From contig NZ_QUWV01000149.1 of assembly GCF_003403295.1 (NCBI RefSeq), forward strand, positions 1-64,000: DNA of 64,000 nt. Reading direction: 5' to 3'. This DNA is from Komagataeibacter melaceti. GTDB lineage: Bacteria; Pseudomonadota; Alphaproteobacteria; Acetobacterales; Acetobacteraceae. The notes beneath the pieces were generated by a model. It was not told the origin of the DNA. It saw nothing but the letters and a program-made list of their open reading frames with translations, and ran no database searches. The position numbers and the translations under genes are program-made. Of this stretch, positions 1 through 64,000 are shown piece after piece (the stretch's first letter is position 1; every line of letters starts with the position of its first letter).

Positions 1-2
1 GC

Positions 3-2171
3 CGCGCGCCGGGTGGCGGGCTCATGCGGGTGGAAAACCGGGCTGGGACCATCCAGACCGTAACGCGCGACTACATTGCCAAGCAGTCCCCCACCGCCAA
101 CCCGGTGCAGGTCCTGTCCATGGAGCCGAGCGCCTTTGTCACCCTGACGGAGCCATACGGCATCGCGGGGGCAAACCTGACACTGCGCGGCCTGCCGGGG
201 GACCATATCGGCTGGATCTATAACGGCGCGCCGGTCAATGACGTGGGTGACGGCGGCTTCTACCCCAACCAGACATCGGATGGTGACAACCTGCAATCCG
301 TGTCCCTCGTGCCCGGATCGGTGGACCTGGACACGCCCAGCATTTCGGCGGCGGCAGGTAGCGCGCACGCTACCCTGATCGACCCGTCACACCATCGCGG
401 GGGGTTTGTTGACTTCTCGTACGGTTCCTATGACATGCACCGCGAATTCGTGCGGCTGGAAAGTGGTGACATCGGCCATACCGGCGTGCGGGCGTTCGTG
501 TCGTTTTCCAACACGGCGTCAAACAACTGGCGCGGGCCGGGCAACTTCCGCCGCAAGCATGTTGATTTCAAGCTGATCAAGGAATTCACGCCCGACAGCA
601 ACTGGACCGTCACCGCCAGCTACAACACCAACTCGCTCCAGCTTGACCAGAACCCCACGGCTGAGCAGTTCCGTGAATACGGGAAGCATTTCGACTATTC
701 CTCCACGTATTCAAAGTCGAACAACCTGAATTACTACAAATACGGGCTTGATGCGTTCCAGAACCTCATTGCATCCGCCCCCCTTTCGCTAAAACTGGCC
801 GAGGGGCTGCGCTTTGACGATACCCCCTACCTGTGGTGGGGTTCGGGCAGCATTGGCGGGGCCAGCGACGTGACGCAGGGCGATACGTTTTCGGGCAACC
901 AGCCGGTTGACGTGAACCTGAACGGCGCGACATCGGTCTATACGCCGCTTTACTTCAGCTACCACCGCACCGGCAATAACGCCAAGCTGGCATGGACGGC
1001 GGGCAAGAACACCGTCACGCTGGGGTGGTGGTATGAATGGTCGCGCACCAACCAGTCCACGCCCGTATCCTACATCAACCAGACGGATGGCGGCCCGGCC
1101 AACATTTATGGTGATTACGGGCCTTCCATTTACAAGACCGCATCGGGCCAGCGCTGGTACCTGAACGACCACAACACCTTTACACAGGTGAACATGCTGT
1201 ACCTGGGCGACAGGCTCAGCCTGCTGCATGACAAGCTGGAGCTCAAGGCCGGGCTGCGCCTGGCCATGGTCAGCCGCAAGGTGGACAGCTACGTGCCCAA
1301 CGAACTCCAGCACCGGGGGCAGAACATAACCGAGCCGCTGCCGCAGTTCAGCGCGCGCTACAAATTCAACAGCCACCACCAGATTTACGTACTGGGCACG
1401 ACCAGCTTCAAGATGCCCAACAACAATACCATGTTCGAACTGTACTCGGCATCGGGCGCAATGACGACGGCGCCGACCGACAACGTGAAGCCGGAATATT
1501 CGATCGAGGAAGAAATCGGCTACCGTTACAACAACAAGATGTTCGTGGGTGAAATCTCGTTCTTCAACTACAACTTCACAAACCGGCAGCTTTCCATGCT
1601 GAGCTATTACGGCACGGCCCCCATGCTCACGACCATGAACGCCGGTAACCAGACATCTCGCGGGGTGGACGTACAGCTCAGCACGCGGCCGATATTCGGG
1701 CATTTCCGCCCCTATATCAGCTTTGAATACCTTGATGCCCGCATGGACTCCAACATCCGTTACCTGAATGATTACCTGCCGACCAAGGGCAAGCGCCCCA
1801 TTTCCGCCCCGCATGAAATGGGCTCCCTCGGCATTGACTGGGATAACGGGCACATCTTCGCCAATGTGGACCTGAAATACGTGGGCGCGCAGTATGCGAC
1901 ACTGGTCAATGATGAAAAGCTGAACCCCTATATTACCAATACCGTGACATTGGGGTACCGTTTCTCCAACCAGTGGTTCCTGCACTCACCGCAGATCCAG
2001 CTCAACATGCAGAACCTTGCCGGGTCACTGTATCGTAGCGGCGTCTATGCCATGTCCAGCAACGCCCATGCGGTAACGGGGCTGCGCGGCACCACCATTG
2101 CGGGCAGCGCGCCGACCTACACACTCATGCCCGGCTTCGCCATTGCATTTTCCATGTCGGCCGGTTTCTGA
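3..2171 (+). CDS. TonB-dependent outer membrane receptor, 5' end outside window
   Basis: The reading frame is open to the left edge, so the true start, signal peptide and TonB box lie upstream; the ATG at 24 is internal. The first ~110 visible residues look like a plug domain (ITxDYIAKQSP-type opening, LRGLPGD, YNGAPVND, VSLVPGS). The rest has alternating aromatic/polar strands of a 22-strand barrel and ends in Phe (SMSAGF), as outer membrane barrels do. It would import a ligand across the outer membrane using TonB energy. The substrate cannot be read; no siderophore-specific neighbour is visible. It belongs to the class of receptors with divergent plugs seen repeatedly in acetic acid bacteria. 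Confidence 0.85.
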   Translation, partial: RAPGGGLMRVENRAGTIQTVTRDYIAKQSPTANPVQVLSMEPSAFVTLTEPYGIAGANLTLRGLPGDHIGWIYNGAPVNDVGDGGFYPNQTSDGDNLQSVSLVPGSVDLDTPSISAAAGSAHATLIDPSHHRGGFVDFSYGSYDMHREFVRLESGDIGHTGVRAFVSFSNTASNNWRGPGNFRRKHVDFKLIKEFTPDSNWTVTASYNTNSLQLDQNPTAEQFREYGKHFDYSSTYSKSNNLNYYKYGLDAFQNLIASAPLSLKLAEGLRFDDTPYLWWGSGSIGGASDVTQGDTFSGNQPVDVNLNGATSVYTPLYFSYHRTGNNAKLAWTAGKNTVTLGWWYEWSRTNQSTPVSYINQTDGGPANIYGDYGPSIYKTASGQRWYLNDHNTFTQVNMLYLGDRLSLLHDKLELKAGLRLAMVSRKVDSYVPNELQHRGQNITEPLPQFSARYKFNSHHQIYVLGTTSFKMPNNNTMFELYSASGAMTTAPTDNVKPEYSIEEEIGYRYNNKMFVGEISFFNYNFTNRQLSMLSYYGTAPMLTTMNAGNQTSRGVDVQLSTRPIFGHFRPYISFEYLDARMDSNIRYLNDYLPTKGKRPISAPHEMGSLGIDWDNGHIFANVDLKYVGAQYATLVNDEKLNPYITNTVTLGYRFSNQWFLHSPQIQLNMQNLAGSLYRSGVYAMSSNAHAVTGLRGTTIAGSAPTYTLMPGFAIAFSMSAGF

Positions 2172-2253
2172 CACCCTCGGGGGCCTGGGGGAATACGCAC
2201 CCACAGGCCGCCACACCCCGATAACCCACCACCAGAAACGCGATGTTCCGGGT

Positions 2254-2279
2254 GCCGCCTTTCCGTTCAGGAGGGCGGC
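2254..2279 (+). terminator. Possible terminator hairpin after the TonB receptor
   Basis: GCCGCC at 2254-2259 pairs with GGCGGC at 2274-2279, with wobble extension into the loop, followed by a short CTTTCCC tract. It lies about 85 nt after the receptor stop. The T-run is weak, so confidence is low. Confidence 0.4.
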
Positions 2280-2781
2280 CTTTCCCGTTCAGGGGTTGAA
2301 CAGGGGTGCAGCGGCCCATTGCCCCTGCCCCACCACTGAACACTGAAAAACCACCTTAATGTGCCGCCAGTCACATGCGGTATTCATGCCGTGTGCAAAT
2401 ACTGTGCCCACCAGCGCGTGGGGATATTGCCGGGGTACATGGCCACACCCCCTGCCGCGCCCTTAAGGCGCCATTGAAAATAAATTTAATATCCCATACG
2501 ATAGGAAAAATACCCTATAAAAAAGAACATGACATGAACACAAGACCCTGCGGAATGATGATTGATGCCCGGCTTCCTGTTTTTCAAAAACAGGCCATTA
2601 ACTGAACAGCCGGGCCGCGCGCCCGCCCGATCCTTGTGTTGAAAAAGTCACCTGCCAAGATGTATTCCCGTACCCCGTGCGGCGTCCGCACGCATGCCGC
2701 ATTGCAGCCAGAAAACGGCCATATGCCGCGCCCTGCCGGCACATATGCCGCCGCCCGCACACCAGCGGCGGCAGGCGACCC
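2280..2781. other. Gene-free stretch upstream of the OprB porin
   Basis: No convincing gene is visible. The notable part is an A/T-rich island at about 2470-2540, in an otherwise GC-rich window, with TATAAAA-like and AAATTTAATAT-like stretches; it is the likely promoter region of the downstream porin. Short GTG- or ATG-opened frames here have atypical Arg/Pro/Ala-rich composition and look like GC-rich noise. Confidence 0.4.
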
Positions 2782-4380
2782 ATGGGCATGACGGCCGTGC
2801 GCCCGGCCGCCGGTCGCGCCGCTATCGCGCGCACATCTCCCCCAAACGGAAAAAGCTGCCGGTCGTTCCCCCTCCAGCATCTTAATACCGGGCTGCGCGG
2901 GTGTGTCCTGTTGTGGATGGGCATGTCCGCCTGCCATGCCGCCGGGCGTGACGGGGCGGCGGCGGCCAGCACCACCACCGCCAACGTGAAGCTGGCCCCG
3001 GCGGAAGGGGCGCTGCGGCCGCACAAGCGCCCGATTGCCGAATCACGGCTGGAGGCCCTGTTCAATACCGAAAGCCTTTCCGCGCTCCTGAACCATAATG
3101 ACGACGCCCTGCGCCAGAGCGACCTGAGCGCGGGCTATTTCGTGGCCGAGCAGTCCTTTGGCAACCTCGTGCCGCAGATCCGCCCGTGGCGCGAATGGCT
3201 GAGCAACCGGGGCTTTTCCTTTGAACTGACCTACAAGGGCGAAAGCATGGCCAATGTGGGTGGCGGCCTGTCCAAGGGGATTGACTATGTCCATGACCTG
3301 CGGGTGAGCATGCTGTTCGACCTTGGCAAACTTGCCGGGCTGAATGGCTGGTACCTGCACGGCATCATCATGAACCGTGAGGGGCGGCAGGTCGGCTGGG
3401 ACCATGTGGGCGAGCGCAACATCCTGCTGACGGAAGTGTGGAGCATCCACGGCCCGGCGGCGGCGCGGCTGGCGGACCTGTACCTTGAAAAATCCTTTTT
3501 CCACAGCCGCATCAACATCAATATCGGCCGTATCGCGCTGACCCATACCTATGGCACGTCGGTGCTGCTGTGTACGTTCATGACGCAGTGTTCCGCCCCC
3601 ATGGCCATTCGTGAACCGGCGGGGTGGAGTGTCTATCCCAAGACATCATGGGGCGGCACCGTGCGCTTCCGGCCCACGCGCGACCTTACGCTGCGCACCG
3701 GCATCTACAAGATCGGCCCCAAGGTGCAGGACAATACTGGCTGGGCATGGGGCAGCGAAACCACAACCGGCATACAGACCCCCGTTGAATTGACATGGGA
3801 GCCGTTTTTTGGCCCGCGCAAGCTGCCGGGGCACTACAAATTCGGCTTCGGGCACGATACGTCGCCCTATCCCGACCTGATCGGGGATGTGCCGGTGGCC
3901 GATCGCGCCACCGTGCGGGTGTACAAGGAAAAGCCGCGCGACACCTTCTATATCGAAGCCGACCAGATGGTGTACCGCAGGCATGGCGAACACCAGATGG
4001 CGGGGGGCTACCTGCTGGCGGGGTTCATCCACAATACACCCAGCATCTCGAACTTTGCCGATGAATTCTATTTTGGCGCGTCCCTTCTGGGCCTGTTCCC
4101 CCACCGGCCCTTTGACCGCTTCGGCGTCATGTATTCGTACTACCAGATGAGTCCGCGCCTGACCTATGGCCAGAGCCTGCGGCAGGCGGCCGGGCTTTCC
4201 CCCGGGGCCTATGTCACGGGGCCACAGACCCATTCCGCCGTGCTGGAAGCCTATTACGGCATTCCCGTCATGCCCGGCCTGGTCATGACACCCGAGTTCG
4301 AATACGTCATGCGCCCCAATGAGACATCGGTCATCCCCAATGCCATGCTGGTCGGGCTGAAGGCCATCGCCAACCTGTAG
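2782..4380 (+). CDS. OprB-family carbohydrate-selective porin
   Basis: Outer membrane beta-barrel for diffusion of glucose and related sugars into the periplasm, where acetic acid bacteria oxidise them. A hydrophobic signal segment (GCVLLWMGMSACHA) precedes an Ala/Thr linker. The OprB barrel follows, with typical blocks such as RPWREWLSNRGFSF, FTYKGE-like ELTYKGES, GWAWGSE and QMAGGYLLAGFIHNTP, and the end VGLKAIANL. It is clearly paralogous to the porin at 55883-57607, which shares the same C-terminal blocks. The start is uncertain: a GTG at 2677 would add 35 Arg-rich residues that do not look coding; the ATG at 2782 has a weak GGCAGG upstream; 2788 is also possible. Confidence 0.85.
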   Translation: MGMTAVRPAAGRAAIARTSPPNGKSCRSFPLQHLNTGLRGCVLLWMGMSACHAAGRDGAAAASTTTANVKLAPAEGALRPHKRPIAESRLEALFNTESLSALLNHNDDALRQSDLSAGYFVAEQSFGNLVPQIRPWREWLSNRGFSFELTYKGESMANVGGGLSKGIDYVHDLRVSMLFDLGKLAGLNGWYLHGIIMNREGRQVGWDHVGERNILLTEVWSIHGPAAARLADLYLEKSFFHSRININIGRIALTHTYGTSVLLCTFMTQCSAPMAIREPAGWSVYPKTSWGGTVRFRPTRDLTLRTGIYKIGPKVQDNTGWAWGSETTTGIQTPVELTWEPFFGPRKLPGHYKFGFGHDTSPYPDLIGDVPVADRATVRVYKEKPRDTFYIEADQMVYRRHGEHQMAGGYLLAGFIHNTPSISNFADEFYFGASLLGLFPHRPFDRFGVMYSYYQMSPRLTYGQSLRQAAGLSPGAYVTGPQTHSAVLEAYYGIPVMPGLVMTPEFEYVMRPNETSVIPNAMLVGLKAIANL

Positions 4381-4453
4381 CACCTGCCCGGTCGGGACGT
4401 GGCGCAACCTCCACCCCACCGCCACGTTCAGGCCCCACACGCAGGAGGCCACG

Positions 4454-4615
4454 ATGCGCCCGACCCTACGCTTCATCATCACCCTCGCCGCGGCCCTGTC
4501 CGTCGCGGGGTGCCACCACGCCTATCATGACCGCCCTTCCCACTGGAATGAAGGCGACCATCATGACCGCAACCCGAACCAGCACTGGGGCCAGGGGCCG
4601 CATATCGACCACTGA
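4454..4615 (+). CDS. Tiny His-rich lipoprotein (53 aa)
   Basis: Short gene with a strong ribosome site (GGAGG, 5 nt before the ATG). The protein has a basic start (MRPTLRF), a hydrophobic core and a clear lipobox SVAGC with Cys20, so it should be lipidated and exported after cleavage. The mature part is only about 34 residues, rich in His, Asp, Trp and Asn. A similar miniature lipoprotein is encoded at 23821. Function unknown; the His/Asp content would suit metal or proton binding, but that is inference. It lies 73 nt after the porin stop and could be co-transcribed with it. Confidence 0.75.
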   Translation: MRPTLRFIITLAAALSVAGCHHAYHDRPSHWNEGDHHDRNPNQHWGQGPHIDH

Positions 4616-4623
4616 CCCCGCGC

Positions 4624-4663
4624 GGTGACGGGGGACATGGCGCTAGTCCAGCCCCCCGTCACC
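4624..4663. terminator. Hairpin between convergent lipoprotein and mgtC-like genes
   Basis: GGTGACGGGGG (4624-4634) and CCCCCGTCACC (4653-4663) form an 11-bp perfect stem with an 18-nt loop. The right arm lies inside the last codons of the minus-strand MgtC-like gene. No T-run follows, so it may act as a convergent-gene stabiliser rather than a classical terminator. Confidence 0.45.
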
Positions 4664-5368
4664 CGCGGTGCCGACATTCTGCACGCCCTCAATCGTGGCA
4701 AGGGCCGCAATCAGGTGGGAAACCGGGCGCCTGCCCCTGACCTGCATGCTCAGCGTCACGACCGGGGTGGTGGATGCCCCGTCACGCAGCAGGGGGGCCG
4801 CACAGTCGCCATCCTGCGCGATATGCACATGGTCCACCGCAAAGCGCAGCCGGGTGCAGGCCACAAGGATATGGCGCAGGATGCCCCTGCCATCGGTATA
4901 GGAAACATCCAGCCGCGTCTGCGCGGGATGGATCTGTGGCAGCAGCCGGGTGAAATACGGAAAGGCGAACATGATGATGAAATGCGCCGCTGTCGCGGCC
5001 AGCGCGAGTTCGACCAGCCCCGCCCCGCACGCCATGCCCACGGCGGCGGTCAGCCAGACGGAAGCCGCCGTGGTCAGCCCCCGCACGGCGTCCCGGCGCA
5101 TGAAAATGACGCCACCGCCAATAAACCCGATGCCCGACACCACCTGTGCCGCCACGCGTGAGGGGTCAAGGATGACCCGCCCGGCGGACAGCACGTCACT
5201 GAAACCGTATTTTGATACGAGCATGATCAGCGCCGCCGCCAGCCCGACCAGCGCATGCGTGCGCATGCCAGCACTTTTCTGACGGAACTCGCGCTCAAGC
5301 CCGATCATGGCGGACAGCGTGAAAGCGGCCAGCAGGTCAACAAGCTGGCACCATGTTCCTGCAATCAT
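4643..5368 (-). CDS. MgtC/SapB-family membrane protein
   Basis: 241-aa inner membrane protein. The N-terminal ~150 residues form the MgtC/SapB membrane domain, with signature blocks LERE (24-27), MRTHALVGL, GIGFIGGG (79-86) and RGLTTAASVW (from 96). The C-terminal ~90 residues form a soluble ACT-like domain, as in longer family members. MgtC proteins affect Mg2+ homeostasis, acid survival and F-type ATPase activity in other bacteria; the role here is unproven. A GGGGAGG ribosome site lies upstream of the start. It converges with the lipoprotein gene, sharing a hairpin at the 3' end. The neighbours give no pathway clue. Confidence 0.88.
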   Translation of the reverse strand: MIAGTWCQLVDLLAAFTLSAMIGLEREFRQKSAGMRTHALVGLAAALIMLVSKYGFSDVLSAGRVILDPSRVAAQVVSGIGFIGGGVIFMRRDAVRGLTTAASVWLTAAVGMACGAGLVELALAATAAHFIIMFAFPYFTRLLPQIHPAQTRLDVSYTDGRGILRHILVACTRLRFAVDHVHIAQDGDCAAPLLRDGASTTPVVTLSMQVRGRRPVSHLIAALATIEGVQNVGTAGDGGLD

Positions 5369-5607
5369 ATGTCACCGTACCTCCCCACCAGAAAAGGCTG
5401 GAATCCCCGTCGGTTCCCGCGGGGCTGCGCCCGCCCCGGTTTCTGCCCCGCCTTTACCCTATCTTAACCCGCCCCCGCGCAGGCTTGGCCCGGACGCGCA
5501 GGCCACGTGGCGCAGATTGGATGCAACAGACCGCGCACCCATCACGTTGAGTGCGGACGCGCCCCGTCCGGGCCGCCTTTCCCACCCACAATGCCGGAGA
5601 GCCAGAC

Positions 5608-6468
5608 ATGACCAGTTCCATTCCACCCCAGAGCCAGCCGCACCAGCCCGGCGTTGAACGACTGATGAACCCGCCAGCCGAACATATCCGCGCCGATTAC
5701 CGGGGCAGCGGCAAGCTGAAGGGCCGCAGGGCGCTGGTCACGGGCGGTGACAGTGGCATCGGCCGCGCCGCCGCGCTGCATTTCGCGCGTGAGGGGGCGG
5801 ATGTGGCCATCCTTTACCTGGAAGAAGATGAGGACGCGCATGAAACCGTCCGCCTGGCCAAAGCCGAGGGCGTGCGGGCGCTGGCCATACGCGGCGATGT
5901 CTCGAACAGCGCGGTGTGCGATGACGCGGTAGGCCAGTGTGTGGAAACGTTCGGCGGCCTCGACATCCTCGTCAACAACGCGGGCGTGCAGTACGTCAGC
6001 GAAGACCTGACGGATATTACTGACGAGATGTGGCAGCGCCACATGGATGTAAACATAAACGGCTATTTTTACATGGCGCGCGCGGCCCTGCCCCATCTGG
6101 GTGAAAAGGGCGTCATCATCAATACATCCTCGATCAACGCCTTCGCGGGCAACCAGTCCCTTGTGGCCTATACCACGACCAAGGCGGCCGAGATGGGGTT
6201 CACCCGCGCCCTTGCACTCCAGCTTGCGCCAAAGGGCATACGTGTCAACGCGGTCGCGCCCGGCCCGGTCTGGACACCACTGCAGCCCGCAAGCTGGGGG
6301 CCGGTTGACCCGCAGGCGGTGGCCGACCTGGGCAAGAAAACGCCCATGGGCCGTATCGGCCAGCCCAGTGAACTGGGTCCGGCCTATGTCTATCTGGCGG
6401 CGGAAGATTCATCCTACGTGACCGGGCAGACCGTGCATGTAAATGGCGGCATGATCATCAATGGCTGA
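5608..6468 (+). CDS. SDR-family oxidoreductase (YghA/YhdF-like)
   Basis: 286-aa short-chain dehydrogenase. The NAD(P) site TGGDSGIG is at 45-52, NNAG at 123-126, and the catalytic Ser175, Tyr188 and Lys192 (YTTTK) are intact. A ~38-residue extension before the Rossmann fold (MTSSIPPQSQPHQPG) is typical of the YghA/general-stress-protein-39 subgroup, whose substrates are carbonyls or sugars and mostly undefined. The ATG at 5608 is chosen because GGAG lies 8 nt upstream; a GTG frame start at 5551 is unsupported. The stop overlaps the start of the next gene by 8 nt, so translation is probably coupled and the product likely works with the sugar isomerase downstream. Confidence 0.88.
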   Translation: MTSSIPPQSQPHQPGVERLMNPPAEHIRADYRGSGKLKGRRALVTGGDSGIGRAAALHFAREGADVAILYLEEDEDAHETVRLAKAEGVRALAIRGDVSNSAVCDDAVGQCVETFGGLDILVNNAGVQYVSEDLTDITDEMWQRHMDVNINGYFYMARAALPHLGEKGVIINTSSINAFAGNQSLVAYTTTKAAEMGFTRALALQLAPKGIRVNAVAPGPVWTPLQPASWGPVDPQAVADLGKKTPMGRIGQPSELGPAYVYLAAEDSSYVTGQTVHVNGGMIING

Positions 6469-7729
6469 ACCCCTGCCCGCGCTGATGCTGCCGGTTTCCT
6501 CATGGCTGCGTCTGGCGCCGCACCGCCGCTGGCTTGACATGCAGGGCCAGCGCCTGCTGGACTTTTCCAAGCCCGCGCGCGTCGAGGATGGTTTCGCCGC
6601 GCTGGATGATGACGGCAGGCTCCCGCCCCACGCCACCGCCGACAGCACGATCAGCGCGCGCATGACCCATGTCTATTCCGTAGCGGCGGGCCGGGGCCTG
6701 CCGGGCTGCGCGCCACTGGCGGCGCATGGGGTGGCCGCCCTGCTCGGCCCGCTGGCGGACCATGAAAACGGCGGGTGGTTCCTGACCCCCGCCCCCGATG
6801 GCGCGCTGCCCGAAAACCCGCGCAAGCAGGCCTATCTGCACAGTTTCGTGGCGCTGGCCGCGTCCTCGGCCACGGTGGCCGGGGTGCCGGGGGCGGACGA
6901 GCTTCTGGCCCGCGCGCTTGCGGTGTGGCAGGCGCATTTCTGGAGCGAGGCGGAAGGCGTCTTTCGTGAAAGTTTCGCGCCCGACTGGTCGGATGAGGAA
7001 GACTACCGTGGCGCCAACGCCAACATGCATTCGGTCGAGACCTGCATGGCCGCGGCCGATGTGACGGGCGACCCGATATGGCGGCACAGGGCGCTGCGCA
7101 TTGCCGGGCGTTTCATCCATGAACTGGCGCGCGGCGCGGACTACCATGTGCCCGAACATTACAGCCGCGACTGGGTACTGCTGAAGGATTACCACCGCGA
7201 CAGCCCGACCGATGCCCTGCGCCCCTATGGCATGACGCCGGGGCATTTTGTGGAATGGTCGCACCTGCTCCTGAAGCTGGAGGCGGCACTGCTGCGCGCG
7301 CACGGCCAGGCGCCCGCGTGGCTGGTGGAAGATGCGGCTGCCCTGTTCCGGCGCGGCATGGAAACCGGCTGGGCGCGTGATGGCGCGCCGGGGCTGCTGT
7401 ACACGATCGACTGGGACGGTACCCCGGTCGTCCACAACCGCCCCCACTGGTGCCAGGCGGAAGCCATGACCGCCGCCGCCGCATTGCTCAAACGCACCGG
7501 TCACCAGCATTACGAACACTGGTACCGCACCCTGTGGGACTATATCGACACCTACATGATCGACCGCAGGCGCGGCGGGTGGATACAGGAGCTGGACCGG
7601 CACAACCGGCCATCAGCCGTGGTGTATGAAGGCAAGGCCGACCTGTACCACGCCTGGCAGGCCACGATCACGCCCCTGCTGCCGCTTGCCCCCAGCTTCG
7701 CCACGGCTGTCTCCCTGCTGGAAGGGTAG
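6461..7729 (+). CDS. AGE-family sugar epimerase/isomerase (mannose isomerase-like)
   Basis: 422-aa cytoplasmic (alpha/alpha)6-barrel protein of the N-acylglucosamine 2-epimerase family. It carries the conserved blocks RMTHVYS (67-73), ANMHSVE (187-193, His190), GHFVEW (261-266, His262/Glu265) and DLYHAWQ (His397), which supply the histidines for aldose-ketose interconversion. This motif set and the length resemble the YihS/mannose isomerase branch rather than the ATP-requiring GlcNAc epimerases, so D-mannose/D-fructose conversion is the best guess. It starts inside the SDR gene and converges with the porin gene downstream, only 4 nt apart. Substrate is inferred. Confidence 0.82.
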   Translation: MAEPLPALMLPVSSWLRLAPHRRWLDMQGQRLLDFSKPARVEDGFAALDDDGRLPPHATADSTISARMTHVYSVAAGRGLPGCAPLAAHGVAALLGPLADHENGGWFLTPAPDGALPENPRKQAYLHSFVALAASSATVAGVPGADELLARALAVWQAHFWSEAEGVFRESFAPDWSDEEDYRGANANMHSVETCMAAADVTGDPIWRHRALRIAGRFIHELARGADYHVPEHYSRDWVLLKDYHRDSPTDALRPYGMTPGHFVEWSHLLLKLEAALLRAHGQAPAWLVEDAAALFRRGMETGWARDGAPGLLYTIDWDGTPVVHNRPHWCQAEAMTAAAALLKRTGHQHYEHWYRTLWDYIDTYMIDRRRGGWIQELDRHNRPSAVVYEGKADLYHAWQATITPLLPLAPSFATAVSLLEG

Positions 7730-7733
7730 CCGC

Positions 7734-9158
7734 TCAGAACGACCAGATCGCATCACAACTGAACCACAGCATGTTGTTGGTGCCGTTGTTGACGATCGGG
7801 TTGGACATGGTGCCCGACTGGTTGAAGGGCCGGGTGCCGTTGAGGGATTTGTCCAGCCGCACTTCCGGCCGCACGGTGAACTTGCCCAGCGACAGGTGGC
7901 GGTTGATGAATTCCGGCCGATAGGTCACCCCCAGCGTCAGCGCGCCATAGGTGGTGGGCGGCGCGGCGTAATAGGGGAATGGCTGGTTGGACAGTGATTT
8001 GGTGAATGACGTGTAGCCCGCATATTCGGTAATGACGCCGCCGGTATTGTCACGGAAGATTTCGCCACGTGCATTGAACGTCAGCCACGGGCGGATGTCC
8101 CACGCCACGTAACTGCTGATGCCATACGCATCATCGCGCAGACCGTCATCATGCAGGTAGGTGCCGTCCATGGTCAGCGTCACCCGGTCATTGACGTGAT
8201 AGGTCGCCATGATGTCACCGTTGTACTGCATCAGGTGATTGGCGCTGCGGCCCATGCCCGCGCTGGTCCAGCCGCCGCCGCTAACCGAGCGCCCGTTATT
8301 GCCCTGCGGGCCGAAATGGCCGATGGCGTGCAGGTTCAGCTTGCCGTTCATCAGGTTATTCCACGCAAGGCCGAAATACCCCTTGGGCTTGTTGTTGTTG
8401 CCCGACGCCCCGAACGTGGTGGAATTGCCCGCGTCAACACCCAGTATCCAGTCCATGTGGCTGGTCACGTGCATGGTCGCGACAATGCCCACCGTCTCGA
8501 ACGGTACGATGTAATCGGATGCGTAGTTGAAGGTATAGAACGGCCGCGCCAGCGACGGCGTGCCCTCCGACCCCATCAGGCCGTACATCTGGCCAATCTG
8601 CACATCAATGCCCCGGCGGTAGATCCACGGCAGGTGCACATCCAGGTGCGCCTGCGTGGGCGCCCACTGGTACAGCCCCGTCAGTGAACCCGAACCCATG
8701 CCGATGGTGGGGTCGAAACGGGCGTCCGAGCCATACATGGCCTCCAGCACGAAGCCGATCCCGTAGCCCTTGCCCACATCCGTCACCGCATGGGACAGGG
8801 AGCCCATGATCTGGTTCATCGTGACCGTATTGGCCCGGTCGGTATAGAACTGGGCAAAGTTGCGGCCAGAGCGCGTCCACGGGTTGCCGGACACGCCGGC
8901 CTCGATCTGCACGTGGCCTTCCAGCCCGTCCCAGTAAGTGCGGGCATGGCCCGGCCGGGGGTGGAAGATGTTGCCCGTGACCGGGGCGGGGGTTACGTCC
9001 TCGGCCGGTTCGGTGGCTTCCAGCGGGCGTTCCTCCTCGGTGGGGATGTCCGGCGTCTGGGCCAGCGCCCCCCCGGCGGCAGGAAGGGCCAGCATGCACA
9101 TGCCAAGCAGGCCGGAAAATGAACGCGCGCGTACGGGCGCATGGTTTGTTTCAGCCAT
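7734..9158 (-). CDS. Outer membrane beta-barrel porin (BBP2/OmpL-like)
   Basis: 474-aa exported barrel. The signal peptide runs to about residue 34 (LPAAGGALAQ) and is followed by an acidic, Pro/Glu-rich linker (TEEERPLEATEPAEDVTP). The remainder is Gly/Asn/Thr/Trp-rich with repeated amphipathic strands, including LDVHLPWIYRRGIDVQIGQMYGLMG, a block shared with putative beta-barrel porin-2 proteins, and ends in WSF. Such proteins are thought to be porins or channels of unknown solute. It is transcribed from its own start and lies between the sugar isomerase (convergent) and the ethanolamine permease (same strand, 72-nt gap), so a role in small-molecule uptake is plausible. Confidence 0.75.
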   Translation of the reverse strand: MAETNHAPVRARSFSGLLGMCMLALPAAGGALAQTPDIPTEEERPLEATEPAEDVTPAPVTGNIFHPRPGHARTYWDGLEGHVQIEAGVSGNPWTRSGRNFAQFYTDRANTVTMNQIMGSLSHAVTDVGKGYGIGFVLEAMYGSDARFDPTIGMGSGSLTGLYQWAPTQAHLDVHLPWIYRRGIDVQIGQMYGLMGSEGTPSLARPFYTFNYASDYIVPFETVGIVATMHVTSHMDWILGVDAGNSTTFGASGNNNKPKGYFGLAWNNLMNGKLNLHAIGHFGPQGNNGRSVSGGGWTSAGMGRSANHLMQYNGDIMATYHVNDRVTLTMDGTYLHDDGLRDDAYGISSYVAWDIRPWLTFNARGEIFRDNTGGVITEYAGYTSFTKSLSNQPFPYYAAPPTTYGALTLGVTYRPEFINRHLSLGKFTVRPEVRLDKSLNGTRPFNQSGTMSNPIVNNGTNNMLWFSCDAIWSF

Positions 9159-9230
9159 TCGGGACAGTTCCTGATCGGAAAGAACACATTGGGGGGATGG
9201 TGGACCGCCCGGCAGGCGGCCCGGATCGGG

Positions 9231-10580
9231 TCAGGCCGCGCGCACCCGGCGCGCCCGCGCCATGAAGACACCCGTCAGCACGGCCATGACGGCCAGGTAG
9301 ATGCAGAATATCTCGACATTGTAATAAATCACGGCACTCAGCGCCACCAGTGCACCACCCAGCGCAATGGCGGGCAGCACCGGATACAGCGGCGCGCGGT
9401 AGCTGCGCACCAGGTCCGGTTCCGTGCGGCGCAGGCGGAACAGGCTGATCATGCTGAACACATACATGGTCAGCGCCCCGAAGACCGACATCGTGACCAG
9501 TGTCGCGGTCAGTGACTGGCCGTTGATGGAAATGACGTTATCGGAAAAGATCGCCGCAATCCCGATCACGCCACCGGCCAGCGTCGCGGCATAGGGCGTA
9601 TGGAAGCGCGGGTGCACACGCCCCAGCACCGATGGCAGGAACCCCGCCCGCGCCAGTGCGAACATCTGCCGCGCATAGCCCATGATGATGCCGTGCAGCG
9701 AGGCGACCAGCCCGAACAGACCCAGCCAGACCAGCATGTGCAGCCAGTCGCTATGCGCACCCACCACGCGCTTCATGGCCTGCGGCAGCGGGTCGTTCAG
9801 GTTGGCCAGCGCGTGCCAGTCACCCACGCCACCGGCGAACAGCATGACACCGAAGGCCAGCGTCACCAGCGTCAGCACGCCGGCAATATAGGCCACCGGA
9901 ATGGCGCGCCGGGGATCACGCGCTTCCTCCGCCGCCATGGCCACTCCCTCGATGGCGAGGAAGAACCAGATGGCGAACGGAATGGCGGCAAAGATGCCCC
10001 CCATCGCTTCCCAGCCGAAATGCGGCGCACCGCCCCAGCCGTCATGCAGGAAGTTGCCCCATGAGAACGCAGGCGCCACCACCCCCATGAAGACAAGGAG
10101 TTCGATGATGGCGGCAATGGTGATGAACAGCTCGAACGTCGCCGCGATCCGCACGCCCGCGATGTTCAGCGCCATGAAGATCAGATACGCCCCGAACGCC
10201 GCCACCTGTGGCGAAAGGGTGGGAAACTGCACGTTCAGGTACGCCCCGATGGCCAGCGCGATGGCGGGCGGCGCGAATATGAATTCAACCAGCGTCGCCA
10301 GCCCCGCGATCAGCCCGCCCAGCGGCCCCAGCGCCCGCGCGCTGTAGGTGAACGGCCCGCCCGCATGCGGGATGGCGCAGGTCAGTTCCGTAAAGCTGAA
10401 GATGAACGCGGTATAGATGATGGCCACGAATACGGTCGCCACCAGAAAGCCAAGGGTGCCCGCCGTGGCCCAGCCATAGCTCCAGCCGAAATATTCACCG
10501 GATATGACCAGTCCGACGGCAATGCCCCACAGGTGGAACGCACCGAGCGACTTGCTCAGATGGGTCGGGCTACTGCTCAT
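9231..10580 (-). CDS. eat: Ethanolamine permease (APC superfamily)
   Basis: 449-aa, about 12 hydrophobic membrane segments. It belongs to the amino acid-polyamine-organocation superfamily; the opening LSKSLGAFHLWGIAVGLVISGEYFGW and the CAIPHAGGPFTYSARALGPLGG block match the ethanolamine permease branch. The start codon overlaps the eutC stop by 4 nt, so it is translationally coupled to the ammonia-lyase genes. That context makes ethanolamine the likely substrate. Order in the transcript is eutB, eutC, permease. Confidence 0.88.
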   Translation of the reverse strand: MSSSPTHLSKSLGAFHLWGIAVGLVISGEYFGWSYGWATAGTLGFLVATVFVAIIYTAFIFSFTELTCAIPHAGGPFTYSARALGPLGGLIAGLATLVEFIFAPPAIALAIGAYLNVQFPTLSPQVAAFGAYLIFMALNIAGVRIAATFELFITIAAIIELLVFMGVVAPAFSWGNFLHDGWGGAPHFGWEAMGGIFAAIPFAIWFFLAIEGVAMAAEEARDPRRAIPVAYIAGVLTLVTLAFGVMLFAGGVGDWHALANLNDPLPQAMKRVVGAHSDWLHMLVWLGLFGLVASLHGIIMGYARQMFALARAGFLPSVLGRVHPRFHTPYAATLAGGVIGIAAIFSDNVISINGQSLTATLVTMSVFGALTMYVFSMISLFRLRRTEPDLVRSYRAPLYPVLPAIALGGALVALSAVIYYNVEIFCIYLAVMAVLTGVFMARARRVRAA

Positions 10581-11371
10581 TTACCATGATCCTTCTCCAA
10601 TGGGGGGACGCCTTCGTGGCGGATATGTCCGTGCTGCGGGGCTGCATCCTTCAGGCCGACACCGGTCAGTGACAGGCGGCGCGCCTCGCGCATCAGCCAT
10701 GCCAGCCGGTCCGCCGCCTGCGGTATCGACAGCCCGTGGGGGTGAATGTTGGACAGGCAGTTACGCGCTGAATCCGGGCAGCCGACATAGGGGGCATAGG
10801 TCAGGTAAACCCCCATGCTGTCGGCCACGCTCAGGCCGGGGCGCTCGCCAATCATCATGACGACCATGCGCGCGCCCATGGCTACCGCAATGTCATCACC
10901 CAGCGCCACGCGGGCCTGCGTGGCAATGACCAGCGGCGCCACCGACCACCCGGCCAGCAGCCCGCGCATGGCGTGGTACAGCGGCACCGCGCCATTCTGC
11001 ACCGCCACGGCGGACAGGCCATCGCCCGCCACGAACACCACATCCCATGCCCCGGCATGCAGGTGGGCGCGGCTGGCGTCATCCAGCCTGCGGCCCAGGT
11101 CGGGGCGGCGCAGGTAGGTGGGGCGGTCGGGCGCGCTGCTGGTTACAAGCTGCGCTTCCTCGCCCGGTGCAAGCTGCGCGCGCAGGGCGGCGACATCCAG
11201 CGCGGTATGGACCGCATCACGCGCAAGGGCATGCGCGCCCTGAAAGGCCAGTACGTCGCGCGTGCGCTGGGCATTGCCGCTGCGCCCGATGCCAATGCGT
11301 GCGCGGGTCAGGTGGCGCAGTCCGTCCCATGCGTCACCGGGCGGAAGGGGGGTGGGTTTTTTCGTGTCCAT
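10577..11371 (-). CDS. eutC: Ethanolamine ammonia-lyase small subunit EutC
   Basis: 264 aa. Light chain of the adenosylcobalamin-dependent lyase that splits ethanolamine into acetaldehyde and ammonia. Recognisable EutC blocks are LTRARIGIGRSGN, RPDLGRRL, GDGLSA, VALGDDIA, MMIGERPGLSVADSMGVYLTYAP and SARNCLSNIHPHGL. It starts 1 nt after the eutB stop and overlaps the permease start, so the three genes form a tight operon. No microcompartment shell genes or EutA reactivase are visible, so the enzyme probably acts free in the cytosol. Confidence 0.95.
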   Translation of the reverse strand: MDTKKPTPLPPGDAWDGLRHLTRARIGIGRSGNAQRTRDVLAFQGAHALARDAVHTALDVAALRAQLAPGEEAQLVTSSAPDRPTYLRRPDLGRRLDDASRAHLHAGAWDVVFVAGDGLSAVAVQNGAVPLYHAMRGLLAGWSVAPLVIATQARVALGDDIAVAMGARMVVMMIGERPGLSVADSMGVYLTYAPYVGCPDSARNCLSNIHPHGLSIPQAADRLAWLMREARRLSLTGVGLKDAAPQHGHIRHEGVPPLEKDHGK

Positions 11372-11372
11372 G

Positions 11373-12755
11373 TCAGGCGATCAACTGGCCAAGGCGGGTC
11401 TGCCCGGGGGAGAGTTCGCGCATACGGCCCGTTTTCGCGTCGTACAGCCCCATCCGTTCCAGCCACGCGGCGAATTCCGGCGCGGGGTCAAGGCGGAGCA
11501 TGTGGCGCAGGGTCATGATGTCATGGAATGACAGGCTCTGGTAATTGAGCATGATGTCATCCGCGCCGGGCACGCCGATCAGGAACGAAATCCCGGCCAC
11601 GCCCAGCAGCACCATGAGGTTGTCCATGTCATCCTGATCGGCCTCGGCATGGTTGGTGTAACAGGCGTCACACCCCATGGGCACACCCAGCAGCTTGGCG
11701 CAGAAATGGTCTTCCAGCGCCGCGCGGGTGATCTGCTTGCCATCATACAGGTATTCCGGGCCGATAAAGCCCACCACCGTATTGACCAGCAGCGGATCGA
11801 ACGCGCGCGCCACGGCATAGGCGCGGGTCTCGACCGTCTGCTGGTCCAGGCCGTGATGCGCGCCAGCGGACAGCGCCGCCCCCTGCCCCGTTTCAAAATA
11901 CATCACGTTATTGCCGATCGTGCCGCGATGCAGGCCCCGGGCGGCGTCGTGCGCCTCCTTCAGGATCGACAGGTTGATGCCGAAGCCCTCGTTCGCCTTC
12001 TGCGTTCCGGCAATGGACTGGAACACAAGGTCCACCGCGCCGCCGCGGTTCATCATCTCGATCGTATTGGTCACATGCGTCAGCACGCAGGTCTGGGTGG
12101 GAATGTCAAACCGGCGGCGTGCGTGGTCGAGCATGTCCAGCAGCGCCATGCCGGTCTCGACATTGTCGGTGGCCGGGTTGATCCCGATTACGGCGTCACC
12201 CATGCCGTAAAGCAGGCCATCGAGGGTGGAGGCGGCAATGCCCTTCAGGTCATCGGTGGGGTGGTTGGGCTGCAGGCGCGAGGCAAGGCAGCCCGAAAGG
12301 CCGATGGTGTTGCGGAACCGGGTAATGACGCGGATGCGCGCCGCAACCGCCATAAGGTCCTGGTTGCGCATGATCTTGCTCACCGCCGCCGCCATTTCGG
12401 GCGTGATGCCCGGCGCGACCGCCGCCAGCGTCGGCCCGTCCGCCGCGTGCGAGAGCAGCCAGTCCCGGAAGTCCCCCACCGTCATGTGCGAAACCGGGGC
12501 GAAGGCCGCGCGGTCATGGCTGTCAATGATCAGGCGCGTGACCTCATCTTCCTCATACGGCACCAGCGCGGTGTTGAGGAAGGTGGCCAGCGGCACATCG
12601 GCCAGTGCGTGCCGCGCGGCGATACGCTGCACGTCCGATGTCGCCCCCAGCCCGGCCAGCACATCGCCCGAACGCGCGGGCGAGGCCACGGCCAGCAATG
12701 TGGCAAGGTCTGGAAAGCTGTATGTTTCACCACAGAAACTGGCGTGAAATCCCAT
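11373..12755 (-). CDS. eutB: Ethanolamine ammonia-lyase large subunit EutB
   Basis: 460-aa catalytic heavy chain (usual length about 450). Typical features are the GETYSFPDLATLLAVASPARSGD start, LSGCLASRLQPNHPTDD, GDAVIGINPATDN, CVLTHVTNTIEMM and QSIAGTQKANEGFGI, then the MYFETGQGAALSAGAHHGLDQQT block. It needs coenzyme B12, so the host must make or import cobalamin. The ATG has only a weak ribosome site but fits the family start. It is divergent from the AraC regulator at 12946. Acetaldehyde made here could feed the acetaldehyde dehydrogenases common in acetic acid bacteria (inference). Confidence 0.96.
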   Translation of the reverse strand: MGFHASFCGETYSFPDLATLLAVASPARSGDVLAGLGATSDVQRIAARHALADVPLATFLNTALVPYEEDEVTRLIIDSHDRAAFAPVSHMTVGDFRDWLLSHAADGPTLAAVAPGITPEMAAAVSKIMRNQDLMAVAARIRVITRFRNTIGLSGCLASRLQPNHPTDDLKGIAASTLDGLLYGMGDAVIGINPATDNVETGMALLDMLDHARRRFDIPTQTCVLTHVTNTIEMMNRGGAVDLVFQSIAGTQKANEGFGINLSILKEAHDAARGLHRGTIGNNVMYFETGQGAALSAGAHHGLDQQTVETRAYAVARAFDPLLVNTVVGFIGPEYLYDGKQITRAALEDHFCAKLLGVPMGCDACYTNHAEADQDDMDNLMVLLGVAGISFLIGVPGADDIMLNYQSLSFHDIMTLRHMLRLDPAPEFAAWLERMGLYDAKTGRMRELSPGQTRLGQLIA

Positions 12756-12945
12756 TGAACGGTACCCGGATTATGGGCCGGGGCGTGTCATGATGGCCCG
12801 GCCGAAGTCAGAAATACATTCGATATCGCAATAATAACCATGGCGAAGCGATGCTGACTTGACCGGGCGGGACAAAGTTTTAACAATTTCGCACAATCGG
12901 CCTTATCGGATAATAGGCACCAACAGATTGCTGAGCGGAGAACCC
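12756..12945. promoter_or_regulatory. Divergent eut / araC-type control region
   Basis: 190-nt region between two divergent starts. It holds the palindrome CGATATCG at 12821-12828 and a local A/T-rich patch (ATACATTCGATATCGCAATAATAACC) that stands out from its surroundings. It is the obvious place for the AraC regulator to act on both its own gene and eutB. A TTG at 12859 could extend the regulator but looks non-coding. Confidence 0.5.
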
Positions 12946-13986
12946 ATGGTTCATGCATCAAGACCGGACGGCGCCGCCATGGTCCTGGCTGCCGCCGCGC
13001 ATGGCGTTGAAGAATTCATTACCCGCCACGGGGGCGATATAGACCGCATTGCCGGGCGGGCCGGGCTTTCACCGCGCCAGTTCGCCCTGCCCACGGAAAA
13101 ACTGGATCTCAGCGCCTACTGCCGCCTGTTCAGCGAGGCCGCGCGCGACACGCAGGACGGCAACATCGGCCTGCGCTTTGGCCAGCAGTTCCGCCCCGAC
13201 ATGCTGGGCCTGATCGGGTATGTCGCCCTCCTCTCCCCCACGCTGGGGGATGCGGTGGCGAATCTGGCTTCACATTTCGGCTACCATCAGGCGCATACCC
13301 GCACCGGGCTGATCCGCCGCGACGGGCTGCTGCACCTTGAATACGTAATTGAAGACCCCCGCATCACCCAGCGCCGGCACGATGCGGAACTGACCATGGG
13401 CATGTTCTGCAACGTGCTGCGCCACGCCATGGGGCCGGACTGGGCGCCGGAGGAAATACATTTCGCCCATGCCCGCCCCGAACAGGCGCATGAGCATACC
13501 GATGCCTTTCAGGCCCCCGTACGCTTTGGCCAGATGACCAACGCGCTCGTGTTCCGTGAAAAGGGTACGGACATTCCCATGCCCAACGCCAACCCGTCGC
13601 TGCTGAAGGTGGTGCGTTCATCGCTCATTTCACTGGCGGGGGCGCAGTGCGAGGTACCCGCCGGCAGCCCGTTATCAGCACAGATTGCCGGGCACATCCG
13701 CAGCGCGCTGGCGGTCGGGCATATCGAGTTCGTGGACATCGCCCGCCGCATGGGCCTGCCGCCATGGACGCTGCAACGGCGGCTGGCGCAGGAAAACCTG
13801 ACCTATTCCACCATACTGGAGGAAACCCGCCATGCCGAGGCGCTGCGTTACCTCACCACCACCAGCCACGACATAAGCGAGATCGCCCGGGCGCTGGCCT
13901 ATACGGAAACCAGTGCGTTCAGCCGCGCCTTCCGTAAATGGAGCGGGCAGTCACCACGCGCCTACCGCAAGCAGAACATGGCGTAG
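12946..13986 (+). CDS. AraC-family regulator, probable ethanolamine regulator
   Basis: 346 aa. An N-terminal ~200-residue arabinose-binding-like domain (the OruR/ArgR/GbdR-type architecture: GLSPRQFALPTEKLDL, LRFGQQFRPDMLGLIGYVALLSPTLGDAV) is followed by a C-terminal AraC HTH pair (VDIARRMGLPPWTLQRRLAQENLTY, and DISEIARALAYTETSAFSRAFRKWSGQSPRAYR). The ATG at 12946 is chosen for GCGGAG 5-6 nt upstream and the standard family length. It diverges from eutB-eutC-permease, so an activator responding to ethanolamine is the natural inference; the effector is not shown by the sequence. Confidence 0.85.
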   Translation: MVHASRPDGAAMVLAAAAHGVEEFITRHGGDIDRIAGRAGLSPRQFALPTEKLDLSAYCRLFSEAARDTQDGNIGLRFGQQFRPDMLGLIGYVALLSPTLGDAVANLASHFGYHQAHTRTGLIRRDGLLHLEYVIEDPRITQRRHDAELTMGMFCNVLRHAMGPDWAPEEIHFAHARPEQAHEHTDAFQAPVRFGQMTNALVFREKGTDIPMPNANPSLLKVVRSSLISLAGAQCEVPAGSPLSAQIAGHIRSALAVGHIEFVDIARRMGLPPWTLQRRLAQENLTYSTILEETRHAEALRYLTTTSHDISEIARALAYTETSAFSRAFRKWSGQSPRAYRKQNMA

Positions 13987-14009
13987 CGACTGCCCCCCTG
14001 CCCGGTGGT

Positions 14010-14711
14010 TCAGGCGATGGTGTCAACCAGCACCACCTCCGCATCCTCCGTGGCGTGAACCGACAGCACGGCGGTTGCGGAAATGGCCGCGCCATCACCC
14101 TGCCTGACGGTCTGCCCCTCGATCACCACCGCGCCCTTCGCCACGACCAGATAGCCCAGCCTGTCCATGCCGAGGTGATAGGTCGTGCTTTCCCCCTGCC
14201 TGAGCGTCGCACCCAGCACGCGGGCGTCGGCATGGATCGGCAGGGCGTCGCCATCCCCTGCCCGGCCCGATGCCAGCACCACGAACTGCCCGGCCCGTTC
14301 CGCCCGGGGAAAGGCCCGCGTCCCCCATGAGGGGGCATGGCCCGCGCGGTCGGGCATGATCCAGATCTGGAACAGCCGGGTGGGCACGTCATCGCGGTTG
14401 TATTCGCTGTGGCGCACGCCGGTCCCGGCCGACATGACCTGAACATCCCCCGCCCCGGTCCGGCCGGTGTTGCCGAGGCTGTCCTGATGGGTGATCGCGC
14501 CTTCACGGACATAGGTGATGATTTCCATGTTCCGGTGCGGGTGCGCGCCAAAGCCGGTGCCGGGTGCGATCACATCGTCATTCCATACGCGCAGCGCGCC
14601 CCAGCCCATGCGTTCGGGATCATGATACCCCGCGAACGAGAAATGGTGCCGCGCATCCAGCCAGCCGTGATCCGCATGGCCCAGCCGGTCATAGGGACGG
14701 ATTTCAATCAT
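14010..14711 (-). CDS. Pirin-family bicupin (YhhW-like quercetinase)
   Basis: 233 aa. Two cupin domains. The metal ligands of the YhhW structure are all present at the same positions: His57, His59 (GAHPHRNME), His101 and Glu103 (GVRHSEYN). The YhhW type shows quercetin 2,3-dioxygenase activity in vitro, while other pirins act in stress or transcription control; the physiological role here is unknown. It is divergent from the LysR gene at 14904 across a 192-nt gap, so the LysR protein may control it. It converges with the AraC gene, 23 nt apart. Confidence 0.9.
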   Translation of the reverse strand: MIEIRPYDRLGHADHGWLDARHHFSFAGYHDPERMGWGALRVWNDDVIAPGTGFGAHPHRNMEIITYVREGAITHQDSLGNTGRTGAGDVQVMSAGTGVRHSEYNRDDVPTRLFQIWIMPDRAGHAPSWGTRAFPRAERAGQFVVLASGRAGDGDALPIHADARVLGATLRQGESTTYHLGMDRLGYLVVAKGAVVIEGQTVRQGDGAAISATAVLSVHATEDAEVVLVDTIA

Positions 14712-14903
14712 GATACCTGCTCCTGTTCGGGCATTGTGTTGACTGATGCAAGATTACCGCCGGTGTTATGTGGTCGTATATGGCAATCATGGAAAGGCAT
14801 TGTTTCCATTCATTTTACATAAACCGCTCCATGGGGGGACGACAGCAGCCGTGTGGACAGGCTATGGAAACGATCAGGTCGATCATTTCCCAAGGTGCCA
14901 TTC

Positions 14904-15824
14904 ATGAGACTGCCAGACCTTGAAGCATGGGCGATTTTCGCGCGGGTTGCGGAACTTGGCTCCTTTGCCCGCGCGGCGGAGGACACCCAGCTTTCCCGCC
15001 CTACGGTTTCAAAGGCGGTCAGCCGGCTGGAACAGGCGCTGGGGGTGGCGCTGTTCAACCGCAATTCGCGCCACATGTCCCTGACCGAAACGGGGCGGCT
15101 GCTGCTGGGACATGCCAGCCGCATCCTGGCCGAAGCAGAGGCGGCCGAGGCACAGGCCCGTGGCGGCACGCAGCGCCCCTCCGGCCTGATCCGCGTTACC
15201 GCGCCCATCACGTTCGGCATGCGACACCTCGCCCCGCTGCTGCCCGATTTCCTGACCCGCTACCCTGAAATCGACATCGCGATCGACTTCAGCGATGCGG
15301 TGGTCGATATCGTGGCGCAGGGCTATGACGTGGCGCTGCGCATCGCGGCACTGGCGGATTCCGCGCTGCGGGCGCGCAGGCTGTGCGGCGTGCGGCTCGT
15401 GCTTGTCGCCACCCCCGAATACTGCGCACGCGTCGGCCACCCCACCCACCCGCGTGAACTGGTGGGCGAAAAGAGCTTTGTCTATACCAACACATCCGCC
15501 CCCGGCATGATCCGGCTGCGTCAGGAGAAAACCGGCAGAGAATTCGTGCTGTCACAGACATCCCGCTTCCGGGCCGACAACGCGGAAGCCTTCCTGCCCG
15601 CGCTGCATGCGGGGCTGGGATTCGGGCTGTTTCCCGAATTCATGGTGTGGGACGGGCTACATTCCGGCAGGCTGGAACGCCTGCTGCCCCAGTGGGAGGC
15701 CCCGCCCATCGCACTCTATCTGGTTACGGGCGGCAACCCGCTGCGCCCCATGCGGGTCAATGCGTTCATGGACTATCTGGTCGGGGCGTTCGCGCACCCG
15801 CCATGGGCCAGCGGGGAAAGCTGA
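14904..15824 (+). CDS. LysR-family transcriptional regulator
   Basis: 306 aa. N-terminal winged HTH (LEAWAIFARVAELGSFARAAEDTQLSRPTVSKAVSRLEQALGVALFNR) and a C-terminal periplasmic-binding-like effector domain with the RVTAPITFGMRHLAPLLPDFL entry of the CrgA/PA0477 subgroup. The ATG at 14904 has AAGGTG 6 nt upstream; a GTG at 14853 would add a non-conserved tail. It is divergent from the pirin gene, the usual LysR arrangement for a target, and convergent with wrbA. The effector is unknown; regulators of this subgroup often sense quinone-like or electrophilic compounds, which would suit both neighbours (inference). Confidence 0.88.
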   Translation: MRLPDLEAWAIFARVAELGSFARAAEDTQLSRPTVSKAVSRLEQALGVALFNRNSRHMSLTETGRLLLGHASRILAEAEAAEAQARGGTQRPSGLIRVTAPITFGMRHLAPLLPDFLTRYPEIDIAIDFSDAVVDIVAQGYDVALRIAALADSALRARRLCGVRLVLVATPEYCARVGHPTHPRELVGEKSFVYTNTSAPGMIRLRQEKTGREFVLSQTSRFRADNAEAFLPALHAGLGFGLFPEFMVWDGLHSGRLERLLPQWEAPPIALYLVTGGNPLRPMRVNAFMDYLVGAFAHPPWASGES

Positions 15825-15839
15825 ACGCACGCCAGCAGG

Positions 15840-15874
15840 CCCATGCCCCCGAAAATGGAATCCGGGGGCATGGG
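15840..15874. terminator. Hairpin between convergent lysR and wrbA
   Basis: CCCATGCCCCCG (15840-15851) and CGGGGGCATGGG (15863-15874) form a perfect 12-bp stem with an 11-nt loop, located between the LysR stop and the wrbA stop. No T-run follows on either strand, so its strength as a factor-independent terminator is uncertain. Confidence 0.6.
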
Positions 15875-15882
15875 GTGCGGGA

Positions 15883-16485
15883 TCAGGCGAGTTTCTTCGC
15901 CAGCCCGGCCACGTGCTGGCCAAGGAACTTCGCGCCATCGAGTTCATTGGCGCTGGGCTGGCGGGAGCCGTCCCCCGCCGCGATGGTGGTCGCGCCGTAG
16001 GGGGAACCGCCCGTGACCTCATCGAGCGTGAGCTGGCCCTGGAAGCTGTAAGGCAGGCCGCTTATGACCATGCCATGGTGCAGCAGGTTCGACATGAGCG
16101 AGTAGAGCGTCGTCTCCTGCCCGCCATGCTGCGACGCGGTGGAGGTGAACACCGCCCCCACCTTGCCCACCAGCGCGCCCTTCAGCCACAGGCCGCCCGT
16201 CTGGTCCCAGAAATTGGCCATCTGCGCGGGCAGCCGGCCAAAGCGGGTGGGCGCGCCGACAATGATCGCATCATATTCCGGCAGTTCGCGCGTGGTGGCG
16301 ATGGGGGCGGCCTGTTCGGTCTTGAAGTGGTGCGTGCGCGCCACCTCCTCGGGCACCAGTTCGGGCACCCGCTTCACATCGGCCTCAAGCCCCGCCGCGC
16401 GCACGCCCTCGGCCACGGCATGGGCCATCGTTTCGATATGGCCGTAGGATGAATAGTAAAGAACAAGAACCTTGGGCATTGTCAT
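15883..16485 (-). CDS. wrbA: NAD(P)H:quinone oxidoreductase WrbA
   Basis: 200 aa, the usual WrbA length. Flavodoxin-like fold with the FMN phosphate loop [12 protein letters not shown] near the N terminus, then the [24 protein letters not shown] block, [14 protein letters not shown], and [20 protein letters not shown] near the end. It reduces quinones by two electrons, avoiding semiquinone radicals; cytoplasmic tetramer, FMN bound. The gene has GGGAG-type ribosome-site sequence upstream and stands alone on this strand, convergent with the LysR gene. Confidence 0.95.
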
Positions 16486-16624
16486 GCTCCCTTTCCGGGT
16501 TGGTGGTGGTTACGCTCGGGTAAGCGAGACCCCCTGACCATAACCGGCACAGGGAAAGTGGATATGGAAAATCCGGAAACATTGAATTTCCACAAACAGG
16601 CCCGCAGCCATTGCCGCCTGCCGG

Positions 16625-18568
16625 TCAGGCCAGGTCGCCCAGCCCCTCCAGCAGCGGGCGCAGCGTGGCGGCATCGGGCCGCCACCGGCCTATTGCGGTG
16701 CGGTAGATCGGGTTGCGGACCTGTTCGACGCTGGATGTCCTGACCGGGCGCGTGGATCTGTAGAAATCAAGGCACGCATCATCCCACGGCAGGCCGCAAT
16801 AGGCGATGATGCGGCGCGCGCTGACCTCAAGGTCATCCACGACATCCTCATAGCGCACATCCAGCATCGCGCCCTGGGGCAGGACATGCCGCCAGTGGGC
16901 CATCAGGTCATGATACTGGCGGTAGCGGCGGCCGAGTTCACCCAGATCGAACGTGAATTCCTGCGCATTGAAGGGGGTGGCGAAGCATGAAAGGCACGTA
17001 TCCACCGGGTCGCGCATGGTGTGGATGATCCGGGCGTTGGGCCATAGCTGGCGGATCATGCCGATATAGAGGTAGTTCCCCAGCGTCTTGTTGGTAATAC
17101 GCAGGGGTGCGCCCTGCCCCGGCCAGTCCGTTACCAGCGCGTTGAGCCGCCGGAGGTAGTCACTGGCAATGAAACGCCGTTCCTCATGCGTGAGCTTCCC
17201 CAGCGGGGAGACCGTCCGCCATGCGGGAAAGCGCGCGGCGGCATCCCTGAACGTATCGAGCAGGGTGCTGACCTCCCCCGCCGCGTAAACCCCCGGGTGG
17301 CTTGCCAGTATCTGTTCCACCAGCGTGGAGCCTGACCGGGGCATGCCGACAATGAAAACGGGCTGGGGCGACGGATCACCATCACGCGACAGCCGCTCGA
17401 TCTCCCCTGCGGTAAACAGGTCGCGCGTCCGGCGCATGCCCACGTCCATCCTGCCCTCATCATACGTGATGTGGCGGCGGTGCAGGGCGTTGCCCTTCAA
17501 CAGATGGGCAAAGGACTGTTGGTGCTCGCCCATATCGGACAGGGCCTTGCCAAGTGCGAAATGGATGTCCGCCCGCTCCTGGTCCGACAGGGGCAGGGTC
17601 GTGTCCGCATCCAGCCTGCGCAGCGCGGGCAGGACCGGGTCATCGGCGGCCAGCCGCGTGATGCGGGTCAGGCACTGGTAGTAGCGCGTACATTCCGGCG
17701 CGAGGCTTATGGCCCGGCGGAAACACGCCGCCGCCTCCCCGATCCGCCCGATTTCCTGCAACGCCGCCGCCAGCGCGGCCTGCGCCGGGGCCTCGTCCGG
17801 TTTCAGGGCGCAGGCTTTTTCAAAATGGCTTATGGCTTCGTTCACATGCCGGTGCTGGTGGAGCAGCCTGCCCAGCTTCATATGCCCCGTGTAACAGTCG
17901 GGATGCCGCGCCAGCAGGGTCTGATAGCACGCCACCGCGTCATTCACCCGGCCCAGCTCCGTCAACGCCGCGCCAAGGCCCATGGCGGCTTCGATATTGT
18001 CGGGCGCGTAGCGCAGGGCCAGTTCGAACCGGCCCGCGGCCTCGCCATGGCGGCCTATGGCGCGGAATGTGCGGCCAAGGTCGATCAGGGTCGCGACATC
18101 CCTCGGGTTGGCCGCCAGTATGTCACGGTAGCGGGTGATTTCCCTGTTATGGCCATCAAGGGCAAGGATGCGCTGGTAGCACCCGACCGCCCCGGTCTGG
18201 TCACCGGATTTTGCCAGCGCATCGCCCAGATCGACCAGGGCAGCGCGATAATACGGGCGCAGCGTGGCCGCCTGGCGGAAGGCGGCTGTGGCTTCGCGCA
18301 TATGCCCCGTCTCCCGCAGGGCGCGGCCGAGGGTATGGAAGCCTTCGGCATTTTCAGGGTTGTGGGCCAGCACCCTGCGCAGCATGGGTATGGCCCGCTC
18401 CGGGCTGCCATGCCGGGCGTACAGCGTGCCCAGAATGAACATTGTCTCAAGGTGGTCCGGGCTTTTGGTCAGGACATCCTCATAATACTTCATGAGCGCA
18501 TGCATATGCGCGTCCTGCTGGCCCGCAGGCTCGGGTGGCGGGTTGTTGGATAATTGAGTTTCCTGCAT
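16625..18568 (-). CDS. TPR-repeat sulfotransferase-domain protein
   Basis: 647 aa from the chosen start. Residues ~15-370 are a string of about nine tetratricopeptide repeats (for example LGRALRETGHMREATAAFRQAATLRP). The C-terminal ~270 residues are a sulfotransferase domain with the PAPS-binding 5' loop VFIVGMPRSGSTLVEQILASHP and later RIIHTMRDPVDTCLSCF. The acceptor is unknown; TPR-sulfotransferase fusions are common in alphaproteobacteria. The ATG at 18568 is preferred because the extension up to 18631 (which has GGAG) or 18697 uses rare, non-biased codons. No signal peptide is seen; probably cytoplasmic. Confidence 0.85.
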   Translation of the reverse strand: MQETQLSNNPPPEPAGQQDAHMHALMKYYEDVLTKSPDHLETMFILGTLYARHGSPERAIPMLRRVLAHNPENAEGFHTLGRALRETGHMREATAAFRQAATLRPYYRAALVDLGDALAKSGDQTGAVGCYQRILALDGHNREITRYRDILAANPRDVATLIDLGRTFRAIGRHGEAAGRFELALRYAPDNIEAAMGLGAALTELGRVNDAVACYQTLLARHPDCYTGHMKLGRLLHQHRHVNEAISHFEKACALKPDEAPAQAALAAALQEIGRIGEAAACFRRAISLAPECTRYYQCLTRITRLAADDPVLPALRRLDADTTLPLSDQERADIHFALGKALSDMGEHQQSFAHLLKGNALHRRHITYDEGRMDVGMRRTRDLFTAGEIERLSRDGDPSPQPVFIVGMPRSGSTLVEQILASHPGVYAAGEVSTLLDTFRDAAARFPAWRTVSPLGKLTHEERRFIASDYLRRLNALVTDWPGQGAPLRITNKTLGNYLYIGMIRQLWPNARIIHTMRDPVDTCLSCFATPFNAQEFTFDLGELGRRYRQYHDLMAHWRHVLPQGAMLDVRYEDVVDDLEVSARRIIAYCGLPWDDACLDFYRSTRPVRTSSVEQVRNPIYRTAIGRWRPDAATLRPLLEGLGDLA

Positions 18569-18946
18569 TGGTGCCCCGTTCCCCCCGGTAAACGCGTCTC
18601 GTGGACCCTGTCGGCCCGGCCAGACCGCCATGGTCCGCTCCGTTTTATAGGACAGGTTCCCCACATGGCCAACGCCTGCAATCCGGCATGGCAACATGCG
18701 GCCGGAATATCCCCGCCAGCCCCCTTTTGTCCGTTTACGGACGTATTTCAGGGCGTATTCATGACATTACATGCGGGAAATGGGTGCCCTTGCATAAATC
18801 GTTCCAATATAGATGCCGTGCGCACACGGCAGTCATGTAACGCCCGGCGTTGACATGAAGCAGTACAGGAACACTATTTGTCGTGAGTTAGTACTTGTAT
18901 CCCATAGTATTATCTTGCACTTTTTATGAACATAATGAGGTAAGCC
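18569..18946. other. Intergenic region between the TPR-sulfotransferase and a small gene
   Basis: About 380 nt without a convincing gene. The left part holds the sulfotransferase promoter and leader on the minus strand, with a GGAG-preceded alternative ATG at 18631. The right part is A/T-rich from about 18845 and carries the candidate promoter of the 53-aa gene. Confidence 0.4.
18850..18877 (+). promoter_or_regulatory. Candidate sigma-70 promoter for the 53-aa gene
   Basis: TTGACA at 18850-18855, a 16-nt spacer, then CACTAT at 18872-18877. Transcription would start near 18884, giving a leader of about 60 nt before the ATG at 18947. Confidence 0.5.
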
Positions 18947-19108
18947 ATGTCTAAATGGACAGGCCTGTGGCGCGTACGCGGCCATGATGGCAAGGACAAC
19001 CGTATTGTCGTGCTCAACGGGGAACGGGAAGATGAAATCGATGAAAAAGATTACATCATGAACAAGTTCGAGCCCCCCGTTGAAGACCTGGAATGGCGCA
19101 GGAAGTAA
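18947..19108 (+). CDS. Small charged hypothetical protein (53 aa)
   Basis: Short reading frame with a good ribosome site (GAGG, 6 nt before the ATG). The product is highly charged (MSKWTGLWRVRGHDGKDN, then EREDEIDEKDY, ending EDLEWRRK), with four Trp, no membrane segment and no Cys. I do not recognise the family. The codons are less G/C-biased than neighbouring long genes. It is convergent with cowN, 174 nt apart, and a frame on the opposite strand covering the same bases lacks any ribosome site. A real small protein seems likely; its function is unknown. Confidence 0.6.
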   Translation: MSKWTGLWRVRGHDGKDNRIVVLNGEREDEIDEKDYIMNKFEPPVEDLEWRRK

Positions 19109-19282
19109 CCTGACCGCGCCACCATTCCCCATGGCCCCATCCGGGCCAGTAACGGATGACATGGTTTTTCACGCCCCATGGACGGAACCGCCATGTCACC
19201 CGTGCCAATCACCCCGCCATGCCGGAACCCGCCGGGCGTGGCCTGTAGCCGCCAGCGTGCAGCGGGCCAATCCGATGGTGTG

Positions 19283-19558
19283 CTACATGCACAGCACCTC
19301 AAGCTCCTCCAGCTTGCCCAGCGTCACGCCGTCATCAAGATCTTCGAGAATATCCTTCAGCGTCGGCAGGAAGTTGTGCAGCACCCGCAGGTCGTCCAGC
19401 CCCTGATAATGGGCGATGTCGCGCTGCCGGAGGAAGTATTTCCAGAACGGGCTGGTATTGGTGTCAAAATGCACCTGAAGCAGGTCAAACACCTCCGCCG
19501 TCCTGCGTTCCCACTCAACATTCCTGAAGCTGACATACCTGTCGATCTGTGCGGACAT
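19283..19558 (-). CDS. cowN: CowN, protector of nitrogenase against CO
   Basis: 91 aa. The protein opens with MSAQIDRYVSFRNVEWE and continues with FWKYFLRQRD, LRVLHNFLPTLKDILEDL and LGKLEELE ending in Cys-Met. This matches the CowN pattern: xDRYVSF near the start, a central FWxxFxxxR, LxxLHxxxxxIxxLxE, and a Leu/Glu-rich end with Cys. CowN lets diazotrophs such as Rhodospirillum rubrum and Gluconacetobacter diazotrophicus keep fixing N2 in the presence of CO. AGGGGGATAGGG precedes the start. It lies 88 nt downstream of a CooA-like CO-sensor gene on the same strand, and a CooA box sits between them, which strongly supports the call. Confidence 0.85.
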   Translation of the reverse strand: MSAQIDRYVSFRNVEWERRTAEVFDLLQVHFDTNTSPFWKYFLRQRDIAHYQGLDDLRVLHNFLPTLKDILEDLDDGVTLGKLEELEVLCM

Positions 19559-19619
19559 CCCTATCCCCCTGTATTTTCCAAACCGGATGGGGAGTGTGAA
19601 GTGCCGCGCGCGTGCTGTC

Positions 19620-19635
19620 TGTCAGATGGCCGACA
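19620..19635 (-). promoter_or_regulatory. CooA-binding site upstream of cowN
   Basis: On the plus strand the bases read TGTCA-GATGGC-CGACA, an exact fit to the R. rubrum CooA target TGTCA-N6-CGACA. The site is centred about 70 nt upstream of the cowN ATG, between the cooA stop and cowN. A class II activator position (centre at -43.5) would put the start of transcription near 19584, with a poor CACACT -10 at a suitable distance, as expected for an activator-dependent promoter. Confidence 0.8.
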
Positions 19636-19646
19636 TAACGGGCGGA

Positions 19647-20321
19647 TCAGCCCGTGCCCGTATCCGCGCCGCTGGCCCAGTTCCGCAGCAGGGCGACATT
19701 GCCCATGCGCAGGTAGCCACGGCGCTCGCGTGAAAATGCGCCTTCGCGGATCATGGCGTTGAATTCGGTCGAGACCGTCTGCCGTGTCGTGCCCAGCAGC
19801 GCGGCCATTTCCTCCATGCCCAGCGTCAGCGGCACGACCTGCCCGCGTTGCAGCCCCGCACCGCCCTGTGCCGCGCAGCGCAGGATATAGCGCGCGATAC
19901 GCCCCCGGGCATGGTGGAAGGCAAGGTCCTCGATCAACGTGATGGTCTGGCCCAGCACCCGGGCAAGGCCATGGATCAGCGCGTGCTGGAGTGCGGGATG
20001 CGCGGCCGCGATCCGCTCGATGGCGGAGCGGCGGGCCATGAAAAGCTGCGTGAAGGTGGTTGCCTCCATCTGCAGCCGCGTATGGGTGCTGAACATGTCG
20101 CCACGGTTCAGGTAGGCAAGGCTCAGCTCACGGTCAAAGGCCAGCAGGAAGGCCCGCAGCCGCCCGGTCCGGACAATGAATATACAGTCGGTATCATCCG
20201 GCCCGGCAAGGAGCTGCCCACGGTCGTACGCCACCAGCCGGAAGGCGGCCCGCAGGGGTGTTTCCGCCTGCCCTTCCAGCAGGTCCATAATGGTGGCGGG
20301 GCCATGAACATGCGGTGGCAT
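19647..20321 (-). CDS. cooA: CooA-like CO-sensing heme regulator (CRP/FNR family)
   Basis: 224 aa. CRP/FNR architecture: cyclic-nucleotide-like effector domain (1-~125), long C-helix (LARVLGQTITLIEDLAFH), C-terminal HTH (MEEMAALLGTTRQTVSTEFNAMIREG). Resemblance to R. rubrum CooA runs throughout: GRLRAFLL, ELSLAYLNRGDMF, IEDLxFHxxxxRIA and RQTxST. Starting at the second ATG (20321) gives Met-Pro-Pro, so Met removal would expose Pro2, the known axial heme ligand of CooA; ATG at 20324 would give Met-Met, which is not processed. The CO-state ligand His77 equivalent is His80. The Cys75 equivalent is Ser78 (GDMFSTH). Likely role: activates cowN on binding CO. Confidence 0.82.
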   Translation of the reverse strand: MPPHVHGPATIMDLLEGQAETPLRAAFRLVAYDRGQLLAGPDDTDCIFIVRTGRLRAFLLAFDRELSLAYLNRGDMFSTHTRLQMEATTFTQLFMARRSAIERIAAAHPALQHALIHGLARVLGQTITLIEDLAFHHARGRIARYILRCAAQGGAGLQRGQVVPLTLGMEEMAALLGTTRQTVSTEFNAMIREGAFSRERRGYLRMGNVALLRNWASGADTGTG

Positions 20322-20374
20322 CATTTACGGCAGTGGCGCAAATATCATGCCATGGCTGGTGCCCCGCCCCTACA

Positions 20375-21280
20375 TCACGGCGTGTGGCCGTATGTCGCCT
20401 CCAGCCGTTCGCGCAGGTAATCCGCGCCGGTAATGGGCGGGTAATGTGGTGTGTCACCGGGGCGGGCCATGATCGGCTCCACCACCGCATCGGCATCCGG
20501 GTCAAGGAAGAAGGCCACGGAATAACGGTCACTGGCCGGTTGCAGCACACGGTGCGGGGTCGAGACATACACATCGTTGCTCCACCGCATCAGGCAGTCA
20601 CCGATGTTGCAGACAAACGCATCCGGTATCATCGGCGCGTCGATCCAGTCACCACCACGCGGGCGCACCTGCAGCCCGGCCACGCCATCCACCGCCAGGA
20701 TGGTCACGTTGCCATAATCCGTATGCGCGCCAGCCCCCGGCGCGCGGGGCCGGGGCTCCGCCGCGCAGTAGTGCAGCAGCCGCAGCGTGGCCATGGGGTG
20801 GGTGAATTTATCAACAAAGAAATCCTCATCCACGCCAAGGTCCAGCGCGAAAGCCCGGTGCAGCGAGGCGCCAACGCTCTGGCACGCCGCGAAATAGCCC
20901 ACCATCAGATCCCGCCAGCCCGGTATGTCGGGCCATGCGTTGGCGGGCTCGCCCGCTGCCTCGCGGCCCATGTTGAAAGCTTCCTTGCGGTCCGGCAGGG
21001 CGGCGGTGTCCAGCCGCTCCACGCCGTAACCGACATAGCCGCGGTTGTGCCCCACCCGGCTGCGCGCGATGCGTTCCTTTTCCGCGTCGGGCAGGGCGAA
21101 CAGCGCATGCGATGCGTCAAACACCGCGCGCAGCAGCGATGGGTCCACCCCATGGCCGGTAATGTAGAAAAAGCCCGTCTCGCGGCAGGCGCGGCCAAGG
21201 GCGGCGGCGACTTCCCTGCGCTCCGCCGGGGTTCCTTCCCTCAGGCGCGTGATGTCAATAACCGGAATATCATGAGACAT
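20375..21280 (-). CDS. 2OG-Fe(II) oxygenase, isopenicillin N synthase-like
   Basis: 301 aa. N-terminal DIOX-type region (IPVIDITRL, GFFYITGHGVD) and a C-terminal double-stranded beta-helix with the iron triad His186, Asp188 (GAHTDYGN) and His243 (STPHRV), and the 2-oxoglutarate clamp Arg252-x-Ser254 (RYS). All catalytic residues are intact. Bacterial members hydroxylate or desaturate small molecules; the substrate cannot be read. The ATG lies inside the last codons of the upstream AraC gene (11-nt overlap), so the two are coupled, and cooA begins 53 nt downstream on the same strand. Confidence 0.85.
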   Translation of the reverse strand: MSHDIPVIDITRLREGTPAERREVAAALGRACRETGFFYITGHGVDPSLLRAVFDASHALFALPDAEKERIARSRVGHNRGYVGYGVERLDTAALPDRKEAFNMGREAAGEPANAWPDIPGWRDLMVGYFAACQSVGASLHRAFALDLGVDEDFFVDKFTHPMATLRLLHYCAAEPRPRAPGAGAHTDYGNVTILAVDGVAGLQVRPRGGDWIDAPMIPDAFVCNIGDCLMRWSNDVYVSTPHRVLQPASDRYSVAFFLDPDADAVVEPIMARPGDTPHYPPITGADYLRERLEATYGHTP

Positions 21281-22127
21281 AGGACTGGTCCGTCATGTTA
21301 TCGGAAAGGATTTCGTTCTGCGTGCGGATGCCGTCGCCCGTTTCCACCGAGCCCGGCTGGTGCGTGCCGCGCTGGCGCAGGTCGCGCGGGCACAGCCCGG
21401 TCATGCGCCGCACCAGGCGTGAAAGGTGAAAGGGCGAACCGAAGCCGCACAGTTCGGCAATGGTGGCCAGCGGCATGTCGGTGCGCAGGATCATGCGGAT
21501 GGCCGCCTGCGTGCGTATGTCCCACACATGGCGCATGGGGGTGGTGCCGAAATACCGGCGGAAGGACGCCACCAGATGGGGCGGCGTAACCCCCCACACG
21601 CCTGCAAGGCGCTGGAGGTCGAGTGGCTCGAAATAATGCGCCTCGACATAGGCGCGGACCTTCGCCAGCCCTTCGGGCAGGTGGGATGTGTCTTCCCGCC
21701 CGGTTTCAAACCGCCATGCAGCAAACAGCGCCTCGCCCAGCGCGTTGCGCAGCAGGTCGGCCTCGGGCGAACGCTCAAGGCCGCAGCCCAGCCCCTCGCG
21801 GAACAGGGTGCGGATGCGCGATGACGCGGGCATGCACTCCGCAATCATCTCGCCGCCTGCCGGGTCGCCCGCCAGCAGCGGCGTTTCGCACCAGCAGACA
21901 TGGCTGCCCGGCGCGTAGAAGGAGGTCCGCCCCTCCCAGTTCACGAACAGGCCGCACTCCCCGGCCTCAAGCCCGTATTCCTGCCCATCGACCAGCGTGT
22001 GCATGGAGCCTGCCTCCACCAGCAGGATCCATGCGTAGGGCTGCCCGGCCACCCGGAACGCCCCCCCGCGTGGATAGGCGATCTCCCCAAAGGAGAAGTT
22101 CGCACCCCTGTTCAGAAACGACAGCAT
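21270..22127 (-). CDS. AraC-family regulator
   Basis: 285 aa. An N-terminal cupin-like AraC-binding domain (~1-150, WILLVEAGSMHTLVDGQ) is followed by two C-terminal HTH motifs (LDLQRLAGVWGVTPPHLVASFRRYFG and LATIAELCGFGSPFHLSRLVRRMTGLCPRDLRQ). Its tail overlaps the start of the 2OG-Fe(II) oxygenase gene by 11 nt, so it probably controls that operon. The effector is unknown. Upstream lies a 362-nt region with an A/T-rich palindrome likely used for control. Confidence 0.85.
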   Translation of the reverse strand: MLSFLNRGANFSFGEIAYPRGGAFRVAGQPYAWILLVEAGSMHTLVDGQEYGLEAGECGLFVNWEGRTSFYAPGSHVCWCETPLLAGDPAGGEMIAECMPASSRIRTLFREGLGCGLERSPEADLLRNALGEALFAAWRFETGREDTSHLPEGLAKVRAYVEAHYFEPLDLQRLAGVWGVTPPHLVASFRRYFGTTPMRHVWDIRTQAAIRMILRTDMPLATIAELCGFGSPFHLSRLVRRMTGLCPRDLRQRGTHQPGSVETGDGIRTQNEILSDNMTDQSYVS

Positions 22128-22489
22128 TCCAGCATCCCCGCATTACCTTCTTGCCCCCCTACAGATAATTCCCCCCGCACGGGCATGAAATGACCGGACG
22201 GCACAAAAACATATCCATAATTATGATTATGTTCCGGATAGAGCTGAAAACGGGAGAGGATGCGTAACCGGATGATGGCGGCAGGGGAACGTCGGGGCAG
22301 CAAAACGGCCATGCCCGCCGGGGCGCACCCGACGGGCATGGCGTCCCGGTCAGAATTTGCAGGCTATCGGTCGTTCAGGGGCTAGTCGGGCCGGAATCCA
22401 TGCTCCGGTCCCGCACCCGGTCGGTGGGGCGCCCGCAGGCTAACCCCAAGCCGCGCCCGTTCAGGGCAGAACGCGCACAGGCGCGTATG
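22128..22489. other. Gene-free stretch between AraC gene and FTR1
   Basis: No coding sequence is convincing. A/T-rich patch at 22206-22240 contains the perfect palindrome CATAATTATG (22216-22225) and a following ATTATG repeat, a good place for an operator or promoter of the AraC-type gene. The right half is GC-rich, with GCCCG/CGGGC repeats near the FTR1 stop that could form a weak terminator. Confidence 0.4.
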
Positions 22490-23320
22490 TCAGGCGGAAT
22501 GGGCCACTTTCGCGGCGGGGCGATGACGCACCAGATGCCCCGTTACCGTCAGCACGATACAGGTGCAGACCCATGCCAGTATCTGCACGCCCGTGGGCCG
22601 GTCGGAATAACCGAACAGCGCCTTGGCCGCACGGCCGACCATGCTGCCATCCGACAGCAGCCACGACGTATCCCATATGTCATAGCCCAGCGCGGGCAGC
22701 AGGTCGTCACTGGCCAGCAGGGCCGCCGCCTGGCTGGCCATGCCCGCCGCAAGGAACGTGACCAGCAGCCCGGTTACGGCAAACAGGCGGTTGAGCGGAA
22801 TGACCACAAGCCCCCGGTACAGCGCCCATGACAGCCCGGCCCCGGCCACGACCCCAAGCACGCCACCAACCAGCATGGGCACCGGCCCCGTGCCGCTGGA
22901 AATGGCGATGCCGTACAGGAACAGCACCACCTCCATCCCTTCGCGCAGGACGGCCACGGCCACGACAATGGCCATGGCCAGCAGGGAGCGGCTGCCGCTG
23001 GCCACCTCGGCCCCGACGGCCTTCATGTCGCGCGCCATTTCACGGCCATGGCGGGCCATCCATACGATATGCCAGCCCAGCATCACCACCGCGAGGCACA
23101 GGATCACCGCCGAAAACACATCCTGCCCGTTACCGGACAGCGCCTGTGACAGCGCCCCGGCAAAGAGTGCCAGAATACCCGCCCCCAGCACGCCCGCGCC
23201 AATGCCCCCCGCGATCCACCGCCCGCGAAAGGGGATGCCCTGCGTGGCCGCCAGCACGATCCCGACAATCAGCCCGGCTTCCATCACCTCACGGAAAACG
23301 ATCAGAAGACTGCCCAGCAT
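22490..23320 (-). CDS. FTR1/EfeU-family iron permease
   Basis: 276 aa, seven hydrophobic segments. Both iron-binding REXXE motifs of the family are present: REVME at 10-14 and REGME at 126-130. FTR1/EfeU moves iron across the inner membrane. It begins 1 nt after the stop of the upstream cupredoxin gene, so the two form an operon. No EfeB-type peroxidase or EfeO M75 domain is in the window; the cupredoxin probably substitutes as the periplasmic partner, as in reduced Efe-like systems (inference). Confidence 0.92.
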   Translation of the reverse strand: MLGSLLIVFREVMEAGLIVGIVLAATQGIPFRGRWIAGGIGAGVLGAGILALFAGALSQALSGNGQDVFSAVILCLAVVMLGWHIVWMARHGREMARDMKAVGAEVASGSRSLLAMAIVVAVAVLREGMEVVLFLYGIAISSGTGPVPMLVGGVLGVVAGAGLSWALYRGLVVIPLNRLFAVTGLLVTFLAAGMASQAAALLASDDLLPALGYDIWDTSWLLSDGSMVGRAAKALFGYSDRPTGVQILAWVCTCIVLTVTGHLVRHRPAAKVAHSA

Positions 23321-23321
23321 G

Positions 23322-23663
23322 TCAGGGGGCCTCCGTCACGGTTACGGTGCCTGTGGCGCTGTCGGGGTGGTAGTCGTCAAAGAATTTGTAGGTGCCGGGG
23401 TGCAGCGGCCCCGCATGGACCGAAATCGTGCCGCCCTGCACCACGATCTTTTCGAATTTCAGGTCGTAGCTTTCAAATTCATCGACCGTATCATCATGGT
23501 TCGTCAGTTCGATGATGAACCGCTGCCCCGCCGGCACCGTAAAGTGGTCGGGGGTGAAGTGATGGTCCTTCACTTCCAGATGGATCGGCTCCACCGCGCG
23601 TGCGGTCCCGGCCACGGCCACCAGAACGGATGCAAGAATTATTTGGGGGAATGAAATTCGCAT
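23322..23663 (-). CDS. Periplasmic cupredoxin-domain protein, FTR1 partner
   Basis: 113 aa. Signal peptide with cleavage around GTARAVEP (residue ~23). The mature domain is a cupredoxin fold of the EfeO N-terminal type: LEVKDHHFTPDHFTVPAGQRFIIELTNHD, then GPLHPGTYKFFDDYHP. A strict blue-copper His-Cys-His-Met set is not present (no Cys in the mature part), so copper or iron may bind through the His/Asp/Glu residues. It is first in a two-gene operon with FTR1, and likely delivers or oxidises iron for that permease. Confidence 0.85.
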   Translation of the reverse strand: MRISFPQIILASVLVAVAGTARAVEPIHLEVKDHHFTPDHFTVPAGQRFIIELTNHDDTVDEFESYDLKFEKIVVQGGTISVHAGPLHPGTYKFFDDYHPDSATGTVTVTEAP

Positions 23664-23688
23664 GGGTCATCCATTGGGTAATACTTCC

Positions 23689-23717
23689 CCAATAATGAGA
23701 TTGGTTCGCAATGTCAA
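23689..23717 (-). promoter_or_regulatory. Candidate promoter of the cupredoxin-FTR1 operon
   Basis: On the minus strand: perfect TTGACA (23717-23712), 17-nt spacer, TATTGG (23694-23689), 26 nt upstream of the ATG. The spacer and -10 include TCTCATTATT, reminiscent of half of a Fur box, but I cannot claim a full operator. Confidence 0.5.
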
Positions 23718-23820
23718 ACCATGCGACATGCCCATCCGCCGCCCCCGGGGCTGGCGTGCGTGGCGGTGGCCAACCTTTCATTTCCTGCGGCGTTGGCCCC
23801 CTACAGCCAGGGAGGACACA

Positions 23821-23985
23821 ATGAACCAGGGCCTGAAAAGACTTGTCGCCTGCGCGCTGCTGCTGACACTCGCGGGCTGTTACGGCCCCCGTTACCACCA
23901 CTACCATCGTGGCTGGCATGACGGGTATGGCCGCCCCCATGGCCCGCCCGGACCCTATCGCGACGGGCCGGGACGCCGGTGGTAA
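23821..23985 (+). CDS. Tiny His/Gly/Pro-rich lipoprotein (54 aa)
   Basis: Strong ribosome site (GGGAGGA, 6 nt before the ATG). The protein has a basic start (MNQGLKRL), a hydrophobic core and lipobox TLAGC (Cys20). The ~34-residue mature part is Tyr/His/Arg then Gly/Pro-rich (YHHYHRGWHDGYGRPHG). It is similar in plan to the 53-aa lipoprotein at 4454: the same lipobox position, a short His-rich tail and the same size. Function unknown. It is divergent from the iron-uptake operon (157 nt apart) and followed by a strong hairpin, so it is probably a monocistronic gene. Confidence 0.75.
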   Translation: MNQGLKRLVACALLLTLAGCYGPRYHHYHRGWHDGYGRPHGPPGPYRDGPGRRW

Positions 23986-23993
23986 AACCATAC

Positions 23994-24026
23994 GGCCCCC
24001 GGCAGGCCATGAACCTGCCGGGGGCC
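23994..24026. terminator. Perfect 13-bp hairpin after the small lipoprotein
   Basis: GGCCCCCGGCAGG (23994-24006) and CCTGCCGGGGGCC (24014-24026) pair perfectly around a 7-nt loop, 9 nt after the stop. There is no T-run on the plus strand, so it is either a stabilising hairpin or part of a tandem terminator with the one at 24077. Confidence 0.65.
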
Positions 24027-24076
24027 GCAAAAACGCATGCCCCGAAAGCTGCCTGAACAGCCGCTGAGGGCACACT

Positions 24077-24099
24077 CCGCCAGTCAGGGCGGTTTTTTT
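24077..24099 (+). terminator. Rho-independent terminator
   Basis: CCGCC (24077-24081), loop AGTCAG, GGCGG (24088-24092), then seven T (24093-24099). Second of two hairpins after the small lipoprotein gene. Confidence 0.75.
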
Positions 24100-24117
24100 C
24101 AAAAGGATGGCACCCAA

Positions 24118-24143
24118 AAACTTCTGTTTGTTATCAGAAGTTT
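24118..24143 (-). terminator. hmp terminator
   Basis: On the minus strand AAACTTCTG, 8-nt loop, CAGAAGTTT followed by further T residues (24118 down to 24116). It lies just after the hmp stop and forms a short 9-bp stem with a T-tract. Confidence 0.65.
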
Positions 24144-24147
24144 ATAT

Positions 24148-25359
24148 TCAGGCCGCCAGTTCCGCATCCGCCGCGGAACCGAAGAACTCAAACCGGATCG
24201 CCGCATCAGGCACCCCGGCGGCCTTCAGCACCGCAACCATCTCCCGCATGAAGCCATCCGGCCCACAGATATAGTACACGGTATCCGGCCGGGCCTGCGC
24301 CTTCAGCCATGCGGGGGTGAGACGGCCCGCATGCTGCGTGGTGCCTGCATCTTCCGCTGTCTCCAGCGCGGTTTCACGGCTGTAGAACACATCATGCCGG
24401 ACCCGACCGGTCGTCGCCAGCTTGCGGATGTGCTGGCCGAACGCCTCGGTCTGCGGGGTGCGCGTGGCGTGCACGTAATGGATGGCGGGCGCGCTCTCGC
24501 CCGCCATGAGCGTATCGAGCATGGACATGAGCGGCGTCAGGCCCACACCGGCGCTGAGCAGCATGATCGGGGATGCGGCAGGCCCGCCCAGCACGAAGTC
24601 ACCCGCCGGGGCGGAAACCTGCAGTTCCGTGCCCTCGTGCACGCTGTCATGCAGCCATTCGGACACGACGCCACCGGGGATGCGCCGCACGCTGATGCGG
24701 TAGGAAGCCCCGTCCGGCGCGGACGAGATGCTGTAGTTGCGTCGCTGCGAACCATGGCCGGGCACATCAAGCCGGAAGCTGAGATACTGCCCCGGCACAT
24801 GGCGCATGACCGGCTTTCCATCGGTCGGCACGAGTTCAAAGGAGGTAACCGTCTCGCTCTCACGCACGCGGCGGCCAACGCGGAACGGCCGCCAGCCAAC
24901 CCAGCCACCCGGCGCGACTTCATGGGACTGGTAGATTTCCTTTTCACGCCCGATCAGCACATCCGCCAGGAACCAGTACGCCTTGCCCCATGCATCAAGG
25001 ATTTCCGGCGTTGCAGCATCACCCAGCACATGGGCGATCGCGCCCAGCAGCGCCTCCGCCACATAGGGGTAATGCGCGGGCAGGATGTTCAGGCCCACAT
25101 GCTTTTCAGCAATGCGTTCGATCATGGCCCCCAGCACGCCGGGGTTATCAATATTCCGGGCATAGGCCAGCACCGCCAGCGCAAGCGCGCGCGGCTGCTC
25201 GCCATCCTTCTGGTGGGACATGTTGAACAGGTCGCGAATGTCCGGGTTGGCCAGCAGGCGGCGGTACATTTCCGTCGTGATCGCAACGCCGTGCGCTTCC
25301 AGCGCGGGGACGCAGGCCTTGATGATGGAACGGGTCGCGTCGTCCAGGGGAGCAGCCAT
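24148..25359 (-). CDS. hmp: Flavohemoprotein (nitric oxide dioxygenase)
   Basis: 403 aa, the standard length. Globin domain 1-~140 with proximal His87 (AEKHVGL) and a Tyr near residue 32 for the distal pocket. FAD/NAD reductase domain follows, with RNYSIS for FAD, PAGDFVL, SAGVGLTPLMSML for the nicotinamide/phosphate loop and YYICGPDGFM near the end. It converts NO plus O2 to nitrate using NAD(P)H. A strong AGGAG lies 6 nt upstream of the start. Its promoter region carries two NsrR boxes shared with the divergent nsrR gene, so expression is presumably induced by NO. Confidence 0.96.
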   Translation of the reverse strand: MAAPLDDATRSIIKACVPALEAHGVAITTEMYRRLLANPDIRDLFNMSHQKDGEQPRALALAVLAYARNIDNPGVLGAMIERIAEKHVGLNILPAHYPYVAEALLGAIAHVLGDAATPEILDAWGKAYWFLADVLIGREKEIYQSHEVAPGGWVGWRPFRVGRRVRESETVTSFELVPTDGKPVMRHVPGQYLSFRLDVPGHGSQRRNYSISSAPDGASYRISVRRIPGGVVSEWLHDSVHEGTELQVSAPAGDFVLGGPAASPIMLLSAGVGLTPLMSMLDTLMAGESAPAIHYVHATRTPQTEAFGQHIRKLATTGRVRHDVFYSRETALETAEDAGTTQHAGRLTPAWLKAQARPDTVYYICGPDGFMREMVAVLKAAGVPDAAIRFEFFGSAADAELAA

Positions 25360-25370
25360 GTTTCACTCCT

Positions 25371-25393
25371 AAGATGTAAGTTACGCACATCTT
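25371..25393. promoter_or_regulatory. NsrR operator 1 (hmp-proximal)
   Basis: AAGATGT-N9-ACATCTT, a perfect inverted repeat, matching the proteobacterial NsrR consensus arms (AAGATGY...RCATCTT at the same spacing). It begins 12 nt upstream of the hmp ATG, where it would cover the transcription start. Confidence 0.85.
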
Positions 25394-25410
25394 TCAATAC
25401 CCTCTGGAAA

Positions 25411-25433
25411 AAGATGTCAATGGCGTATATCTT
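25411..25433. promoter_or_regulatory. NsrR operator 2 (nsrR-proximal)
   Basis: AAGATGT-N9-ATATCTT, one base off a perfect repeat and spaced 40 bp centre to centre from operator 1. It contains TATATC, a possible -10 for nsrR, and ends 6 nt before the nsrR ATG, which implies autoregulation and perhaps a near-leaderless mRNA. Confidence 0.8.
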
Positions 25434-25439
25434 TATGTG

Positions 25440-25874
25440 ATGCGATTGACCCTTCATACCGACTATGCGCTCAGGACATTGATGTACCTGGCCGTCCATA
25501 CGGATCGCCTGTCCTCGATCCGTGAAATCGCGACGGCATATGGCATTTCGGAAAACCACCTGATGAAGATCATCCATCGGCTTGCCCTGGGCGGTTTTAT
25601 TGAAACCATCCGCGGGCGCGGTGGCGGCATGCGCCTTGCCCGCCCTGCATCCGCAATCCGCATTGGCGATGTCGTGCGCCATACGGAGGAAGACATGGCG
25701 CTGGTCGGCTGCCTGCAATCGGGCGGCGCGAAGGATACGGCCCCCTGCCTGCTGGCCGATGCCTGCCGCCTGCGCGGCGCGCTGGGCGAGGCGCTGGGTT
25801 CCTTCATGACGGTGCTGGATGGCTACACGCTGGCGGATGTCGTTACATCCCACGAGCGCCAGCGCCTGGCCTGA
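25440..25874 (+). CDS. nsrR: Rrf2-family NO-sensing repressor NsrR
   Basis: 144 aa. N-terminal winged HTH (MRLTLHTDYALRTLMYLAV, SIREIATAYGISENHLMKIIHRLALGGFIETIRGRGGG). Three cysteines for the [Fe-S] cluster at 91, 103 and 109 (GCLQSG...APCLLADACRL); the first gap (11 residues) is wider than in well-studied NsrR/IscR proteins. The cluster reacts with NO and the protein then leaves DNA. The ATG at 25440 directly follows a GTG at 25437; no ribosome site is visible, consistent with a very short leader. It is divergent from hmp, with two matching operators between them, which settles the call within the Rrf2 family. Confidence 0.92.
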   Translation: MRLTLHTDYALRTLMYLAVHTDRLSSIREIATAYGISENHLMKIIHRLALGGFIETIRGRGGGMRLARPASAIRIGDVVRHTEEDMALVGCLQSGGAKDTAPCLLADACRLRGALGEALGSFMTVLDGYTLADVVTSHERQRLA

Positions 25875-26015
25875 ACACCGGCGCGCTACGCCCGCGGGGG
25901 CAATCATGCAATTTCCGGCCTGATCGCGCGGCTGTTTTCATGGGCCTGTGAGATATTGCTTACGAAGTGATTCCTGTCATCATCGTCCGGCATATTCAGG
26001 GGCTGGAGGTTTTCA

Positions 26016-26471
26016 ATGCTTACCCTCTCGGACGATTTCAGGAATTTCCTGATATCCAGTGAAAGTATTTCCGAATCCGAGCTGCACCTTTCAACCCGGA
26101 TTGTGGAAGATCTTGGTCTGGATGGGTATGATGCCCAGTGTCTCCTGGAGAACTATATCGACACTTTCCCCATAGATGTGGGGGACTTTGATTACTATCG
26201 ATATTTCCGCGACGAAACACCGTCTTTATTTATTTTTCTTATCATACCCATGCTGTTATTCATGCTGTTCCGGTTCCTGATCTGGCAATGCCTTCTGGGC
26301 AAGCCTGCCCCGAAGCGGAAAGATGTCGTGATGACACTGGCCATGCTGCAGCAGGCGATTGATGATGGCGTATGGAACTGCGCGCGCCTCGAATCCCTTG
26401 CCGGCACGCAAGTCTATCCCCCTCCCCCCAAAAAACCGGGATGGTTCGCGCGCCTGCGCAACAGGGCGTGA
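26016..26471 (+). CDS. DUF1493-like protein with membrane segment
   Basis: 151 aa. The N-terminal half has the DUF1493 pattern (STRIVEDLGLDGYDAQCLLENYIDTFPIDVGDFDYYRYF), which resembles an acyl-carrier-like fold without a proven role. It is followed by a hydrophobic stretch (FIFLIIPMLLFMLFRFLIW) and a soluble tail (KDVVMTLAMLQQAIDDGVW, then PPPPKKPGWFARLRNRA). The tail residues KDVVMTLAMLQQAIDDG also recur in DUF1493 proteins. The start is preceded by GGAGG (GCTGGAGG, 7-8 nt away). It sits alone between nsrR and nhaA, with base composition more A/T-rich than its neighbours, which may hint at a later acquisition. Confidence 0.7.
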   Translation: MLTLSDDFRNFLISSESISESELHLSTRIVEDLGLDGYDAQCLLENYIDTFPIDVGDFDYYRYFRDETPSLFIFLIIPMLLFMLFRFLIWQCLLGKPAPKRKDVVMTLAMLQQAIDDGVWNCARLESLAGTQVYPPPPKKPGWFARLRNRA

Positions 26472-26584
26472 CCCGACGGCACGGCCCATGATGATATGCG
26501 TCACGCGGCTGTGGCGCCGCAAACGCGCAATGGGCAGTAATGTCACGGCTTGCATGGATAACCTGCCTCATCCAACAAGGGTGA

Positions 26585-27784
26585 ATGACTGACACCCCTG
26601 CTCCGCCCGCCATGCGGGTCCGGCGTTTTCTGGGCTCCCCCGCGGGTGGGGCGTCCGTTCTCCTGCTGGCATCGCTGCTGGGGTTCGTGCTGGCGAACTC
26701 GCCATGGGCGGCGGGTTATGCCGCCCTGATTACAACACCCCTGCAATTTTCACTGCTGGGCGCACACGGGCCGGAGACGGTCGGCGCATGGGTTTCCGAC
26801 GGGCTCATGACGCTGTTTTTTCTGGTGGTCATCCTTGAAATAAAAAAAGAAATCGTCTCCGGCCATCTCTCCTCGCCACGGCGCATCGCGCTGCCGCTTA
26901 TCGGGGCGCTGGGCGGCATGATCGTGCCCGCGCTCACATATCTTCTGGTCACATATGGCCACCCGGAGGCCACGCGCGGCTGGGCCATTCCCGTTGCGAC
27001 CGATGCGGCGTTCACGCTACCGGTCATCCTTGCGCTCGGGCGTCACGTCTCGCCCGGCGCGCGGGCCTGGCTTATGGCGCTCGCCATTTTTGATGATGTG
27101 CTGGGCATTGCCGTCATCGCCCTGTTTTACGGGGATGCACTGTACTGGCCCGCGCTGGTCGGGGCCATGACCCTTGTGGTGGCACTGGTCGGGGCGAACC
27201 GGGCCGGGGTCAGGGCATTGTGGCCCTATGCCATGGGGTGCGTCATGCTGTGGGCCGCGCTGCTGGCGTCCGGCCTGCACCCCACCCTTGCCGGGGTCGT
27301 GACCGGGCTGTGCCTGCCTGCCACCACGCGCGCGCAGGATGGCGTGCGGGCAACCCCGCTCGACCGCGCGGCGGCCCTGCTTGCGCCCTTTGTCACATGG
27401 GTAGTGCTGCCGCTGTTCGGGTTCATGAACGTAGGCGTTTCCCTGGCGGGGCTCCATCCACGCATGATGCTGGGGGCCGTGCCGCTGGGCATCATGGCGG
27501 GGCTGCTGGTTGGCAAGCCCGTGGGCGTGTTCGGGGCGACGCTGCTGTCGGTCCGGCTGAAGGTCACCACCCTTCCGGCCGAAACGCCGGTGCGGATGCT
27601 GTTTGGCCTGTCGCTCCTGTGCGGGATCGGGTTCACGATCAGCCTGTTCATCGCGAACCTGTCCTTTGGTGGCGCAGCACTGGTTTCGGCCCGGCTGGGC
27701 ATCTTTGCCGGTTCCGTCATATCCGCGCTGGCGGGCTGGCTCTGGCTGCGTTTTTCACCGCAACCGCCAACGTCGCGCGCCTGA
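26585..27784 (+). CDS. nhaA: Na+/H+ antiporter NhaA
   Basis: 399 aa, 12 hydrophobic segments. The transport residues of E. coli NhaA are present: Asp140 (ATDAAFTLPVIL, equivalent to D133) and Asp170-Asp171 (AIFDDVLGI, equivalent to D163-D164). The AGGASVLLLASLLGFVLANSPW start and GIGFTISLFIANLSF are also family hallmarks. It exchanges Na+ for protons at the inner membrane. The ATG at 26585 has little ribosome-site sequence (AAGGGTGA). Two tiny membrane proteins follow on the same strand. Confidence 0.95.
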   Translation: MTDTPAPPAMRVRRFLGSPAGGASVLLLASLLGFVLANSPWAAGYAALITTPLQFSLLGAHGPETVGAWVSDGLMTLFFLVVILEIKKEIVSGHLSSPRRIALPLIGALGGMIVPALTYLLVTYGHPEATRGWAIPVATDAAFTLPVILALGRHVSPGARAWLMALAIFDDVLGIAVIALFYGDALYWPALVGAMTLVVALVGANRAGVRALWPYAMGCVMLWAALLASGLHPTLAGVVTGLCLPATTRAQDGVRATPLDRAAALLAPFVTWVVLPLFGFMNVGVSLAGLHPRMMLGAVPLGIMAGLLVGKPVGVFGATLLSVRLKVTTLPAETPVRMLFGLSLLCGIGFTISLFIANLSFGGAALVSARLGIFAGSVISALAGWLWLRFSPQPPTSRA

Positions 27785-27943
27785 AACACGGGGCTTTGCA
27801 CCCGCCCCTGCCCGCATTTGCCCGATACCGGATTTGTGATCCGTATTCCCGCCCCCGGCCCCATGGCAGGCCCCTTTTCAACCCGGGCTGCCATGCCTAC
27901 ATCCGCGCTATCGGCGGAATATTCCCCCGAAGTGGAGGTTGCC

Positions 27944-28051
27944 ATGGCTATGGGAACACAGTACCGCGCAAAACCGGACATGATGAGCTGGGTCGGGGCA
28001 GGCATTGTCCTGCTGACCCTTGTCCTGTGGCTGTCGTTCATCTTCATCTGA
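27944..28051 (+). CDS. Miniature single-span membrane protein (35 aa)
   Basis: Good ribosome site (GTGGAGG, 5-6 nt before the ATG). A 15-residue hydrophilic start (MAMGTQYRAKPDMMS) is followed by one membrane helix (WVGAGIVLLTLVLWLSFIFI) running to the C terminus. No known family. The start and size suit a small accessory subunit. It lies 160 nt after nhaA and 73 nt before another tiny membrane protein with an equally strong ribosome site, so the pair may be an operon. Confidence 0.6.
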   Translation: MAMGTQYRAKPDMMSWVGAGIVLLTLVLWLSFIFI

Positions 28052-28124
28052 AGCTGGACGCCCGCAGGCCACCATGCCTGACCCAATGTACGCCGCACGA
28101 AACATGCCCTGAGGGAGGCCAATA

Positions 28125-28262
28125 ATGTGGATGTACTTCCGGCGCCAGCCCGACAATGCTGGCACATCACAGGCAGGACGGTTGCAGAGATGGGACATTA
28201 TCGGTCCCGCGCTTCTGGCTGCCGCCTTCGCGCTTTCAACAGCACTCATCTTCTTCGGATAA
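28125..28262 (+). CDS. Miniature membrane protein (45 aa)
   Basis: Ribosome site GGGAGG 8 nt before the ATG. A basic hydrophilic start (MWMYFRRQPDNAGTSQ) precedes one C-terminal hydrophobic helix (IGPALLAAAFALSTALIFFG). Unknown function; same plan as the 35-aa protein just upstream. A 9-bp hairpin follows the stop. Confidence 0.58.
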   Translation: MWMYFRRQPDNAGTSQAGRLQRWDIIGPALLAAAFALSTALIFFG

Positions 28263-28276
28263 TGGATATCGGGGCC

Positions 28277-28303
28277 GGAAGCCCGGCATAGGATCGGGCT
28301 TCC
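28277..28303. terminator. Hairpin between tiny membrane protein and 57-aa gene
   Basis: GGAAGCCCG (28277-28285) pairs with CGGGCTTCC (28295-28303) around a 9-nt loop; no strong T-run. It lies between two convergent small genes. Confidence 0.5.
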
Positions 28304-28336
28304 ACCCCGGTTTCAGGAAACCATGCGAAACGCGGG

Positions 28337-28510
28337 TCAGGACGTTTCCGCCGCATTGCGGGCGACAACGGCATTGGCCTCACGGATGGCGCGGCCTTCA
28401 TCCCCGGTGCGTTCCAGGCAGTCATTGGCAACCTTTGCCCACAGCTCACACAGGCGCACCGTTGTCGCCTTGTGCGTGTGTCTGGGGGCGTCATCGGCAG
28501 TCCAGGGCAT
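28337..28510 (-). CDS. Small conserved-type hypothetical protein (57 aa)
   Basis: Reads MPWTADDAPRHTHKA, then VRLCELWAKVANDCLERTGDEGRAI, ending NAVVARNAAETS. The pattern (MPWxxxDAxRHTxKA, a WxxVANxxLxxTGDEGxAIRxANA core) is one I recall from many short bacterial proteins of unknown function, some near stress and ion genes. GGAG lies 10 nt upstream of the start. The alternative frames here have no such pattern. It precedes no gene on its strand and lies just downstream of crcB. Confidence 0.65.
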   Translation of the reverse strand: MPWTADDAPRHTHKATTVRLCELWAKVANDCLERTGDEGRAIREANAVVARNAAETS

Positions 28511-28587
28511 CCGGCTTGGTCTCCGGCAGGGGCAGAAGGGTTGTTACACGCATGTCCGCCAGTAACGGGAGGCGGAATGGGCGGTTC

Positions 28588-29001
28588 CTATACCGCGCCC
28601 TGATTGAGCCGCGCGGCCACCATGTACCCGGCGGCAACCGAAAGCATGCCCAGCACGACCGAAAGCCCGACATTGAGCATGGCCCGCCCCGGCGCACCAC
28701 CGCGCAGCAGGTCAAGTGTCTGCAACGTGAACGAGGAAAACGTGGTGTAGCCCCCGCATATGCCCACCATGAAAAACAGACGGCCCATATCCGAAACGGG
28801 GAACCGCCCCGCCGCCGTGGTCAGCGTGCCAAAAAACGCAATGGCGAATGATCCCGTCATGTTGATCGCAATCGTGCCCCAGGGCAGGTTCTGGCTCCAC
28901 CGCGCCATCCATATCCCGACCCAGTAACGACCCACCGTGCCCAGCGCGCCCCCCAGCGCGATCCACAGGGTCACGCGCAATCTTTCCAGATCCAAAACCA
29001 T
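28588..29001 (-). CDS. crcB: Fluoride channel CrcB/Fluc
   Basis: 137 aa, four membrane helices. Family blocks are ALGGALGTVGRYWVG, PWGTIAINMTGSFAIAFFGTL and GICGGYTTFSSFTLQT. It exports fluoride as a dual-topology dimer. I looked for a fluoride riboswitch upstream (29002-29038) and see no room for one; the ATG has AGGAGGA 6-7 nt upstream. Same strand as the Usp gene 37 nt upstream, so they may be co-transcribed. Confidence 0.93.
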   Translation of the reverse strand: MVLDLERLRVTLWIALGGALGTVGRYWVGIWMARWSQNLPWGTIAINMTGSFAIAFFGTLTTAAGRFPVSDMGRLFFMVGICGGYTTFSSFTLQTLDLLRGGAPGRAMLNVGLSVVLGMLSVAAGYMVAARLNQGAV

Positions 29002-29038
29002 CCTCCTTACCCGTTATCCATACCGCAGGCCCGTACCC

Positions 29039-29860
29039 TCAATGCTGCAGAAAGACGGGTATTTCCCCACATTCCAGAATGTCCTGCGTCACACTGCCCA
29101 CCAGGCGGTTGTACAGCGCGCCATGCGCGTATCCCCCCATGACCAGCAGGTCACACCCGCCCGCACGGCACTGGCTCAGGATGACCCTGCTCACGTTTTC
29201 CGGTGCGCCATCCGTTATGGGGGGCAGGTACCGCGCCTTTACCCCCGCCAGCAGGTCCGCCAGCACGGATGGCCTGTCCGCATCCGCCCGGATCACCGCC
29301 ACATCCCCCGCCGCGGCAAGAAGCGGGCGGGCGGACAGGACGGTACGGCGGCACGGCGCGCTATCCTTCCACGCCAGCACGACGTTATGCCCGACCGGAC
29401 GTGTCCAGCCGGGGGGCACGAACAGCACCGGACGCCCGGATTCAAAGATCGCGGCCTGCACCGCCCGGCGCTTCTGGTCACTGTCATGGGGCCGGGCGGT
29501 GCCCAGCACGATCAGGTCCGCCGCGCTGGCATGGGCCTGTATGATGTGGGCGACCGATATTTCCATATCCAGCCAGTTGACTTCCACATCACCCACCAGC
29601 CCATCGGCCCGGCTGCGCGCCAGCCAGTCACGGAAGCTGGCGTGCAGGCTGTCGGCCCATTGCTGCTGCGTGGCGCGTATCTGCGCACGCGTGCGGTCGG
29701 TGAGCATTTCCTCGGTTGGCAGGATCGTATCTTCGGGCGGTTCGCGCGCGGCCAGCACGTTGAGTGTCGTGCCCCCCGCCCGCCGGACCACATCCAGCGC
29801 GGCGGATAGCAGGTCGGGCGCATCACGTGGCAGGTCGGGAATGACAAGGGCGCTTTTCAT
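29039..29860 (-). CDS. Tandem-domain universal stress protein
   Basis: 273 aa made of two Usp domains. The first (1-~150) keeps only part of the nucleotide motif (DLIVLGTARPHDSD). The second has the ATP-binding pattern GGYAHGALYNRLVGSVTQDIL near the C terminus. Usp proteins respond to starvation, oxidants and uncouplers. It begins 5 nt after the SDR stop (29866) on the same strand, so SDR-usp-crcB may be one transcript. Confidence 0.88.
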   Translation of the reverse strand: MKSALVIPDLPRDAPDLLSAALDVVRRAGGTTLNVLAAREPPEDTILPTEEMLTDRTRAQIRATQQQWADSLHASFRDWLARSRADGLVGDVEVNWLDMEISVAHIIQAHASAADLIVLGTARPHDSDQKRRAVQAAIFESGRPVLFVPPGWTRPVGHNVVLAWKDSAPCRRTVLSARPLLAAAGDVAVIRADADRPSVLADLLAGVKARYLPPITDGAPENVSRVILSQCRAGGCDLLVMGGYAHGALYNRLVGSVTQDILECGEIPVFLQH

Positions 29861-29865
29861 GGCCG

Positions 29866-30654
29866 TCAGATCGTGCTCAGCACACCGCCATCAACGCGCA
29901 CCGATGCCCCTGTGGTGGCGGATGCCTGCGGGGATGACAGATAGACCACCATGTTGGCCACTTCCTCCACCGATGCCGCGCGGCGGATGATCGAGCTGGG
30001 CCGGTGCGTCATGACGAAGCCCGCAGCCACTTCCTCCATGGATTTGCCGGTTTTTTCCTGCTCGGGCCGGAGCATGTCTTCCAGCCCTTCGGACAGGGTC
30101 GGGCCGGGCAGCACGGAATTCACGGTCACGCCGGTCCCGGCCATCCGTTCCGCCAGCCCGCGCGCGATCGAGACCTGTGCCGTCTTGCTGAAGCCGTAAT
30201 GGATCATTTCCACCGGAATGTTGAACGCGGATTCAGAGGAGATGAACACGACACGCCCCCAGTCGCGTTCCTTCATGCCCGGCATGTACGCGCGCGACAG
30301 GCGCACGCCGGACATGACGTTGATCTCGAAAAACCGGGCCCATTCCTCATCCGGCGTTTCAAAAAAGTCCTTCTGCCCGTAAATGCCCAGGTTATTGATC
30401 AGGATGTCACATGACGGATGGGCCGCCACCAGTGCCGCGCATCCTTCCGCCGTGCCCAGGTCGCCCGTAAAGCCGACCGCACTGCCCGCGCCCACGCCGG
30501 ACAGCGCCTGCACGGCCTGATCCACCGCCGCCTGCCGCCGCCCGTTGACCACAACCAGCGCCCCGCAGGCGGCAAGCCCCTTGGCAATGGCAAGGCCGAT
30601 ACCACCTGTCGATCCCGTTACAATGGCTGTGCGACCGGTAAGATCAATCCGCAT
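29866..30654 (-). CDS. SDR-family oxidoreductase
   Basis: 262 aa. NAD(P) site TGSTGGIG near the N terminus, INNLG in place of NNAG, catalytic Ser in SSESAFN and YGFSK (Tyr-x3-Lys). Enoyl- or oxo-reductase-like in the classical SDR group, with C-terminal GASVRVDGG. Substrate unknown. The ATG at 30654 is chosen because GGGAGAA lies 4-6 nt upstream; a further-upstream start would add a non-conserved Cys-rich tail. It is followed 5 nt later by the Usp gene. Confidence 0.88.
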   Translation of the reverse strand: MRIDLTGRTAIVTGSTGGIGLAIAKGLAACGALVVVNGRRQAAVDQAVQALSGVGAGSAVGFTGDLGTAEGCAALVAAHPSCDILINNLGIYGQKDFFETPDEEWARFFEINVMSGVRLSRAYMPGMKERDWGRVVFISSESAFNIPVEMIHYGFSKTAQVSIARGLAERMAGTGVTVNSVLPGPTLSEGLEDMLRPEQEKTGKSMEEVAAGFVMTHRPSSIIRRAASVEEVANMVVYLSSPQASATTGASVRVDGGVLSTI

Positions 30655-30921
30655 GGTATTCTCCCGCAATGGATTAAGGCAGCGCGCATCGTACACAAAA
30701 TGTCCTGCTGAACAACACGCCAGCCTGCCCCACCCCAACAGCCCGGCACCATGGCGGTTGCAACGGATGGCATGCGGCAGGGCCTTACATGCGCGTATCC
30801 ATGCCGCCTGTGCGGGCTATGTGACGGCTGGCGGGATGATGTGTGCGTGGGTGAAAAACCGCGCCTGTTCCCGCCATATGGCCCCACCCGCCATGGCGGG
30901 TGCGCGGGTGGCGGTCAGCCT

Positions 30922-31680
30922 TCAGACAACATGCAGTTCCACGCCGTGCTCACGCAGCATGGCGCATATCCGCTCGGGGGGCTGGTGGTCGGTAAAAAAA
31001 CCGTGGATGTGCGAAATATGGCCCACGCGGCCCATGGGGCGGCGGCCAAACTTGGTCTGGTCGGCCACCAGATAGACACGGCGCGCGTTGCGCATCATGG
31101 CCTGTGTCACGCTGATCTCATCGGCATCGAAGTCAAGCAGCGTGCCGTCCTCCTCGATCCCGCTTACGCCGATCACCGCGAAATCGGTGCGGTACTGTTC
31201 AATGAAGGTGCTGGCGGTCGAGCCGGTAATGCCGCCATCGTAAAACCGCACCTGCCCGCCCGTGACAATCACCTGAAAATCCGTCTGCGCGGAAAGCGGG
31301 CTGGCCACGTGCAGGTTGTTGGTGATGACCCGCAGCGCCTTGTGCCGCCGCAGCGCCTTGGCAAAGGCTTCGGTTGTGGTGCCGATGCTGACGAACAGCG
31401 ATGAGTTGTCCGGCACATGCCGGGCGGCAAGCTGGCCGATGGCCTCCTTGGCGCGGCGGTTGAGAACCTGCCGCTCCGAATAGGCGATATTCTCGACCGA
31501 GGAGACAAGCCCCGCCCCCCCATGGTGGCGCGCGACCAGACCGCGCCGCGCCAGATGGTTCACATCACGGCGGATGGTCTGGACGGCCACGTTCAGCCGC
31601 TGGGCCAGTTCCTCGTTCGAGACATAGCCCTGCGTGCGTACCAAGGCCGTGATTTCCCGGTGGCGTTCTTCCGCTGACAC
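30922..31680 (-). CDS. glpR: DeoR-family repressor, GlpR type
   Basis: 252 aa. N-terminal HTH (REITALVRTQGYVSNEELAQRLNVAVQTIRRDVNHLARRGLVARHHGGA) matches GlpR closely, and the C-terminal DeoR sensor domain (SIGTTTEAFAKAL, VTGGQVRFYDGGITGS, GVSGIEEDGTLLDFD) binds phosphorylated sugar, here glycerol-3-phosphate. It is last in the glpD-glpK-glpX-fba-glpR run, 8 nt after fba. Two near-perfect GlpR operators occur in the glpD-glpF control region, which supports the call and autoregulation. Confidence 0.92.
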   Translation of the reverse strand: MSAEERHREITALVRTQGYVSNEELAQRLNVAVQTIRRDVNHLARRGLVARHHGGAGLVSSVENIAYSERQVLNRRAKEAIGQLAARHVPDNSSLFVSIGTTTEAFAKALRRHKALRVITNNLHVASPLSAQTDFQVIVTGGQVRFYDGGITGSTASTFIEQYRTDFAVIGVSGIEEDGTLLDFDADEISVTQAMMRNARRVYLVADQTKFGRRPMGRVGHISHIHGFFTDHQPPERICAMLREHGVELHVV

Positions 31681-31688
31681 GACGCCCC

Positions 31689-32801
31689 TTACTCCACGCC
31701 CACGGCCGCCACGCTGCGCCCGGTGGCCCCCAGATCGGCAAAAGCCTGCTCCAGCCGGGCCACGATGCCATTTTCACCCACGCGCAGCCATTTGCGCGGG
31801 TCATACAGCTTCTTGGTCGGTTTGCCGGTGGATGGGGAAATCTGGTGGCTGAACGCCTCCGCATGGTCATGGACATAGCGGCCAACGCTGCTGGCAAAGG
31901 CAAACTGGATGTCGGTATCAATATTCATCTTGAACACGCCATACGACACGGCCTCGGTAATCTTTTCCTGTTCGGAGCCGGAACCCCCGTGGAACACCAG
32001 CGCCAGCGGCCTGTCCCCGCGCCCGACGGCCCGCGCCACCACCGCCTGCGAGTTGCGCAGAATCTCGGGCCGCAGCTTCACGTTACCCGGCGCGTAAACC
32101 CCATGCACATTGCCAAAGGACGCGGCGATGGTGACAAAACCCAGCGGGGAAAGCGCCTGATAGGCTTTGAGCACGTCCTCGGGCTGGGTGTAGAGATGGG
32201 CGTTCTCCGCGCCATCATCCACGTCATGGCCAACGCCGTCTTCCTCGCCGCCCGTCACGCCCAGCTCGATCTCGAGGCCGATGCCAAGCGGGGCCATGCG
32301 GCGCAGGAAGCTGGCACATTCGGCAATGTTGTCATCCAGCGGCTCGGCCGAAAGGTCGATCATGTGCGATGAGAACAGCGGCCGCCCCGTTTCCTGCACG
32401 GCCTGCGCGCTGGCATCGACCAGCGCGGACACCCACGGCAGCAGCTTGCGGTCGGCATGGTCGGTATGCAGGATCACGCATACGCCGTATGCCGCCGCCA
32501 CCGTGTGGACATGACGCGCCGCCGCCACCGCGCCCAGCACGCGGGCCTGATCGGCGTCCTTCATCCCCTCGCCCGCGTAAAACCGCGCGCCACCGTTGGA
32601 AAGCTGGATGATGACATCCGCCCGGTTGCGGGCGGCGGCTTCCAGCACGGCGTTGATGCTGTCGGTGCCGACCACGTTGACGGCAGGCAGCGCGTAGCCG
32701 CCATCTCGGCAGGCCTCGACCAGGCGGCGGTAATCCGCCCCGGTCACCACACCGGGTTTCAGGGCCAGACGGGCGGAGGGGGGATGCGCGGTTTCGGTCA
32801 T
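31689..32801 (-). CDS. fba: Class II fructose-bisphosphate aldolase
   Basis: 370 aa, E. coli FbaA-like size. Zn ligand blocks are LHTDHADRKLLPW, SAEPLDDNIAEC, EIELGVTGGEEDG, ASFGNVHGVYAPGNV and FHGGSGSEQEKI, followed by the NIDTD motif. It condenses dihydroxyacetone phosphate with glyceraldehyde-3-phosphate. Placed in the glycerol operon between glpX and glpR, it lets GlpD's product go directly into hexose phosphates. AGGGAAA precedes the ATG. The neighbouring A/T-rich TATTATTGTTGTTATTG at 32821-32837 is unusual but carries no clear signal. Confidence 0.95.
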   Translation of the reverse strand: MTETAHPPSARLALKPGVVTGADYRRLVEACRDGGYALPAVNVVGTDSINAVLEAAARNRADVIIQLSNGGARFYAGEGMKDADQARVLGAVAAARHVHTVAAAYGVCVILHTDHADRKLLPWVSALVDASAQAVQETGRPLFSSHMIDLSAEPLDDNIAECASFLRRMAPLGIGLEIELGVTGGEEDGVGHDVDDGAENAHLYTQPEDVLKAYQALSPLGFVTIAASFGNVHGVYAPGNVKLRPEILRNSQAVVARAVGRGDRPLALVFHGGSGSEQEKITEAVSYGVFKMNIDTDIQFAFASSVGRYVHDHAEAFSHQISPSTGKPTKKLYDPRKWLRVGENGIVARLEQAFADLGATGRSVAAVGVE

Positions 32802-32853
32802 GTCGTTTCCCTATTGCTGTTTATTATTGTTGTTATTGCAACGGATGAAATGA

Positions 32854-33843
32854 TCACCAGGTCTTGATGTGGTAGTCGTGATGTCCCTCGACAAACCGGA
32901 TGGTGCCGGACTTGGAGCGCATGACCAGCGAATGCGTGACCGTACGCCCGCCAAAGGAGCGATGGACACCACGCAGCAGCGCGCCGCCCGTAACCCCGGT
33001 GGCGGAGAACAGGACATCGCCACGGGCCATGTCTTCCAGCGCCAGCTTGCGCGACGGGTCGGCGCCGGGGTTCATCTTGCGTGCCCGCGCAACCTGCTCG
33101 TCATCCTCGAACAGGAGGCGGCCCTGCATCTGCCCGGTCACGCAGCGCACGGCGGCAGCGGCGAGCACACCCTCCGGCGCGCCGCCGGAACCGGCGTAGA
33201 TGTCAATCTCGCTATCATCAAGGCAGGCGGCGATGGCGGCGGCCACGTCCCCATCGCTCAGCAGGGTCACGCGGGCACCGGCCTCACGCGTGCGGGCGAT
33301 CAGTTCCGCATGGCGCTCCCGGTCGAGCGTGCAGAGCATGAGGTCGGACACATCGCACTTCTTCGCCTTCGCCAGTGACTTGAGGTTGGCTTCGATGCTG
33401 TTGTCCAGGTCCACCACGCCCTCGGGCAGGAAGGGGCCGACCACGATCTTTTCCATGTAGATGTCGGGGGCGTGCAGGAAGTTGCCGCTTTCCGCCAGCG
33501 CCACCACGGTCAGGGCGTTGGGCAGGTTCTTGGCGCACAGGTTCGTGCCCTCCAGCGGGTCCACGGCAATGTCCATGCCGGGGCCGCCGGCACCCACCTT
33601 TTCCCCGATGAACAGCATCGGGGCCTCGTCCATCTCACCTTCGCCAATCACCACCGTGCCGTCGATCGCCACCGTGTCAAAGGCGCGTCGCATGGCCTCC
33701 ACCGCAGCGCCATCGGCTTCGTTCTTGAGGCCGCGCCCCGTCCATGCCGAAGCCGCGACCGCCGCCGCCTCGGTCACACGAACCAGTTCAAGGGCGAGAT
33801 TGCGGTCCGTAACCTGATAGGGGTTATACCGTGAGGAGGTCAT
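32854..33843 (-). CDS. glpX: Class II fructose-1,6-bisphosphatase GlpX
   Basis: 329 aa. Family blocks are RVTEAAAVAASAWTGRGLKNEADGAAVEAMR, VIGEGEMDEAPMLFIGE, DIAVDPLEGTNLCAKN, and IYAGSGGAPEGVLAAAA. It hydrolyses fructose-1,6-bisphosphate to fructose-6-phosphate, a committed step of gluconeogenesis. It sits between glpK (33-nt gap) and fba (52-nt gap). With aldolase it completes the route from glycerol to fructose-6-phosphate inside one operon. Confidence 0.95.
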   Translation of the reverse strand: MTSSRYNPYQVTDRNLALELVRVTEAAAVAASAWTGRGLKNEADGAAVEAMRRAFDTVAIDGTVVIGEGEMDEAPMLFIGEKVGAGGPGMDIAVDPLEGTNLCAKNLPNALTVVALAESGNFLHAPDIYMEKIVVGPFLPEGVVDLDNSIEANLKSLAKAKKCDVSDLMLCTLDRERHAELIARTREAGARVTLLSDGDVAAAIAACLDDSEIDIYAGSGGAPEGVLAAAAVRCVTGQMQGRLLFEDDEQVARARKMNPGADPSRKLALEDMARGDVLFSATGVTGGALLRGVHRSFGGRTVTHSLVMRSKSGTIRFVEGHHDYHIKTW

Positions 33844-33876
33844 GAAACACTCTTTTCCTGTTCTTGAATGCGAAGG

Positions 33877-35376
33877 TTACGCCGCCACCGAGGCGCTGAG
33901 CGTACGCCGCACCGCCATGTGCCACCCCGCCACCATACTGTCGCGCTGTGCCTTGTCCATCGCGGGGCGGAACAGATGCCCGCGGGTCCAGGTACCCTCC
34001 AGTTCGGGTATGCTGCTCCATACCCCGGTTGCCAGTCCCGCCAGAAAGGCGGCGCCAAGGGCCGTTGTCTCGACCTGCTGCGGCCGCTCCACCGGCGTCA
34101 GGAGCATATCGGCAAGGAACTGGCAGAACCAGTCATTGACCGACATTCCCCCATCAACACGCAGTGCGCTCAGTTCCCCGCCGCCGTCCTCACGCATGGC
34201 GTCCATCAGGTCCAGCGTCTGGTAGGCCACGGATTCCAGTGCCGCGCGCGCAATGTGGGCGGCCGTCGCATCCAGTGTCAGGCCACAGATCAGGCCACGG
34301 GCGTCGGGGTCCCAGTGCGGCGCGCCCAGCCCGACAAAGCCGGGCACCATGTACACGCCGTGGCTGTGGGGCACGCGGGTGGCCATGTCATCGGTCTGGG
34401 AGGCATGGGTGATCAGGTTCAGCCCGTCGCGCAGCCAGCGGATGGCCGCCCCCGCCACGAAAATCGAGCCTTCCAGCGCATAGGTCGTCTCATCGCCAAT
34501 GCGGTAGGCGATGGTGGTCAGCATCCGGTTTTCGGAGCGCACGGGCCGGGTGCCGGTATTGAGCAGCGCGAAGCAGCCGGTGCCATAGGTGGCCTTGGCC
34601 GTACCGGGGCGGAAGCAGGCCTGCCCCACCATGGCGGCGTTCTGGTCGCCCGCCATGCCTGCCACCTTCAGCGCCTCGCCAAACAGAGCGGGGTCGGTCT
34701 CGCCAAAAATTTCGCTGTTGGTACGCACGTCAGGCAGGATGGCGCGCGGCACGTTGAACAGCGCCAGCATGTCATCATCCCACGCGCAGTCATGGATGTT
34801 GAACAGAAGGGTGCGCGCGGCGTTGGTCATGTCGGTCGCATGCACGCGCCCGCCGGTCAGCCGCCACAGCAGGAAACTGTCAATGGTGCCGCAGGCCAGC
34901 TTGCCCTGTTCGGCACGCGCGCGCGCGCCGTCCACGTTATCGAGTATCCACGCGATCTTGGTGGCCGAGAAATACGGGTCAAGCAGCAGGCCGGTGCGTT
35001 CGCGCACAAGTGCCTCGTGCCCCTGTTCGCGCATGCGTGCGCACACGGCGGCGGTGCGGCGGTCCTGCCACACGATGGCGCGATGCACCGGCGCGCCGGT
35101 TTCACGGTCCCAGACCACTATGGTCTCGCGCTGGTTGGTAATGCCGATACCCGCGATGGTGGCCGGGCCGCCTACCTTTTCAAGGGCTTCACGCGCGGTG
35201 GAGAGGACGTTGGACCAGATTTCCTCCGCGTCATGCTCCACCCAGCCCTGATCGGGGTAATGCTGCGCGAATTCCACGCGCGCGACCGCCAGGGCCGTGA
35301 TGTCGCGGTCGAACACGATGCTGCGGGTCGAGGTCGTTCCCTGGTCGATAGCAAGAATTCTGTTTTTCTTGTTCAT
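33877..35376 (-). CDS. glpK: Glycerol kinase
   Basis: 499 aa, standard length. FGGY-family kinase with [17 protein letters not shown] at the N terminus, [30 protein letters not shown], and the C-terminal [16 protein letters not shown]. It makes sn-glycerol-3-phosphate from glycerol and ATP. AGGAG lies 6 nt before the ATG. Second gene of the glp operon, 72 nt after glpD. Confidence 0.97.
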
Positions 35377-35448
35377 TATTGTCTCCTGCCCGGACGGGCG
35401 GATGCTGGATTGGGGCCATGGCCGCCTGTAACACCCATGGCCGGTATG

Positions 35449-37011
35449 TCACGAAACCGCTGGCGTCGCGACCGGGTGGCGGTCACGCAGGTAGGCATCC
35501 AGCCGCGCTGCGTCCTCATCCGTCACATGCAGGCCCAGGCGTGAGCGCCGCCACAGGATATCCTGCGTGGTCTGCGCCCATTCCCGTGCAACCAGATAAT
35601 CAACTTCACGCGCGCTCAGCCCCGCGCCGAACTGCTCGCCCATGTCGGCCATGCTGCGGGCATCCCCCACGATCTCGCTGGCGCATGAGCCGTAATTGCG
35701 CACCAGGCGCCAGCACAACTGCGCATCAAGGAAAGGGGCCTGCGCGGCAAGGCGGCTGACTGCGCCCTCAAACCCGTCCACGCCCAGATTGCCGCCGGGC
35801 AGCACCCGGTCCGCCGTCCAGCCCGGCGCACGCAGCACCGGCAGGAAGGGCTGGAGCTTTTCGATCGCGTGTTCCGCAAGGCGGCGGTAGGTGGTGATCT
35901 TGCCGCCGAATATGGACAGCATCGGGGCCTGATCGCCCTGCGTATCGACATCCAGCACGTAATCACGCGTAACGGCGGAGGCGTTCGCCGCCGCGTCATC
36001 ATACAGCGGGCGCACCCCGGCGTAGCTCCACACCACATCATCGGGCGTGACCGGCTTCGTGAAGTAGCGGCTTACGCTTTCACACAGGTAGGTGATTTCC
36101 TCGGGCGAGATCTCGACATGGCCGGGGGCCTGCGTCCACGGCACGTCCGTGGTGCCGATCAGGGTGAATTTCTGCTCGTAGGGAATGGCGAAGACGATGC
36201 GCTTGTCCGGGTTCTGCAGGATGTAGGCCTGCGGCCCGTCAAACAGGCGCGGCACCACGATGTGGCTGCCCTTGACCAACCGCACCTGCTTGGTGGAGTT
36301 CACATGCGCGCGCTCACGCAGCACCTCGCTCACCCACGGGCCACCGGCATTGACCAGCACACGTGCGCGCACGGTGGTGCGCCCACCGGTGCGGACATCC
36401 TCGATCGCGGCTTCCCACATGCCATCCACCCGGCGCGCGCTGACCAGACGGGTGCGGGTGCGGATATCCGCGCCACGGGCAAGGGCGTCCATCGCGTTGA
36501 GCACCACAAGCCGGCTGTCCTGCACCCAGCCATCGGAATAGGCGAAACCGCGCGCCAGTTTGCCGTTGAGCGGCCTGCCTGCGGAACTGGTGCGGAAATC
36601 AAGCGATTTGCACTTGGGCAACGTCATGTTGGGGGCGAGATGATCGTACAGGAACAGGCCCAGCCGCAGCATCCACGCAGGCCGCGCCTGCGGGGTATAG
36701 GGCAGCACGAAGCGCATGGGCCAGATGATGTGGGGTGCGATGCGCAGCAGCTTCTCGCGCTCGATCAGGGCTTCGCGCACAAGGCGGAATTCATAATATT
36801 CCAGATAGCGCAGGCCGCCATGGATCAGCTTGGTGCTGGCGGACGAGGTATGGCTGGCAAGGTCGTCCTGCTCCACCAGCAGCACGGATGCGCCGCGCCC
36901 CGCCGCATCGCGCGCGATGCCTGTGCCGTTGATCCCCCCGCCCACGACCAGCAGATCGACCGGGCCGCCGCCCGTGGGGTCGGGGCGGAATGTTTCGTCC
37001 ATGGACGCCAT
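35449..37011 (-). CDS. glpD: Aerobic glycerol-3-phosphate dehydrogenase
   Basis: 520 aa. FAD-binding start DLLVVGGGINGTGIARDAAGRG, then LVEQDDLASHTSSASTKLIHGGLRYLEYYEFRLV, and the IGTTDVPW motif. Membrane-associated flavoprotein that passes electrons from glycerol-3-phosphate to ubiquinone and makes dihydroxyacetone phosphate. CAGGAGGAA lies 8-9 nt upstream of the ATG. First gene of the minus-strand operon; a GlpR operator sits 23 nt upstream of its start. Confidence 0.97.
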   Translation of the reverse strand: MASMDETFRPDPTGGGPVDLLVVGGGINGTGIARDAAGRGASVLLVEQDDLASHTSSASTKLIHGGLRYLEYYEFRLVREALIEREKLLRIAPHIIWPMRFVLPYTPQARPAWMLRLGLFLYDHLAPNMTLPKCKSLDFRTSSAGRPLNGKLARGFAYSDGWVQDSRLVVLNAMDALARGADIRTRTRLVSARRVDGMWEAAIEDVRTGGRTTVRARVLVNAGGPWVSEVLRERAHVNSTKQVRLVKGSHIVVPRLFDGPQAYILQNPDKRIVFAIPYEQKFTLIGTTDVPWTQAPGHVEISPEEITYLCESVSRYFTKPVTPDDVVWSYAGVRPLYDDAAANASAVTRDYVLDVDTQGDQAPMLSIFGGKITTYRRLAEHAIEKLQPFLPVLRAPGWTADRVLPGGNLGVDGFEGAVSRLAAQAPFLDAQLCWRLVRNYGSCASEIVGDARSMADMGEQFGAGLSAREVDYLVAREWAQTTQDILWRRSRLGLHVTDEDAARLDAYLRDRHPVATPAVS

Positions 37012-37033
37012 GTAGATGTTCCTCCTGATGCGG

Positions 37034-37051
37034 ATGTTCGTAAACGAACAT
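37034..37051. promoter_or_regulatory. GlpR operator (glpD side)
   Basis: ATGTTCGTAAACGAACAT, almost the enterobacterial GlpR consensus (TATGTTCGATAACGAACATT). On the minus strand a CATAAT -10-like hexamer adjoins it, so repressor binding would overlap the glpD start of transcription. Confidence 0.85.
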
Positions 37052-37366
37052 TATGCGCATTTCAATAGGGGAACCGCACATTGGCCATGACCGTTACACG
37101 AAATGCCAGAAGCCTGAATATTGGAAATAACCGCCATAAATCCGCCACGATAAGAAGATTGCCCCTCCGGGCCTGTTTTTGTGCAGGTGCGAAAACGCGC
37201 AGCCGGTGCAACCTGCACGCCCCTACCAACGCAGACCGGCGCGGCAGGTTGCGCCGGATGCATTTTGCCAAGACATACTACGCAATCTTACAAAATATGC
37301 ACCGGGGCCGGGACTAGGCGGGCGCTTGCGCCGCCGGGGCACGTCATGTCCCTTCCCCACACCATG

Positions 37367-37384
37367 ATGTTCGTTTAAGAACAT
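37367..37384. promoter_or_regulatory. GlpR operator (glpF side)
   Basis: ATGTTCGTTTAAGAACAT, an 18-bp near-palindrome with one imperfect base pair, matching the operator at 37034. It lies 76 nt upstream of the glpF ATG, consistent with repression of glpF by GlpR. Confidence 0.8.
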
Positions 37385-37459
37385 GTCAGGGCCTGCAGCC
37401 GGCACGGGCCGACAGGGCTTTCCCATCAAACGATAATAAAAGAATCAAAGTGGGTCGAA

Positions 37460-38272
37460 ATGCTGAAAAACCGTCAATTCCTGGGCGAGCTGATTTCGGA
37501 ATGCATCGCCGTCATGATCATCGTGCTGATCGGTGATTCCGTGGCCGCCATGTACACGCTGTACGATCCCAGCCCGTACAAATTCTCCTACTGGGGCGTC
37601 TGTATCGTATGGGGGCTGGGGGTCACCATCGCCATCTACATAACCGGCAGCGTGTCCGGCACGCACGCCAATCCGGCGGTCACGATGGCGCTGGCGCTCT
37701 ATCGCGGCTTTTCATGGCGCAAGGTGCCCGGCTACTGCGCAGCACAGGTGGCGGGGGGCGTGATCGGGGCGGCGCTGGTCTATGCGCTGTACCAGCCGGT
37801 CATTGACCATTTCAACCTGGCGCAGGGCCTCTCCCGCGCCGATGGCGGGGCGGCGGGGGTATTCTTCACCCATCCGGGCGAACACATAACGCCGCTGCAC
37901 GCGCTGGTGGATGAAACCATCCTGACCGCGCTGCTACTGTTCGGCATTTTCGCCATTACGTGCGAGTACAACACCGTGGCCCCGCAGGCCAATTCCAGCG
38001 CGCTCATCATCGGGCTGCTCGTGGCCAGCATCGGGGCCTGCGCGGGTTATCTGGAGGCATGGGCCATCAACCCCGCGCGTGATTTCGGGCCGCGCCTGTT
38101 CTGTTACCTGATGGGCTGGGGCAACTCGGCCTTTCCCTCCCCCGGCAGCTTCTGGTGGGTGCCGGTTGTCGGCCCGCTATGTGGCGGTGTGATTGGCGCG
38201 GGGTGCTACCAGTTCCTGATCCGGCCGTTCATTCCCCGCAACGCAGCCACGCTCTCGCCGCCCGCGCCGTAA
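37460..38272 (+). CDS. glpF: Glycerol facilitator GlpF (aquaporin family)
   Basis: 270 aa, six membrane helices plus two half-helices. The first pore motif is NPA at 71-73 (THANPAVT). The second is NPARD at 204-208 (INPARDFGPR), the Asp-containing aquaglyceroporin form, so glycerol rather than water alone is the solute. It faces glpD across the operator region and supplies substrate to GlpK. It ends in a 12-bp hairpin. Confidence 0.95.
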   Translation: MLKNRQFLGELISECIAVMIIVLIGDSVAAMYTLYDPSPYKFSYWGVCIVWGLGVTIAIYITGSVSGTHANPAVTMALALYRGFSWRKVPGYCAAQVAGGVIGAALVYALYQPVIDHFNLAQGLSRADGGAAGVFFTHPGEHITPLHALVDETILTALLLFGIFAITCEYNTVAPQANSSALIIGLLVASIGACAGYLEAWAINPARDFGPRLFCYLMGWGNSAFPSPGSFWWVPVVGPLCGGVIGAGCYQFLIRPFIPRNAATLSPPAP

Positions 38273-38277
38273 TGCCG

Positions 38278-38314
38278 TGGCCTGCCTGTCCGTATCGTGA
38301 AAACAGGCAGGCCA
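38278..38314. terminator. Bidirectional hairpin between glpF and lrp-type gene
   Basis: TGGCCTGCCTGT (38278-38289) and ACAGGCAGGCCA (38303-38314) form a perfect 12-bp stem with a 13-nt loop, between two convergent stops. No T-tract follows on the plus strand. Confidence 0.65.
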
Positions 38315-38358
38315 TCCGCCAGCACAGGCACCCGTAGGCAAGGTGCCGGGGCAGCGCC

Positions 38359-38802
38359 CTAACGCTGCACGACGGTGCGGATGGCGAAATTGCTCTGTAT
38401 CCGCGCCACGCCGGGCATGCGGGAGAGTTCCTCCTTGTGGATGCGCTCGTAATCCGCCGGGTCACGCGCTTCCACACGGACAAGGTAATCGGCGTCCCCC
38501 GTCATCAGGTAACATTCGCGCACATCGGCACATTCGCGCACGCGGGCCTCGAACCGGCGCAGACATTCCTCCGTCTGGCGTTCGAGAGTGATGTGGACGA
38601 TCACCGTGCTCATGCCGTGGACCGAGCGCTCATCGACCAGCGCGCGGTACCCGCGGATCACCCCCTCCTTTTCCAGCAGGCGCACCCGGCGCAGGCATGC
38701 CGAAGGCGACAGCCCGACGCGCTGCGCCAGTTCCGCGTTACTCATCCGCCCGTCATGGCGCAGGTTGCGCAGTATGGCGTCTGTCATCCGGTCGAATGGC
38801 AT
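38359..38802 (-). CDS. Lrp/AsnC-family regulator of alanine catabolism
   Basis: 147 aa. N-terminal HTH (ILRNLRHDGRMSNAELAQRVGLSPSACLRRVRLLEKEGVIRGY) and C-terminal RAM/ligand-binding domain (VIVHITLERQTEECLRRFEARV, DADYLVRVEARDPADYERIHKEELSRMPGV). It is divergent from alr-dadA. In several proteobacteria an Lrp-type activator drives the same dad genes with L- or D-alanine as effector, so this is the likely DadR-type regulator (inference). A matching inverted repeat lies between the genes. Confidence 0.88.
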   Translation of the reverse strand: MPFDRMTDAILRNLRHDGRMSNAELAQRVGLSPSACLRRVRLLEKEGVIRGYRALVDERSVHGMSTVIVHITLERQTEECLRRFEARVRECADVRECYLMTGDADYLVRVEARDPADYERIHKEELSRMPGVARIQSNFAIRTVVQR

Positions 38803-38831
38803 GGTGAATTTTCCACCTGTTTTGGCACATG

Positions 38832-38861
38832 ATTGTGTTTACGCCACAATAATCGCATAAA
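38832..38861 (+). promoter_or_regulatory. Inverted repeat and promoter of the alr-dadA operon
   Basis: ATTGTG-N7-CACAAT (38832-38850) overlaps a promoter-like TTGTGT (38833-38838), 17-nt spacer, CATAAA (38856-38861). The repeat is a candidate Lrp-family site, 30-48 nt from the lrp-type start and about 94-112 nt upstream of alr. Confidence 0.5.
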
Positions 38862-38943
38862 ATTGCGTTAAACGACAGGACATTCCGTTGCCTGATCCAT
38901 ACGATCAGAACTGCCCTGTCCCGTTTCGTGGAGTAAGCCCCGC

Positions 38944-40086
38944 ATGCAAGACCTGCCTTCTCCCCTGCCCACATCCGGTTGGGCCGCGCCGGGCGCTGGC
39001 GCGTTGCTGGAAATCAGCCTGGGGGCGATCGCGGCCAATTACGGCATGCTCAACGCCCGCACCGGCGGCGCCACCTGCGCCGCCGTGGTCAAGGCCGATG
39101 CCTACGGGCTGGGCGCACAGCAGGTCGCCCCCGTGCTGGAAAAGGCCGGGGCGAAGGTCTTTTTCGTCGCCCATCTGGAAGAGGGCGTGCGCCTGCGCGC
39201 CCATGTCTCCCCCACCGCGCTGATCATGGTCCTGCATGGCCCCATGCCGGGCACGGAACAGGATTTTACCCGCCACGGCCTGTGGCCGGTGCTGAACAGC
39301 ATGGAACAGATTGCGGGCTGGCGCGCCCATGCCCGGCGGGTGGGCAGCCCCCTGCCCGCCGCCATACAGCTTGACACCGGCATGTCGCGCTTTGGCCTGT
39401 CGGATGCGGATGTGGGGGTGCTGGCGGCGGATTCCACGCTGCTGGCGGGAATCGCCACGCGCCTTGTCATGAGTCACCTCGCCTGCGCGGACACGCCCGA
39501 CCACCCCGCCAACGCCATGCAGCGCGCGCGGCTTCTGTCCATGGCCACCCGCCTGCCTGCGGCCCCGCTGGCGCTTTCGGCCTCATCGGGCATTTTCCTC
39601 GGGCCGGATTACCATCTCGACCTCGTGCGGCCCGGTGCTGCGCTGTACGGGCTGACGCCGGACGCCACCCGCCCCAACCCGCTGCACCCCACGGTGCGCC
39701 TGCGCGCGCGGATCGTGCAGGTGCGCACCATCGGGGCGGGAGACGGCGTGGGCTATGGCCTGACATGGCGGGCCAGCGGGCCGCGCCGGATCGCAACACT
39801 GGGCATTGGCTACGCGGACGGGTTCCTGCGCCACGGGGCCGATGGCGGCAGCGCGTGGCTGGATGACCGGCGCCTGCCGATCCTTGGCCGCATTTCCATG
39901 GATTCCACCACCATCGACGTAACCGACGTGCCGCAGGCCGTGCTCGATGCCACCACGCATGTGGACATGATCGGCCCGCACCACGGGGTGGATGATGTGG
40001 CGCGCTGTGCCGGCACCATCGGTTACGAGGTGCTGACCGCCCTTGGGTCCCGTTTCCATCGCGCGTACCTGCCGCAGGCCGCGTAA
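38944..40086 (+). CDS. alr: Catabolic alanine racemase (DadX/Alr)
   Basis: 380 aa. PLP-binding Lys50 in AVVKADAYGLG and the second catalytic base Tyr271 in VGYGLTW; the C-terminal domain has the usual DMIGPHHGVDDVA pattern. It interconverts L- and D-alanine. GTGGAG precedes the ATG. It is followed 34 nt later by dadA, so the pair forms the D-alanine utilisation operon: racemase feeding the membrane dehydrogenase. An anabolic role in cell wall D-alanine is also possible if no other alr exists in the genome. Confidence 0.92.
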   Translation: MQDLPSPLPTSGWAAPGAGALLEISLGAIAANYGMLNARTGGATCAAVVKADAYGLGAQQVAPVLEKAGAKVFFVAHLEEGVRLRAHVSPTALIMVLHGPMPGTEQDFTRHGLWPVLNSMEQIAGWRAHARRVGSPLPAAIQLDTGMSRFGLSDADVGVLAADSTLLAGIATRLVMSHLACADTPDHPANAMQRARLLSMATRLPAAPLALSASSGIFLGPDYHLDLVRPGAALYGLTPDATRPNPLHPTVRLRARIVQVRTIGAGDGVGYGLTWRASGPRRIATLGIGYADGFLRHGADGGSAWLDDRRLPILGRISMDSTTIDVTDVPQAVLDATTHVDMIGPHHGVDDVARCAGTIGYEVLTALGSRFHRAYLPQAA

Positions 40087-40120
40087 TACGCTTTCACCCG
40101 CCACATAAGGCAATTGTGTC

Positions 40121-41377
40121 ATGAAAATCATTGTTCTGGGTAGTGGTGTCGTCGGTGTGACATCGGCATGGTATCTCGCGCAGGCGGGTCATGAGGTCAC
40201 GGTCGTTGACCGCCAGCCCGCCGCCGGGCTTGAAACCAGCTTCGCCAATGCCGGGCAGGTCTCGCCGGGGTATTCCTCCCCCTGGGCCGGGCCGGGCGTG
40301 CCGTTCAAGGCCGTCAAATGGCTCATGATGAAATACCGCCCCTTCGTGTTCTGGCCCATGCCCGACCCGCACCTGTGGAAATGGCTGGTGCAGATGCTCG
40401 AAAACTGCACCACCCCCGCCTATGCCCGTAACAAGGGGCGGATGGTGCGCGTGGCGGAATACAGCCGCGACATGATGCGCGAACTGCGCGCCAGCACCGG
40501 CATTGCCTATGATGACCGCCAGATGGGCACGTTGCAGATCTTCCGCACGCAAAAGCAGATGGACGCCATAGCGGGCGACATCCGGGTGCTGGAACAGTTC
40601 AATGTGCCCTATGAGATTCTGGACCGCGAGGGCTGCGTGAAGGCCGAGCCGGGGCTGGCCACGAGTGCGGGGAAATTCGTTGGCGGCCTGCGCCTGCCCG
40701 GTGACGAGACGGGGGATGCCTTCATGTTCACCCAGCGCCTTGCGGCGCTGGCGGCGGAAGCGGGCGTGACCTTCCATTACGACACCGCCATCCGCACCAT
40801 GACGGAGGAAGGCGGCCGCATTACCGGCATCGAGACCAGCCGGGGCCGCATGGTGGCGGATTCCTATGTCGTGTCACTGGGCAGCTATTCCCCCGCCCTG
40901 CTGCGCCATCTGGGGCTGGACCTGCCGATCTACCCGGTCAAGGGCTATTCCCTGACCGCCGATATCGTGAACGAACACCAGGCCCCGCGCTCCACCATCA
41001 TGGACGAGACGTTCAAGATCGGCATCACCCGGCTGGGCAACCGTATCCGGGTGGGCGGCACGGCGGAGCTTGCGGGCTTCTCGACCAGGCTGCGCGCGCC
41101 ACGGCGCGAAACGCTGGAACATTCGGTGCGCGACCTGTTCCCCGGTGGGGGTGACATCGGGCAGGCCCTGTTCTGGACCGGCCTGCGCCCCATGACCCCC
41201 GATGGCACGCCCATCATCGGCCGCACGCGGTATGACAACCTGTTCCTCAACACCGGCCATGGCACACTGGGCTGGACCATGGCCTGCGGTTCGGGCCGGG
41301 TACTGGCCGACATCATGTCCGGCCGCATGCCCGACATCGCGCATGAGGATCTGGGGCTGGTGCGCTACGGCCAGTAA
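40121..41377 (+). CDS. dadA: D-amino acid dehydrogenase small subunit DadA
   Basis: 418 aa. FAD-binding start [30 protein letters not shown], then [24 protein letters not shown], the DadA hallmark, and [14 protein letters not shown] near the end. Membrane-associated flavoprotein oxidising D-alanine and other D-amino acids to 2-oxo acids with electrons going to the respiratory chain. It follows alr in one operon. Its last codons overlap the tail of a convergent LysR gene by 13 nt. Confidence 0.93.
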
Positions 41378-42360
41378 GGCCGGATCACGTTGTCACCCTC
41401 CCCCACCGCGGCCGTGATCGTGATGGGGGAAAACCCTTCGGGCAGGTCATCACCACGCTGGCGCACGACACGATAGACCGTGCTGCGCAGCCAGCGGTGC
41501 ACGGGGTCGCTGTCACGGCGGGGGTGCCACGCCTGGAATGAACGCACCGGCGGCAGTTCGAAGGGGAATTCGAACTCCGCCAGATGCATCGAACGGATGG
41601 GCAGGTAATCAATGGCGATGCCCGGCAGCGGCAGGATCATGTCCGTCATGCGCAAGGTCTCGACCATGGCGTAATAGGTGGGCACGACCATCACTACCCG
41701 CCGCCGCAGGCCAAAGCGCTCGCGCAGCACCACATCAATCGGCCCGTGCAGCCGCCCCCGGCGCGATACGCTTATATGTTCGTACCGCACGATGGAGGCC
41801 GGCGTGATCCCCTCGGCCAGAATGGGGTGATCCGCACGCACCAGGGCGCGGAAACTGGTGGGGAACAGGCTCTGCTTGCGTATGTCGGGTCGCATGTCGT
41901 CCGATGCGCCCAGATAGAGGTCAACCCGCCCGTCGCGCAGGTCGTTGCTGGGTTCATCGTCCGTTTCGGGGGCGAAGGTGATGGTGCAGCCGGGGCAGTC
42001 CTGCCGCAGGGCTGCAAGGATGGCCGCCCCGAACGCGCCGACGATCAGGTCATTGGCGCGCAGCATGAAATGGGGGGAAAGACCGGCAAGGTCGGGGGTT
42101 TCCTGCTCCTCAAGCAGGGCGTCCGCCCCATCGACAAGGGCGCGCACGCGGTCCCGTATGCCCAGTGCAAAGGTGGTCGCGACCATGCGCCGCCCCGATG
42201 GCACGAGTATCTGGTCCCCGAAGATCACGCGCAGCTTGGCCAGGCTCCGGCTCATGGCGGCCTCGCTCATCTTCAGCCGGCGCGCGGCGTGGGAGACGCC
42301 CTCCTCCTCAATCAGCACCTGAAGGCTGCGCAGCAGGTCGAGATCGTACCGTTTTCTCAT
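41365..42360 (-). CDS. LysR-family regulator, divergent from efflux operon
   Basis: 331 aa. HTH at the start ([53 protein letters not shown]), then an effector domain of the NodD/PbrR-like group ([22 protein letters not shown]). It is tail-to-tail with dadA (13-nt overlap) and head-to-head with the MFS efflux operon, which it most likely regulates. Intergenic TTTGGATTATCC and TTTGACCAATCC stretches between the starts are possible binding sites. Effector unknown, presumably an exported aromatic or toxic compound. Confidence 0.87.
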
Positions 42361-42526
42361 ACGCCGTGTTCCCTGCCGCCTATCCGAAACAGAACCGTTT
42401 GGATTATCCTAAAAAAATGGATTTGACCAATCCGTAAAATGGAGGTGTCAACCCGCGCGATCATGGGTATTCGCACCAGCCCCGCACCGCGATCATGTCC
42501 CGGCCATTCCTGTCGGACCGATTGAT

Positions 42527-44128
42527 GTGAACGCTGCCCCCTCACCCGCCGCCCCTTCCTACATTCCCCCGTTTGGCGTGCGTACGGTCGTGGGGTGCCT
42601 GGGGGTGCTGCTGGCCGTGCATGTTGCCGGGTTTAATGAACATATAACGGAAATCGGCCTGCCCGATATCCGTGGCGCGATGCATATCGGTCACGATGAG
42701 GGGACGTGGTTCACCTCCATCTATGAAATGTTCAACATCGCGGCCATGGCGTTCACGCCGTGGTTCTATGTCACGTTCTCCATCTACCGTTTTTCCCTGT
42801 TCATGACGGCTCTGCTGGGGCTGCTGGCCATTCCCGCACCCTACATGCCCGACATGACCACGCTGTGCATCCTGCGCGGGGCGCAGGGGCTGGCGGCGGG
42901 GTGCCTACCGCCCATCCTCATGACCGTCATGCTCAAATACCTGCCTGCCCCCATCCGGGTGTTCGGCATTGGCGGGTATGCCATGAGCGCTACCTTCGGC
43001 CCCAACCTTGGCGGCCCGCTCGAGGCCATGTGGTTCGAGGGTGTCGGCTGGCAGTGGCTGTACTGGGAGACGCTGCCGCTATGCGCCATCGCCGCCGGCA
43101 TGATCGCGTGGGGCCTGCCGCGTGATCCCTCGCACTGGGGGCGATTCCGCAACTTCAACTGGCGCGGCTTCGTGCTGGGTGCGCCCGCCATCATGTGCGT
43201 GGTTACGGTGCTGTACCAGGGCGACCGGCTGGACTGGTTCCGCTCGCCGCTCATCACGCACCTGACGTGCTGGGGGCTGGCGCTGTTCATCGCCTTCCTT
43301 GTGCATGAATGGTTCCATCACAGCCCGTTCTTCCGCATCCAGTTCTGGGGCAACCGCAATATCGCGATGTCCCTGCTGACGCTGATCGCCTCGCTCATGA
43401 TCTGTGCGCTCATGACCGAGATCCCGTTCACCTACCTGGCCGAGATACGGGGCTACAGGCCCGTGCAGGCGGCCCCCATCGCGCTGGTGGTCGCGCTGCC
43501 GCAGCTTGTGCTGCTGCCGCTTACGGCGGCCCTGTGCAACATCCGCGCGGTGGACTGCCGGTACGTGCTGGCCATCGGGCTTGCCTGCCTTGGGGGGGCG
43601 GCATGGCTGGGTACGTGGCTGACGCCGGACTGGGTGCGCGACAACTTCCTCATCATCCAGATCCTGCAGGTCTTCGGCCAGCCGATGGTGGTCATCCCGA
43701 CCCTGATGCTGGCAGCACTGGCGCTGGGCCCGGCCGATGGCCCGCTGATCTCGGGCATGGTGAACATGCTCAAGGGCATGGCCAACGCCATTGCCACCGC
43801 CCTGTTCGAGATCATGCTGCGCAGGCGCGAGCAGTACCATTCCGCCATGCTGCTGGACATGCACGGCACCCACGGCACGGCGCTGGATGGCATGGGTGAT
43901 CCCATTGGCGCGCAGATTGGCGCGACATCGCCCGACAGCGGGCACATCGCGCGCAATGCGCTGCAGATTTTCCATACCTACGTGCATGAACAGTCCACCG
44001 TTCTGGCGCTGGCGGACATCTACCTTGTGGTGGTGTGGATCTGCGCCTTTTTCCTTGTCCTGACAGCCATCCTGCCCGGACGCATCTATCCCCCGCGCGC
44101 GCCGGTCCCGGCGCCCGCCGCGCACTGA
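42527..44128 (+). CDS. MFS drug/acid efflux pump, EmrB/DHA2 type (14-span)
   Basis: 533 aa, about 14 membrane segments. The DHA2 family layout is seen, with LPDIRGAMHIGHDEGTWFTSIYEMFNIA in the first helices and RGAQGLAAGCLPPILMTVML later. The GTG at 42527 is the only sensible start; the ribosome site is poor. It begins an operon with an EmrA-like adaptor (20-nt gap) and a NodT-like outer membrane channel, so a three-part pump across both membranes. Substrate unknown; LysR-linked pumps of this form often export aromatic acids or drugs. Confidence 0.85.
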   Translation: MNAAPSPAAPSYIPPFGVRTVVGCLGVLLAVHVAGFNEHITEIGLPDIRGAMHIGHDEGTWFTSIYEMFNIAAMAFTPWFYVTFSIYRFSLFMTALLGLLAIPAPYMPDMTTLCILRGAQGLAAGCLPPILMTVMLKYLPAPIRVFGIGGYAMSATFGPNLGGPLEAMWFEGVGWQWLYWETLPLCAIAAGMIAWGLPRDPSHWGRFRNFNWRGFVLGAPAIMCVVTVLYQGDRLDWFRSPLITHLTCWGLALFIAFLVHEWFHHSPFFRIQFWGNRNIAMSLLTLIASLMICALMTEIPFTYLAEIRGYRPVQAAPIALVVALPQLVLLPLTAALCNIRAVDCRYVLAIGLACLGGAAWLGTWLTPDWVRDNFLIIQILQVFGQPMVVIPTLMLAALALGPADGPLISGMVNMLKGMANAIATALFEIMLRRREQYHSAMLLDMHGTHGTALDGMGDPIGAQIGATSPDSGHIARNALQIFHTYVHEQSTVLALADIYLVVVWICAFFLVLTAILPGRIYPPRAPVPAPAAH

Positions 44129-44147
44129 ACCGATCGGGTCCAAAACC

Positions 44148-45224
44148 ATGCCCCACAAGAAGCCCCTCATACTGGCTGGCGGTACCGTTGTGCTGCTGGT
44201 CGCCGCCGCATGGACCGCCGACCGCCTCATATCGGGCAACGGCACCGATGAATATACCAACGACGCCTACGTCACCGCCGATTTCACCACCGTCGCCCCC
44301 AAGGTGCCCGGCCGTATCGACCGCGTGATCGCGCAGGATAACGAAGCCGTCCACCCCGGCGAGGAACTGGCCCATATCGAGGATGACGACTACCGCGCCG
44401 CCCTTGAGACCGCCCACGGCGCGGCGGTGGCGGCACAGGGTGATGTCACGAACCTTGAGGCCGAGCTTGTCCGACAGGTCGCGCTGATCGCACAGGCCCG
44501 CGCCACCGTGGCGGCAGACCAGGCGCAGCTTGTCTTTGCCCGGCAGAACGCCCGGCGCTACCGCAACCTGTCGGCCGATGGCTCGGGCACGCTGGAGCAG
44601 AATCAGGACAGCGCCGCCCGCCTGGCGGAAGCGCAGGCCCGCCTTGACCGTGACAACGCCGCCGTCGATGCCGAAACCGACCAGATGGACGTGCTGCGCG
44701 CCCGCCTGCTGCATGCCCGTGGCGCGCTGGAACAGGCGCGCGGGCAGGAACATCAGGCGGCCCTGAACCTGTCCTACTGCACCATTCCCGCCCCGGTTGA
44801 GGGCGTGGTGGGCGAACGTGGCGTGCGTGTGGGGGCATATGTGCATGCGGGCACCGCGCTGCTGGCGGTGGTGCCCACGCAGGCGGCCTATGTGCTGGCC
44901 AATTTTCAGGAAACGCAGCTTACCCATGTGCGCACCGGCCAGCGCGCGACCATATGGGTCGATACCTTTCCCGGCCACCCGCTGCACGCCCATGTGGACA
45001 GCCTTGCCCCGGCCACCGGCGTCGCCTTCGCCCCGATCCAGCCCGACAACGCCACCGGCAACTTTACCAAGGTGGTGCAGCGCATCCCGGTCAAGCTGGT
45101 GTTCGACCCCGGGCAGAAACTGGCCGCCCTTGTCCGTGTCGGCATGTCGGTCGAGGCACGGATAGACACCCTGACCCCGCCCGATGGCCCCCACGCGACG
45201 GAGGCCCGGTATGCCTGGCAGTAA
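44148..45224 (+). CDS. HlyD/EmrA-family membrane fusion protein
   Basis: 358 aa. One N-terminal membrane helix (LAGGTVVLLVAAAWTADRL), then a lipoyl-like half (TNDAYVTADFTTVAPKVPGRIDRV), a coiled-coil hairpin (about 85-200, rich in Ala/Gln/Asp), and a beta-barrel with the second lipoyl half (YCTIPAPVEGVVGERGVRVGAYV). It links the MFS pump to the outer membrane channel. The downstream gene starts inside its end (13-nt overlap). Confidence 0.9.
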   Translation: MPHKKPLILAGGTVVLLVAAAWTADRLISGNGTDEYTNDAYVTADFTTVAPKVPGRIDRVIAQDNEAVHPGEELAHIEDDDYRAALETAHGAAVAAQGDVTNLEAELVRQVALIAQARATVAADQAQLVFARQNARRYRNLSADGSGTLEQNQDSAARLAEAQARLDRDNAAVDAETDQMDVLRARLLHARGALEQARGQEHQAALNLSYCTIPAPVEGVVGERGVRVGAYVHAGTALLAVVPTQAAYVLANFQETQLTHVRTGQRATIWVDTFPGHPLHAHVDSLAPATGVAFAPIQPDNATGNFTKVVQRIPVKLVFDPGQKLAALVRVGMSVEARIDTLTPPDGPHATEARYAWQ

Positions 45225-46770
45225 CCCCCCGGCGCGCGGCGGCCTGCGCGCGCTGCTCTGTCTGGGCATGGTGGCGGGGCTGGCCACCACCGGCTGCACG
45301 GTCGGCCCGACCTATCACCGCAAGCCCCAGCCCGCCCCCGCCGCGTGGCATGACAGCCTGCCGCCCGCCAGCGCCCATGTGGTGGACACCACCATCAGCG
45401 CCGAATGGTGGACCATTTTCAACGATCCCACGCTGACCGCGCTGGAAGCCGAGGTCGCGCGTGACAACCTGGACCTGAAGGCGGCTTCGTGGCGGTTCGC
45501 GCAGAGCATGGCCGAACGGCGCATTGCCAGTTCCGCGCAGTTCCCCCATGCCGAGGCCAATGCCTCCTACGCCCGTGAACGCGCCAGCACCAACGGCATA
45601 CTGGGCCTGCTGGGCACCATGGAATCGCGTGAGGCGGGCACCGTCGCCAGCGGCACGCAGGGCTTCGGGCCGACCGCCCTGCCCGGCTCGGTGGGCAACC
45701 CGTCATTCAACCTGCCGCAATATGGCATGAACGCCTCGTGGGAAGTGGACCTGTGGGGCCATGTGCGCCGGCAGGTGGAAGCCGCCACCGCCGCCATGCG
45801 CGCCACCGAGGACATGCGGCGCGGGCTGCTTGTCTCGCTCATGGCCGAAGCCGCGCAGGATTACCTTGACCTGCGCGGGGTGCAGGCGCGCATCGTCATC
45901 GTGCAGCGCAATATCGAACTGGCCGCCCACACCCTGCGCCTGACCACGCGCAGGCTGGAGGAAGGGGCCGCGACCCGCATGGACGTGGCCGATGCCTCCG
46001 GCCAGTACGAGGAATTCCGCTCCCGCCTGCCGGTGTTGCAGGATCAGGAAACGCACCTGATAAACGCGCTGAGCTTTCTGGTCGCGCGTGAGCCGGGGGC
46101 GCTGAAACAGGCGCTGGGTCAGGGCACGGACGTGCCGCCGGTGCCTGACGAGATTCCTGCGGGCCTGCCCTCCGCCCTGGCCGAGCGCAGGCCGGACATC
46201 CGCATGGCGGAAGAACGGCTGCACGCCGCCACCGCCAGCATTGGCGTGGCCATTGCCGATTTCTTCCCGCGCGTGACGCTGTCGGGCAGTCTGGACGTGC
46301 AGGCCCTTCAGTTCAGCGGGCTGGGAAGCTGGGCCTCGCGCCAGTACGGCTTTGGCCCGACCGCCACCTTCCCCATATTCGAGGGTGGTCGCCTGACCGG
46401 CCAGCTCCGCCTGCGCAAGGCACAGCAGAAGGAAGCCGCCATCGCCCTGCAACGCACGGTGCTCAAGGCATGGCAGGAAATTGACGATGCAATGGCCGAT
46501 CTCTCATCGGCCCAGAACCAGCGCGACCGGCTGGCCGCCGCCGTGGCGCAGAACCAGCTTGCCGTCACCACCGCCCAGCGCCAGTACACCGAAGGCTCGG
46601 CCGCCTTCCTCAACGTGCTGGAAATGCAGGACCGGCTGCTTGATACCCAGTCCCGCCTGATCGTGGCCAACGTGGCGGTCTCCACCGCCGTAACCCACCT
46701 GTACCGCGCACTTGGCGGCGGGTGGGAAAGCCGCTACCCCCTGCCGCCCGCGCGTAAGAAAAAGCACTGA
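45211..46770 (+). CDS. Outer membrane efflux lipoprotein, NodT/TolC family
   Basis: 519 aa. Signal peptide with lipobox LATTGC (Cys29), then two OEP repeats forming the TolC-like barrel and tunnel (NLDLKAASWRFAQSMAERRIASSAQFPHAEANASY; LAERRPDIRMAEERLHAATASIGVAIADFFPRVTLSGSL). Start at 45211 is chosen for GGAGG 6 nt upstream; 45184 lies within the adaptor gene and lacks a ribosome site. Completes the tripartite efflux operon. Confidence 0.9.
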   Translation: MPGSNPPARGGLRALLCLGMVAGLATTGCTVGPTYHRKPQPAPAAWHDSLPPASAHVVDTTISAEWWTIFNDPTLTALEAEVARDNLDLKAASWRFAQSMAERRIASSAQFPHAEANASYARERASTNGILGLLGTMESREAGTVASGTQGFGPTALPGSVGNPSFNLPQYGMNASWEVDLWGHVRRQVEAATAAMRATEDMRRGLLVSLMAEAAQDYLDLRGVQARIVIVQRNIELAAHTLRLTTRRLEEGAATRMDVADASGQYEEFRSRLPVLQDQETHLINALSFLVAREPGALKQALGQGTDVPPVPDEIPAGLPSALAERRPDIRMAEERLHAATASIGVAIADFFPRVTLSGSLDVQALQFSGLGSWASRQYGFGPTATFPIFEGGRLTGQLRLRKAQQKEAAIALQRTVLKAWQEIDDAMADLSSAQNQRDRLAAAVAQNQLAVTTAQRQYTEGSAAFLNVLEMQDRLLDTQSRLIVANVAVSTAVTHLYRALGGGWESRYPLPPARKKKH

Positions 46771-46784
46771 CCACACGGGGCGGG

Positions 46785-48854
46785 TCATTCCACGCCCGCC
46801 TCCATCGCCGCGAGGCAGGCGGTCACGGTGCGGCTGATCCCGTCCAGACAGGCCAGCACATCAAGCAGCCTGCCATTGCCGGGGTCGGCCCGCTCCATCC
46901 GCGCCACCCGCCCGCGCGCGACCCGCACCACGGCCACACCGCGCGGACTTACGGGCCGGTAGCGCACCAGCAGCCGCAATAGCGTGGTGATGACATCGGC
47001 CACCGCATCGCGCCGCTGCCGCTTGAGTTCACGCAGCAGCAAGATGTCCAGCCCCACGGCGGAGAACAGCAGCATGAGCCGGATGCCCCGCCCCGCCGCC
47101 GCGTCATGTTCCTGCGCGGCATGGCGCACCATGCGCCCGATCCGGTCAAGGCTGGTCCCGATCCACCATTGCGGCGTGGGCGAAAGCGGGACAAGGCACA
47201 GCCGCCGCAGCTCACCACGGATGTAAGCCCCGAAACGCTGGCGCTCATCACGCGCGCGAAACGGCAGGACAAGCCGGAACACCAGCACGCTCAGCCCCAC
47301 GGCCAGCACGGTATGCAGGGCGTTGTTGAAGAAGGCGACCTCATCCACCCGGCTCTGGTTGCCGGGCATGAGCAGGTTGGGCATGAGCAGCCCGTAGGCC
47401 GCCGCAGCCCCCGCCGTGCCCCGGCTGCACTTGGCCAGCCCGCCCACGAACAGGAACAGGCCAAGGGCGAAGGCGAATTCCTCATAATCACTCAGGTAGG
47501 GCACGATCAGCAGGTCAAGGCAGCCCGCCGCCACGGCGGACCACACCGCACCGGACAGGAAGCGGATCGTGCCCACGACCGGGTTCTCCCGCGTGGCGAA
47601 CAGCCCGCACACAAGGGTTGTGATGGCGATGAACCCCATCCCGCCCGGCCATGCCGTCACCTCGTACACCAAAGCCGCCAGCATGATCGCGGCCGCCCCG
47701 CGCAGGCCGTTGTAAAGTGCCAGCCGCAGGTCACGGTGCCCACCCAGATGGAAATGGAAACGGTCATGCGGCGGCGGCTGGAAAATGGCATCGCAATGCT
47801 CCAGCGCGCTCAGCATGTCCGCCATGGTGGCGGCAAGGACGCCGTGGGTGATGCGCGCCATCTCCTGCGTGCCGCGGGCCGCGCGCTGGCCGAACAGCAC
47901 ATGCAGGTGTGCAACCTGCGCGCGCAGCTCCGCCAGTGCGTCACCCTTCAGCCGGATGGCGGAAAGCCGCGCGCACAGGTGCAGAAGCTGGCCCCGCGTA
48001 TCGGCAAACGCGCCATCGCCCGCCAGCAGCGCCCGCTCCGCCCCGCCGGACAGCCCGACAAGGCGGGTGACAAGGATGGAGACCTCCGCCAGCACCGCGC
48101 GGGCATGATCCCCCGCCCGCGCCTGCCGCCCCATTTCAATGGCCAGGAATTCCAGCCCCTGATGGACCGAGACGATCATGTGCGAGAACTCACCGGCATG
48201 AACCAGCGCATCACGTTCATGCAGCACGATCTCGCGCAACAGACCGCCAAGCTGGTGCAGCACGTCCTCCATCCGCGCCACTAGCATGCCGCGTGCGCGC
48301 GCGGACAGGTTGAGCGTGAACACCATGGCCATACCTGCCTCACACACCACGCCCAGCACGATATAGGTCGCGCGCGAGATCGCGATGAAAAAGACATTAT
48401 CCGGCTGCGAGGCCGCCGCGACCGCAATGATCGAACACGTATAGCCCGACAGCACGAACGCATAGGAACGGAAGTTGAGGCTGAACGTGGCAAGGAAGCT
48501 GCACAGCCCGATCCACATGGCCACGGCTGGAAAGAACAGCCACGACTGCTGCGGAAAGGCGGCGATGAACACGACCGCCGCGACCGCGCCAACCAGCGTG
48601 CCCACAATGCGCCACCGCGCCTTGGACATGCTTTCCCCACGGCGGAGCTGCGCAACGGACCACACGGTGGCCACCGCCCATTGCGGGCTGTCCAGTTCCA
48701 TCCATAATGCAATGGCCAGCGCAACCAGCGATGCCACGGTGTTGCGGGCTGCGAAACCCACCGCCTGCGGGGTGGGGCAGAACAGCCAGCGCAGCATCCG
48801 CGCATCCACGGGCCAGCGCGTCATGACCACGCGCCCGTAGCGCGATATATCCAT
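46785..48854 (-). CDS. FUSC-family transporter (aromatic acid exporter-like)
   Basis: 689 aa. Two sets of about five to six membrane helices (residues ~30-180 and ~370-510) separated and followed by cytoplasmic domains, the YccS/AaeB plan. Blocks include VASLVALAIALWMELDSPQWAVATVW and RARGMLVARMEDVLHQLGGLLREIV. AaeB-type proteins export aromatic carboxylic acids. It is convergent with the NodT gene 14 nt away, on its own transcript, and may be part of the same detoxification theme. An alternative Met at residue 11 is possible as start. Confidence 0.85.
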   Translation of the reverse strand: MDISRYGRVVMTRWPVDARMLRWLFCPTPQAVGFAARNTVASLVALAIALWMELDSPQWAVATVWSVAQLRRGESMSKARWRIVGTLVGAVAAVVFIAAFPQQSWLFFPAVAMWIGLCSFLATFSLNFRSYAFVLSGYTCSIIAVAAASQPDNVFFIAISRATYIVLGVVCEAGMAMVFTLNLSARARGMLVARMEDVLHQLGGLLREIVLHERDALVHAGEFSHMIVSVHQGLEFLAIEMGRQARAGDHARAVLAEVSILVTRLVGLSGGAERALLAGDGAFADTRGQLLHLCARLSAIRLKGDALAELRAQVAHLHVLFGQRAARGTQEMARITHGVLAATMADMLSALEHCDAIFQPPPHDRFHFHLGGHRDLRLALYNGLRGAAAIMLAALVYEVTAWPGGMGFIAITTLVCGLFATRENPVVGTIRFLSGAVWSAVAAGCLDLLIVPYLSDYEEFAFALGLFLFVGGLAKCSRGTAGAAAAYGLLMPNLLMPGNQSRVDEVAFFNNALHTVLAVGLSVLVFRLVLPFRARDERQRFGAYIRGELRRLCLVPLSPTPQWWIGTSLDRIGRMVRHAAQEHDAAAGRGIRLMLLFSAVGLDILLLRELKRQRRDAVADVITTLLRLLVRYRPVSPRGVAVVRVARGRVARMERADPGNGRLLDVLACLDGISRTVTACLAAMEAGVE

Positions 48855-48942
48855 ATATTCCTGCCCGTCACGGGTTGGCGGACACGTTTTCCATCCCCCC
48901 CGGCGCGGCTTTCCGCCCCGTCCGGGTTATATTGTGGCCCGG

Positions 48943-50667
48943 TTATTTCCGGGTTGTTTCCGCCTTCTCGTACGGGCGGTAACGCGCGGTCCACACCGCG
49001 GCTTTCAGTGCGGCTTCCACCGCGTCGGGTGCGGCCTGCGGGGCCACGCCTTCCGCCTGCCCCTGCGCAATGACGGCGCGCGCCACGGCCATGGCCACAA
49101 GGCGCAGGTCGGACACGGGCGGCAGCAGCGGCGCGGGATGGGCATCATCATGTCCCGCCGCGGGCGAGAGGCCCGCCAGCGCATGGGCGGCGGCCAGCAG
49201 CATGCCATCGGTCATGCGCGTGATGCCGCCGACCACCACCGCCAGCCCCACACCGGGAAAGACGTAGGAATTGTTGATCTGGTCCACCGGGCGGCTGGTA
49301 CCCGCGTAGCTGACCGGGGCGAACGGCCCGCCGGTGCCGATCAGGGCGCGGCCTTGGGTCCATTCCAGCAGGTCCTGCGGCATGGCCTCGATATTGGCGG
49401 TGGGATTGGACAGGGCGAATATGACCGGGCGGGCCGACTGTGCCGCCATGGGGGCCACGATGTCATGGGTAAAGGCCCCGCCCTGCCCCGATGTGCCGAT
49501 CAGCGTGGTGGGGCGGACATTCGCCATCACCTCGGCCAGTGTTACATGTGCCGGGTCGGCCACCTTCCAGCCCGACGCCACATCGGCAGGCTGGGCGAAG
49601 GGGCGCTGGCCATCCGTCATGCCCGCCATGCCCTCACGCACAAGGCCGTCAATATCAATCATGAAGAACCGGCGGCGCGCGTCCTCCGCCGTCATGCCCT
49701 CGGCCACCATCATCTGCGCCAGCAGGTCGGCAATGCCGCAACCCGCCCCGCCCGCGCCAAAAATGACGATCCGCTGTGCGGCCAGCGGTGCCGCCCCCGC
49801 CCTGATCGCCGCCAGCAGCGCGCCCGTCGTGACGGCGGCGGTGCCCTGTATGTCATCGTTATAGGTGCACATGCGCGTACGGTAGCGGCCCAGTATGCGC
49901 AGCGCGTCGGTGCCGGACAGGTCCTCCCAGTGCAGGGCGACATTGGGCCAGCGCGCATCCACGGCGGCGACGAATTCGGCAATGAACGCATCATAATCCG
50001 CGCCACGCACGCGCGCATGCCGCCAGCCGATATATTCCGGGTCTTCCAGCAGGGCGGTATTGTCCGTGCCCACATCCAGCAGGATGGGCAGCGCACGCGC
50101 CGGGTCCAGCCCGCCGCATGCGGTATAGAGCGAGAGCTTGCCAATGGGGATGCCCATGCCGTTCGCCCCCTGGTCCCCGATGCCAAGGATGCTGCCGCCA
50201 TCACTGGCCACGATCACGCGCACGTTGTCCCACCGGGGATGGGACAGGATTTCCGCAATGCGCCCCCTGTCCGCATAGCTCAGGAACAGGCCGCGCGGGC
50301 GGGTCCAGATATGGCTGAACTCACGGCAGGCCCGGCCGATCGCGGGGGTGTAGATGATGGGCAGCCATGCTTCCAGCGCCTGATCGATGATCGCGTAGAA
50401 AAGCGTTTCATTCCTGTCCTGGATTTCGCGCAGCGCAATATGGCGCGCAAAATTGTCCGGCAGGGCGGCCAGCCTTGCGCGGGCGAGGTCAACCTGTTCC
50501 TCCAGCGTGGCGACACGGGCGGGCAGCAGGCCATGCAGCCCGAACAGGTCGCGTTCGCGCGCATCAAAGGCGTTTCCCTTGTTCAGCACAGGACAGTCCA
50601 GCAATTCCCGGCCCGCCACGGCAATCTGGAGGGAGGTCGTACCAATGGACTGATCTGTATCCGACAT
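48943..50667 (-). CDS. NAD-type malic enzyme
   Basis: 574 aa, the size of E. coli MaeA (SfcA). Blocks: LNKGNAFDARERDLFGLHGLLP, YTPAIGRACREFSHIW, GILGIGDQGANGMGIPIGKLSLYTACGG, EDLSGTDALRIL-GRYR, MCTYNDDIQGTAAVTTGALLAAI and GAGGAGCGIADLL, giving the metal and NAD sites. It decarboxylates malate to pyruvate. The ATG at 50667 is chosen; an open frame reaches 51228 but crosses the divergent LysR gene and is not credible. It is head-to-head with a DmlR-like regulator. Confidence 0.92.
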   Translation of the reverse strand: MSDTDQSIGTTSLQIAVAGRELLDCPVLNKGNAFDARERDLFGLHGLLPARVATLEEQVDLARARLAALPDNFARHIALREIQDRNETLFYAIIDQALEAWLPIIYTPAIGRACREFSHIWTRPRGLFLSYADRGRIAEILSHPRWDNVRVIVASDGGSILGIGDQGANGMGIPIGKLSLYTACGGLDPARALPILLDVGTDNTALLEDPEYIGWRHARVRGADYDAFIAEFVAAVDARWPNVALHWEDLSGTDALRILGRYRTRMCTYNDDIQGTAAVTTGALLAAIRAGAAPLAAQRIVIFGAGGAGCGIADLLAQMMVAEGMTAEDARRRFFMIDIDGLVREGMAGMTDGQRPFAQPADVASGWKVADPAHVTLAEVMANVRPTTLIGTSGQGGAFTHDIVAPMAAQSARPVIFALSNPTANIEAMPQDLLEWTQGRALIGTGGPFAPVSYAGTSRPVDQINNSYVFPGVGLAVVVGGITRMTDGMLLAAAHALAGLSPAAGHDDAHPAPLLPPVSDLRLVAMAVARAVIAQGQAEGVAPQAAPDAVEAALKAAVWTARYRPYEKAETTRK

Positions 50668-50785
50668 AAGAACCCGATATTGAAATAACAGTTGAAGAAC
50701 CCGCAGGATACGGATTCGCACATCTTCGTGTAGGGTATGCGATTGCACGCCAACCGTACGCCACACGCAATCTTGGAATGAGCGC

Positions 50786-51691
50786 ATGCCCGATGAAATC
50801 AGTGACCTGAAGTTTTTCTGCATCCTTGCGGCAGCGGGCAGCATCGCGGGCTGCGCGCGTGCCATGGGCATGTCACCCGCCGCGATGAGCCGGCGGCTCA
50901 GCGCGATGGAGGGGCGCCTTGGCACCCGTCTGGTCACGCGTACGTCGCGCCATTTCGCCCTGACGGCGGAGGGCCTGCGCCTGCATGAAAACGCCGTGCG
51001 CATCATGCAGGAAGTGGAGGAAGCGGAAGCCGAGCTGACAGCGCGCGCGGGTATTCCGCACGGGCTGCTGCGCGTGGGCGTGCCATCGGAAATCGGGCGC
51101 AAGCTGCTGGCCGGTGTCGTGGCGAACTTCGTGGAGCAGTATCCCGAGGTGACCGTGCACCTGACCCTGTCCGATGCCGGGCTGGATGTTATTGATGACG
51201 GGCTGGACATCGCCATCCGCCCCGGCATGCCATCCGATCAGGAGGTCATGACCACCAGCCTGATCAACAGCCGCCGCGTTGTCTGCGCCTCGCCCGATTA
51301 CAGTGCGCGCAAGGGGCTGCCCGCAACGCCGCATGACCTGCTCAAGCATGACTGCATCTGCCTGATCCGGCGGCAGCGCATCTTCAATGAATGGGTCTAT
51401 TCCGATGGCAAGAGCCGCAAGGAGGTCCATGTCACGCCCCGCCTCGCCACATCCAGCAGCGAGGTGGTGCATGACTGGGCGGTAAGTGGCCAGGGCATTG
51501 CGCTGAAAGTGTTGTGGGACATTGCCGATGACCTGAAATGCGGCAGGCTGATCGAATGTCTCAGCGCCTACAGGTGGGAGGACGTGACGCTGTACGCGGT
51601 CTATCCATCACGCGCGCACCTGCCCTCCCGCACGCGGTTCTTCCTTGATTTTGTCCGCCGCGAACTGCGCCAGAACTATTTTGGCGCATGA
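50786..51691 (+). CDS. LysR-family regulator, DmlR-like
   Basis: 301 aa. HTH (DLKFFCILAAAGSIAGCARAMGMSPAAMSRRLSAMEGRLGTRLVTRTSRHFALTAEG) and an effector domain of the CrgA/DmlR group. It is divergent from the malic enzyme gene across 118 nt, the classic LysR-target layout; regulation by malate or a related acid is an inference from that neighbour. No strong ribosome site beyond GGAATGAG 4 nt before the ATG. Its end lies 13 nt from the stop of the convergent amidohydrolase gene. Confidence 0.87.
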   Translation: MPDEISDLKFFCILAAAGSIAGCARAMGMSPAAMSRRLSAMEGRLGTRLVTRTSRHFALTAEGLRLHENAVRIMQEVEEAEAELTARAGIPHGLLRVGVPSEIGRKLLAGVVANFVEQYPEVTVHLTLSDAGLDVIDDGLDIAIRPGMPSDQEVMTTSLINSRRVVCASPDYSARKGLPATPHDLLKHDCICLIRRQRIFNEWVYSDGKSRKEVHVTPRLATSSSEVVHDWAVSGQGIALKVLWDIADDLKCGRLIECLSAYRWEDVTLYAVYPSRAHLPSRTRFFLDFVRRELRQNYFGA

Positions 51692-51704
51692 TCGCGGCGG
51701 TCAT

Positions 51705-53087
51705 TCAGGCCGCGAGATCAAGCCCGCGCACCACCTGCGCCGCCCGGGCCATGAGGGCGGGCATGTCCACACCCGGTATCTGGCCATCCACCACCACATG
51801 ACGGCCCGCGGCGAAGACATGCCGCACATCCGCCGCCCCCGACACCACCGGCGCCAGAAGCGGGTCATGCAGCCCGGCATGGCGGGGCTGGTCCACCCCG
51901 TGCACCACCAGGTCGGCCGCCATGCCCTCACGCACGGTGCCGACGGCATCCAGCCCCAGCACCTTCGCCCCGCCTGCGGTAGCCCAGTGGATCACATCCT
52001 CGCTCGTGACGCTGGCGGGGCCGTTGATGGCGCGGTGGATCATCCACGCCGCGTGCATTTCGGCCCCCATGTCACATGCCTCGTTGGAGGCCGCACCATC
52101 CACCGCCAGTGAGACACGGCCCCCCGCGCGCATCATGGCGGGCGCGGGCGCTATGCCCGAACCAAGGCGGCAGTTGCTTTGCGGGCAGTGCGCCATGCCG
52201 GTTCCGGTACTGGCCAGCAGGGCGATTTCCTCCGCATCCAGATGCACGAGATGGGCGTACCATACATCCGGCCCGGTCCAGCCATGTTCGGCCACGAACT
52301 GCACGGGGCGCATGCCGTAGCGTTCCATGCAGAAGGTGACGTAATTCACCGTCTCGGACAGGTGGGAATGTAGCCCGATCCCCATGTCGCGCGCGGCCTG
52401 GGCCGATACCCGCAGTTCATCGGGCGTCATGCCCCATGTGGGGGTATTGGGGGCAAGTACCACGCGGCGCATGGCGTCCGGCGCGGGGTCGTTATACCGC
52501 GCGGCAAGGTCGCCCACCCGGCGCAGCATCGTGTCCAGATCCTCGTTCGGGCTGGGGATGATGTCATCCGTGTCCAGCCTGCGGCTCTGGGTGGTACCGC
52601 CGCGCGCCAGCACGAAGCGCAGGCCCATCCGCCCCGCCGTATCGAACAGCACATGCGCGGGGTCATAGCGGTAACTGTCAGCAAACAGGTAATGGTGGTC
52701 GGCCACCGTGGTGCAGCCTGACAGCAGCAGTTCCGCCATGCCCACGCTGGCGGCGGTGGCCAGCGCCGTCTCGTCAATACGGCTCCAGTAGGTGGAGGGC
52801 ACAAGCCGCAGCCATGTTTCCAGCGGTGCATCAATGGCGGTGGGAACGCCCTTGAGCATGCTCTGGAACAGGTGGTGATGGGTGCAGACCAGCCCGGGCG
52901 TGATCACCCCGCCTTTTGCATCCACCGTGACCTCGCCGGGTTGGGGCGCGATCTCGCCAATACCGGCGATGACGCCGTCCCTTATGTGCACATCCCCCCT
53001 GCGGCGGGCCAGCGTGTCGCGCTGGCCCGTCAGGATGCCCGATGCGTTACGGATGACAATATTGGTCTGGTTCATTACAGGCAGCAT
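51705..53087 (-). CDS. Amidohydrolase, 8-oxoguanine deaminase/AtzA-like
   Basis: 460 aa. Metal-dependent hydrolase (subtype with a single metal): His70-x-His72 in CTHHHLFQSM, His240/His242 in LHSHLSE, His279 and Asp330 (AVDGAAS). The VKGVP-like LKGVPTAIDAPLETWL block and CRLGSGIAP suit the guanine/8-oxoguanine deaminase group rather than the chlorohydrolases. The start at 53087 or the Met at 53075 are both possible. It lies 27 nt after a 2OG-Fe(II) oxygenase on the same strand, hinting at a two-step conversion of a heterocycle or purine (inference). Confidence 0.82.
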   Translation of the reverse strand: MLPVMNQTNIVIRNASGILTGQRDTLARRRGDVHIRDGVIAGIGEIAPQPGEVTVDAKGGVITPGLVCTHHHLFQSMLKGVPTAIDAPLETWLRLVPSTYWSRIDETALATAASVGMAELLLSGCTTVADHHYLFADSYRYDPAHVLFDTAGRMGLRFVLARGGTTQSRRLDTDDIIPSPNEDLDTMLRRVGDLAARYNDPAPDAMRRVVLAPNTPTWGMTPDELRVSAQAARDMGIGLHSHLSETVNYVTFCMERYGMRPVQFVAEHGWTGPDVWYAHLVHLDAEEIALLASTGTGMAHCPQSNCRLGSGIAPAPAMMRAGGRVSLAVDGAASNEACDMGAEMHAAWMIHRAINGPASVTSEDVIHWATAGGAKVLGLDAVGTVREGMAADLVVHGVDQPRHAGLHDPLLAPVVSGAADVRHVFAAGRHVVVDGQIPGVDMPALMARAAQVVRGLDLAA

Positions 53088-53114
53088 CCCGATCCATCAT
53101 GCATGGTCCGCCCC

Positions 53115-54125
53115 TTATGCCTTGGGTGCGTAGTTGGCCTTGATCCGCTCATCGAGGTAATCCTGCGCGGTGATGGGCGCGTATTTCTTCTGCGGGCCCT
53201 GAATGATGGCGTCACGGTTGGCCTGACAGAAAAACGGCAGCGACAGGCGCGGGCCGAGATATTCATCCCGCCGGGGCATGCGCACCCGGTGCAGCGTGGA
53301 CTTGAGGCGGTCATCGCTCCAGCGCATCAGCATGTCACCGATATTGCAGGTCACGGCCCCGCGCACGGGCGGCACGTCGGTCCATGCCGGGTTTTCCGCG
53401 TCCTTGCCGGGGCAGACCTGCAGCCCGCCCTGCCCGGGGCGCTGGTGCAGGAGGGTCAGGCAGTCAAAGTCGGAATGGGCGCCAGCGCGCCAGAACTCGA
53501 AATCCGCATCCGTGGCGTCTTCCATGCTCATGTAATGGATCAGCCGCAGCGTGCTCTGGTAATGGGGCGATGCGGGTTCATGGTTACGGGTAAAGAAATC
53601 CGCGTCAAACCCCAGCTTGATGGCGAAGCAGGACAGGATCTTCATGCCCAGCTCCCAGTTCTGGTGCTCAAAGCGGCGCATGCGCGCCTGGAAGCCGGGC
53701 AGTTCGCTTTCATCGGGCCAGATATTTTCCATGTCCGACATGGTGATCTGGTAGGATTCCTTGTTATCGGGCGTGCCGGTGGAGGGGCGGACCTGCGCGC
53801 GGTATTCCCACCCGGCATTGGACCCCGGCCTGCGGCGGAAGCGTTCCTTTTCCGGCATGGGCAGGCCAAAGAACTCCCACGCGGTGGCGAAGGCGGCGTC
53901 CACATCGGCTTCGGGTATGCCGTGGTTCAGCACCTGGAAAAAGCCGACCCGCGTTGCCGCGTCCCACAGGGCATCAGCAATCTCGGCCTTGCGGTTTTCG
54001 TAATCGGACAGGTCGATCTGGGGCACGGCGCGGGAAACACAGGTGCCCGTGCCGCCGATCGTGGCTTCACGGTTGAGTTCTTCCAGCGCATAGGGTGCGT
54101 GGGCGGTCATGGATGGGCGGGACAT
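53115..54125 (-). CDS. 2OG-Fe(II) oxygenase, isopenicillin N synthase-like
   Basis: 336 aa. Non-heme iron fold: N-terminal DIOX region (VPQIDLSDYENRKAEIADAL, GFFQVLNHGI), iron triad His217-x-Asp219 (GAHSDFD) and His279 (STLHRV), and the 2OG clamp Arg293-x-Ser295 (RLS). Start at 54125 is chosen because GGAGG lies 7 nt upstream; longer frames add a non-conserved Cys/His tail. It is first in a two-gene operon with the amidohydrolase. The substrate is unknown. Not closely similar by eye to the other oxygenase at 20375. Confidence 0.87.
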   Translation of the reverse strand: MSRPSMTAHAPYALEELNREATIGGTGTCVSRAVPQIDLSDYENRKAEIADALWDAATRVGFFQVLNHGIPEADVDAAFATAWEFFGLPMPEKERFRRRPGSNAGWEYRAQVRPSTGTPDNKESYQITMSDMENIWPDESELPGFQARMRRFEHQNWELGMKILSCFAIKLGFDADFFTRNHEPASPHYQSTLRLIHYMSMEDATDADFEFWRAGAHSDFDCLTLLHQRPGQGGLQVCPGKDAENPAWTDVPPVRGAVTCNIGDMLMRWSDDRLKSTLHRVRMPRRDEYLGPRLSLPFFCQANRDAIIQGPQKKYAPITAQDYLDERIKANYAPKA

Positions 54126-54372
54126 GCGGTATCCTCCGGTCAGAATATCTCTGTGCGGGGCATGACGGGCAGAACATGAAAAACCGGGGCCTGATCGCAT
54201 TGCGATGGCCCGGAAACGGCAACTGTTTTTTCAGGGAATGTCTTGCACGGCAGCGGCCCACTAATCAGGAAACAGATTGGTGTGGAGCAATGCCCAGGAT
54301 CAGGTCCAGACCGCTTCTACTCGCCCGCCAAGAACATCATGAACGGATATTTTCAGTCAAGGTAAAAAAGCA

Positions 54373-55512
54373 TCACGGCAACCATACCGTGCAGCACGTG
54401 CCCTGCCCCGGCGTGCTGGACAGTTCCAGCCTGCCGCCGTGGCGGTCCACGATATGGCGGACAATGGAAAGCCCCAGCCCCGTGCCCTGGTCGTTGCCGT
54501 TGCGCACGCTGGCCTGCGGCACGCGGTAGAAGCGTTCCGTCAGGCGCGGCAGGTGATGGGCCTCGATGCCGGGGCCATTGTCGCGCACGTACAGGCGCAG
54601 CTCGCCCGTGTCTTCCCACGCCGCCCCGATCTCGATCCGCGCGGTGGCGGGCGGCAGGGGGCGGCCGTAACGGCAGGCGTTCTCGCACAGGTTGACCAGC
54701 ACCTGCAGTATCTGGTCGGCATCGCCACGCAGGATGCCGGGCGGGGCGGGATGGATGATGATGTCGGCCCGGTCCTCCGCCGGTCGGCCCTGCAGTTCAT
54801 CATGCAGGCGGGCGAACAGGTCGGCCACCCGTATCTGGCCCTGCGGGCGCTGGTGTTCGAGCATCTGCACGCGCGACAGGTAGAGCAGCCGGTCAATCAG
54901 GCGCTGCATGCGCGCGGCCTGCCGGGACATGATGCCGAGGAATTTCTGCCGCGCCGCCGCGTCATTCGCCGCCGGGCCCTGCAATGTCTCGATAAAGCCG
55001 CTCAGGGCCGCCAGTGGCGTGCGCAGTTCGTGGCTGGCATGGGCCACGAAGTCGCTGCGGGTGCGGTCCAGCATCTCGCGGTCGGTGGCGTCAAACAGTA
55101 CGACGCCACAGGCAGGCCGCCCCTGCCACTGCCCCACCCGGACAAAAGCCTGCACCACGCGGCGCACCGGCACGTCGGTCTCGATCCTGACCTCCCCCAC
55201 CTTGCCGGGCGGGAGTTCGGCCACGGCGCGCTGCAGGCTGGGCTGGCGGATCATGGTGCCCAGCCCCTCGGCAAACTGGGCCTGCGCGCCGGCGTTGACA
55301 TGCAGCAGCCGCCCGCTGCGGCCCAGCACCACCAGCGCCACGGGCAGGTCATCCACCAGCATGGTGTTCTCATCCTCGGCGCTGGCCGGGTCGGCCTGCA
55401 CGCGCGCGGGGGATGGAGGCAGGAGACCGCCCGCCCCGCTCCGGCGCATGAACAGGCCGGTCCCGCTCACACCCACCACAAAACCGATACCCAACAGAAC
55501 CAGCGCCGACAC
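54373..55512 (-). CDS. PhoR-like sensor histidine kinase, orphan
   Basis: 379 aa. One N-terminal membrane helix (ALVLLGIGFVVGVSGTGLFM), a PAS-like domain (DLPVALVVLGRSGRLLHVNAGAQAQF), then HisKA with the phosphoacceptor His (FVAHASHELRTPLAALSGFI) and HATPase_c with the N box LVNLCENACRYG, DNGPGIE and GTGLGLSIVRHIV. PhoR-type architecture. GTG at 55512 is the preferred start, as AGGAGG-like GGGGGAGG lies 6 nt upstream; a TTG at 55518 and other starts do not have that. No response regulator adjoins it, so it may act with a distant PhoB. Confidence 0.88.
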   Translation of the reverse strand: MSALVLLGIGFVVGVSGTGLFMRRSGAGGLLPPSPARVQADPASAEDENTMLVDDLPVALVVLGRSGRLLHVNAGAQAQFAEGLGTMIRQPSLQRAVAELPPGKVGEVRIETDVPVRRVVQAFVRVGQWQGRPACGVVLFDATDREMLDRTRSDFVAHASHELRTPLAALSGFIETLQGPAANDAAARQKFLGIMSRQAARMQRLIDRLLYLSRVQMLEHQRPQGQIRVADLFARLHDELQGRPAEDRADIIIHPAPPGILRGDADQILQVLVNLCENACRYGRPLPPATARIEIGAAWEDTGELRLYVRDNGPGIEAHHLPRLTERFYRVPQASVRNGNDQGTGLGLSIVRHIVDRHGGRLELSSTPGQGTCCTVWLP

Positions 55513-55882
55513 GCCCAACCTCCCCCATAGCGGCCTGCCCCACGGGATGGCACGCCCCGTGCCGGGAGGCTACAGGCGCGGAGGAAAGATCGCTATTTTG
55601 AAATATAATTATAATTTGTGCGCCGCAAAATTAATATAATTATGTATTGTTTGACAATTCAATAATTTTAACCTAAACGCCAAGACATAATAAAAAAAAC
55701 AATGGCGGCCAAAATCATGACCCATCCTGTCTTTCCTATTCCAGCGCACATCATGGCACCTGTCGTTACCGGCAGTGTCGCGGGCCAGCTTCGCAGCTAG
55801 GTCCCGCCCCCTTCTCGCTGGCATTCCCGCCGTGTCTTCACGCCCGCCCTTACCGGACCGGGCCGCAAGAAAACCAACCGAC
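55513..55882. other. Control region upstream of the second OprB porin
   Basis: No gene. A sharp A/T-rich island at 55600-55700 (AATATAATTATAATT, AATATAATTATG) interrupts the GC-rich surroundings and contains the promoter listed below. The stretch 55700-55880 is an untranslated leader with a GTG frame whose product is not credible. Confidence 0.5.
55651..55679 (+). promoter_or_regulatory. Candidate promoter of the second OprB porin
   Basis: Perfect TTGACA (55651-55656), 17-nt spacer, TAAACG (55674-55679), inside an A/T-rich island. It would give a leader of about 195 nt before the ATG at 55883. Confidence 0.55.
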
Positions 55883-57607
55883 ATGAAAAGACAGACCCGG
55901 CACGCCTGCATCAGGCGCATGCGCTATTCGTTTCCTCATACCTATGGCTGGCTGCTGCTCATGGGCGCGGCTGCGCTGCCCGTGGGCCAGACATCGGCCC
56001 AGACCGTGGAACCCGGCGGGAATGCCGTGCCCTCCCTCGTATCGGATGGCGCGGTCCCGGCCATGCCGTCGGCCAGCATGCCGCAGCGGCCGCAGCTGCT
56101 CGTGCAGCTGGATGCGGAACGTCTCGGCCCCACGCCGCAGGCCATCCGCCGCCCCCCCAACACGCCCATCCCGCCAAGCGGGGTGCCGGTTTACCCGTCC
56201 GCCGGGCTGGCGACGCAGAGTATCGCCCCGGTCAGCAGCCCCGGTAACAGCAAGGCGTTCCACAAGATCGAACTCGATGCGCTCACCACGCATGAAGGCC
56301 CGTCCGCCCTGCTGCCCGCATGGATCGACGCCCTGCATGACAGTGACCTTGAGGACCCGTATTACGTGCCCACCGCAGGCAGCGGCCACCTGGTCCCGCA
56401 GCTCATGCCGCTGCGTAAGAAGCTGCTCGACCACGGCGTGAGCTTTGCCTTCACCTACAAGGGCGAGGCCATGGGCGTGATCAATGGCGGCGTGGAACGC
56501 GGCATGAGCTACGTGCATGAACTGACGGCGCAGGTGAACTTCGACCTGGAGAAAATGGCGGGGATTACTGGCTGGTCGGTCCATACGCTGGTCATGGAAC
56601 GCGCGGGCCACGCGGTCAGCCACGACCGGGTGGGCGAATATTACGTCAACCTGCAGGAAGTGTACGGCCTGTCGGGCAACGTGGTCGCGCATCTGGTTGA
56701 TTTCTATGCGGAAAAGAAACTGCTGGGCAACCAGATGGATGTGACCTTCGGCCGCATGGCGCTGACGCATGTGTTCGCCACATCGCCCCTGCTGTGCTCG
56801 TTCATGGTCACGTGCTCGGCCCCCGTGGCGCTGAAGCTGGACCCCGGTTTCAGCGTGTACCCAAAGGCCACATGGGGCAGCCGTATCCGCATGCGCCCGA
56901 CACGTGACACGGCCATCCAGTTCGGTGCCTATTCGGTCAGCGCCCTGTCCGACAACCCCAGCGGCTGGGCATGGGGCAGCGAGAAGGCGACCGGACTCAT
57001 GCTGCCGATCGAGTTCACATGGCAGCCCTTCCTGACCCGTAACCGCCTGCCGGGGCACTATGTTGTGGGCTACGCGCATGACACCACGCGCTACCCCGAC
57101 CAGATCGGCATTGGCCTGCCCGCAGCCCTGGTGCCCGCAGCGGGGCGGCAGCGCTCGGCGCCGATGGACATGTTCTGGTTTGAAGGCGACCAGATGGTCT
57201 ATCGCCGGGGCGGACGTAACCAGATGGCGGGCGGGTACCTGATGGCGGGCTATATCCACAACACCCCGCATGTCACCTCCATCTCGGATCAGGCCTATGG
57301 GGGGCTGTCCTTCGCCGGGGTGATCCCGTCGCGCGTGACCGACCGGCTGGGCATCATGTATTCGTGGTATCATGTCAGTGACCGCAAGGCCGCCGGGCAG
57401 ATCCTGCGCTATGATGCCGGGTATTCGCTGGGCACCGCCGTGCGCGGGCCGCAGACCAATTCCCACATCATAGAAGCCTATTACGCCATTGACGCGACAC
57501 CGGGCATACTGGTGCAGCCCGAATTCGAATACATGATCCACCCCGGCGAAACCCGGCACATTCCCGATGCGGCGCTGGTCGGGCTGAAGCTGATCGCCAA
57601 CCTTTAG
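55883..57607 (+). CDS. OprB-family carbohydrate-selective porin
   Basis: 574 aa. Basic N terminus (MKRQTRHACIRRMRY), signal segment (WLLLMGAAALPVGQTSAQ), a long Pro/Ala linker, then the OprB barrel (LRKKLLDHGVSFAFTYKGEAMGV, GWAWGSEKATGL, NQMAGGYLMAGYIHNTPH) ending VGLKLIANL. Paralogue of the porin at 2782; the two share blocks in the barrel and the C-terminal nine residues nearly exactly. Likely sugar uptake at the outer membrane. The ATG at 55883 or 55919 are both possible starts. Followed by a strong terminator. Confidence 0.87.
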   Translation: MKRQTRHACIRRMRYSFPHTYGWLLLMGAAALPVGQTSAQTVEPGGNAVPSLVSDGAVPAMPSASMPQRPQLLVQLDAERLGPTPQAIRRPPNTPIPPSGVPVYPSAGLATQSIAPVSSPGNSKAFHKIELDALTTHEGPSALLPAWIDALHDSDLEDPYYVPTAGSGHLVPQLMPLRKKLLDHGVSFAFTYKGEAMGVINGGVERGMSYVHELTAQVNFDLEKMAGITGWSVHTLVMERAGHAVSHDRVGEYYVNLQEVYGLSGNVVAHLVDFYAEKKLLGNQMDVTFGRMALTHVFATSPLLCSFMVTCSAPVALKLDPGFSVYPKATWGSRIRMRPTRDTAIQFGAYSVSALSDNPSGWAWGSEKATGLMLPIEFTWQPFLTRNRLPGHYVVGYAHDTTRYPDQIGIGLPAALVPAAGRQRSAPMDMFWFEGDQMVYRRGGRNQMAGGYLMAGYIHNTPHVTSISDQAYGGLSFAGVIPSRVTDRLGIMYSWYHVSDRKAAGQILRYDAGYSLGTAVRGPQTNSHIIEAYYAIDATPGILVQPEFEYMIHPGETRHIPDAALVGLKLIANL

Positions 57608-57630
57608 GCCGCTGTTTTCCTGCCTTCCGC

Positions 57631-57664
57631 CCGCCCCGCATTTTCCTGATGCGGGGCGGTTTTT
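57631..57664 (+). terminator. Rho-independent terminator of the OprB porin gene
   Basis: CCGCCCCGCA (57631-57640), 9-nt loop, TGCGGGGCGG (57650-57659), then TTTTT. The best terminator in the window, 24 nt after the porin stop. Confidence 0.92.
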
Positions 57665-57732
57665 CATGTACGGAACCCATGAGAATGAGAATTTGTTGCA
57701 TTTAAACCACAGCAAGTGAGAAACCATTTCGT

Positions 57733-57751
57733 GATATTGCGAATGATTATC
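57733..57751 (+). promoter_or_regulatory. Fur box upstream of the siderophore receptor
   Basis: GATATTGCGAATGATTATC agrees with the Fur consensus GATAATGATAATCATTATC at 15 of 19 positions and ends 43 nt before the receptor ATG. It implies iron repression of the receptor and the hydroxylase downstream. Confidence 0.75.
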
Positions 57752-57794
57752 ACAACGGTTAGGCATTGGGTGCAATTAAGAGGCTTTTGCAACA

Positions 57795-60197
57795 ATGTCA
57801 GACAAAACCATCCGCCACAGACTCAGGCCCTTTTCGCTACTGACCGCCAGCATGGCACTGGCATGCGTGACATCTGGCGCGCACGCGGCACAGGACTCCT
57901 CACCCTCCCTTTCCACCAGCGATAACCAGGTCACGCCGCAGGATAGTGACGCAACGAACCCGCTCGATCATGATTCCGACCATTCGCATGACGTGACCCA
58001 CGTCACCGCCTCCCCCATGAACGTGCTGCATGAATCCATCGGGCTGAGCCGCATGCCGCAGGACGCCATGCACACGCCCCAGAACGTGAACGTGGTGCCG
58101 CAGGTGCTCATGCAGCAGCAGAATGTGAAATCACTGGATGAGGCCCTGAAGAACGTGCCGGGCATTACCGCGTCGGTGGGTGAAGGCGAAGGCGGGATGG
58201 CGGGTGACCAGTTCCTGATCCGTGGATTTGCCGCCCAGAATGACATTTATGAAAACGGGTTGCGGGATTTTGGCGTCTATACCCGCGACAGCTTCGATTA
58301 CGACCATGTCTCGGTCATCAAGGGGCCGTCATCGGAAGTATTCGGTAACGGCACCACCGGCGGCGCGATCAACATCGTGACCAAGACCCCCCACCTTGGC
58401 AACAGCTATCAGGCCAGCTTTTCGGGCGGGAGCGGGTCGTACTATCGTGGCACGCTGGATGTGAACCAGCAGTTGACCAACTCCATCGCCTTCCGCCTGA
58501 CGGGCATGGGCAATGAAAACGACGTGGTGGGGCGTGACCGCATCTATTCCCACCGCTGGGGCATTGCGCCATCACTGGCGTTCGGGCTGGGCAAGAAGGT
58601 CTCGTTCGTTCTGGAATACTTCCACCAGAACGATAACCGCATTCCCGATTACGGCGTGCCGGTCGTCTATTCATCGTCCACCGCCATCGGGCGGCCGGTT
58701 ACGGAATATGGTGTCAAGCGCACCAACTGGTACGGCACCACCTATGACCGTGACAACAGCAGCGATGACATGATTACCGGGCGGCTGACGGCAAAGGTCA
58801 ACCCGATCCTGACGCTGTATAACGACATGCGCGGGGGCATCTACCACCGCTACTTCTCCGCATCGCAGGAAGCCTGTTCGAACATGACGCCGGGGACTGC
58901 GGCTTACAACAACAACGTCATCAACGGTTCCGCGCCTTCCGCCACGTGCCAGTCGGACTTCTTCTCCGCCGATCCCGCCAGCGCGCAGGTCGCGCGCAAT
59001 GGCGGCGTTGGCGGGCCTGAACCCTACCGGCAGAGCGACTGGTCCATACAGGACGTGTTCTCCGGCGTGGCCCATCTCAGGACCGGGCGCTTCCGCCATG
59101 AAATCATTGGTGGTTTCGATATTGAATACGTGACCGACCACCGCCAGAACTATGCCTATGGCAGCAACCGCCCCAGCACCAGCCTGCTCGATCCCTCGCC
59201 TTACGTGCCCGGCCTGACACTGGGTAACTGCAACCAGTATCCCAACCGCCTGGTCAATATCGGCAATGGCGTAGGCCGCAAGTGCTACAAGGACAGTGAT
59301 GCGCTGGATGTCGGCTTCTTCCTGTCCGATCAGGTCTGGCTAACCGATTACCTGTCCGTCAAGGCCGGGTTCCGCTGGGATAACTGGAACAGCCATTACA
59401 GCGCCACCGGCGGCAGCACCGCCACGCCCGACGTACATTACGGGCAGAACGAGACGACCATCAACCCGTCCGTCAGCATCATGTACACGCCACGCAGCAA
59501 CCTCATGGTGTATTTCAACTGGTCGGAATCCACCACGCCGTTGAGCATGTATGTCACCAACAGTTCGGAACCCATGAACGCCAAGAGCGCAAGTGCCGCC
59601 CCCGAACGCAGCAGGCTGTATGAAGTCGGTGCGAAATACAGCGCCTTCCATGACCGCGTGGGCTTTACCGCCGCCCTGTTCCGGCTGGAGAAGGACAATT
59701 CGGTGCAGACCGACCCCACCACGGGCGATATCAGCGCCACCAGCGACCAGGAACGCAACCAGGGGCTTGAACTCAGCGCATCGGGCACGCTGCTGCCCAA
59801 CTGGATGTTCTATGGCACCTACGCGCTGTATGACCCGACCATTACCAAGGCGGGTTCCACCTCATCCAAGCAGGGCGGCCAGATCCAGTACGTGCCCCAT
59901 AACCAGGCCACCGCATGGACCAGCTACGAAATCGCCCCGCGCAAGCCGTGGAACATGACGCTGGGCGGCGGCATAACGTGGCGGCAGGGCGTGTGGCTGG
60001 ACCAGGCCAATACCGCGCGCGTGCCCGCCACGGTGGAGTTCGACGCCATGGTCGCCCACCGTTTCAACGGCAACTGGAAAGTGGCCATGAATGCCTATAA
60101 CCTTGATAACCGGCTGAATTACGGCAGCCTGTTCTCAAACCGCGTCACCCCCTCCGTCGGGCGTTCGTTCCTGTTCAACGTCTCGGCGCAGTACTGA
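57795..60197 (+). CDS. TonB-dependent siderophore receptor (Fiu/BfrH-like)
   Basis: 800 aa. Signal peptide (ALACVTSGAHA), a His/Asp-rich linker (DHDSDHSHDVTHV), plug domain with LRNVPGI-like LKNVPGITASVGEGEGG, DQFLIRGFAAQNDIYENGLRD and VIKGPSSEVFGNGTTGGAIN, then a barrel that ends in Tyr (FLFNVSAQY). The plug pattern is of catecholate-siderophore receptors. It is followed 36 nt later by a PiuC-type hydroxylase, the usual partner of this receptor group, and has a Fur box upstream. Siderophore identity is not shown. Confidence 0.93.
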   Translation: MSDKTIRHRLRPFSLLTASMALACVTSGAHAAQDSSPSLSTSDNQVTPQDSDATNPLDHDSDHSHDVTHVTASPMNVLHESIGLSRMPQDAMHTPQNVNVVPQVLMQQQNVKSLDEALKNVPGITASVGEGEGGMAGDQFLIRGFAAQNDIYENGLRDFGVYTRDSFDYDHVSVIKGPSSEVFGNGTTGGAINIVTKTPHLGNSYQASFSGGSGSYYRGTLDVNQQLTNSIAFRLTGMGNENDVVGRDRIYSHRWGIAPSLAFGLGKKVSFVLEYFHQNDNRIPDYGVPVVYSSSTAIGRPVTEYGVKRTNWYGTTYDRDNSSDDMITGRLTAKVNPILTLYNDMRGGIYHRYFSASQEACSNMTPGTAAYNNNVINGSAPSATCQSDFFSADPASAQVARNGGVGGPEPYRQSDWSIQDVFSGVAHLRTGRFRHEIIGGFDIEYVTDHRQNYAYGSNRPSTSLLDPSPYVPGLTLGNCNQYPNRLVNIGNGVGRKCYKDSDALDVGFFLSDQVWLTDYLSVKAGFRWDNWNSHYSATGGSTATPDVHYGQNETTINPSVSIMYTPRSNLMVYFNWSESTTPLSMYVTNSSEPMNAKSASAAPERSRLYEVGAKYSAFHDRVGFTAALFRLEKDNSVQTDPTTGDISATSDQERNQGLELSASGTLLPNWMFYGTYALYDPTITKAGSTSSKQGGQIQYVPHNQATAWTSYEIAPRKPWNMTLGGGITWRQGVWLDQANTARVPATVEFDAMVAHRFNGNWKVAMNAYNLDNRLNYGSLFSNRVTPSVGRSFLFNVSAQY

Positions 60198-60233
60198 CCC
60201 TGTTACGCCCCACGCCAGCCAAGGCCATTTTCC

Positions 60234-60923
60234 ATGCTGCTTCACATCCCCGCCCTGCTTACCGCCGATGAACTCAGCCACTGCCGCGCCATCCTGAACG
60301 GTGCGGAGTGGATTGATGGCCGCGAGACGGCGGGCGAGCAGTCGGCCAAGAGCAAGAACAACCTGCAACTGCCCCGTGATTCGGAAGCCTGCCGGACACT
60401 GGGCGAGGTGGTCCTGCGCGCGCTGGGGCGCAATGCCCTGTTCAACAGCGCGGTGCTGCCCTATCGGGTCAGCCCGCCGCTGTTCAACCGCTATGAAAAC
60501 GGCATGAGCTTTGGCGCACATGTGGACAACGCCATCCGTGGCATACTGGCCGCGGGCATTCACACGCGCATCCGCACCGATGTCTCGTCCACCCTGTTCT
60601 TTGCCGACCCGGATGAATATGACGGGGGCGAACTGACCATCCACACAAACGGCAACGACCAGGCCATAAAGCTACCGGCAGGTGACATGGTGCTCTATCC
60701 CACCACGGCCCTGCACAGCGTGACACCGGTCACGCGCGGGAGCCGGGTGGCGGCCTTTTTCTGGTCGCAGTCCATGATTGCCGAGGAAAGCCGCAGGCAG
60801 GTCATGTTCGACCTGGACATGCAGGTCATGGCGCTGCGCGAACGGCTGGGGGACTTCGATCCCGCCGTGCTGTCACTGACCAATATTTACCATAATCTCA
60901 TGCGCCAATGGTGCGTGCTGTAA
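60234..60923 (+). CDS. PKHD-type Fe(II)/2OG hydroxylase (PiuC/YbiX-like)
   Basis: 229 aa. Prolyl-4-hydroxylase-like fold with iron ligands His96-x-Asp98 (GAHVDNA) and His161 (ALHSVTPV) and the 2OG-binding Arg171. PiuC/YbiX proteins accompany catecholate receptors and are thought to help release or process siderophore-bound iron; biochemical role unsettled. It is the second gene of a Fur-regulated operon with the receptor. Confidence 0.92.
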   Translation: MLLHIPALLTADELSHCRAILNGAEWIDGRETAGEQSAKSKNNLQLPRDSEACRTLGEVVLRALGRNALFNSAVLPYRVSPPLFNRYENGMSFGAHVDNAIRGILAAGIHTRIRTDVSSTLFFADPDEYDGGELTIHTNGNDQAIKLPAGDMVLYPTTALHSVTPVTRGSRVAAFFWSQSMIAEESRRQVMFDLDMQVMALRERLGDFDPAVLSLTNIYHNLMRQWCVL

Positions 60924-60938
60924 GGTTTTTTTTGGCGC

Positions 60939-60957
60939 CCGAAAGGAATTATTTCGG
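60939..60957 (+). terminator. Weak hairpin after the PiuC-type gene
   Basis: CCGAAA (60939-60944) pairs with TTTCGG (60952-60957); A/T-rich sequence follows. It is preceded by TTTTTTTT at 60926-60933. Confidence 0.35.
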
Positions 60958-61143
60958 CATTTCATAATATTTTACGTGCGTTCTGCATCCAATGTGTGTA
61001 GAAAGACTCTCACGGCTGGACTTTTCAGCTACGGACAAGATTTCAAAGCCTCGCTAAGCGGCCTTCTGGCATCCCCGATAAAACGAAAAGTCTTGATCCC
61101 GCGCATGTTCGTGTGGGGTGCCGGTTATTCAAGGAGGCCAGAT

Positions 61144-61350
61144 ATGGCCGCAGGAACAGTTAAATGGTTCAACGCCCAGAAGGGCTTTGGATTTATCCAG
61201 CCTGAAGATGGAAGCGCCGACGCTTTCGTCCACATCTCGGCAGTCGAGCAGGCCGGCCAGCAGACCCTGTCCGAGGGACAGGCCGTGACGTATGACCTCG
61301 AACGGGGCCGTAACGGCAAGTCTTCTGCAGTCAATCTTCGCATTGGCTGA
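61144..61350 (+). CDS. Cold-shock protein, CspA family
   Basis: 68 aa. RNA/DNA-binding fold with RNP1 KGFGFI (13-18) and RNP2-type AFVHIS, start MAAGTVKWFNAQKGFGFI. RNA chaperone used in cold and stress response. The ATG at 61144 has a strong AAGGAGG 8 nt upstream; frames reaching to 60976 run into the leader. The long untranslated leader (from about 60960) may contain a thermosensor, as known for other csp genes. A rho-independent terminator follows. Confidence 0.94.
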   Translation: MAAGTVKWFNAQKGFGFIQPEDGSADAFVHISAVEQAGQQTLSEGQAVTYDLERGRNGKSSAVNLRIG

Positions 61351-61356
61351 TAATCT

Positions 61357-61385
61357 CGGCAGGAACTCCGGTTCCTGCCGTTTTT
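61357..61385 (+). terminator. Terminator of the cold-shock gene
   Basis: CGGCAGGAAC (61357-61366), loop TCCG, GTTCCTGCCG (61371-61380), then TTTTT. Perfect 10-bp stem. Confidence 0.92.
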
Positions 61386-61450
61386 ATTTCTACGTACCTT
61401 TTCTTTTTCCGCCCGTCACCACAACGTCAGGCGCATCGCGCCACAGGGCC

Positions 61451-61783
61451 ATGGCCCCCGTCCTCGGGCTGATCCTGTCCTGCCTGTCACCTGCTCCGGC
61501 ATGGGCACAGCAGACCCCCGGCGGCTGGAACGGCAGCGTGGTCATTCCACCCGCGCCGAGCTTCCCTGCCGGCAGCACCCTGCCCTTCGCACCCGCGACC
61601 CCACATTTCGCGCCCCTGCCCACAGGTGGCATGCCCCCGGCCCCAACATGGCCATGGGAAAGCGAACACGCCCCCTTCCCCGATACACACCCGCGCGAGA
61701 CACCGCCGCCTGATCGCTATCAGCGCGACTGGTCCGCCTTCCGCCAGCAGGAACGGCGTGTATTCGGGAACGGGACGCCCTAA
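61451..61783 (+). CDS. Secreted Pro-rich small protein
   Basis: 110 aa. Signal peptide (MAPVLGLILSCLSPAPAWAQ) followed by a Pro/Ala/Thr/Phe-rich low-complexity mature part (PPAPSFPAGSTLPFAPATPHFAPLP, then a charged end with DRYQRDWSAFRQQERRVFG). No family recognised. Start is provisional; AGGG lies only 2 nt before the ATG, and the frame stays open upstream through the csp terminator. It may be translated from its own promoter or by read-through. Confidence 0.5.
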   Translation: MAPVLGLILSCLSPAPAWAQQTPGGWNGSVVIPPAPSFPAGSTLPFAPATPHFAPLPTGGMPPAPTWPWESEHAPFPDTHPRETPPPDRYQRDWSAFRQQERRVFGNGTP

Positions 61784-61832
61784 GGCCCAGGGGCAGCCTT
61801 AAACCGCCCTTACGGCTGGCGCATATACGACT

Positions 61833-62735
61833 TCAGCCAATGGTGAAGACATCATGCATGTTCACGCCCGCGGCCGTATTCCATATGCGCGTGGACAGCG
61901 CGGTCGGCAGCGAAGATGCAAGCCGGACCAGCCCGACCTCCGGCGCGGCGCACGGGCCAAGCGGGCGCACCTGCAGGCGGGCATGGCCGGTATGGGTGGG
62001 GAGTGCTGCAACCGGCAGGATGCTGGCCAGACGCCCGGCCAGCAGTTCACCGTACAGCACTTCCAGCGAATTGGTTTCCAGCACGATACCGGGGCTTATC
62101 CCCGCCCCGCGAAAGGCGGCGTCCACAATCTGGCGCGAGCGCATTTCCGGCCCCAGCAGGCATAGCGGCAGGTCCGCAAGCGAACTCCAGTCCTGCCGCC
62201 CTGCTGGCAGCACCAGCGGTTCAGCCGCGACAAGCACGTGCTGCTCGGTATAGAGGGGCAGCGTGTCAAAGGGGCTGTCATCGGGTATCTGGTCCAGATA
62301 GACCAGACCAAGGTCAAGCTGCTGCTGGCGCAGGCGGTGGATGGTGTCGGCGCTGGAACCCATGCGCACCTGAATGTGCAGGCCGGGCACCGCCGTGCGA
62401 AAACTTTCAAGCAGTAGCGGGATGGTCTGCATGGCCGGTGGCATGAGGCCGATGGAAATCGTGCCGCCCGCCACTTCCTGCGCAAAGGCGGCTTCCTGCC
62501 GCAGTCCGTCCAGCGCCGCCAGTGTCTGGCGCGCCCATTCCAGAACGCGCTTGCCCTCATCCGTCAGGCCATTGAAGCGGCGCGTGCGCCGGATGATGGT
62601 AATGCCCAGTTCGGCTTCCATCTGCCGTATCGCCGCCGAAAGCGCGGGCTGCGACACACCGCAGCTTTCCGCCGCGCGGGAAAAATGCCGGTAGCGGTCC
62701 AGTGCTATGAGATATGTCAACTGCCGCAGAAACAC
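61833..62735 (-). CDS. LysR-family regulator, divergent from gabD
   Basis: 300 aa. HTH (FLRQLTYLIALDRYRHFSRAAESCGVSQPALSAAIRQMEAELGITIIRRTRR) and an OxyR/CynR-like effector domain (GTISIGLMPPAMQTIPLLLESF, GSSADTIHRLRQQQLDLGLVYLDQIP). GTG at 62735 is chosen as start: a Met or Val directly before FLRQL-type sequence is standard for this group, and longer frames add an unlikely Arg/Pro-rich tail. It is head-to-head with the aldehyde dehydrogenase gene (403-nt gap), a likely target. Confidence 0.82.
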   Translation of the reverse strand: MFLRQLTYLIALDRYRHFSRAAESCGVSQPALSAAIRQMEAELGITIIRRTRRFNGLTDEGKRVLEWARQTLAALDGLRQEAAFAQEVAGGTISIGLMPPAMQTIPLLLESFRTAVPGLHIQVRMGSSADTIHRLRQQQLDLGLVYLDQIPDDSPFDTLPLYTEQHVLVAAEPLVLPAGRQDWSSLADLPLCLLGPEMRSRQIVDAAFRGAGISPGIVLETNSLEVLYGELLAGRLASILPVAALPTHTGHARLQVRPLGPCAAPEVGLVRLASSLPTALSTRIWNTAAGVNMHDVFTIG

Positions 62736-63138
62736 GCCCTGATCACCCTGATTGAAATGCCCCCCTGCATATCGGACAGGCCGGACCTTAACCAGAGGCC
62801 TCTCCCCATGGCAGGGCACCCGTGCGGGGATGGCTGGGCCACGTGTCCCGGCCACCGGAACGGGCGATCATGGCCACGGCCATACCCATCACTTTCCCGT
62901 AAGAAGCGGAAAACGGCACGTAACGGCCCCCGCCCGGTTTTCCGGCACAGGACGGGAGAGAATGGCATCAACCCCTGAAAAAACACCATCTCCCCACCGC
63001 CCCACGGCTTGGGTGCTGGCCATTGACGGCATCGGACCTGATCGGGGATGAAAGCAGGAGCACTGGCGGGCAGGTGCTGGCGCGGCCCGCCCCGGACGGA
63101 TCACGCCGCCAGCCCTTTCGCCCGCATCGGAGACCGAT
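62736..63138. promoter_or_regulatory. Divergent control region lysR/gabD
   Basis: 403 nt without a convincing gene. It contains the inverted repeat CGGAAAAC (62907-62914)...GTTTTCCG (62937-62944), a candidate LysR or dimer-protein site. A 29-codon frame at 62959 is too short to claim. No clean -10/-35 pair is evident. Confidence 0.45.
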
Positions 63139-64000
63139 ATGACCGTGCATCTCACCAATACATCCCTGTTCCGCAAGGATGCGCTGATTGACGGCGCATG
63201 GTGTCCCGCCAGCACCGGTGCCCGCCGCCCCGTGCACAACCCCGCCACCGGCGCGCTGGTGGCGGAAGTGGCCGAATGTGGCCCCGATGACGCCACGCGC
63301 GCCATCACGGCTGCGGTGCGCGCGCAGGCGGAATGGCGCAACCGCACCGGTGCGCAGCGGCAGGTGGTGCTGACACGCTGGCATGAACTGGTCATGGACA
63401 GCCTTGACGACCTGGCCACCCTGATCGTGGCCGAACAGGGCAAGCCACGCGCCGAGGCGGCGGGCGAAATCCGTTACGCCGCGAGTTTCCTGCTCTGGTT
63501 CGCGGGGGAAGCCATGCGCGCCTATGGCGATGTGATCCCGCCCACCAACCCCGCCACGCGGCTGAGCGTGATCCGTCAGCCGGTGGGGGTGTGCGCCGCG
63601 ATCACGCCATGGAACTTTCCCGCCGCCATGATCACCCGCAAGACCGGCCCCGCACTGGCGGCGGGGTGTGCGATCATTGTCAAGCCATCGGAACAGACGC
63701 CGCTTACCGCCCTTGCGCTGGGTGAACTGGCGCGGCAGGCCGGGGTGCCGGCGGGGCTGCTGCAGGTCCTGCCGGGCGACGGGATCGAACTGGGCAAGGC
63801 CCTGTGCGCCAGCCCCGATATCCGCAAGCTCTCCTTTACCGGGTCAACGCAGGTCGGGCGCATCCTCATGGCGCAGTCAGCCCCCACGCTCAAGCGCCTG
63901 TCGCTGGAACTGGGGGGCAATGCGCCGTTCATCGTGTTTGATGACGCGCATGTCGATCAGGCCGTCAGGAGCGCCATCGCCTCCAAATACCGCAATGCCG
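63139..64000 (+). CDS. gabD: Succinate-semialdehyde dehydrogenase, partial at the right edge
   Basis: At least 287 residues; the frame runs off the window. NAD(P)-dependent aldehyde dehydrogenase family, GabD group: LFRKDALIDGAWCPASTGARRPVHNPATGALV, AEQGKPRAEAAGEIRYAASFLLWFAGEAMRAYGD, TPWNFPAAMITRKTGPALAAGCAIIVKPSEQTP and LELGGNAPFIVFDDA with the general-base Glu. The catalytic Cys lies beyond the window. It oxidises succinate semialdehyde to succinate for GABA or related catabolism. CGGAG precedes the ATG by 6-7 nt. Likely controlled by the divergent LysR protein. Confidence 0.9.
   Translation, partial: MTVHLTNTSLFRKDALIDGAWCPASTGARRPVHNPATGALVAEVAECGPDDATRAITAAVRAQAEWRNRTGAQRQVVLTRWHELVMDSLDDLATLIVAEQGKPRAEAAGEIRYAASFLLWFAGEAMRAYGDVIPPTNPATRLSVIRQPVGVCAAITPWNFPAAMITRKTGPALAAGCAIIVKPSEQTPLTALALGELARQAGVPAGLLQVLPGDGIELGKALCASPDIRKLSFTGSTQVGRILMAQSAPTLKRLSLELGGNAPFIVFDDAHVDQAVRSAIASKYRNA

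Follow-up and report, generated by a model that had tools for sequence, protein, structure and literature searches.

The 80-nt intergenic region between hmp and a divergent Rrf2-type regulator gene of Komagataeibacter melaceti (positions 25360–25439) is best read as a bidirectional, self-repressing operator of the NsrR type that would respond to NO, with two interlocked promoters and a leaderless regulator gene. We put the probability of this reading at roughly 0.8. In this arrangement, one half of an operator would serve as the -10 element of the leaderless repressor gene while the other half holds the -35 element of its target gene. With the two promoter elements in separate operator halves, repression and autoregulation could be separable by single mutations. 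The locus would also add the Acetobacteraceae to the bacteria with hmp-linked control of the NsrR type.

Two inverted-repeat boxes between hmp and a divergent regulator gene

In the window, by which we mean the whole 64,000-nt stretch of DNA that was analysed, hmp starts at 25359 on the minus strand (24148–25359) and encodes a 403-aa NO-inducible flavohemoprotein (498.9 bits with NCBIfam NF009805, whose cut-off is 432), in which a domain search found globin, FAD-binding and NAD-binding domains. The regulator gene, here called nsrR, starts at 25440 on the plus strand (25440–25874, 144 aa). Box 1 (25371–25393) is a 23-bp palindrome without mismatches, AAGATGT-N9-ACATCTT, that spans the presumed hmp start region and adjoins the hmp Shine-Dalgarno sequence, AGGAG (25366–25370, minus strand), 6 nt before the hmp ATG. 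Box 2 (25411–25433) carries a single mismatch (ATATCTT for ACATCTT) and overlaps both the predicted hmp -35 element and the predicted nsrR -10 element. The two boxes are 40 bp apart, start to start, and the regulator ATG follows box 2 by 6 nt, although translation might instead begin at a GTG in the same frame at 25437. The preliminary description had reported this layout, a perfect box with a one-change copy 40 bp away in an 80-nt hmp/nsrR divergent region, and it was borne out, the regulator being an Rrf2 protein. Among the neighbouring genes, an FTR1-type iron permease and a cupredoxin-domain protein are encoded near hmp (22490–23663), and a DUF1493 protein with no NCBIfam match lies between nsrR and nhaA (26016–26471).

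The motif with up to three mismatches matches four places in the window, where shuffled sequences lead one to expect 0.64, and four matches were reached in none of 100 shuffles. Boxes 1 and 2 score 26.6 and 22.7, respectively, with a matrix that leaves out the window and was built from 58 boxes at 29 other loci, which are relatives of the loci scored. A second matrix, which takes in all 30 loci including that of the window, gives at most 6.0 for the 63,778 other positions in the window. A chance repeat as the origin of the boxes was rejected on the shuffles and matrix scores together with the genome counts and family tandem counts given below.

The predicted regulon comprises hmp and the regulator gene

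The preliminary description had proposed a genome-wide count of the motif as a way to define the regulon. In the 3.49-Mb genome, the two boxes are the only sites found with at most one mismatch (two sites, against one for the control) and also the only ones found with a relaxed motif, AAGRTRY-N9-RYAYCTT (two against none), while at up to three mismatches the count rises to 94, and that of the control pattern to 45. Across 19 genomes of the genus, the relaxed motif occurs 32 times against eight for the control, and matching by script placed 31 of these sites at most 120 nt upstream of hmp or of the regulator ortholog, with a single off-target site (G013:C11). This distribution suggests that the regulon predicted at relaxed-motif stringency consists of hmp and the regulator itself. 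A wider regulon was considered and rejected: 13 further sites in the genome, all 12 with two mismatches and one with three, reached at best 15.1, 14.2 and 12.7, against 26.6 and 22.7 for the two boxes, and all but one of the 13 lie inside open frames that are 120 or more codons long.

One of the 19 genomes scanned, G008, has no relaxed-motif site. The divergent partner of its hmp gene (G008:C3:138212–139929) is another Rrf2 gene, of 56% identity, and the hmp boxes are weak, with scores of 12.9 and 9.0. The different neighbour and the weak boxes together suggest that the regulator has been swapped at this locus.

The regulator is probably NsrR-like

The regulator has a clear Rrf2 domain (PF02082, 120.4 bits against a cut-off of 30). 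It falls below the cut-offs of both relevant NCBIfam models, with 128 bits for NsrR (cut-off 182) and 141 bits for RirA (cut-off 193). The NsrR model passes its cut-off in only 1 of 14 control genomes, indicating that it is a narrow model, and the RirA model exceeds its own in none of 76 genomes of the class and none of the 14 controls. The best solved relative of the regulator is NsrR of Streptomyces coelicolor (5n07), with which D8, C91, C103 and C109 align; these residues are invariant in eight aligned sequences, window included. Asp8 is described as a cluster ligand in S. coelicolor NsrR in the part of that report available to us (PMC9338935). The NsrR cut-off is missed, yet the model is narrow, for which reason we name the regulator NsrR-like, and its target genes make it likely that it is NsrR-like in function as well. 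The name NsrR used in the preliminary description is likely to be right, with neither family model reaching its cut-off.

The regulator might instead be an iron- or Fe-S-responsive protein, RirA-like or another Rrf2 member, so that the main signal to the operator would be iron or redox state in place of NO. The higher of the two model scores is that for RirA, a tree of the regulator's relatives (31 rows; L007 dropped beforehand) does not split NsrR from RirA-like proteins, and the FTR1-like permease and the cupredoxin-domain protein lie near hmp, all of which would suit such a protein. The concentration of relaxed sites at hmp or the regulator's own gene, the best solved match and the conserved Asp8 with its role in S. 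coelicolor speak against it, and we regard an iron or redox regulator as unlikely here and keep the NsrR-like assignment.

The genome encodes further Rrf2 paralogs. Two lie side by side (L023:7627–8623 and 4969–7287), share 51% and 43% identity with the regulator studied here, and adjoin genes that we read as a putative formate-dehydrogenase-type molybdopterin oxidoreductase and molybdenum-cofactor genes. The third (L024:5882–6334, 39%) is near a putative two-component system and an efflux pump, also named by reading.

The tandem arrangement recurs in the family

We defined a strict tandem pattern as two relaxed boxes with a start-to-start spacing of 25–55 bp. Of 397 genomes of the family, 14 of the 397 being from the genus itself, 37 carry it, spread over 9 of the 102 genera, and the control pattern had no hit; the 360 genomes from which it is absent are counted whatever their hmp/nsrR content. 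At the 38 tandem places found, match coordinates give spacings of 37 bp (3), 38 bp (4), 39 bp (15) and 40 bp (16). A set of named loci, the best 80 of 529 found, has a divergent hmp in 55 cases and matches the strict pattern in 27; since these loci share species with other genomes counted, the tallies are not independent of each other. At a matrix score of at least 10, box 1 is present in 54 of the 55 hmp-divergent loci and both boxes in 34, with the latter spaced by 38 bp (5), 39 bp (19) or 40 bp (10). Box 2 could in principle be the only functional site, with box 1 a remnant or a product of chance, but nothing was found in favour of this and box 1 is kept more often than box 2 (54 of 55 against 34), and we consider it extremely improbable. 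The nearest named relative among the matches listed is K. saccharivorans, at 83% identity.

In a class-wide sample, the tandem pattern was found in 1 of 385 genomes, which is the genome studied here; five of the 385 belong to the family. Two loci of Hansschlegelia (L232 and L235), a genus that we take to lie outside the Acetobacteraceae, have tandem boxes between hmp and nsrR that match the strict pattern, indicating that the class sample missed holders outside the family. It is possible that these boxes arose by horizontal transfer.

The layout of the predicted hmp promoter fits the spacing of the boxes

The predicted hmp -35 element, TTGACA (25415–25420, minus strand), lies within box 2. All 22 hmp promoters of the genus that could be read have this word inside box 2, even where nsrR is elsewhere (hmp loci L059–L078). 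A 23rd promoter, L073, was dropped for its misplaced start, and a TTGACA box does precede its hmp as well. The hmp -10 element is weak and tentative, either TATTGA with a 15-bp spacer or TTGAAA with a 17-bp spacer (25392–25399, minus strand), and a simple sigma-70 promoter scan of 25200–25600 returned no promoter. Two boxes in register (score >8) and 36–40 bp apart are found in 18 of the 22 promoters, while the remaining four show one box, with a second palindrome, one base longer, still readable. Furthermore, all 20 named loci with box 1 only and a divergent hmp have a TTGACA-like word at -23 to -26, which reads TGTCAA, TGTAAA or TGCAAA on the nsrR strand.

The 40-bp spacing had been taken as about four helical turns that would place two NsrR dimers on the same face of the DNA. 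This was not supported: 40 bp corresponds to 3.81 turns, 69 degrees short of four, and the 36–40 bp of the relatives span 3.43–3.81 turns, with phase angles between 154 and 291 degrees. That the dimers cooperate side by side on a shared face might still be suspected from the narrow range of spacings (37–40 bp at the 38 tandem places), but the relatives' spacings would set the two dimers at quite different angles, and the distance from the hmp -35 element to the start region already explains the spacing. We therefore consider spacing for same-face binding very unlikely. With box 2 over the predicted -35 element and box 1 over the presumed start region, the layout of the hmp promoter fits the box spacing better than does the helical face.

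The regulator gene is predicted to be leaderless

On the plus strand, we found a predicted nsrR -35 element, CTGGAA (25404–25409), and a predicted -10 element, TATATC (25426–25431), the latter within box 2. Each is conserved in 18 of 19 orthologs of the genus, at -36 or -37 for CTGGAA and at -13 or -14 from the ATG for TATATC, and the spacer is 16–18 bp in the ortholog rows that have both. The geometry of these elements places the predicted transcription start at the A of the ATG or 1–2 nt before it (25438–25440, plus strand). The base at -1 of the ATG is C in 18 of the 19 orthologs, the exception being the window, with G. The words searched for Shine-Dalgarno, -10 and -35 sequences were the conventional consensus words. 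No searched Shine-Dalgarno word occurs at -25 to -1 of the window regulator, and none starts within -23 to -1 in the 19 orthologs, five of which show such a word at -24 or -25. The starts might overlap as AUGUGAUG at 25435–25442, but this was discarded, as it is absent from the other 18 orthologs.

The genes hmp and nsrR are not neighbours in 16 of the 19 genomes, being 8.8–9.4 kb apart in five of these, and in five named Komagataeibacter loci (L168–L171 and L175) box 2 scores at most 3.7, its palindrome decayed. TATATC and CTGGAA keep a fixed distance from the ATG in spite of the displaced hmp and the decayed palindrome, which points to TATATC as a promoter element and more than just an operator half-site. 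The -10-like and half-site sequences do overlap and share part of their conservation, so that transcription of nsrR could begin further upstream, giving a leader of shorter or greater length, and TATATC be merely half of an operator. This would leave the held distances to the ATG in the loci with decayed palindromes and hmp elsewhere without an explanation, and we judge it quite unlikely. The leaderless reading is well supported by these sequence features, and the message of the regulator probably starts at the start codon.

Consistent with this, a script placed the nsrR ATG 4–6 nt past box 2 at 24 of 30 tandem loci, and reading the sequence added two more (L113 and L134). Among the four others, no nsrR could be recognised in L112, whereas hmp is present with no adjacent nsrR in L125, L128 and L130. 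The preliminary description had suggested that nsrR is possibly leaderless, with an ATG 6 nt past box 2, no ribosome site and TATATC as its -10 element, and the conserved elements, their distances and the missing Shine-Dalgarno words support it on each point.

Loci without box 2 offer natural comparisons

An SD-like word was found in 1 of the 34 hmp-divergent loci with box 2 (L235, where it is inside box 2) against 9 of the 21 without it. In these nine loci, the word is GAGGA near the nsrR start, and all are from Gluconobacter (L187, L188, L190, L191, L193, L195, L204, L205 and L219; 9 of 12 Gluconobacter loci, none of which has box 2). The other 12 of the 21 loci without box 2 also have no Shine-Dalgarno word, so the missing word and box 2 are not strictly coupled. 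In particular, four Acetobacter loci (L183–L186) have no box 2 and no Shine-Dalgarno word and keep the CTGG element, a pattern that suggests that leaderless expression can do without box 2. The losses of box 2 in Acetobacter and Gluconobacter can serve as natural comparisons.

Proposed mechanism

We propose that a dimer of an NsrR-type Rrf2 repressor binds each 23-bp box. The dimer on box 2 would block both genes at once by covering the hmp -35 element, TTGACA, on one strand and the regulator -10 element, TATATC, on the other. The dimer on box 1, over the hmp start region, would act as a second block and make the control of hmp tighter. NO would damage the Fe-S cluster of the repressor, so that both boxes are freed and both promoters open, and the regulator mRNA, beginning at or next to its AUG, would be translated as a leaderless message.

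The two promoters are interlocked: the nsrR -35 element (25404–25409) lies inside the hmp spacer and the hmp -35 element (25415–25420) lies inside the nsrR spacer. Since each -35 element falls within the spacer of the other promoter, the region probably accommodates one polymerase at a time. This might go further and form a one-way switch, in which, as long as NO keeps the repressor off, polymerase at the hmp promoter, with its consensus -35 element, excludes polymerase from the leaderless nsrR promoter and new repressor is made only once hmp transcription has dropped; we offer this as a tentative extension that is doubtful at present. If it were true, Gluconobacter, with no box 2 and a Shine-Dalgarno sequence at 9 of its 12 loci, would represent a natural rewiring that separates the supply of the repressor from the switch.

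Comparison with known systems

NsrR-repressed, overlapping nsrR-hmpA promoters and control regions with two sites are already known. In the open-licence literature, as covered by titles and some passages, neither a leaderless nsrR nor the tandem-box arrangement in the Acetobacteraceae was found to be described. Among publications pairing NsrR with "leaderless", none is by its title about a leaderless nsrR, one case concerning another transcript, and among those on NsrR with Acetobacter, none is by its title on this system. In the passages available, a 2005 survey reports no alpha-proteobacterial NsrR save that of R. capsulatus E1F1 (PMC1274295), and a publication from 2026 deals with NsrR of Magnetospirillum and refers to control by NsrR in Paracoccus denitrificans (PMC12774639).

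The statements on individual systems that follow are likewise drawn from parts of the reports cited. In Gluconobacter oxydans 621H, a member of the same family, 62 of 1344 mRNAs (5%) are leaderless, 57 of them with ATG, with leaderless defined by a start site at most 3 nt from the start codon; its main text mentions neither NsrR nor Rrf2 (PMC5756330). The norB-nirK region of Neisseria is similar in having divergent genes with a common upstream region and two candidate NsrR sites, but it is not a case of autoregulation (PMC1274295).

NsrR of S. coelicolor resembles the regulator studied here in its small regulon (hmpA1, hmpA2 and nsrR), in its 23-bp site made of two 11-bp inverted repeats (PMC4432287), and in its cluster, which is bound through three Cys plus one oxygen ligand (PMC4432287; 5n07). 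It differs in that a single site is protected per promoter, and the site sequence is unlike other NsrR sites (PMC4432287). For S. coelicolor, two sites no more than 70 bp from the start codon had earlier been predicted at 18 promoters (PMC2577008).

The nsrR-hmpA region of Vibrio vulnificus is likewise divergent with overlapping promoters, and NsrR binds the overlap and represses both hmpA and its own gene (PMC8175989). In the passages available, one NsrR binding sequence is named there, AGGA ribosome sites are marked, and Lrp and CRP also act (PMC8175989). In contrast, the Komagataeibacter locus has two boxes, an nsrR without a Shine-Dalgarno sequence and a predicted leaderless start.
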